A stretch of DNA of 24,156 nt from a virus, in IMG/VR virus record IMGVR_UViG_3300044630_002050, positions 1-24,156 of that record; one strand, given 5' to 3'. Every line of letters starts with the position of its first letter. Within the stretch, counting starts at the first letter, position 1. This document shows, piece after piece, positions 1-24,156 of the stretch. Under the pieces are notes generated by a model. That model was not told where the DNA came from. It was given only the letters and a program-made list of their open reading frames with translations, and did no database searches. A program made the translations under genes and the position numbers.

Positions 1-9
1 TAGGTAATC

Positions 10-1974
10 ATGGCTATTGATTTCCCTAACTCACCCTCGCCTGGAACTAACCATACGGTAGATGGCAAAACCTGGACCTTCACAGACGGTAAGTGGGCGC
101 TAAATGTCGGAGTCGGTGGCGTTCAGGGGCCGACTGGAGCCACTGGTGCCACTGGTGCCACTGGTGCCACTGGTGCCACTGGAGTAACAGGAGCAACAGG
201 ACCAGAAGGCGCTACAGGTCCTACTGGTACAACAGGCGCTACTGGTGCAACTGGAATTGGTGCAACGGGAGATACAGGACCAACTGGTGCGACTGGTGCA
301 ACTGGCGCAACTGGACCAGCAGGAGTAGAAGGCGCACCTGGTGTAAATGGATTAAATGGCGAACCTGGCGCACCTGGTGCAGAAGGCGCACCTGGAGCGG
401 TTGGTGCAGAAGGCACACCTGGAGCGGCTGGTGCAGAAGGAGCAACTGGAGCAACTGGACCGACAGGTTCTGCTGGAGCAACTGGACCGACAGGTTCTGC
501 TGGTATAGACGGCGGCGGCGGAGTTAAGTATGTTTATAGTTGGTATACAGGAACTGCACCAACTGCAGGACAAATTGATTTCAATAGTGTTTACTTCCAT
601 AATGTCACCACAATAAGAATACATCAGAATGCAAAAAATTTAACTTCTCAATACAATTGGATTAACCAATGGCAGGTCGGTGGTAAATTACTTATCTCTA
701 ATGCCGCTGGTAATGTAGCCATGTTTACAATAACTTCTGCTCCAACAGAAAATAGTTTTGTTTATTCTGTAGGTGTTTCAAACTATAATGATTGGGATGT
801 CGCCAGATACCTACAACTTTCTTTTGGATTTGATGGGGATACAAACTTTGATGAAGATGTAGTTGTTTCTTATTTCCCAGTTTCTACAGGACCAACAGGA
901 CCAACAGGACCAACTGGACCGACAGGCGCAACTGGCGCAACGGGTACTGTGAGTTTGGATAGCCCTGCGTTTACAGGTACACCTACTGCACCTACTGCTG
1001 CTGCTGGGACAAACACAACACAACTTGCAACAACAGAATTTGTAACTACGGCTGCTACTGGTGTTACTAGTGGTTTCCGTAACGAATTAATCAACGGCGG
1101 TTTTGATATTTGGCAACGATGGGTGGCAACCTCAATAAATGTTGATGCTGGTGTAACTGCGTACACGGCAGACAGATGGTTTATGTCTCCAGTCGGTTCA
1201 ATGATGGGTGCGATTAGGGACACCAATGTTCCCCCTACAAGCCTTTCAAAATACTCTTTGCAGATTGCGCCGAATGGAACAAGTGGCTCTACTTGTAAAT
1301 TGGGGCAGCGAATTGAATCAGCAAATGTTTATGCGCTTAAAGGTACTGTCACTTTTTCTGCTTGGATTTTCAACAACACAAGCGCATCAATGACTCCAGT
1401 ACTTCTCTTGGGAACACCTTCAGCGGAAGATAACTTCACGACTGTTACCAATAGGTTGACACAATCTCTACAGTCTTGCGCCAATGGAGCATGGACAAAA
1501 GTTACGCATACGGTAGATATTTCTGGTTATACGAATATCAACAATGGTTTGCAGTTAGAAATACAAACAAGCGGTCATACGACTTTCGGGCGTATAGTAA
1601 GAATCGCAGAAGTTCAACTAGAGCGAAACACGCAGCCGACCCCGTTTGAACAACGACCAATCGGCGTAGAACTAGCCCTATGCCAACGGTATTACCAGAT
1701 TGGCAGACTTGCTGCTGCTGGATATGGAATAGTTGCAACTGTTGACTCGGGAGCATATGGAAACTTTAGTTTCCCGACAAGAATGAGAGCAGCCCCTACA
1801 ATAACTGAATTAACAAAAGCGCTTGGTGGTTCTCCTGCTGGATATGGCTCTGGAACAACATATATAGATGTGTCTGGATTCGGGTTTAGATATAACCACG
1901 GTGGAGGCGGAGGTGGGTCTGGTTCAGGCAACTTGTCTTTTGACCTAACATGGAGCGCAGCATCAGAACTATGA
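10..1974 (+). CDS. collagen-like phage tail fibre / receptor-binding protein A (654 aa)
   Basis: Structural tail fibre, probably displayed at the virion tip for host adsorption. Residues 1-35 are an anchor-like segment ([12 protein letters not shown], then [10 protein letters not shown]) that recurs almost unchanged in the fibre at 2129-2956. Residues 39-168 are Gly-X-Y collagen repeats, mostly GAT and later GAP/GAE. A globular insert follows at about 170-290, then a second short collagen run at 293-312. Residues 317-345 match the common fibre motif [13 protein letters not shown]...TTEFV. The C-terminal domain begins near 358 with NGGFDIWQR...ADRW, typical of carbohydrate-binding-like tips of prophage fibres, and ends in a Gly-rich tail. 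ATG at 10 begins the conserved anchor. The next gene starts within the stop codon (ATGA), implying translational coupling. The fibre role is secure from architecture; receptor specificity is unknown. Confidence 0.88.
145..180 (+). repeat. 9-bp tandem repeat encoding Gly-Ala-Thr
   Basis: Four perfect consecutive copies of GGTGCCACT, preceded by one variant copy at 136-144. They encode the GAT triplets of the collagen stalk. Perfect DNA identity, rather than synonymous drift, points to recent slippage, so stalk length is probably variable between relatives. Confidence 0.85.
451..504 (+). repeat. 27-bp tandem repeat in collagen stalk
   Basis: Two adjacent 27-bp units (451-477 and 478-504) differ only at the last base. 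They encode ATGPTGSAG twice, at the end of the first collagen segment of fibre A. This is a second slippage-prone site in the same stalk. Confidence 0.8.
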
Positions 1975-2129
1975 GTTACTCAATTTTAGAATCAGAACTT
2001 TTTGGAATAACAATTTTTCATAAAGAAACCAAATCATGGATTCCGTTAGACCCTGCCAACTCTGATTATCGGGCGTATCTTGCGTGGGTTGCTGAAGGTA
2101 ACACCGCAGAAGAATGGAACCCTGAATAA
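1971..2129 (+). CDS. small tail-fibre assembly-like protein (52 aa)
   Basis: Short protein beginning [12 protein letters not shown] and ending [15 protein letters not shown]. The C-terminal part, [22 protein letters not shown], resembles the short conserved tail seen in many phage proteins encoded next to tail fibres (XkdW-like or fibre-assembly-like), where a Tyr-x-x-(Tyr/Phe)-Leu-x-Trp-x-x-x-Gly-Asn pattern is typical. It overlaps the upstream fibre stop by ATGA and the downstream fibre start by TAATG, so three genes are translationally chained. It is below usual ORF length cutoffs but its coupling and codon pattern support it. A chaperone or accessory role for the flanking fibres is inferred from position. 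Confidence 0.75.
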
Positions 2130-2956
2130 TGGCTATTGACTTTCCAAACGCACCATCTCCGGGCGCTAATTTTACAGTAAACTCTAAGACCTATACGTTT
2201 ACAGACGGTAAGTGGGCGCTCAACGTCAGCACTGGCGGTGTAACCGGTGCAACTGGCCCAACTGGGATTACTGGTCCAACGGGCGCGACTGGAATTACTG
2301 GCGCGACCGGATTGACAGGACCGACAGGACCAACTGGTGCTGCTGCGAGTGTGCAAAAAATCTATGTTGCAGAGTACACAACAAACGGAAGCGGAACATG
2401 GACTTGTCCTGCTGGTGTCACGCAAATAAAACTGACACTTATTGGTGCAGGCGGGGGAGGGGGATTTGCCACAGCAACGGCAACCTCTAATGGGCAATCA
2501 AGCGTTGCTTCCCTTACAGGCTACGAAGATGGTGGCTCAACGACCTTTGTTGTTGGCGGCACTACATATACGGCTCTTGGTGGGGTAATGGGGGCAATTG
2601 ACACCAGTACTGCTCCTGGTGGCTCTTTTGGAACTAAAATTGCAGGAAGTTCTAGCACTCAAACAGGTTCTTGGACCGCAGAAAATAGATACCCTGGCTC
2701 TGGGGGTGTTGGGGGCTGGGTAAATGCTTCAGCGAATGCAGCCGTGGAGCAGGAATTTGGTGACTATGTAAGCGTGGTGGTTACTGCAAGGGCGTATGCA
2801 GGTCGTGGGCAAGATGGAGTAACGGAAGTTTTTCAAGTAACCACTGTTCCATCTACTGTCTACTCGTTTAATGTAGGCATGGCTAACGGCTACACAGGAA
2901 CTACCCCTGCAAAAATGGGTTCAAATGGCGCTGTCATTATTGAGTATGTAGTTTAA
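2129..2956 (+). CDS. collagen-like tail fibre B with Gly-rich C-terminal domain (275 aa)
   Basis: Second fibre. Residues 1-33 repeat the anchor of fibre A ([23 protein letters not shown]). At the DNA level a stretch around 2201-2220 is nearly identical to 83-102. Residues 37-72 are collagen triplets (GAT, GPT, GIT). From about residue 78 the protein has a beta-rich, Gly-rich tip (TCPAGVTQIKLTLIGAGGG...), the pattern of the glycine-rich fibre-tip domain that often follows a WTCPAGV motif. It is much shorter than fibre A and has a different tip on the same anchor, as expected for alternative or co-assembled receptor-binding proteins. The start is fixed by the TAATG overlap with the 52-aa gene. 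Confidence 0.85.
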   Translation: MAIDFPNAPSPGANFTVNSKTYTFTDGKWALNVSTGGVTGATGPTGITGPTGATGITGATGLTGPTGPTGAAASVQKIYVAEYTTNGSGTWTCPAGVTQIKLTLIGAGGGGGFATATATSNGQSSVASLTGYEDGGSTTFVVGGTTYTALGGVMGAIDTSTAPGGSFGTKIAGSSSTQTGSWTAENRYPGSGGVGGWVNASANAAVEQEFGDYVSVVVTARAYAGRGQDGVTEVFQVTTVPSTVYSFNVGMANGYTGTTPAKMGSNGAVIIEYVV

Positions 2957-2965
2957 GGAGACATT

Positions 2966-3232
2966 ATGGAATACACATATGAAGTAGACGACAAAAATGA
3001 AGCAACCATTACATGGACCGGTGTAATTAATGGTTCTTCTTTTTCTCACACAATAAGTCAATTTAACTTCCCTCACAACTGGATGCCGTGGACAAAAGAA
3101 GATGCTGAACAATGGGCTGAAGAAACCATTCAGGCAATCAAAGACAACGGGGATGTTTATATCGCTCCCGTGTATGACCAAAATGAGCAGAGAGCAGCAT
3201 ACCTAGCCGCTAAAGCAGCACTAGAAGCGTAA
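2966..3232 (+). CDS. hypothetical protein, tail-module accessory (88 aa)
   Basis: Family not recognised. It has a strong ribosome site, AAGGAG, 7 nt before ATG. The N-terminal half alternates polar and hydrophobic residues (MEYTYEVDDKNEATITWTGV) and looks like a beta-hairpin. The middle has NFPHNWMPWTKEDAEQWAEE, and the C-terminus is helical and Ala-rich (AAYLAAKAALEA). The WTKEDAEQWA...I pattern is seen in small proteins encoded beside phage fibres. It lies 9 nt after fibre B, so it is co-transcribed with it. An accessory or assembly role is inference from position. Confidence 0.7.
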   Translation: MEYTYEVDDKNEATITWTGVINGSSFSHTISQFNFPHNWMPWTKEDAEQWAEETIQAIKDNGDVYIAPVYDQNEQRAAYLAAKAALEA

Positions 3233-3251
3233 AGACAGAAGAGAAACTTGC

Positions 3252-3257
3252 TAGTAT
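3252..3257 (+). promoter_or_regulatory. -10-like box for a leaderless start of the glycosyltransferase gene
   Basis: TAGTAT lies six bases before the ATG at 3264 and no Shine-Dalgarno sequence precedes that ATG. A -10 box of the TANNNT class placed here would start the RNA at or next to the A of ATG. This is the usual geometry of actinobacterial leaderless mRNAs. No convincing -35 is seen. Confidence 0.45.
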
Positions 3258-3263
3258 CTCGGC

Positions 3264-4319
3264 ATGAGATTTCACGTAGTTTCCCTACCTCACACAAGCA
3301 CCACTGAAGACTTCACGGCTTGTGCCTATACGGAGAAAGTCCGTAAGTTCTGCATCATGATGAAGGACCTCGGACATACCGTGTTTCTGTACGGTGGAGA
3401 GTTCAACGAAGCGCCCTGCGACGAACACATCACCTGTATTACCGAAGAACAGCGTTTAGAGGCTGTAGGCCCGAATCACTACTCGGCAGCGTCTTTTGAC
3501 TGGAATCTCCCTCATTGGGTTGAGTTCAATAGCAATGTAATCAAGGGCATCCAAGAGCGACTGGAGCACAAGGACTTTATTTGTCTCATCGCCGGCTTTG
3601 CCTCTAAACCCATAGCCGATGCTTTCCCTGACGAATTAAGCGTGGAGTTCGGAATTGGCTACGGCGGGTCATTTGCCAACTATAAGGTTTTTGAGTCCTA
3701 CGCATGGATGCACTCGTGCTACGGCTCCAAAGTGACCGACCCCCATGCCCTTGACGGCAAGTTCTACGACACGGTAATCCCAAGTTATATTGACGTCAAA
3801 GACTTTCCTTTACAAGAAGAGCCAGATGACTATTATTTGTTCATAGGACGCCTTATTGAGCGCAAGGGCTATCAGATTGCAGTTGACGTCTGTAAGGCCT
3901 TAGGAAAGCGTCTGGTGGTCGCTGGACAGGGTTCTGCGCCCAACTATGGGGAGTATGTCGGAGTCGTGGGGACGGAAGAGCGAGCAAAGTTAATGGGCGG
4001 TGCCATTGCTACTTTTACGCCAACTATTTACGTTGAACCTTTTGGAACAGTAGCGATTGAAGCAATGGCTTGTGGGTCTCCAATCATCTCTACGGATTGG
4101 GGCGCGTTTACGGAAACAGTCATTGATGGAGTCACCGGATTTCGTTGTCACACCATGAAAGAGTTTGCTGAGGCTACGGAGAATGTGAAAACTCTTGACA
4201 GAGCAGCAATTAGCAAATACTCAAAAGAGCGCTACGGATTAGACGCGGTTGGCTTGATGTACGAAAAGTACTTCACTCGTCTTCAAGGCTTGTGGGGAAA
4301 AGGTTTCTACGAACTTTAA
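3264..4319 (+). CDS. GT4-like (GT-B fold) glycosyltransferase (351 aa)
   Basis: Predicted retaining nucleotide-sugar transferase of the GT-B, GT4-like class. The C-terminal donor-binding half shows YLFIGRLIERKGYQIAVDV (residues 191-209) and the diagnostic E-x7-E motif, EPFGTVAIEAMACGSP (Glu258 and Glu266), followed by ISTDWGAFTETV and GVTGFRC. The N-terminal acceptor half is shorter and less canonical than in cellular enzymes. The gene sits between tail-fibre genes and has its own possible leaderless promoter. In phages such enzymes decorate virion proteins, DNA or host surface polysaccharide. Position beside Ser/Thr-rich collagen fibres favours fibre glycosylation, but that is inference. Confidence 0.85.
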   Translation: MRFHVVSLPHTSTTEDFTACAYTEKVRKFCIMMKDLGHTVFLYGGEFNEAPCDEHITCITEEQRLEAVGPNHYSAASFDWNLPHWVEFNSNVIKGIQERLEHKDFICLIAGFASKPIADAFPDELSVEFGIGYGGSFANYKVFESYAWMHSCYGSKVTDPHALDGKFYDTVIPSYIDVKDFPLQEEPDDYYLFIGRLIERKGYQIAVDVCKALGKRLVVAGQGSAPNYGEYVGVVGTEERAKLMGGAIATFTPTIYVEPFGTVAIEAMACGSPIISTDWGAFTETVIDGVTGFRCHTMKEFAEATENVKTLDRAAISKYSKERYGLDAVGLMYEKYFTRLQGLWGKGFYEL

Positions 4320-4356
4320 ATAGCAACTACTTGCGCCCTGTGCGGTTGAATTAACG

Positions 4357-4362
4357 TAAAAT
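4357..4362 (+). promoter_or_regulatory. candidate late -10 box (TAAAAT) upstream of the S74 fibre
   Basis: TAAAAT lies in the 75-bp gap between the glycosyltransferase and the S74 fibre. The same hexamer occurs in the short gaps before the genes at 6032, 8246 and 9239. TTGCGC at 4331-4336 is a possible -35 but the 20-bp spacer is too long for a standard promoter. Confidence 0.35.
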
Positions 4363-4394
4363 TGAGTTGAGTTCTACCAACAAGAGGGTTTTAA

Positions 4395-5711
<1,317 letters not shown>

Positions 5712-5734
5712 TGAACGACTCGTTACACCTCCTG

Positions 5735-5740
5735 TAGAGT
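5735..5740 (+). promoter_or_regulatory. -10-like box, possible leaderless start of the zinc protein gene
   Basis: TAGAGT is followed by exactly six bases and the ATG at 5747, the same geometry as at 3252-3264. A weak AGAG within the box could instead act as a poor ribosome site, so the leaderless reading is tentative. Confidence 0.3.
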
Positions 5741-5746
5741 AAACGT

Positions 5747-5989
5747 ATGACACCTTGGCAACAATGGAAGCGCAAGAACGCCGAAAGACAAAAATCAGGC
5801 AAAGTATCCCCTCTTGACTTTGTGAATCCAGACACTGAGTACGCACCTATTGATGAAATACAGCGCAGGATGAAACTCTGTGAAGGTTGCGAACATTACC
5901 TAAAAAGCAAACAATGCTCTCAATGTGGCTGTTTCATGCCGCTCAAGACTCGTCTTGCTTACGCTGAGTGCCCAATAGATAAATGGTAG
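5747..5989 (+). CDS. small zinc-binding phage protein (80 aa)
   Basis: The C-terminal half carries C45-x2-C48, C57-x2-C60, C62 and C75 in CEGCEHYLKSKQCSQCGC, then MPLKTRLAYAECPIDKW. A Cys-x2-Cys pair, a CxxCGC cluster, Lys-Thr/Ala-rich linker and terminal CP-x-x-KW form a recognisable small family encoded near tail genes in many myo- and siphophages (DUF6171-like), function unknown. The N-terminus is Lys/Arg-rich (WQQWKRKNAERQK). It lies between the S74 fibre and the surface protein. A structural zinc role is inferred from the cysteines. Confidence 0.8.
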   Translation: MTPWQQWKRKNAERQKSGKVSPLDFVNPDTEYAPIDEIQRRMKLCEGCEHYLKSKQCSQCGCFMPLKTRLAYAECPIDKW

Positions 5990-6004
5990 AAACCTCCCTC
6001 GTGC

Positions 6005-6010
6005 TAAAAT
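6005..6010 (+). promoter_or_regulatory. candidate late -10 box (TAAAAT) before the surface-protein gene
   Basis: TAAAAT lies 21 nt before the GTG at 6032, in the 42-bp gap after the zinc protein gene. It is the second of four TAAAAT boxes in the rightward block. No clear -35 is seen. Confidence 0.35.
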
Positions 6011-6018
6011 GGGTTACG

Positions 6019-6029
6019 CACGGGGGTGT
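6019..6029 (+). promoter_or_regulatory. CACGGGGGTGT translation-start element, copy 1
   Basis: An 11-bp sequence also found exactly at 9224-9234. Both copies follow a TAAAAT box and immediately precede a start codon (GTG 6032 and ATG 9239). The GGGGG run is probably an unusual Shine-Dalgarno sequence. The wider identity suggests a shared 5' leader element. Confidence 0.45.
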
Positions 6030-6031
6030 AT

Positions 6032-8026
6032 GTGAAGAAATTTTTACAGTTGACAAGACTATTGATTTTTGTCCCTGTCGTGTTTTTGGCAGTATTTGGA
6101 CCAATCGCTAAAGCGCTTGCTTCTAATAACCAAGGTCCAACAACATTTACCACAACAGGACCAAACGACTACTACTTTGAACTAACTGCTGGAACAACGT
6201 TCACCCTAAGAACATACGCTCAGCAGTACAATATTGATAGTCAATTATGGTTGTACGACAGCAATAACACAGTACTAGCAGTCAATGACGACTACTTCGG
6301 CTTGGATTCTTATATTTCGTACAATGTCCAGGAAACTGGAACATATCGCCTCCGTACAAGCATTTGTTGTGGAAACCCCGATAGTTGGACAGGAACTTCT
6401 TATGTAGTGGAATCAGGCTCTGCGCCGACAAACGCTCCACCCACTACGACCACTACTAGCACTACGACCACAAGTACCACTACTAGCACAACCAGTACCA
6501 CGACTACAACTATTGCTCCGTACCTAAACAGTCCACAAAACTTAGTAGTCACATCAAGCAATGAAAGCAAAGTTTATTTGTCATGGGACGCCCCAGAACA
6601 GTCAAATACACAAGTAGAGAGATACGCAGTTTTTTTCTCAAACAATAACTGGGATTCTGGTTGGGCGATTTCATCCATGGGAACATCTGCAATTGTTGAG
6701 AACTTGGAATCGGGAACCATTTATCAATTTAGGGTTCGTGCTGACAACGATTCTATTCCAGTTTATTCAGGGTGGAGCAATGAAGTAGAGAGAACAACTA
6801 CCGCTACAACCACTACAAGCAGTACAACAACTACCACTAGCACGACAACTACGACTAGTACAATTGTGGAAACGACAACTACAACGGAGGCTCCTGAATG
6901 GACTACGACGACTGTATTGACCCCACCTGCGACTGTCACGACGACTGAGCCAATAGATGAGACACCCCCGAGCGCGAGTTATCCCGAAAGCGATGGACCC
7001 CTCGCCTCGGTACCACAATATGCCCCAGAACAAGAGACAACAACACAAACGGACGAACCGCCGATAGTTGTTCCGGAACAAGTACAAGACACTGCTGACA
7101 TTGCCGTAGAAGACATTTTTGATGGACCAATGTCTAATGCAGGAATTGCCAATGCAGTTGATGACTTGATAGCGGACGCAGAAACACCAACACAACTAAC
7201 CGCTGTTGTTAACTCGCTTCTTGACCAAGAACTTTCAGACACTCAGTTTGCCACCGTTATTGAATCAGTGTTTGATGGACCTATGTCTAACGAGAACTTT
7301 GCCGCTGCAGTAGATGCGGTATTTGAAGACCCAACTAAACTTTCAGATGCACAATTTGAAGACGCAGTTACGGCGGTCTTTGATGGTCCATTGTCTGATG
7401 CTCAGTTTGAAGACGCAGTAGTCGCCGTCTTTGAAGATACAAACTCCCTTAGCGATGAACAGTTTGACGCCGCAGTACAGGCAGTCTTTGACGAGCCGCT
7501 TACTACGGAGCAATTCACCGAAGCCCTTAGTGCAGTGTTTGACGAACCAATCACTGACGAGAAGTTTGACGCAATCATTGATGCGGTTTTGGATGAGCCA
7601 CTCACTGAAGAGCAGTTTGAGGAACTGGTTAATGTCTTGGAATCAGAAACAGTTACAGAAGAACAGGTTGCGGCTGCGGTTGACTCAGTAATTGAAAACG
7701 GCGTTACCGAAGAGCAGGCAACCGACCTTGCGACAAGCGCAAAAGTTTTGGAAAGCATTGACGGCGAACAGGCAACAGAAATCTTTGCTGCGGTTGATAT
7801 TGGTGCAGTAACAACAGAAGAAGCAGCACAACTAGTTGAAGCAGTCCAAGGCGCTCCAACCGAAGTCAGAGAATCAATGGAATCTGAAATCAACATCTTT
7901 CAAGGGGCAATTGACACCTATGTACCCCTTGGCTCAAGTGTCCCTATTGGAACAAGAAGAGTAATTATTGGCGCTAGTGCTCTTGCAATTTTTTGTGCGC
8001 CCGTACCTGTATCTAGGAGAAACTAA
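6032..8026 (+). CDS. large secreted, membrane-anchored Thr-rich/FN3 surface protein (664 aa)
   Basis: Predicted cell-surface protein. Residues 1-31 are a signal peptide or signal anchor (KKFLQLTR then hydrophobic LLIFVPVVFLAVFGPIAKALA). Residues about 35-128 form a beta-rich PPC-like module (YYFELTAGTTFTLRTYAQ...YRLRTS). A Thr-rich linker (137-161) leads to a fibronectin type III domain (165-255), then a second Thr-rich linker and a Pro/Glu stretch. Residues about 398-560 hold seven or so degenerate 17-20-aa acidic repeats of the form LSDAQFEDAVxAVFDGP. The C-terminus (about 643-660) is a hydrophobic helix followed by an RRN tail, a membrane anchor. GTG 6032 is chosen over in-frame GTG 6026 because the latter overlaps the GGGGG ribosome site. 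Domains of this kind are typical of actinobacterial surface proteins, suggesting host origin. Possible roles are superinfection exclusion or surface remodelling; neither is shown. Confidence 0.75.
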   Translation: MKKFLQLTRLLIFVPVVFLAVFGPIAKALASNNQGPTTFTTTGPNDYYFELTAGTTFTLRTYAQQYNIDSQLWLYDSNNTVLAVNDDYFGLDSYISYNVQETGTYRLRTSICCGNPDSWTGTSYVVESGSAPTNAPPTTTTTSTTTTSTTTSTTSTTTTTIAPYLNSPQNLVVTSSNESKVYLSWDAPEQSNTQVERYAVFFSNNNWDSGWAISSMGTSAIVENLESGTIYQFRVRADNDSIPVYSGWSNEVERTTTATTTTSSTTTTTSTTTTTSTIVETTTTTEAPEWTTTTVLTPPATVTTTEPIDETPPSASYPESDGPLASVPQYAPEQETTTQTDEPPIVVPEQVQDTADIAVEDIFDGPMSNAGIANAVDDLIADAETPTQLTAVVNSLLDQELSDTQFATVIESVFDGPMSNENFAAAVDAVFEDPTKLSDAQFEDAVTAVFDGPLSDAQFEDAVVAVFEDTNSLSDEQFDAAVQAVFDEPLTTEQFTEALSAVFDEPITDEKFDAIIDAVLDEPLTEEQFEELVNVLESETVTEEQVAAAVDSVIENGVTEEQATDLATSAKVLESIDGEQATEIFAAVDIGAVTTEEAAQLVEAVQGAPTEVRESMESEINIFQGAIDTYVPLGSSVPIGTRRVIIGASALAIFCAPVPVSRRN

Positions 8027-8199
8027 TGTTTAAAAAACTTAAAGACGGACTGAGTGACTTGTCATGGACTCTTGCTGGAACAGCACTTGTTTTGATAACA
8101 CTAAGTGGACAGACAAGAACATACGGATTGTGGATATCTGGTATTGCTTTAATTGTTTACTTCTTTGGAATTCTTATTAGTAGCGATGATGGCGAATAA
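8026..8199 (+). CDS. small two-helix membrane protein (57 aa), holin-like
   Basis: Begins MFKKLKDGLSDLSWTLAG. Two hydrophobic segments, about residues 14-27 (WTLAGTALVLITLS) and 35-52 (LWISGIALIVYFFGILIS), are separated by a short polar turn, GQTRTYG. The tail, SDDGE, is acidic. Its start overlaps the stop of the surface protein (TAATG), and an AGGAGA ribosome site lies upstream. It sits directly before the endolysin gene. Size, topology and position suit a class II holin or a partner of the surface protein. No family is recognised. Confidence 0.72.
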   Translation: MFKKLKDGLSDLSWTLAGTALVLITLSGQTRTYGLWISGIALIVYFFGILISSDDGE

Positions 8200-8209
8200 A
8201 CATAAGTGG

Positions 8210-8215
8210 TAAAAT
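8210..8215 (+). promoter_or_regulatory. candidate late -10 box (TAAAAT) before endolysin
   Basis: TAAAAT lies 30 nt before the endolysin ATG, in a context (GTGGTAAAATTGA) similar to that at 4357. A ribosome site, AAAAAGGAAAA, follows. No -35 is recognised. Confidence 0.35.
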
Positions 8216-8245
8216 TGAACATCCGCTCTTAAAAAAGGAAAATTC

Positions 8246-8776
8246 ATGCCAAGAAAATATTCTTATTACCCAAGTTTTGACGGAAAAGGCGCACAACCTG
8301 GGACTCAAAAACTCGTTGAACTCTGTGGGAAAAGATGGAAAGCCACCAATTTGGGGATTTATTCCGCCAGATTGATGAGAAATTCCAAGACCGCGGGTAA
8401 GAAAATTGGCGACCCAGGCATGGAGAAGTTCCTCAGCGTTCACGCCACTGGAGCCGCATGTGACGTTGGTTACTCAGACCGCAAGGTTGGTCTTGAAATG
8501 TGGAACTGGTTTCTCAAGTACACCAAAGAACTCGGCATTGAAGAGATTCACGATTATGCATTTGATGCCAATGCAAAAGACGGAAAGCCCGGCTATGGAA
8601 GAGGCTTCAGGTGTAGTCGCGGTGAGGGCGAGGCTGGGGTAAAAATTTATAACGAAAAAGATAACGCTGGAAGTTTCGGAGGAAAGTGGCTCCATTTAGA
8701 ACTTTCTCCAGAAATGGCAAAAGACGCTGCAAAGTTTGAAGCAGCATGGCGCGCCCTTCCTAAGCCTGGTGCATGA
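8246..8776 (+). CDS. M15-like peptidase endolysin (176 aa)
   Basis: Predicted peptidoglycan peptidase of the peptidase M15 / D-Ala-D-Ala carboxypeptidase-like fold that lyses the host cell wall. The zinc-site motif S-x-H-x2-G-x-A-x-D is present as SVHATGAACD (His66, Asp73) and the second part as KWLHLELS (His150, with Glu152). The region between, GLEMWNWFLKYTKELGIEEI, fits the helix and strand before the active-site loop. There is no separate cell-wall-binding domain or signal peptide, so a holin is needed for release. Small membrane proteins are encoded immediately before and after, which completes a lysis cassette. The AAGGAAAA ribosome site supports ATG 8246. Confidence 0.82.
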   Translation: MPRKYSYYPSFDGKGAQPGTQKLVELCGKRWKATNLGIYSARLMRNSKTAGKKIGDPGMEKFLSVHATGAACDVGYSDRKVGLEMWNWFLKYTKELGIEEIHDYAFDANAKDGKPGYGRGFRCSRGEGEAGVKIYNEKDNAGSFGGKWLHLELSPEMAKDAAKFEAAWRALPKPGA

Positions 8777-8782
8777 TTCTGA

Positions 8783-9010
8783 ATGGAAGCAATTACAGTT
8801 GCTCTCATCACTGCAGTAGGCGCTGTTGTTGCCGTCCTTGTTGAAAAAGGTCGTCGTGAAAATAAAGCCGACCACGGGGTTGTTTCAGAAAAACTTGACA
8901 TCATTGGAAAGAACTTAGGTCGTTCAATTGACCGAGTGGAAGCGACTGTCGTCCGTAACGAAACAAAACTAGACCAACATATTCGTGACCACGTCAAGGG
9001 AGACATCTGA
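8783..9010 (+). CDS. single-TM coiled-coil holin-like protein (75 aa)
   Basis: The N-terminal helix (residues 3-20, AITVALITAVGAVVAVLVE) is followed by a charged, helical segment with heptad-like hydrophobics (VVSEKLDIIGKNLGRSIDRVEATV) and a basic C-terminus (HIRDHVKGDI). An N-terminal membrane helix plus a coiled coil right after the endolysin is the pattern of the DUF2746-like putative holins of actinobacteriophages. The stop overlaps the next start (ATGA-type at 9010). An i-spanin-like role is an alternative. Confidence 0.7.
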   Translation: MEAITVALITAVGAVVAVLVEKGRRENKADHGVVSEKLDIIGKNLGRSIDRVEATVVRNETKLDQHIRDHVKGDI

Positions 9011-9219
9011 TGGCACCAAAGAAACCAGCAAAGCCGATGGCTAGCCAAGTTAAGCAAGCAGTAAAAGACCCTGCTATCTATGGTTCGTCAATTATGTATA
9101 TCGGCTCAAAGAGTACGCCAAACAAATGCCCTAAGTGCGGCAAACACACTGTTAGGGGTATGTTACGCCATAAAGGAGATGCGCTTTTCTGTTCAGAAAC
9201 ATGCGCTAAGTCTTCTTAA
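9010..9219 (+). CDS. small zinc-ribbon protein (69 aa)
   Basis: The basic N-terminus (MAPKKPAKPMASQVKQAVKD) is followed by a zinc-ribbon-like unit CPKCGKHTVRGMLRHKGD and LFCSETC, giving C-x2-C and C-x3-C pairs. The start overlaps the previous stop. It lies inside the lysis cassette between two membrane proteins. Family and role are not recognised; metal binding is inferred from the four cysteines. Confidence 0.7.
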   Translation: MAPKKPAKPMASQVKQAVKDPAIYGSSIMYIGSKSTPNKCPKCGKHTVRGMLRHKGDALFCSETCAKSS

Positions 9220-9222
9220 AAT
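9217..9222 (+). promoter_or_regulatory. candidate late -10 box (TAAAAT) before holin
   Basis: TAAAAT includes the stop codon of the zinc-ribbon gene and lies 16 nt before ATG 9239. It is the fourth box of this kind in the rightward block. Being AT-rich and at a stop codon, it could also be coincidental. Confidence 0.28.
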
Positions 9223-9223
9223 A

Positions 9224-9234
9224 CACGGGGGTGT
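9224..9234 (+). promoter_or_regulatory. CACGGGGGTGT translation-start element, copy 2
   Basis: Identical to the element at 6019-6029. The GGGGG run ends 7 nt before the holin ATG at 9239, suitable ribosome-site spacing. Confidence 0.45.
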
Positions 9235-9238
9235 GTGA

Positions 9239-9472
9239 ATGAAAACTATACTATTAAGAATTCTTGCAGTTTTTGCTGCTAACGGACTTGGCGTCATCGG
9301 TGCCGGTGCTATCGCTGGTGTTCCTTTGTGGAAAGCATGCTTCATGGCTGGTATTGCTGGAGTAGCAACAGTCGTTGAAGGACTCTCAAGAGCCTATATG
9401 GACGACGGGAAATTGACCCTTGCCGAGATTAATGATGTTTTCAATAAGGTTGACAAAAAGACCAAAGACTAA
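9239..9472 (+). CDS. holin (77 aa, two transmembrane helices)
   Basis: Residues 3-26 (TILLRILAVFAANGLGVIGAGAIA) and about 28-48 (VPLWKACFMAGIAGVATVVEGL) are hydrophobic helices. The soluble tail, DDGKLTLAEINDVFNKVDKKTK, matches the short 'GKLT-x2-E-I-x3-F' tail that follows the membrane helices of many actinophage holins; it also looks like a degenerate EF-hand loop. It is the third small membrane protein in the lysis region and the most convincing holin by sequence. It would form inner-membrane lesions that release the M15-like endolysin. Confidence 0.78.
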   Translation: MKTILLRILAVFAANGLGVIGAGAIAGVPLWKACFMAGIAGVATVVEGLSRAYMDDGKLTLAEINDVFNKVDKKTKD

Positions 9473-9482
9473 GTAGTACTAT
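9450..9482 (+). promoter_or_regulatory. weak promoter with consensus -35 before gene 9545
   Basis: TTGACA at 9450-9455 lies within the 3' end of the holin gene. It is followed by TAGTACTAT; TAGTAC gives an 18-bp spacer and TACTAT a 21-bp one. The -35 is perfect but the -10 is ambiguous. It would leave a leader of about 55 nt before the gene at 9545. Confidence 0.3.
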
Positions 9483-9544
9483 TTGGTTGTGGCGCAAAAC
9501 GTTTGAAGCCGAGCCATATTTTTCGGATTTAACTAAAGGAAAAA

Positions 9545-9862
9545 ATGACTACTGAAATGGTTTGGCACAATGATGGCCACAACATTCACTTGCGTTTAAA
9601 TCGCTCGGAGGTAGAAATTGTCAACGTTGATTGCCCTAATCAAGAAACCGGTGCATGCCTCATTGAAGACGGTGAATGCGTCGTATCAATGTTTATTGAC
9701 CGCTACGGCTTTGACTGCAATGCTGGTTCGTGTCCTGCGGCTGAATCCATACAAATCTGCTGGACAATCGCAGGAAACACTAAAGACATAGATTCTTGCC
9801 AGTTGTGGTTTATGCCAGTAACTGACGAAACATTCCAGGCCTGGGTTCTAACTAAGGCTTGA
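9545..9862 (+). CDS. hypothetical Cys-containing protein (105 aa)
   Basis: Family not recognised. It has a clear ribosome site (AAAGGA) before ATG. Six or more cysteines lie in DCPNQETGACLIEDGEC, DCNAGSCP, QICW and SCQLW. The N-terminus is beta-like (MVWHNDGHNIHLRLNRSEVEIVNV) and the C-terminus WFMPVTDETFQAWVLTK. It is the last gene of the rightward late block and ends by overlapping the convergent winged-helix gene by 11 bp. No signal peptide is seen, so disulfides are less likely than metal binding. Confidence 0.72.
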   Translation: MTTEMVWHNDGHNIHLRLNRSEVEIVNVDCPNQETGACLIEDGECVVSMFIDRYGFDCNAGSCPAAESIQICWTIAGNTKDIDSCQLWFMPVTDETFQAWVLTKA

Positions 9863-10181
9863 GATTGTTATTTGGCTTTCGTCGCATGACGAAGTCGTAA
9901 ATCTGCTGAACTCCCTTTGGAGTTATTTGCCAAGTTGTTTCGTTGCATTTAACAACTGACCCGTTCTTTTCCAAAACCTCTAGCGACCTAAGTACGTCAC
10001 GGTCGTTTGTATATCTAGCCGTAAAGTTCCTGACATCCTGTACGGAAAACGGACGTTTTACTGATTTTGCAAATCCAAGTGTGGTGTGAGTACTTGACGC
10101 GTCCTTGAATGTTGGAGCGGGAAATACTGGTTTCCCAGTCTGTTGGCGTACTGAATCACCTGTTTTGTAACTATGGGGCAT
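9852..10181 (-). CDS. winged-helix DNA-binding protein (109 aa)
   Basis: The C-terminal half reads as a winged helix-turn-helix. VQDVRNFTARYT is followed by DRDVLRSLEVLEKNGSVVKC (recognition region and turn), then the wing ETTWQITPKGVQQIYDFV. The N-terminal 40 residues are polar and probably flexible. It lies 17 nt downstream of the MarR-like gene and may be cotranscribed with it, but it also has its own candidate promoter. Small winged-helix pairs of this sort usually act as phage transcription regulators. The target is unknown. Confidence 0.65.
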   Translation of the reverse strand: MPHSYKTGDSVRQQTGKPVFPAPTFKDASSTHTTLGFAKSVKRPFSVQDVRNFTARYTNDRDVLRSLEVLEKNGSVVKCNETTWQITPKGVQQIYDFVMRRKPNNNLKP

Positions 10182-10191
10182 GATGCATATG

Positions 10192-10221
10192 AATATACCT
10201 AGAAGGGTACCTCTTCATCAA
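10192..10221 (-). promoter_or_regulatory. promoter for the 109-aa winged-helix gene
   Basis: On the minus strand, TTGATG (10216-10221), an 18-bp spacer and TATATT (10192-10197) lie just before ATG 10181. The RNA would start about 3-4 nt from the ATG and no ribosome site is present, so translation would be leaderless or nearly so. Confidence 0.4.
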
Positions 10222-10630
10222 CCTCTTGTGACGCACGGCATGTATCTAAAATGCTCTTAAAAAGAAGTGGAAGCCTCTGTATATCAGGGTTTTTTCCCAT
10301 CACATTAGTATTAAAACTATAGACATTTTTGCGATTGAGTTTTGTCTTTGTAATTAACCCTTGCTCCGTAAGGGTTTTAACCGTCTTTTCTACCATTGTT
10401 TCACTTATCCCCAAATACACAGCCAAAGCCCTCTGTGTCATTGTCGGCTCCATGATGATAGAGAAAAGAACCCTACCTGATGTAGAGAAAAGGCTCAATT
10501 CGTTAGGCAGTGAATAACTAACTATCCTGTGCGAATCAAGAGAAGAGATTACCTTCCTTATCAATTCTTCGTCATTAGAAAGAATTGAGCGCAAATCCGC
10601 TATAAATTTTTCGTTCTGATTGTTCTCCAT
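10199..10630 (-). CDS. MarR-like winged-helix regulator (143 aa)
   Basis: The central region SGRVLFSIIMEPTMTQRALAVYLGISETMVEKTVKTLTEQGLITK, read in parts, is a classic MarR/wHTH core. It has a helix, an HTH with recognition helix SETMVEKTVKTL, then a turn and the wing KTKLNRKNVYSF. The start MENNQNEK is preferred because GAAGGG lies 7 nt upstream; the longer reading from 10666 has no ribosome site. It is divergent from the rightward 10718 operon across a gap of 87 bp, so it probably autoregulates and controls that promoter. It resembles host MarR regulators more than Cro/CI. Confidence 0.72.
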   Translation of the reverse strand: MENNQNEKFIADLRSILSNDEELIRKVISSLDSHRIVSYSLPNELSLFSTSGRVLFSIIMEPTMTQRALAVYLGISETMVEKTVKTLTEQGLITKTKLNRKNVYSFNTNVMGKNPDIQRLPLLFKSILDTCRASQEVDEEVPF

Positions 10631-10668
10631 TTGGCGACCCTTCGGTGTCATAATGGAGGTTAGCATGC

Positions 10669-10697
10669 TTGCGCGCGTTCTCTGTTTGTTCTACCCT
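10669..10697 (+). promoter_or_regulatory. promoter for the 10718 rightward operon
   Basis: TTGCGC (10669-10674), a 17-bp spacer and TACCCT (10692-10697), followed by a perfect AGGAGG ribosome site at 10705-10710. It lies in the divergent region facing the MarR-like gene, so it is a natural operator target for that regulator. Confidence 0.5.
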
Positions 10698-10717
10698 GTT
10701 CCTCAGGAGGTAACCCT

Positions 10718-10990
10718 ATGTTGAAGAATAAACTCAATGACATTGCGCTGCTACAAGGACAATCACAAAACGACTGTTTACTTGGTAGAGAAATGGCTCG
10801 CATGGATAAAGAAACCCTAGATGCGTTTATCAACGCAATGATGAGCAATGCTTCTGCTTTTCAGATACTTCAGGTACTGAACGAAGAAGGTATTGACTCT
10901 TTCAAAATCACCCACCTACGAGACAAGCGTAGGCTCTGTTTCAAATCAAACAAAGAATGCCCATGCATTAAGGAAGCCAGAAATGACTGA
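10718..10990 (+). CDS. small HTH-like protein (90 aa)
   Basis: All-helical protein with a possible helix-turn-helix, SAFQILQVLNEEGIDSFKITHLRDKRR (seen in two halves: FQILQVLNEEGI and FKITHLRDKRRLC). The C-terminal CFKSNKECPCIKE is Cys-rich. Short phage proteins of the form 'helix-LNxxG-x-S/D-x2-xIxxHRxxxC' are common and probably bind DNA. The perfect ribosome site suggests high expression. The last bases overlap the start of the phosphoesterase gene (ATGACTGA). Confidence in DNA binding is low. Confidence 0.68.
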   Translation: MLKNKLNDIALLQGQSQNDCLLGREMARMDKETLDAFINAMMSNASAFQILQVLNEEGIDSFKITHLRDKRRLCFKSNKECPCIKEARND

Positions 10991-12164
10991 AAAGAAAACA
11001 ATCGTCTCAAAACTTGACAATGTCGCTGAAAGGGTTGAATCTTCCGAAATGAAGAAGAAACTTCTTGGCACACTTGCTGACATGTTGGAGCGCAAGAACA
11101 TTGACATTAATGAGATTGGTGACATTAAAAGGGTCTCCCTGTACCAGTCAATGCTTAAAGACGACCAAGGCGAAGCGCAAATCCACGACCTTGCGGCTAT
11201 TCAATTTAGTCCTAAATGGGAAACCGGCCCAGAATGGCCAGTTATTCAACAAGGTAAGCCTGTACAACTACAAAAGACAACCACAAAACCGAAGCCTCCT
11301 ACGACCTTCAAAACTTGTGTTGTACCCCCTGATATACAGATTGGATACTTCCGAAATCAAGAGGGAGTACTGGAGCCAACCCATGACGAAAAGGCTATTT
11401 CTATCTTCCTTGGGCTGATTAAGGAGTTGCAACCAGAACTAATCGTGATGGTTGGGGACAACCTTGACCTTCCGGAGATGGGAAAGTACCTCACATACCC
11501 AGCGTACGCTCAAACAACACAGGCCGCGATTGATAGAGCCACCATGTTGTGTGCTCAAATGCGAGCAGCCTGCCCACATTCTAAGATTGTTTGGCTTGCT
11601 GGAAACCACGAAGAGCGCATGCCTAAGTATTTGCTTACAAATGCTGGCGCTGCTTATGGTCTGCGCAAGGGAATGACTCCGACTTCTTGGCCAGTTCTTT
11701 CAGTTCCGTATCTTTGCCGTATGGAAGAATACGGTGTGGAGTACAAGCCTGGATATCCAGCCGCCGACTTCTGGATTAACAAGAAACTGAAGATTATTCA
11801 CGGTGACCGAGTTAAGTCTTCTGGCTCAACTGCCCACGTATATCTCAATAACGAAAAGGTATCAATTATCTATGGACACATTCACAGGATTGAAACGGCT
11901 TACAAAACGCGTGAAGACTACGATGGTCCTCGCACCATTATGGCTGCATCTCCTGGGTGTCTTGCTCGTATTGATGGCGCTATTCCTTCTACCCGAGGTG
12001 GAGTAGACCTAGACGGACGTCCTTTGGTTAGACACGAAAACTGGCAACAGGGTATTGGTGTCGTAATGTATGAAGACGATGGAGACCACAAGTTCTCTTA
12101 CGAATGCATGACTATCTATGATGGTTGGGGTATGTACCGAGGCAAAGAGTACAAAGCAGATTAG
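10983..12164 (+). CDS. calcineurin-like metallophosphoesterase (393 aa)
   Basis: Dimetal phosphoesterase fold. Residue numbers are from ATG 10983, which has AAGGA 8 nt upstream and overlaps the previous stop; a longer reading from 10893 lacks support. The motifs are VPPDIQIGY (Asp117), VMVGDNLD (Asp159), LAGNHEER (Asn208-His209), IIHGD (His273) and YGHIH (His299, His301). The first motif is D-x-Q where the family normally has D-x-H, so one metal-ligand position is altered. The N-terminal 110 residues are charged and helical and may be a separate binding module. Phage members are usually of unknown substrate (phosphodiester, nucleotide or DNA end). Confidence 0.85.
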   Translation: MTEKKTIVSKLDNVAERVESSEMKKKLLGTLADMLERKNIDINEIGDIKRVSLYQSMLKDDQGEAQIHDLAAIQFSPKWETGPEWPVIQQGKPVQLQKTTTKPKPPTTFKTCVVPPDIQIGYFRNQEGVLEPTHDEKAISIFLGLIKELQPELIVMVGDNLDLPEMGKYLTYPAYAQTTQAAIDRATMLCAQMRAACPHSKIVWLAGNHEERMPKYLLTNAGAAYGLRKGMTPTSWPVLSVPYLCRMEEYGVEYKPGYPAADFWINKKLKIIHGDRVKSSGSTAHVYLNNEKVSIIYGHIHRIETAYKTREDYDGPRTIMAASPGCLARIDGAIPSTRGGVDLDGRPLVRHENWQQGIGVVMYEDDGDHKFSYECMTIYDGWGMYRGKEYKAD

Positions 12165-12172
12165 ATAAATCT

Positions 12173-12403
12173 ATGAGCGAATCAACTTGGACTTGGCTTC
12201 TGTTCGCTATGGAACTCATAGGAGTATCTGGCAGTTATTTAGTCGGCAACAAGAAATGGTACGGGCACATGATTGTTGCCCTGCATTCTTTTCCCTGGTT
12301 TCTGTACGCAATCATCTTCAATAAACCTGGATTTATCGCTATGTGGGTGCTGTGGCAATGGGTCCACTGGCGAAATATGTTCAAGTGGATGAAGCGTGCT
12401 TGA
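12173..12403 (+). CDS. small membrane protein (76 aa)
   Basis: Start MSESTWTWLL at 12173 is chosen because the upstream extension from 12125 overlaps the phosphoesterase frame. Hydrophobic helices lie at about residues 5-22, 31-45 and 50-66. Conserved-looking features are the loop LVGNKKWYGH and HSFPWFLYAIIFNKPGF, plus a basic tail, FKWMKRA. The E-L-I-G-V-x-G-S-Y-L-V-G-x-K-x-W pattern recalls short phage proteins related to the first helices of PnuC transporters. That relationship is only suggestive. It lies 8 nt after the phosphoesterase gene. Confidence 0.65.
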   Translation: MSESTWTWLLFAMELIGVSGSYLVGNKKWYGHMIVALHSFPWFLYAIIFNKPGFIAMWVLWQWVHWRNMFKWMKRA

Positions 12404-12428
12404 CAGTTAGTTGTGAATAATACATATT
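12400..12428 (+). promoter_or_regulatory. promoter for the proteasome-like gene
   Basis: Perfect -35 TTGACA (12400-12405), 17-bp spacer, -10 CATATT (12423-12428). The -35 overlaps the stop codon of the upstream membrane-protein gene. The downstream half of the -10 overlaps the left arm of the inverted repeat at 12426-12462. Confidence 0.55.
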
Positions 12429-12462
12429 TAGTACACAACAACTTGTAGAGAGTGTACTAAAT
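12426..12462 (+). promoter_or_regulatory. 11-bp perfect inverted repeat, operator or start-codon hairpin
   Basis: ATTTAGTACAC (12426-12436) and its exact reverse complement GTGTACTAAAT (12452-12462) flank a 15-nt loop. The right arm includes the first two bases of the ATG at 12461 and the loop contains the only ribosome-site-like run (TAGAGAG). As DNA it overlaps the -10 and initial transcribed region, an operator position. As RNA it would bury the start codon. Confidence 0.7.
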
Positions 12463-13075
12463 GACAACAATTGCAGGAATACAAGGCGACGGATATGTCG
12501 TCGTCGCTGCTGATACAAGAATATCCTCCCTTGACGACTCTGGAAATGCTTACCAGATATCCACACTTGGGTCTGGTTCAGCCAAGATTGCCATAAATGG
12601 CAAATACCTCCTAGGCGCTGCGGGCGACATGAGGGCCATAAACCTTCTTCACCATGCCTTCCAGCCTCCTGCTCCAACCATAGGGCTAAAGGGGAAGAGA
12701 CTAGACTCCTTCATGACGACCAAGTTCATCCCGGCACTAAGGTCTTGTTTTGAAACCCACGGGTATTCGGTTGGGAACAATAACAACAACACTATTGCTG
12801 AGCAGGATTCATCAATAATGGTTGTCGTTAATTCCACGATTTACATTATTGAGAGCGACTACTCGTGGACACCAGAAGCGTCTGGTCTATATGCGACTGG
12901 TACTGGAGCACCTTACGCACTAGGGGCACTACAAGTATTGGTCGCCGGAAAGAAGTTATCGCCGGCCCAAGCAAAAGCCGCATTACTCAAAGCACTGCAG
13001 GTTTCTGCCAAGTTTGACCCTTATACGGGTAGCCCATTTAACACTTACGTACAAGAATCGGAGAAGAACAAGTGA
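12461..13075 (+). CDS. proteasome beta-subunit-like Ntn hydrolase (204 aa)
   Basis: N-terminal-nucleophile hydrolase of the proteasome beta/HslV superfamily. After Met removal the protein starts Thr-Thr-Ile-Ala-Gly. With that Thr as residue 1, the sequence VVVAADTR places Asp at exactly 17 and Arg at 19, as in proteasome beta subunits. The catalytic Lys lies in SAKIAING (Lys41, eight residues later than canonical Lys33), followed by LLGAAGDMRA, matching the 'AGLxGD' turn. Later motifs are YATGTGAPYALGAL and AKFDPYTGSP, equivalent to the Ser129, Asp166 and Ser169 region. No propeptide is present, unlike actinobacterial PrcB. Length suits one beta subunit. Whether it forms rings, and with which ATPase, is unknown; HslV/Anbu-like or another amidohydrolase activity are alternatives. 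Confidence 0.85.
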   Translation: MTTIAGIQGDGYVVVAADTRISSLDDSGNAYQISTLGSGSAKIAINGKYLLGAAGDMRAINLLHHAFQPPAPTIGLKGKRLDSFMTTKFIPALRSCFETHGYSVGNNNNNTIAEQDSSIMVVVNSTIYIIESDYSWTPEASGLYATGTGAPYALGALQVLVAGKKLSPAQAKAALLKALQVSAKFDPYTGSPFNTYVQESEKNK

Positions 13076-13162
13076 CCCCCATTAATACCTACCATGTTTC
13101 TGAATTCAGGGATATCTCTAAGGAGAGAGAGAACAATTCCTATAGGGGGAGAAGAAGATTTT

Positions 13163-13495
13163 ATGGTCAATAAAGATAGCCATAATATAATTCCCCAATC
13201 AGATAAATCTGTAGATATACAAGATTTAGACCTGTTTGAGTATGCAAGTTGCAAAGGTAAAACTCATTTGATGTTCCCCAAAGAACATAAGGATATTACC
13301 TATATTGCAGAAGCAAGAGCCATCTGTAAATCGTGTCCGGTCCAAAACCAGTGTTTAGAGTACGCACTAGAGTTTCCTGCTGCAGATATGCACGGAGTAT
13401 GGGCAGGACTTACTAGTAGACAACTAGCCGCTGAGCAAAGAAGAAGAGGGGTCAAACCTATTAGACCGACTCTTAGCCAGATGTGGGGAAACTAG
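13163..13495 (+). CDS. whiB: WhiB-family [4Fe-4S] transcription regulator (110 aa)
   Basis: Four cluster-binding cysteines are present: Cys30 in YASCKGK, Cys55 and Cys58 in ICKSCPV, and Cys64 in QNQCLEYA. The family beta-turn GVWAGLTSRQ (78-87) and the basic DNA-contact tail AEQRRRGVKP follow. In Actinobacteria WhiB proteins bind region 4 of the main sigma factor and alter promoter choice. Phage copies may redirect host transcription. ATG 13163 is chosen because GGGGGAGAAG lies upstream; the longer frame from 13094 has no ribosome site. An 87-bp gap separates it from the proteasome-like gene. It ends by overlapping the convergent RHH gene by 4 bp. This is the best host indicator in the window. 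Confidence 0.92.
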   Translation: MVNKDSHNIIPQSDKSVDIQDLDLFEYASCKGKTHLMFPKEHKDITYIAEARAICKSCPVQNQCLEYALEFPAADMHGVWAGLTSRQLAAEQRRRGVKPIRPTLSQMWGN

Positions 13496-13833
13496 GAAAG
13501 ACGGAAAGAACAGGTGTTGCAGTACTCGGCTTTATCAAAGGTGACTATCTGCATGTCGCACGATTCCTTACCGCAAGGCATAAGGATTTTCTCACCCTCT
13601 AGATAGGAACGCAAGTAATCCGCAGGGGTTGGCTTCGGATTGGGAGCAGGAGCAGGGGGAATACTCTTTTCCGACTGGCAGAAATCCCAGATGGCGTAGT
13701 TCATGAATCCCGATAGGGACATACCGTTTTCTTCGGCTGCTTTTATTAGAAGGTTCTTTTGAGCCCCAGTAACCTTTACAGTCACAACATGTTCGCTTCT
13801 GGGGTGTCTTGACTTCTTAGGTTTACGACCCAT
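13492..13833 (-). CDS. ribbon-helix-helix protein with C-terminal Cys motif (113 aa)
   Basis: The N-terminus is basic (MGRKPKKSRHPRSEH). It is followed by a short beta strand, VVTVKVTG, and two helices, AQKNLLIKAAEENGMSLSGFMNYAIWDFCQ, the ribbon-helix-helix pattern of MetJ/Arc-type repressors. A Pro-rich linker (IPPAPAPNPKPTPADY) leads to a C-terminal C-x4-C...C-x2-C unit (CGKESC, CNTC), which may bind zinc. It overlaps the upstream 55-aa RHH gene by 11 bp. RHH proteins bind DNA as dimers through the strand. It is probably a phage repressor; the target is unknown. Confidence 0.7.
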   Translation of the reverse strand: MGRKPKKSRHPRSEHVVTVKVTGAQKNLLIKAAEENGMSLSGFMNYAIWDFCQSEKSIPPAPAPNPKPTPADYLRSYLEGEKILMPCGKESCDMQIVTFDKAEYCNTCSFRLS

Positions 13834-13990
13834 CTCGTTCCACCAACATCGTTAGGTACTCGGTAAGCGTCATATCAAACGCCCGTGCCTTAGACATTAG
13901 CAGAAGTTTCAGTTCGGCTGGAATTCGTAGAGTCAGGGTAACGAAAGGAGTTTCAGGGTCTTTTGGGGGACGACCTGGATTGCGCTTCAT
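13823..13990 (-). CDS. small ribbon-helix-helix repressor (55 aa)
   Basis: Compact RHH protein. It has a basic N-arm (MKRNPGRPPKDPET), the DNA-contact strand PFVTLTLRIP, helix 1 AELKLLLMSKARAF and helix 2 TLTEYLTMLVERDG. It is of Arc/CopG size. Its start overlaps the stop of the upstream Cys gene (ATGA) and its end overlaps the following, larger RHH gene. The basic arm and strand-helix-helix order are shared with that gene, suggesting duplication or stepwise fusion. It could form hetero-oligomers with it. Confidence 0.72.
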   Translation of the reverse strand: MKRNPGRPPKDPETPFVTLTLRIPAELKLLLMSKARAFDMTLTEYLTMLVERDGS

Positions 13991-14217
13991 TTAGTGAACA
14001 TCCCGTGGAGAGAGGTCCATTCACCACACCAGTATCCAGTAGCGACTGTCTCGGACTTAGGGAATCTGTGACAGGTACCGTAATTCGTATGCTGAATGTC
14101 GGAAAAGTACCTACAGGTGGAGCAGCCCTTAGAGGGGAAGTCTGATGTAACCGAGACGGAGACAGACTCGTATCCTGGATTGGAAGTTGTTGGAGATAGG
14201 AAATTGTCTGAATTCAC
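13987..14217 (-). CDS. Cys-rich zinc-binding-like protein (76 aa)
   Basis: The second half has KGCSTCRYFSDIQHTNYGTCHRFPKS (seen as C-x2-C and C-x-R/H) and then YWCGEW, a four-cysteine motif typical of small phage proteins of the form 'C-x2-C-R-x-F ... G-x-C-H/R-R-x-P ... W-C-G-E'. The function of that group is unknown. The start is GTG at 14217 overlapping the upstream stop (GTGA). No good ribosome site is visible, so coupled translation is likely. The next gene overlaps by ATGA. Confidence 0.7.
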   Translation of the reverse strand: MNSDNFLSPTTSNPGYESVSVSVTSDFPSKGCSTCRYFSDIQHTNYGTCHRFPKSETVATGYWCGEWTSLHGMFTK

Positions 14218-14693
14218 AACGAATGCGTCCCCTTTTCGGAAATTTTGAATTTTTGTTGTTGATAGTCGGCTACGACTTGTTCGTAAGTCTTGAGGAATTG
14301 AATCTGGTCAGTAGTGCTATGCAACTGATGGGCGGTCTCCCCAAGCATCTCAACCACTTTGGCGATACACGGGTGAAGCCCCTGATTAATTGCCAAACCA
14401 GAATTGGCCAATTTTATTTGCCCAATCAAAGTGGCCCAAGCAACTAGAGGTGTAGGCGCATCCCCCACTTTAATTTGGGAATTAATGTACGCCCTTCGTA
14501 AGTCTCCAGGCTTAGGCATGAACGGACTGACTGCAGCGTAGTCAAGGAGCGAGACTTTACAGCCGGCGAATGGGAGGTCTTCCAGCATCTCGTACCAAGC
14601 GCGCAAGATTGTCTTACGGTCTATATCTAAAAGAGTTTGGTTGTACAGTGCAAATACCTGGGTGACCAGTTCTTCTAGTTCTTGCTTGGTCAC
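14214..14693 (-). CDS. helicase-loader-like replication protein (159 aa)
   Basis: The pattern AWYEMLEDLPFAGCKVSLLDYAAVSPFMPKPGDLRRAY is shared with the N-terminal part of phage helicase loaders (the G39P-type 'loader and inhibitor of the replicative helicase' group), where W-Y-x2-L, a central Ala-rich helix and P-x-P-G-D/E-hR recur. The remainder is helical (LATLIGQIKLANSG, LKTYEQVVADYQQQ). It overlaps the upstream replication-type gene by 4 bp. A role in loading a host or phage helicase at the phage origin is inferred; the helicase is not in this window. Confidence 0.55.
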   Translation of the reverse strand: MTKQELEELVTQVFALYNQTLLDIDRKTILRAWYEMLEDLPFAGCKVSLLDYAAVSPFMPKPGDLRRAYINSQIKVGDAPTPLVAWATLIGQIKLANSGLAINQGLHPCIAKVVEMLGETAHQLHSTTDQIQFLKTYEQVVADYQQQKFKISEKGTHSL

Positions 14694-15133
14694 CAGTCTT
14701 CCTTCTCTTCTGTGGATTTATCCAGAATGTCGTGGAACTTCTCAATATGTTCTGCGTCTCTGAAAATCAACTCAATGGAATCATACCGCTTGTTCATCTT
14801 ATTCCTCCCCATATGAAACTCAGACATCGCGCATCCGTCTATAGCGTCTAGACATCCCTGGAGTTCATAATCAAATATTGCCGCGCCTATGAACTGACGT
14901 CGGGTGGAGTCAAGGACTGGCTTACGCTTTGAAGTCGCGCGCATCTTGGATACCCAGTAATCCCATACTTGCTGTATCTCTGCGTCACTGGCTGACGTGG
15001 CCTTTTTAGAACGAGAGAGTTTCTGCGCTGACACTGGTCTACCTCGTTTAGAAGACTCTGACATGGTATTAACATAATCCTTTCCACCACCGATAGTCAA
15101 GTCGTTAAACAATGTTTGAAATGAATTTGACAT
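14690..15133 (-). CDS. replication-associated protein (147 aa)
   Basis: The N-terminus (residues 1-45) is basic and low-complexity (SKRGRPVSAQKLSRSKKA). From about residue 50 the sequence VWDYWVSKMR...LDSTRRQFIGAAI...CLDAIDGCAMSEFHMGRN...YDSIELIFRDAEHIEKF matches a small domain widespread in phage replication initiators and primase-helicase neighbours. Its hallmark is 'AIDGc-x3-FHMG ... Y-x-xIxLIlRDaeHIExF'. An internal ATG at 15064 is a possible alternative start, since the first 23 residues have no upstream ribosome site. It begins a five-gene overlapping leftward operon ending in the RHH pair. Confidence 0.58.
   Translation of the reverse strand: MSNSFQTLFNDLTIGGGKDYVNTMSESSKRGRPVSAQKLSRSKKATSASDAEIQQVWDYWVSKMRATSKRKPVLDSTRRQFIGAAIFDYELQGCLDAIDGCAMSEFHMGRNKMNKRYDSIELIFRDAEHIEKFHDILDKSTEEKEDW
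15080..15092 (-). repeat. CGGTGGTGGAAAG motif, copy 1
   Basis: Minus-strand 13-mer inside the 5' part of the 147-aa gene (encodes GGGK). It is the leftmost of five copies, all in the same orientation. Confidence 0.5.
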
Positions 15134-15473
15134 ATCTACAGACCAACCCTATTTTGGAGGGGGTTCGGGGGAACCTTTACGAAATTAATTTTTATTTTTC
15201 TGCATCACAAAAAGAATTCCATTTTTCAGGAATAGTTTTTTAAGATGAGGAGGGCGCGCCATCTGTTGTGAAGTACACCATAGCAGTAAGAAAGGAAAAC
15301 CGCAACGCAGGTAATAAAGATTTTTCAAAATGCGCGGGGCCGGCGAGTGTGATAAAGTTAAATCACCGAAGGAGAGTTTCCTCCTTTCGCTCCTTTGGTT
15401 CCTCCGGGGCTTTGTAGTCGGCGCAGTCGTGTTCATAACTGAGTCGCTCGGCCTCGGGGGATTGGGGGAGGAA
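15134..15473. other. 340-bp intergenic region of unusual composition
   Basis: No convincing separate gene. The part 15363-15473 is an open 36-codon continuation, in frame, of the gene ending at 15474. The rest alternates A/T runs with CG-rich blocks, including GGCGCGCC at 15252 and a CGCGGGGCCGGCG block near 15332. A short hairpin GGTTC-GGGG-GAACC lies at 15162-15175. An 83-aa minus-strand frame (15185-15436) lacks a ribosome site and any recognisable motif. Confidence 0.6.
15209..15241. terminator. weak bidirectional terminator-like hairpin
   Basis: ATTCC (15216-15220) and GGAAT (15229-15233) form a 5-bp stem with an 8-nt AT-rich loop. The stem has T-runs on both sides: TTTTTT downstream on the plus strand, TTTTT on the minus. 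The stem is short and AT-rich, so this is a low-confidence call. It would end leftward transcripts of the 15474-16374 gene pair. Confidence 0.3.
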
Positions 15474-15971
15474 CTATTCTTGATTGCTTTCCACCACCGT
15501 CAATGGAAGCAAGAACTCTCCGGACTCCCACATGGCTCCAACACTGCAGTAGCCAAGGACGTCTAGGTAATTATCAGAAACTGATTCGTTCATCGGAGGC
15601 TCGTCCTTCGCAGCGAGGTTTTCCAATCGTGCGATTTTGTCGTGCAGCCTGACCAAGATGCCATCACGTCCGAAGCGTGCGATATTGTCTGGACCGTAAT
15701 CACTTTGTTTACGCACCAGAGTATCAATCAGATTTTCTTGATTTATTTCAACTCCCGCAGCGGAGCCGGCGCGCACTGCAGCGGCCCCGATATTGAAGAA
15801 CGCTGCTTCCCCGCTGAATTCTGGATTAGTGCTCAGCATGGACCAGACTTCGTCGTACATGCGGCGGATGTCGTGAAGAGAAAGTTCGGCGTCTACGTAC
15901 TCCGCGTTAAAGATTTTAAAAATGAAATTTACGACTCGTGCGGCCGCAGCGTTCCAGGTATCAGATTCCAT
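15474..15971 (-). CDS. nucleotide modification associated domain 1 (DUF1599)-like protein (165 aa)
   Basis: The C-terminal half carries the family signature KQSDYGPDNIARFG, GILVRLHDKIARLENL, then NESVSDNYLDVLGYCSVG. That is K-x2-DYG-x2-N-x2-RFG, a RLxDKixRL helix and NESvxDxxxDxxGY, the conserved acidic helix residues of this all-alpha NTP-pyrophosphatase-like group. Members are often encoded beside nucleotide-modification genes in phages. The N-terminal 80 residues are helical and unassigned. ATG 15971 is chosen because GGAG lies 6 nt upstream; an upstream ATG (15983) would overlap more of the previous gene. A C-terminal open frame continues 36 codons beyond the TAG. Confidence 0.75.
   Translation of the reverse strand: MESDTWNAAAARVVNFIFKIFNAEYVDAELSLHDIRRMYDEVWSMLSTNPEFSGEAAFFNIGAAAVRAGSAAGVEINQENLIDTLVRKQSDYGPDNIARFGRDGILVRLHDKIARLENLAAKDEPPMNESVSDNYLDVLGYCSVGAMWESGEFLLPLTVVESNQE
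15487..15499 (-). repeat. CGGTGGTGGAAAG motif, copy 2
   Basis: Exact 13-mer, encoding the last residues (TVVES) of the NMAD1-like protein. Preceded by ATTGA, making the 18-bp context close to the copies at 16364, 17333 and 22000. Confidence 0.55.
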
Positions 15972-16374
15972 TAATTTCTCCATTTTTAATTTTGACGAGC
16001 GCTTGTTCTAGGAGCCCGTTGAGAATAAGTTCCCAGCCCGTTTCGTGTTTTGATTTATCAAAGTTGTCTACAAGTGTTTCCATTAAAATTTTTACAATTG
16101 AGCGCGGCCATGCAGCGATAACAACTCCATCATCAAACGTTTGAAATACTATCGGGTATTCTTCATTTTCAAACGCGCCATCTGGATAATGCATTCCTCG
16201 GACAATCATCCCTTCGCCGGCAGCGACAAATAGAAAGTTTTCGTGATTTTCTTTCTCTGACTCCTGGATGTACTTTTCAAGTTCTGGATGTTTAGCCGTC
16301 GCCGACCGGACATCTTTTATGAAATTTTTCCATTTTTCGTTTTTCTTGCTCACGTAACCGGACCTTTCCGCCAC
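15961..16374 (-). CDS. hypothetical protein (137 aa)
   Basis: Family not recognised. The N-terminus is basic and helical (MAERSGYVSKKNEKWKNFIKDV), the middle is beta-like (NFLFVAAGEGMIVRGMHYP, YPIVFQTFDDGVVIAAWP) and the C-terminus helical (IVKILMETLVDNF, LILNGLLEQALVKIK). The start is GTG 16374, inside a variant of the repeated CGGTGGTGGAAAG motif, and no ribosome site is seen. It overlaps the NMAD1-like gene and is probably cotranscribed with it. The layout (domain with W-P-R-S-x-V-x-I-L, then an amphipathic helix) gives no functional clue. Confidence 0.65.
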   Translation of the reverse strand: MAERSGYVSKKNEKWKNFIKDVRSATAKHPELEKYIQESEKENHENFLFVAAGEGMIVRGMHYPDGAFENEEYPIVFQTFDDGVVIAAWPRSIVKILMETLVDNFDKSKHETGWELILNGLLEQALVKIKNGEINGI

Positions 16375-16376
16375 CG
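16364..16376 (-). repeat. CGGTGGTGGAAAG motif, copy 3 (one mismatch)
   Basis: CGGTGGCGGAAAG on the minus strand; its internal GTG is the start codon of the 137-aa gene. The preceding bases (CATTA) match the context of the other copies. Confidence 0.5.
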
Positions 16377-16445
16377 TAATGGTTTGTAAAGAGTTGTCTT
16401 CATTAATTTATCCTAACCATTCGCGCACGCGGCTAGCAAATGTTC

Positions 16446-16451
16446 TATATT
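16446..16451 (+). promoter_or_regulatory. -10-like box, leaderless start of the HA/sigma4-like gene
   Basis: TATATT is followed by seven bases and the ATG at 16459, with no ribosome site. Transcription would begin at the start codon. No -35 is evident. Confidence 0.4.
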
Positions 16452-16458
16452 TCTGTAC

Positions 16459-16830
16459 ATGGATAACAACACCAGATTTCAACTTTATGTAAGAGCCCTC
16501 CGTCAGTTCTCTGAACGTACCGGTCACTCGCGGGTCCCGGCAGTTTATATTGAGATTGTTGATGGGGCGGAAGTGAACCTCGGGGCTTGGGTGGGATACA
16601 TCCGGCAGCGCTACAAGAAGAACCAGATGGCGGCGGAGAAAGTTCAAATTCTTGAAAATCTTGCCGGTTGGACGTGGGGCCCTCTGAAGCCAGGGCCGGC
16701 GACGAATTATAATAGAAATTCGGAAATTCTTCAGATGCGCGGCCAAGGGATGACGCTTCGCCAAATCGCAGATTCTTACGACCTCAGCCGCCAGCGCGTG
16801 CATCAGATTGTAAAGAAGACAAATGTCTAA
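16459..16830 (+). CDS. helicase-associated domain plus sigma-70 region 4-like HTH (123 aa)
   Basis: Residues 5-75 form one helicase-associated (HA) repeat, a small three-helix unit: FQLYVRALRQFSERTGHSRVP, then LGAWVGYIRQRYKKNQM and a terminal LAGWTW. Residues 86-121 are a sigma region 4-like helix-turn-helix: ILQMRGQGMTLRQIADSYDL, then SRQRVHQIVKK. Both halves are expected to bind nucleic acid. HA repeats are abundant in Actinobacteria and plankton genomes, often fused to helicases; here the domain is free-standing. It lies on the plus strand inside the leftward early region and overlaps its partner gene at 16823, suggesting an inserted two-gene cassette that may redirect transcription. Confidence 0.75.
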   Translation: MDNNTRFQLYVRALRQFSERTGHSRVPAVYIEIVDGAEVNLGAWVGYIRQRYKKNQMAAEKVQILENLAGWTWGPLKPGPATNYNRNSEILQMRGQGMTLRQIADSYDLSRQRVHQIVKKTNV

Positions 16831-17074
16831 CCCGTGGCCAGACCCAGATTTTGTGAGCCCCGAAGAAGAGCGGCAGTACGCACTTGATATTGTGAAGCAA
16901 GGAATTCGTTTCATGATTTTTAGTGTCCTAGCGACGACTGTCTTCCTGTGGGTTGTAACAAACATACTTGCTAATTCAAACGTTATTAGTTCAAGCATTT
17001 CTTGGGTGAATTGCGGAATACTTTCATTTTTTTATGTAGTGCTCCGCGTTTGGAATTCAACTTTTTTCAAATAA
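16823..17074 (+). CDS. two-TM membrane protein (83 aa)
   Basis: The N-terminus is acidic and soluble (MSNPWPDPDFVSPEEERQYALDIVK). Two hydrophobic helices lie at about residues 29-48 (FMIFSVLATTVFLWVVTNIL) and 57-76 (SISWVNCGILSFFYVVLRVW). The start overlaps the stop of the HA/sigma4-like gene by 8 bp, so the two are coupled. The end overlaps the convergent zinc gene by 8 bp. Family not recognised. A membrane partner for a DNA-binding protein hints at an anti-factor or accessory moron, which is speculation. Confidence 0.65.
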   Translation: MSNPWPDPDFVSPEEERQYALDIVKQGIRFMIFSVLATTVFLWVVTNILANSNVISSSISWVNCGILSFFYVVLRVWNSTFFK

Positions 17075-17273
17075 CGCGATTGCGCACGGGCCAGTCACTA
17101 ACTGGTTCGCACGCTCCCGTGCCGTACTGGGTCAAAGCCTCTTCAGTACCACAGTCAGAACAAATTTCTGTTTTATCATCTGCTCTAGAGATGGCCCCAG
17201 GGTAAGCAGCAGGCTGAAGGTTATTAGGAATAAAGTTGTCGTTGCAACGTGGACAGATTTTCGGAATGTTCAT
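17067..17273 (-). CDS. small zinc-ribbon phage protein (68 aa)
   Basis: KICPRCNDNFIP and ICSDCGTEEALTQYG give two C-x2-C pairs separated by the conserved 'A-x-S-R-x-D-x-K-T-E-I-C' segment, seen here as GAISRADDKTEICSDCGTEEA. This family of short zinc ribbons is very common in actinobacteriophages; function unknown. ATG 17273 is chosen, with an AAAAGAG run upstream. A GTG at 17306 would add the basic Ala-rich stretch MPAAAARKEKK, and TACAAT five bases before that GTG could support a leaderless longer form. Confidence 0.78.
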   Translation of the reverse strand: MNIPKICPRCNDNFIPNNLQPAAYPGAISRADDKTEICSDCGTEEALTQYGTGACEPVSDWPVRNRVI

Positions 17274-17332
17274 TTTTTTCTCTTTTCTTGCGGCCGCAGC
17301 GGGCACGTCGTATTGTACAGATTTAGCAGAGG

Positions 17333-17345
17333 CTTTCCACCACCG
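17333..17345 (-). repeat. CGGTGGTGGAAAG motif, copy 4
   Basis: Exact 13-mer, just after the TAG of the 48-aa zinc gene. Together with upstream bases (TAGCACTTA) it matches the context of the copy at 22000 over about 20 positions. Confidence 0.55.
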
Positions 17346-17351
17346 TAAGTG

Positions 17352-17498
17352 CTAAAGATTGATTACGCCTCGGTCAAGTGCACACTGGGTGCAGCATGCG
17401 ATTCGGCGATTTTCTTCTACTTGCCAGACGGGCTCGTCGTCAACGAACTCGCTACAGTAATAGCAGTAGCCCCGTCGCGCACCCCACATCTCTACCAT
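17352..17498 (-). CDS. tiny zinc-finger-like protein (48 aa)
   Basis: Sequence starts MVEMWGARRGYCYYCSEF and ends VINL. C12-x2-C15 and CC-x2-C (residues 35-39) form a possible four-ligand zinc site, with an acidic loop VDDEPVWQVEEN between. The ATG overlaps the end of the upstream 84-aa gene (GAATGGTAG), so translation is coupled. It is too short for usual ORF cutoffs, but the cysteine pattern and coupling support it. Function unknown. Confidence 0.68.
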   Translation of the reverse strand: MVEMWGARRGYCYYCSEFVDDEPVWQVEENRRIACCTQCALDRGVINL

Positions 17499-17746
17499 TC
17501 TCTTTCTCCATGCTTGAGGAACGAGTAGCAGTCTTCGTGGTAGTTGCCGTAGTGGTTGACTCCGTCTTTCTCGTAATCAACACGGACTTCAGTGTCAAGG
17601 TAGATAGGTTGCTCGCACTCGTCACACTCAAAGCCTGCACACTCGGCACATGCCCACCCATCATCGGTTGGGATGCGATTCACGAACAGACCAAAGCCTG
17701 AGTTGAACGCAGTTGAGCGTTCACAGTGCACACATAAGTCAGTCAC
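17492..17746 (-). CDS. LIM-like multi-Cys zinc protein (84 aa)
   Basis: Four Cys/His pairs: LCVHC near the N-terminus, WACAEC, ECDEC and YHEDC. The spacing CAECAGFECDECEQPIYL...YHEDC resembles a treble-clef or LIM-type double zinc site. GTG 17746 is chosen because GGGAG lies upstream and the GTGA overlaps the previous stop; the longer frame to 17797 overlaps the preceding gene heavily. It is one of several small zinc proteins in this operon. Such proteins often mediate protein-protein contacts with host machinery, but there is no direct evidence here. Confidence 0.7.
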   Translation of the reverse strand: MTDLCVHCERSTAFNSGFGLFVNRIPTDDGWACAECAGFECDECEQPIYLDTEVRVDYEKDGVNHYGNYHEDCYSFLKHGEREW

Positions 17747-17936
17747 TGTCTTCTCCCTGCAGGTAGACCATGTATCCGTTGGCATCTTGAGCAACACCAG
17801 TTACCCACATCTCGTCGGCACCGTCTTGGTTGTCGCCGACAGCCTCACGTACTTTCTGAATAGCCATAGAAAAAGCCTCTTTTTCGTCGTCTGTCTCCAC
17901 ATCGGTGGTGACCTGCACAGTTACTCGGTAAGTCAT
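17739..17936 (-). CDS. hypothetical small protein (65 aa)
   Basis: Start MTYRVTVQV at 17936 overlaps the upstream stop (ATGA). The protein has a beta strand (YRVTVQVTTDV), an acidic helix (TDDEKEAFSMAIQKVREAVG) and a second hairpin (MWVTGVAQDANGYMVYLQ), a compact alpha-beta fold. The pattern is similar to other early-operon proteins here that start with a short strand and an E/A-rich helix (such as 22732-22914). Family not recognised. Confidence 0.68.
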   Translation of the reverse strand: MTYRVTVQVTTDVETDDEKEAFSMAIQKVREAVGDNQDGADEMWVTGVAQDANGYMVYLQGEDSD

Positions 17937-18547
17937 ACTGGCAATCCCTTTCGGAACTCGGCGTACTCGGCAAAGATAGCGTCTGATTTTTCTTCTTTCC
18001 AAGCCTCATACTTGTCAATAGACTCGTAATCGTCGTAATCAATTTCACCCTCGTAAGAGCAAGGCTCGTACATGGACTCAAATACGCTTGCTCCGTTGTG
18101 CATTGCTTGAGTGCCTGCAAAGAAGCCAGCCTCTTCGTCGTAATCAAAAGTAAAGAGCAGTGTAGGGAACATTGCTGAGACCTTGAGGAACCCAGCGTCT
18201 GCTGGTCCCCATGCTGTCATGTAGCGAGCCTGCACTTCCCATGAGCCGTCACTGAAGACCATTGGTTCGCTAATGTCTGTATCGCAATCGCCCCACTTGG
18301 TGCCCCAGTTGTCGTACGCCCAGTCGTACCAATCCTTGTGACCGTACTTGGCGATGTTTGACTCTTGTTGTTTGCGATGCTCTTCTGCCTTGTCGTCTCC
18401 GACATAGCCAGCAACCGTCTCGTGCAGTTCCGTAGGACACGGAACATACGACTCAAGAATCTTTGAATCTTTGATTCCGTCCTTGAATCTTTTTATTTCT
18501 TCTTCTGAACCTCTTACGGTCAGTGTGGTTGATACCCAGTTAGGCAT
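17933..18547 (-). CDS. Api92/YubB-like ferredoxin-fold phage protein (204 aa)
   Basis: The N-terminus MPNWVSTTLTVRGSEEEIKRF is diagnostic of the Api92-like / DUF1281-type family, which is widespread in phages and plasmids. The downstream hallmarks YDWAYDNWGTKWGDCD and FSDGSWEVQARYMTAWGPAD are also present. The C-terminal third, FTFDYDEEAGFFAGTQAMHNG, then an acidic tail, is typical. The family function is unknown; the fold is ferredoxin-like. It has a strong ribosome site (AAGGAG) and is the first gene after the promoter at 18570-18598, so it leads an operon running left to 17352. Confidence 0.82.
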   Translation of the reverse strand: MPNWVSTTLTVRGSEEEIKRFKDGIKDSKILESYVPCPTELHETVAGYVGDDKAEEHRKQQESNIAKYGHKDWYDWAYDNWGTKWGDCDTDISEPMVFSDGSWEVQARYMTAWGPADAGFLKVSAMFPTLLFTFDYDEEAGFFAGTQAMHNGASVFESMYEPCSYEGEIDYDDYESIDKYEAWKEEKSDAIFAEYAEFRKGLPV

Positions 18548-18569
18548 AATAACTCCTTAGTAGAACTTC

Positions 18570-18598
18570 ATCTTATGTGTAGTAGAGGTAAGCCACAA
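18570..18598 (-). promoter_or_regulatory. early promoter P6 (CTTACTACCC family)
   Basis: Minus strand: -35 TTGTGG (18593-18598), 17-bp spacer, -10 TAAGAT (18570-18575). The spacer has a diverged core (CTTACCTCTACTACACA). It drives the Api92-like operon. The -35 directly abuts the 3' arm of the terminator at 18599-18633. Confidence 0.65.
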
Positions 18599-18633
18599 CC
18601 CCACAACCAACAAAGGAGCAAGTGGTTGTGGGG
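18599..18633 (-). terminator. 11-bp perfect hairpin after the VWA gene, abutting promoter P6
   Basis: CCCCACAACCA and TGGTTGTGGGG form a perfect 11-bp stem with a 13-nt loop, 8 nt past the VWA stop codon. Downstream on the minus strand is TTGTGG, a poor T-tract that is also the -35 of P6. It probably ends or attenuates the AAA/VWA transcript and separates it from the Api92-like operon. Confidence 0.6.
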
Positions 18634-18641
18634 CGTGACGA

Positions 18642-20099
18642 TTAGTCGGGAAGTTTCCCACCTCGTGATTCCCAAGCATGCTTCAACATGTAAGGGAACC
18701 GTGACTTCGGTATTGCGATTCCTTTTGAGAGCGCATGAAGAAGAGCGATAGTTGCTTCGGCGTCTTCGGTCAGGTGAACTTTCTTTTCCAAACAGAACGC
18801 AGTGCATTGGTTCGCAAGAGTTTCAGAGAATCCTTGGTTCGGTCCACAGACTCCACCGTCTGTCATCCAAATGACAGGAGCAGTTGAGTGCTGGCGATGC
18901 TTCACTGCCCACTCAAGAGCAGGGAAGTCAACACCGTTGCCTTGACCCATCTCGGGCATTTCATCAACCATACGACCCTTGTCAGCGAGAATCCAAGCGT
19001 TCGGATGACCATCACGGATATCAGAGTAAGCGATAACGGTAGCCCCCGGACTTGCTTCAAGAATCCTGCGAACATCATCTTGTGTTAGAGACATTGAACC
19101 CGATGCATCAACGCATACGACTCCACCCATTCCACGCCTCTTATTGTCAAAGATTCGTTTTTGTGGGTCTGTCATGTATCGGTGGATACGGCGTGGTGAC
19201 CGACCAACATTAGAGGCTGTCTTCTTCTTGCCTAAGTTTCCCTTGGCGACAATCGGCAGTGGCAACTTGTCAATCATAAGTTCACCCCAATAAGGGACGT
19301 TACCGTCCATTTTGTCGGGAGTAATTGTTTTCAGTTTTTCACGAAACTCAGTTTCTTTGACTTTTTCTTTTCCGATGTTTGAGTGTTCACGCTTGCCGTT
19401 CTTGTTGTCTTCGTTCTCAACTTCCATAGAAGAATCTTGAGATTCACTTTCTTCTTCTTCATCAGGAGCAGGCAAGCCTGCGAGACGGTCAACCCATTCA
19501 GCAAGTTTCTCGGTGTAGATAAATCCAAATGGTGCGAGACCAGTGCGAGTGTGTACTTCGGTACTTGATAATCCCCGACCAGCCTTGTTCATTTCTTTGA
19601 CTGCTCGCTTGGAGATATCGGCAAGCGCAGAACCCCAAATACGATTATGACGACGGATACCATTCAGGTACAACTTGTTACTCGCAGTACCAGCAGTGGC
19701 TACAGCCATGTACACAGCACTCTTCCAGTCGTTGGTGCAGGCAAGTCTTTCTCCGTCTGCAGTTTCTCCACCGTCAGAGAGGTGAGACTTCACATCAAAT
19801 CCAGCCCTATCGCAGAGCAGGTTCACACGCAATTCTTCACATGCAATCATTCCTTGGATGCTGGCAATTTTTCTGTTTTGCCATTGCTCCCATTCTCCAG
19901 CAGGAGAAACTTTTGCATGCATCATCTCGTGCGCACGGATTACTCTCGCTTGTTCAGTGTCGTGTGCAGGCGCAAGCATCTTGCGTTCCACGATAGAAGT
20001 AGCAGGGATGCCACGGCGTGGTTCGCAGTCTTCAACTTGCCAAGCACCGTGTTCGGCATCCTTGCGACCAAGCCATTCAGGTTCGGCAATGTGCTTCAT
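18642..20099 (-). CDS. VWA-domain protein with N-terminal HExxH metallopeptidase-like domain (485 aa)
   Basis: The N-terminal domain has HEMMH (residues 57-61), a zinc-metallopeptidase HExxH motif, and a likely third ligand in ACEELRVN (Glu88/89). A charged, low-complexity linker (about 212-250, EEEESESQD...) leads to the C-terminal VWA domain. This carries MIDAS residues DASGSMS (Asp331, Ser333, Ser335) and MTDGG (Asp414). Peptidase-like plus VWA in this order matches the DUF2201-type family (metallopeptidase N-domain, VWA-like C-domain). Such proteins are usually encoded next to a MoxR-type AAA+ ATPase. Here the ATPase gene lies directly upstream and overlaps by TAATG. A MoxR-VWA machine for maturing or dismantling a target complex is the likely role; target unknown. 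Confidence 0.82.
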   Translation of the reverse strand: MKHIAEPEWLGRKDAEHGAWQVEDCEPRRGIPATSIVERKMLAPAHDTEQARVIRAHEMMHAKVSPAGEWEQWQNRKIASIQGMIACEELRVNLLCDRAGFDVKSHLSDGGETADGERLACTNDWKSAVYMAVATAGTASNKLYLNGIRRHNRIWGSALADISKRAVKEMNKAGRGLSSTEVHTRTGLAPFGFIYTEKLAEWVDRLAGLPAPDEEEESESQDSSMEVENEDNKNGKREHSNIGKEKVKETEFREKLKTITPDKMDGNVPYWGELMIDKLPLPIVAKGNLGKKKTASNVGRSPRRIHRYMTDPQKRIFDNKRRGMGGVVCVDASGSMSLTQDDVRRILEASPGATVIAYSDIRDGHPNAWILADKGRMVDEMPEMGQGNGVDFPALEWAVKHRQHSTAPVIWMTDGGVCGPNQGFSETLANQCTAFCLEKKVHLTEDAEATIALLHALSKGIAIPKSRFPYMLKHAWESRGGKLPD

Positions 20100-20818
20100 T
20101 AGCGCACCTTGTCAACAGCAATGGCGTCAAGTACAGAACTTGCTCGTTCACCAAAGATAATCTTTGCAGACTTCTCATCACCTAGTTGCTTACGCAGTTT
20201 GTCAAATGCGTAGAAAGTACGCAGTGAGATTCGGCGCTTGCCTGCATCACACATACGGACTGCGTATTCACGCAAGTCGTACGACAACTTCTCAAGCGCA
20301 CTCGGGTGAGGGGCGTTGATTCGGATGCGAACAGGGAATCGGTCAGCGAGAGCCATTGGCAACTCTTCCATGTTCTCAATGTTCGTGGTCATGACAGCAG
20401 AGAATCCGTCTTTCGGACGATGAATACGACCAGTCTCGGGATGTTCCCAAGTCGCAGATTCAGGTGAGTCAAGCATCGCAAGCAGAAGTGCGAACACATC
20501 TCCCGACGCCTTGTCAATCTCGTCCACGATGAGGCGACCACCGTTGAGTCCGTTACCTTCCCAAGCCTTGAGACCAGCACCAGCGACCCATGAGAATCTG
20601 CCGTTTCCGTCAGGCATGAACGCTCCAGTCACATCCATTGAAGTCATGTCTTCTGTGCATACCAAACGGTGTGCGCCAGCGCCGACATTACCAAAGGTGA
20701 GACCAGCAAAGGTCTTTCCAGTTCCTGCAGGTCCAAAGAGGATGACTCGGTCAATCCCTGAATCCATGCAGTCTTTGAGTGTTTGCCAGCACTCGGGTAG
20801 TGTTATTTCTTTTTCCAT
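20099..20818 (-). CDS. MoxR-type AAA+ ATPase (239 aa)
   Basis: Walker A GPAGTGKT (residues 29-36), Walker B LIVDEID (96-102), sensor-1 MTTN (143-146) and the arginine-containing ALADRFP (156-162) are all present. The overall layout matches the AAA_5/MoxR group. ATG 20818 is chosen because AAAGGAG lies 7 nt upstream, so the protein is a little shorter than the raw frame. It overlaps the VWA gene and is the first gene after promoter P1 (20851-20879). MoxR ATPases pair with VWA proteins as chaperone-like remodelers of metal-cofactor or multi-subunit enzymes. The C-terminal lid is short. Probably cytoplasmic and expressed early. Confidence 0.86.
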   Translation of the reverse strand: MEKEITLPECWQTLKDCMDSGIDRVILFGPAGTGKTFAGLTFGNVGAGAHRLVCTEDMTSMDVTGAFMPDGNGRFSWVAGAGLKAWEGNGLNGGRLIVDEIDKASGDVFALLLAMLDSPESATWEHPETGRIHRPKDGFSAVMTTNIENMEELPMALADRFPVRIRINAPHPSALEKLSYDLREYAVRMCDAGKRRISLRTFYAFDKLRKQLGDEKSAKIIFGERASSVLDAIAVDKVR

Positions 20819-20850
20819 TTTATTGCTCCTTTGCAATTGGTTATGACTTC

Positions 20851-20879
20851 ATGTTATGGGTAGTAAGCCCTAATCACAA
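20851..20879 (-). promoter_or_regulatory. early promoter P1 for AAA/VWA operon
   Basis: -35 TTGTGA (20874-20879), 17-bp spacer containing CTTACTACCC, -10 TAACAT (20851-20856). It lies immediately after the gene ending at 20887, with no terminator between, so read-through is possible. Confidence 0.68.
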
Positions 20880-20886
20880 CATCTAT

Positions 20887-21372
20887 TTACAGATTCTTTT
20901 CGGCTTTCTTATCAGCCTCTGCATCACGCACTTCCCATAGACCCTTCTTGACCTTACGGAAAGTCGGAGACTCCTGCAGGAACTTCAATGTGGTGGGGTA
21001 AGAGAAGCCCGATACCTCAACTAGTTGCTCAGTGTTGAACTGTTCAAAGAGGTGGTCTTTTGACCAAGCCAGCAGGGCGTCGTACTTGTCGGCTCGTCGG
21101 GGCCGTGGCGTCAGAAGTTCGTCGGTATCAACTACCTCGTCGCAGTATTCAGAAACAATGTCTGTAATCACTTCTGCTGGTATGGAGTAGGTGGATAGGT
21201 GGCGAGCAAGGTTGCCCGAGCCGTTCCAGCCTTGAAGAACATAGAGCGCACGAGTGTAGGTTGACATTCTGTTTATCTCGTCAGAAGGAACCTTGAACTT
21301 GTCGCCGTATCTTTCTATGGCATCTTCCCATAGGGAGCGATGTACCTCGTTGATGTGTTCTGTCGTAATCAT
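20887..21372 (-). CDS. hypothetical protein with C-terminal winged-helix-like segment (161 aa)
   Basis: Start MITTEHINEVHRSL at 21372 overlaps the upstream stop (ATGA) and has GAGGAG 8 nt upstream. The N-terminal part is helical (WEDAIERYGDKF, TRALYVLQGWN). The C-terminal part, DHLFEQFNTEQLVEVSGFSY then PTTLKFLQESPTFRKVKKGL and WEVRD, has the spacing of a winged helix with a Lys-rich wing. DNA binding is plausible. No family recognised. It is the second gene of the P2 operon. Confidence 0.68.
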   Translation of the reverse strand: MITTEHINEVHRSLWEDAIERYGDKFKVPSDEINRMSTYTRALYVLQGWNGSGNLARHLSTYSIPAEVITDIVSEYCDEVVDTDELLTPRPRRADKYDALLAWSKDHLFEQFNTEQLVEVSGFSYPTTLKFLQESPTFRKVKKGLWEVRDAEADKKAEKNL

Positions 21373-21548
21373 CTGATTATCTCCTCTTTGCAGTCTGCGC
21401 AGACCCACTGTCCACTCTCAAAGTCGTATGGCTTGAGGAATGTCCATGTGCCTTCTCCGAAGTATCCACATTCACATTCCAATTCAGGCATGTCGTCAAT
21501 GTTGTCTTCCGTTATTTCAAGCGTGTCTAGGTCTTTATAGGTATCCAC
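21369..21548 (-). CDS. small Cys-x-Cys / Cys-x2-Cys protein (59 aa)
   Basis: GTG start at 21548 with AAGGAG 6 nt upstream. The N-terminus is acidic (MDTYKDLDTLEITEDNIDDM). The C-terminal half has LECECGYFGEGTW and WVCADCKEE, together a likely four-cysteine zinc knuckle. Its stop overlaps the next start by ATGA, and promoter P2 lies 31 bp upstream. It is just below the usual 60-aa limit. Function unknown. Confidence 0.72.
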   Translation of the reverse strand: MDTYKDLDTLEITEDNIDDMPELECECGYFGEGTWTFLKPYDFESGQWVCADCKEEIIR

Positions 21549-21578
21549 GGTTGCTCCTTTGTGGTTGGTGATAATTCC

Positions 21579-21607
21579 ATGTTATGGATAGTAAGGGGTA
21601 CTTCCAA
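21579..21607 (-). promoter_or_regulatory. early promoter P2
   Basis: -35 TTGGAA (21602-21607), 17-bp spacer containing CTTACTATCC, -10 TAACAT (21579-21584). It feeds the 59-aa/161-aa operon. It is divergent from the plus-strand gene at 21702. Confidence 0.65.
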
Positions 21608-21701
21608 CATTCTTAGAAAGATTTATAAGAAACTTGCGCCCCGACTGGGTGCCCCGGTGTTGTATTATTATTTCACAAGATTTATTCAGAAGGAAAACAT
21701 C

Positions 21702-21938
21702 ATGAGAAAACTTACTCCAGAAGAAGCATTGGCAAAAGTAGTAGCGTTTGAGAAGACGTCCGGGGCTGTCGTTGAGTCAGCACCAAAGAAGCAAGATGCT
21801 GAACCAAAGGGCATCGGTTCCGATTCGTTCGTGATGCCAGTCGCTAAAGCAGTTGAAGTCGCCGAAGTTGTTGAAGTCGCCGAAGTTGTTCTGGCCCCAG
21901 AGGCCGCTGCAAAAAGTAAGAAAAAAGAAGAAAAGTAA
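21702..21938 (+). CDS. short low-complexity protein (78 aa) on the opposite strand
   Basis: Start MRKLTPEEALAKVV at 21702 has AGAAGGA upstream; a longer frame from 21561 runs through the promoter region and is rejected. The middle repeats VEVAEV (VEVAEVVEVAEVV), and the tail is Lys-rich (AAAKSKKKEEK). The repeat and charged tail suggest a flexible protein, such as a nucleoid-like or scaffold-like factor. It is the only rightward gene between 17.1 and 24.1 kb. TATTAT at 21663-21668 is a possible -10. Family not recognised. Confidence 0.6.
   Translation: MRKLTPEEALAKVVAFEKTSGAVVESAPKKQDAEPKGIGSDSFVMPVAKAVEVAEVVEVAEVVLAPEAAAKSKKKEEK
21852..21887 (+). repeat. 18-bp tandem repeat in the 78-aa gene
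   Basis: Two perfect copies (21852-21869, 21870-21887) of GTTGAAGTCGCCGAAGTT, encoding VEVAEV. A recent duplication within a low-complexity segment. Confidence 0.8.
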
Positions 21939-21999
21939 AAAAGGCTAGGGGTAGGTCAGTTACCAAAAAGTTGGATTTCTGAATAAACGCGCAGCGTGA

Positions 22000-22013
22000 C
22001 TCTTCCACCACCG
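22000..22013 (-). repeat. CGGTGGTGGAA motif, copy 5 (variant end)
   Basis: CGGTGGTGGAAGAG on the minus strand, 9 bp after the stop of the 144-aa gene, with upstream TAGCACTGA shared with the copy at 17333. The last bases differ (AAGAG for AAAG). Confidence 0.45.
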
Positions 22014-22022
22014 TCAGTGCTA

Positions 22023-22457
22023 CTAAAAGGGTGCTGTGGTTTTTAGGTCAGTCAGTGCGTGTATAAACACTTTTTCGTAGTTGACCCACGACTCGTCGTC
22101 TTCTGCGCACATGCTGCCTAGTATTCCCAGTTCTGCATCAGACGCCTGAGTTGCAACCCATTGCAGGTGGTCCCGCGATATCTTCAACTCGTAGTCTGCA
22201 TAGTCGTCCAACATCACAGATGCTTGTGCCCTCAGTGCAGAGGGTTCGTACCCCACTGAATGTAACCCGTAAAGCACTCGCTCCATGGCTCGGGGCTCCA
22301 GGGGGAGACCGTTGAGTATTGCAACGTTAGCGATTTCATGGTCTGAACCGTTTTCAAGAAGATGTTCATCAGTCTCGTTTAGGTTTTCTCCGATAACGAC
22401 GTAACAGTTTCGTGAGTCCAAGACGGTTCCTGTTTGAATGTCAACAATAAGTGCCAT
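22023..22457 (-). CDS. hypothetical early protein (144 aa)
   Basis: Start MALIVDIQTGTVLDSRN at 22457 (TAATG overlap with the upstream gene). The N-terminus is beta-like (ALIVDIQTGTVL, CYVVIGE), the rest helical with many acidic residues (DEHLLENGSDHEI, ASVMLDDYADYEL) and a VLYGLHSVGYEP segment. Not recognised. It is the last gene of the four-gene set led by promoter P3. Acidic small proteins in phage early regions are sometimes host-takeover or DNA-mimic proteins; no specific evidence here. Confidence 0.66.
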   Translation of the reverse strand: MALIVDIQTGTVLDSRNCYVVIGENLNETDEHLLENGSDHEIANVAILNGLPLEPRAMERVLYGLHSVGYEPSALRAQASVMLDDYADYELKISRDHLQWVATQASDAELGILGSMCAEDDESWVNYEKVFIHALTDLKTTAPF

Positions 22458-22735
22458 TAGATGAACGCCACCTCTATTGCGATTTCGCTCTGTGTGCCAC
22501 ATTGGTCATCATGAGCCTCAAGCCATGCCTGAATCTCTTTGGTGATTTCCTGCCATCCAGCACGCCAGAAACCGTTATCGTTCAAAAAGTCGTACAACTC
22601 GTCTGGATTCGGCAACTCTCTGAACTTGTCTGGAAACTCCTCGTCGGGAATAAAGAAGTAATCCCATTTTGCATAAGTTGGACCGTCGGGGTACGAGACC
22701 TCCGTAAGGATTCGTATGTGGTGAGAAGTTGTCAT
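22457..22735 (-). CDS. hypothetical early protein (92 aa)
   Basis: Start MTTSHHIRIL at 22735 overlaps the previous stop (ATGA). A beta strand (HIRILTEVSYP), an acidic aromatic patch (KWDYFFIPDEEFPDKF) and an amphipathic tail (WRAGWQEITKEIQAWLEAH) are visible. Not recognised. It is in a chain of three overlapping genes, so probably made in step with its neighbours. Confidence 0.66.
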   Translation of the reverse strand: MTTSHHIRILTEVSYPDGPTYAKWDYFFIPDEEFPDKFRELPNPDELYDFLNDNGFWRAGWQEITKEIQAWLEAHDDQCGTQSEIAIEVAFI

Positions 22736-22914
22736 TCTGTTACCTCGTAGACATCCCATGGACGGTCCCAGCCACTGTCGCCGTCTAGGTCTCGTGTTTT
22801 TAGTTGCGCTTCGGTGAGACGGTCATAGGCAATCAGTGCCTCTTCTTCGTTCTCTGCTTCAAACTCGTATGAGTGGTTGATGCTCTCTGTTACTTGAACA
22901 ATGTATCTCTTCAT
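22732..22914 (-). CDS. small alpha/beta early protein, DpnD/PcfM-like (60 aa)
   Basis: MKRYIVQVTESINHSYEFEA forms a strand-turn-strand. It is followed by the helix NEEEALIAYDRLTEA and a closing strand PWDVYEV. This beta-beta-alpha-beta layout with E-x-E-E-A-L/I at the helix start resembles DpnD/PcfM-type small proteins; the match is weak. The -10 of promoter P3 ends 6 nt before the ATG, so the mRNA is probably leaderless. Confidence 0.68.
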   Translation of the reverse strand: MKRYIVQVTESINHSYEFEAENEEEALIAYDRLTEAQLKTRDLDGDSGWDRPWDVYEVTE

Positions 22915-22920
22915 GGCTCC

Positions 22921-22949
22921 ATCCTAGGGGTAGTAAGGGTCAGTCACAA
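22921..22949 (-). promoter_or_regulatory. early promoter P3, leaderless
   Basis: -35 TTGTGA (22944-22949), 17-bp spacer containing CTTACTACCC, -10 TAGGAT (22921-22926). The -10 is six bases from ATG 22914. The -35 lies in the last codons of the upstream gene. Confidence 0.66.
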
Positions 22950-23197
22950 CCTGCAGGGTCATTATTGAGGACAATGTTTTTGCGCTCAACCCAGCGACGC
23001 CCAGTTCCAAGCACTGGAGTTACTTCCAAGTCCAAGTGACCGTATCGTCGGCGAGCCCCGAGAACCATCACATTTACTGTGAGTCCCTCTTGCTCAATGG
23101 TTCCGTGACAGTTCAGGTAGGCGTTTAGGTCTAACTTTCCGTCTGATGTACGGGCTACTGCCGTATCGTTTGTTGATGGTGTGTCCACAATGTTCAT
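22940..23197 (-). CDS. hypothetical early protein (85 aa)
   Basis: Start MNIVDTPSTND at 23197 with AAAGGAAA upstream; longer frame rejected. After a flexible N-terminus (to about residue 25) it has beta-rich stretches LTVNVMVLGARRRYGHLDLEV and TGRRWVERKNIVL, with an Arg-rich centre. The motif RRRYGHLDL...GTGRRWVERKNI appears conserved in style, possibly a nucleic-acid-binding beta sheet. Family not recognised. Expressed from P4. Confidence 0.68.
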   Translation of the reverse strand: MNIVDTPSTNDTAVARTSDGKLDLNAYLNCHGTIEQEGLTVNVMVLGARRRYGHLDLEVTPVLGTGRRWVERKNIVLNNDPAGCD

Positions 23198-23225
23198 TTT
23201 GTTTCCTTTTGTGTTTAGGGTTTGT

Positions 23226-23254
23226 AGGGTACTGATAGAAAACCCCCATGACAA
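23226..23254 (-). promoter_or_regulatory. early promoter P4 embedded in a terminator
   Basis: -35 TTGTCA (23249-23254), 17-bp spacer, -10 TACCCT (23226-23231). The spacer core is diverged (CTATCAG rather than CTTACTACCC). The -35 is the 3' arm of the terminator at 23239-23279. It is the least conserved member of the family. Confidence 0.5.
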
Positions 23255-23279
23255 CCTGTTGCCAGATGTCACGGGGGTT
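23239..23279 (-). terminator. intrinsic terminator after the 160-aa gene
   Basis: Minus-strand RNA would fold AACCCCC-G-TGACA against TGTCA-U-GGGGGUU, 12 Watson-Crick pairs plus one G-U, with a 13-nt loop. It is followed by UUUU. Good intrinsic terminator. The 3' arm carries the -35 of P4. Confidence 0.72.
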
Positions 23280-23304
23280 CACGGGGCTTCGCCCTCAGTC
23301 TTGG

Positions 23305-23787
23305 TTACCAAGAACTTTGGTAAGAGAAGTCCCATTCGGGGGGCATGGCTAGGCAAGCGTTCACTATTTCAATCGTGTCACGCAAGTCCGAGTAGTAATA
23401 CTCGTCATAATCTGTGTTTCCAAAAAAGAAACCACTCTGAGTAGGAAGCATTTTCTTCGCTGACTCGTTTGTTTCCAACAGACCTTTGTCCATGATGACT
23501 ACTTCGCATAGGTTTTTCAGTTCCTGTAACTTTTCACGGTCTACCGTGTATGAGCCACAGTCATCTACGCCACCTTGACAGTTGTCCACAAACCATTGGT
23601 GGATAGCGTTAGCCTTGCGCCAGTATCCAACGCTGATAGAAACTTCGGCACTAGGAAACTCTTTGCGTACATAGGTCTCTGCTCCGACAGTTTTCAGAAC
23701 TCCGTCAAACTGCTCTTTGCTCTGCTCTCCACGCCATTCGGCTGGTGACAGATACTTTTTTGCTGATAGGTATTGGTCTAATCCCAT
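23305..23787 (-). CDS. conserved MGLD-type phage protein (160 aa)
   Basis: Starts MGLDQYLSAKKYLSPAEWRGE, the N-terminal signature of a family common in phages and bacteria and sometimes mislabelled as a phosphoglycerate kinase. Typical features follow: VSISVGYWRKANAIHQWFVDN, DDCGSYTVDREKLQELKNL, FFFGNTDYDEYYYSDLRDTIEIV. It is soluble, acidic and aromatic-rich; function unknown. The AAGGAG ribosome site lies upstream, promoter P5 31 bp further, and it is followed by a terminator, so it forms a single-gene unit. Confidence 0.8.
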   Translation of the reverse strand: MGLDQYLSAKKYLSPAEWRGEQSKEQFDGVLKTVGAETYVRKEFPSAEVSISVGYWRKANAIHQWFVDNCQGGVDDCGSYTVDREKLQELKNLCEVVIMDKGLLETNESAKKMLPTQSGFFFGNTDYDEYYYSDLRDTIEIVNACLAMPPEWDFSYQSSW

Positions 23788-23817
23788 TTCAGTTCTCCTT
23801 TTGTTTGGTGTACTTTC

Positions 23818-23846
23818 ATACTATGGGTAGTAAGCGTCAATAACAA
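23818..23846 (-). promoter_or_regulatory. early promoter P5 for the MGLD-type gene
   Basis: -35 TTGTTA (23841-23846), 17-bp spacer with CTTACTACCC, -10 TAGTAT (23818-23823). With P1 it is the best-conserved copy; it follows two terminator-like hairpins. Confidence 0.68.
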
Positions 23847-23854
23847 CCCGACAT

Positions 23855-23877
23855 AAAAACTTATTCGGGGAGCCCCG
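23855..23877 (-). terminator. CGGGG-CCCCG hairpin with T-tract
   Basis: CGGGGAGCCCCG (23866-23877) is a short GC-rich hairpin. On the minus strand it is followed by AATAAGTTTTT. It backs up the longer terminator at 23889-23932 and lies just before P5. Confidence 0.45.
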
Positions 23878-23888
23878 ACGCACACCAC

Positions 23889-23932
23889 AAAAGGGAGTGA
23901 GGTCGCTACCTGTCGGTGCGTATCTCACTCCC
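23889..23932 (-). terminator. intrinsic terminator after the right-edge gene
   Basis: GGGAGTGAG (23893-23901) and CTCACTCCC (23924-23932) form a perfect 9-bp stem with a 22-nt loop. TTTT follows on the minus strand. It ends transcription of the partial gene at 23947. Confidence 0.65.
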
Positions 23933-23946
23933 CTATGTGGGGGGAT

Positions 23947-24156
23947 TTATTTGATGAAGCGAGCCACACCCTTGTAGGTGCTGGTGTTGATGGTTTCCTC
24001 GTCAGTCATTTTCAGAACTGCGATAGCGTTTTCCAACTCCTCAATGTCGGACTTCATTGACCAATCGTTCAGGTTTTCAGGCTCTTTCGGTGCTTTTACG
24101 GAAGCAGGGAACTCAACGGTGATTTCGTACTTGTTGTTTTCCTCGTTGTAGCGATA
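23947..24156 (-). CDS. partial CDS, C-terminal 69 aa, hypothetical
   Basis: Open to the right edge of the window, so the start is missing. Visible sequence begins YRYNEENNKYEITVEF, continues PKEPENLNDWSMKSDIEELENAI and ends TNTSTYKGVARFIK-like (INTSTYKGVARFIK). It is acidic and helical in the middle (MKSDIEELENAIAVLKMTDEE) with a basic end. Coding character is supported by the clean frame and a terminator after the stop. Not recognised. Confidence 0.62.
   Translation of the reverse strand, partial: YRYNEENNKYEITVEFPASVKAPKEPENLNDWSMKSDIEELENAIAVLKMTDEETINTSTYKGVARFIK

Follow-up and report, generated by a model that had tools for sequence, protein, structure and literature searches.

The viral DNA analysed here (24,156 nucleotides, positions 1 to 24,156 of the IMG/VR virus record IMGVR_UViG_3300044630_002050, hereafter the window) encodes a proteasome-like hydrolase of a subfamily that is apparently confined to phages. 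The analyses below support its family and fold, the conservation of its active site, selection of the purifying kind, placement in a phage-only clade and coupling to a phosphoesterase gene. Judged from fold, active site and selection, the product is very likely an active threonine hydrolase. We favour, as a probable though by no means assured reading, a self-assembling threonine peptidase ring of this phage-restricted subfamily that would work without a dedicated unfoldase.

A proteasome-type hydrolase with an intact active site

The ORF spans exactly 12461-13075 on the forward strand (204 codons) and represents a real gene (Table 1). Its product matches the Pfam family Proteasome (PF00227, E=1.7e-7), scoring 31.5 bits and hence above the cut-off of 22.4, as well as PHROG_1040 'peptidase HslV family' (E=1e-23). 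When all PDB sequences were searched with a subfamily profile, HslV, BPH and proteasome beta chains were the only matches (E<=0.001). Given these Pfam, PHROG and PDB profile results, the match is beyond chance. The core of PF00227, a proteasome-type fold with Thr1, Asp17, Lys33 and Gly47, is found in the window protein. A first-pass annotation, made from the sequence alone, had called the gene a phage-encoded proteasome-beta-like hydrolase, and PF00227, PHROG_1040 and the fold matches described below bear this out.

The residues on which that annotation relied are all in place. Thr1, Asp17 and the Lys of the SAKI motif are present and conserved in phage relatives; this Lys is residue 42 of the precursor and is equivalent to Lys33 after an 8-residue insertion. 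Arg19 is residue 20, and the GAAGD turn, which carries the oxyanion Gly, occupies residues 52-56. After Met1 the protein opens with TTI, like HslV. The absence of a propeptide also holds: the ORF opens at MTT and this start is conserved among relatives, so that removal of Met alone, as had been proposed, would probably suffice for activation. Such an absence is normal for most homologues of this kind.

Table 1. Features of the protease gene and its neighbours (positions in the window).
Feature	Position	Strand	Evidence
Proteasome-like (group I) Ntn-hydrolase gene, 204 aa, without propeptide	12461..13075	+	ORF, Pfam, PHROGs, AlphaFold2 model
Thr1 codon (residue 2), predicted nucleophile	12464..12466	+	Invariant in relatives; aligned with residue 1 of mature BPH/HslV
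Asp17 codon (residue 18)	12512..12514	+	Invariant, 93/93 and 15/15
Lys33-equivalent codon (residue 42)	12584..12586	+	Invariant, 93/93 and 15/15
T148, D186 and T189, positions of proteasome Ser129, Asp166 and Ser169	12902..13027	+	Alignment with PrcB and BPH
Loop after helix H2 (residues 100-117), pore-loop site of ring-forming relatives	12758..12811	+	Model; role from PMC8665760
Metallophosphoesterase gene upstream (ORF open from 10893)	10983..12164	+	phrog_20266, 3.4e-79; Pfam Metallophos
Small hydrophobic protein between phosphoesterase and protease	12173..12403	+	Family in 19 loci; window's own clade
WhiB-family regulator gene downstream	13094..13495	+	Pfam Whib, 5.6e-14

Conservation was assessed at two depths. 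Across 15 very divergent phage proteins, with identity to the query down to 21%, the only invariant columns are M1, T2, D18, K42, G147 and G149. Among 93 phage relatives, D18, K42, A54, G55, G147, G149, D186 and G190 are each found in 93/93, and residue 189 is Thr or Ser in 93/93. T2/T3 was read in 91/93; the two exceptions have MTT just 5' of the BLAST match, and T2 is present in all 93 once these two entries are read from the upstream start. Values of dN/dS range from 0.02 to 0.08 between close relatives and reach 0.19 for one more distant pair, which indicates purifying selection on the protein.

Predicted structure

A single-chain AlphaFold2 model, built from a 42-sequence alignment, shows a proteasome-type fold (mean pLDDT 88.4, pTM 0.84). 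The helices are H1 (57-66), H2 (78-99), H3 (150-161) and H4 (168-185), the C-terminus lies just past the strand 193-199, and a loop at residues 105-109 is of low confidence. Comparison with solved structures, suggested in the first-pass annotation, places BPH first (Z 20.5, 2.4 A, 175 residues), ahead of an archaeal 20S subunit at Z 20.0 and HslV at Z 18.9. On superposition, residue 2 of the model falls on Thr1 of mature BPH, E. coli HslV and 20S beta. Many more viral models of the same fold are held in BFVD.

The fold by itself does not prove a proteolytic ring, because the proteasome-like connectase is a monomeric ligase and Anbu forms an open split ring (PMC8665760). Compared with the description in PMC8665760, the model resembles ring formers in retaining H1-H4 and in having no insertion that separates H3 from H4. 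At the pore-loop site after H2, the loop is long and acidic in BPH and short in HslV (PMC8665760). By analogy, the long loop of the window protein at the BPH pore-loop site suggests gating without an unfoldase.

An apparently phage-only subfamily next to AAH

In one scan of IMG/VR, relatives of the gene were found in at least 556 viral stretches, which answers the suggestion in the first-pass annotation that related phages be searched for it. No cellular relative was found in a scan of 84,980 species genomes, a result limited by the search pattern of that scan; one alignment (A1) was too divergent to be used for scanning. Nor did the subfamily turn up when a profile was run against 1,093 sampled bacterial genomes, of which 396 were Actinomycetota, 398 Pseudomonadota and 299 Bacillota; the hits that we read there were AAH, BPH or HslV. 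A cellular or prophage origin was rejected on these two results. At the DNA level the window had no match to phages, and L025 had none to plasmids.

In maximum-likelihood trees, the window protein lies in a phage-only clade whose sister group is AAH and which is separate from HslV, BPH and PrcB; the proteins of DSL-LC01, Pitbull, Pumpernickel and ct2KA10 are on its side of the tree. The AAH clade (support 99/99) excludes it, and a constrained tree uniting it with BPH is rejected (p-AU 0.009). Branches are long, which leaves the exact branching order uncertain. The AAH sequences were taken from plasmids and genomes and assigned by host range, not from the alignment of Fuchs et al.; their hosts (Streptomyces, Micromonosporaceae, rhizobia, Azospirillum and some Bacillota) agree with the published AAH range. 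One rhizobial AAH gene, on a Sinorhizobium americanum plasmid (L111 ~5001-5546), sits inside a nitrogen-fixation region with nifQ, nifS, nifW and a sigma-54 gene nearby.

Genes of this kind are already known in phages. Phage PPH, AAH and CPH have been described (Fuchs, Alva and Lupas 2021; PMC8665760), although no Actinobacteria-specific phage with an AAH protein was reported there, nor a function or partner for any new proteasome homologue. Alteromonas phage V22 is reported to carry a proteasome-like or HslV gene (PMC7289586), and so is Salmonella phage pSal-SNUABM-04, which has it without HslU (PMC7823757). A literature search on freshwater actinophage proteasomes returned no relevant papers. 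In comparison with AAH, PPH, BPH, HslV and PrcB, the phage-only sister group of cellular AAH appears to be new here.

Several features separate this subfamily from each known group. The AAH proteins are its nearest cellular relatives and share its compact fold, MT start and lack of a propeptide, and they too occur in phages (PMC8665760); however, in the aligned AAH proteins the position of Ser129 reads GCG and an Asp166 equivalent is missing, while the window subfamily keeps equivalents of both Ser129 and Asp166, and AAH are found in cells whereas the window subfamily is found only in phages. PPH are phage-borne and proteasome-like as well, but comprise about 140 residues without helix H2 (PMC8665760), against 204 residues with H2 in the window protein. 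BPH provides the best structural match, a long pore loop and no known unfoldase, yet joint grouping in the tree is rejected, as given above. With HslV, after which PHROG_1040 is named, the window protein shares the fold, the catalytic Thr1 and weak sequence similarity; it nevertheless scores only 20.6 bits against the NCBIfam HslV equivalog model (cut-off 157.75), has a longer loop and extra Asp166 and Thr169 equivalents, and comes without HslU. The nearest annotated phage relative, at 45% identity, is the 'ATP-dependent protease subunit HslV' of Actinomycetia phage DSL-LC01; relatives in Microbacterium phage Pumpernickel and Arthrobacter phage Pitbull are annotated 'protease', and all three are of the same size class at 25-45% identity.

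The first-pass annotation had also raised the idea that the protein caps, poisons or replaces the host 20S core. Many actinobacteria possess a proteasome, and the shared fold and the probable actinobacterial host would be in keeping with such a role. The placement of the protein, in a phage-only clade grouping with AAH and not near PrcB, speaks against it. So does the lack of a match to the NCBIfam model 20S_bact_beta at E<=1, and PrcB carries an N-terminal propeptide that the window protein lacks. A dead poison subunit would not be expected to keep its catalytic set intact, the wider phage family is also found in phages of hosts normally without a 20S proteasome, and window-like phages show no second proteasome-family gene, HslU/ClpX-type unfoldase or ClpP. 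Nothing supports an action on the host 20S core, and we consider it highly improbable. Among the options in that annotation, an independent protease acting on host or phage proteins is the most likely.

Gene neighbourhood

In the window the protease gene follows genes for a metallophosphoesterase and a small hydrophobic protein and precedes a WhiB gene, after which come convergent genes including one for a helicase loader-like protein. We examined 94 loci, many of them close kin, so that neighbour counts are not independent; the protease gene occurs in at least three different contexts. A metallophosphoesterase of the same family, which had no match in a search against the PDB, is present in 67 of the 94, and in 48 of these 67 its stop codon falls between -4 and +6 nt relative to the start of the protease gene. 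This spacing indicates that phosphoesterase and protease form a translationally coupled pair. WhiB is the next same-strand gene in 24/94 loci and also stands beside the protease gene in DSL-LC01, where a phosphoesterase neighbour, in contrast, is not annotated. The presence of WhiB makes an actinobacterial host probable for the window phage; DSL-LC01 is predicted to infect Actinomycetia (PMC10611076).

Translational coupling with the phosphoesterase (48/67 loci) would fit a narrow processing enzyme or ligase that acts on a specific substrate together with its co-translated neighbour, and connectase, a specific ligase in the same family, offers a precedent (PMC8665760). The window protein, however, shows no evident connectase-type two-helix insertion and retains the ring-forming helices, and other lineages keep the protease without the phosphoesterase; we regard so narrow a role as distinctly unlikely.

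Other elements of the window were noted in passing. The protease AUG lies within the 3' arm of a 12-bp hairpin at 12425-12463, for which the RNA fold z is -2.6. This hairpin is kept in 4 distinct close relatives, with 97.9% of cells paired and one compensatory pair, covariation that does not exceed the shuffle control, and it is absent from L014 and other lineages. On the reverse strand, 18642-20836 encodes an adjacent AAA_5 ATPase (CobS-like PHROG) and a 485-aa phrog_33218 protein, which recall the pair of AAA ATPase and 'cobalamin biosynthesis protein' in DSL-LC01. Positions 8246-8776 encode a protein of 176 aa that matches neither Pfam nor PHROGs but has an SxHxxGxAxD motif typical of M15 peptidases and is a possible endolysin; the motif lies near the protease in 36/94 loci.

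Partner ATPases and other phage proteases

We searched 15 whole phage records, of which the window-like G001 and G002 are possibly incomplete, for partners and other proteases. Each record has at most one proteasome-family ORF, and any assembly would therefore be a homomer. S49 and ClpP proteases were found in none of the 15. An HslU/ClpX-type (ClpB_D2-small) AAA+ protein had no match in G001 and G002; the only contigs to show one were three from a distant lineage. In these three the AAA+ protein is ClpB-D2-like and single-ring, has an N-terminal domain of its own (L114 3685-5109, L115 3686-5099, L116 2629-4047) and is encoded in addition to the proteasome-like gene. A phage-encoded HslU was rejected as a candidate, since the AAA+ of that distant lineage (C) is ClpB-D2-like and absent from window-like contigs.

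A host ATPase could still be a partner of the window protein: a peptidase supplied by the phage to an AAA+ unfoldase of the host, such as Clp or Mpa/ARC, would retarget host degradation. Kinship to HslV, which needs HslU, points in this direction, as do the three distant-lineage contigs that hold both the protease gene and a ClpB-D2-like AAA+. Against this, window-like contigs have no such ATPase, the ClpB-D2-like ATPase is not HslU and, in the contigs that have it, is encoded a long way from the protease gene, and co-occurring AAA+ partners were not seen by Fuchs et al. (PMC8665760). We consider a host-unfoldase partnership unlikely, if still worth weighing.

A prohead maturation protease was also considered. 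In the L070 lineage, the protease gene lies between the terminase gene and those for the portal, a scaffold-like protein and the major head protein, and the four L070-type contigs searched contained no S78, S49 or ClpP protease; a role in head maturation is conceivable there. The closest kin of the window, G001 and G002, in contrast, have an S78 prohead protease encoded directly after the portal, and the protease gene in the window does not adjoin head genes. A head protease role is thus unlikely in window-like phages, which have an S78 prohead protease of their own, and it was rejected for the window phage on the S78 of its nearest kin; as an account of the gene it seems to us quite improbable. 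The S78 of window-like phages forms the N-terminus of an ORF of 2,100-2,300 codons after the portal (L117 3019-8499, L118 2-4552), an unusually large fusion.

Discussion

The self-assembling peptidase ring that we favour can be laid out in steps, in which we infer peptidase activity, ring formation, ATPase independence and substrates. Host methionine aminopeptidase would strip Met1 and free Thr1, which would be activated by Asp17 and the Lys33 equivalent with the assistance of the Ser/Thr129-Asp166-Ser/Thr169 set. As with BPH or HslV, the subunits most likely assemble into a homomeric single or double ring. Entry may be limited by the long pore loop and not by a dedicated AAA+ ATPase, and targets during infection would be polypeptides that are short or unfolded, or else a small number of particular phage or host proteins.

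More tentatively, and as a broader conjecture that we would not call probable, this phage-exclusive subfamily, widespread in actinobacterial phages, may form a unit with the co-translated phosphoesterase, and with WhiB in some lineages, that remodels host or phage proteins during infection without a dedicated ATPase. The subfamily stands next to AAH and is common in phages of probable actinobacterial hosts, where its protein is small, under strong selection and accompanied by a conserved operon partner. This partner and the strong selection make its function testable by phage knockout, and annotated relatives are present in phages of cultured hosts, namely Arthrobacter phage Pitbull and Microbacterium phages Pumpernickel and LeeroyJenkins.
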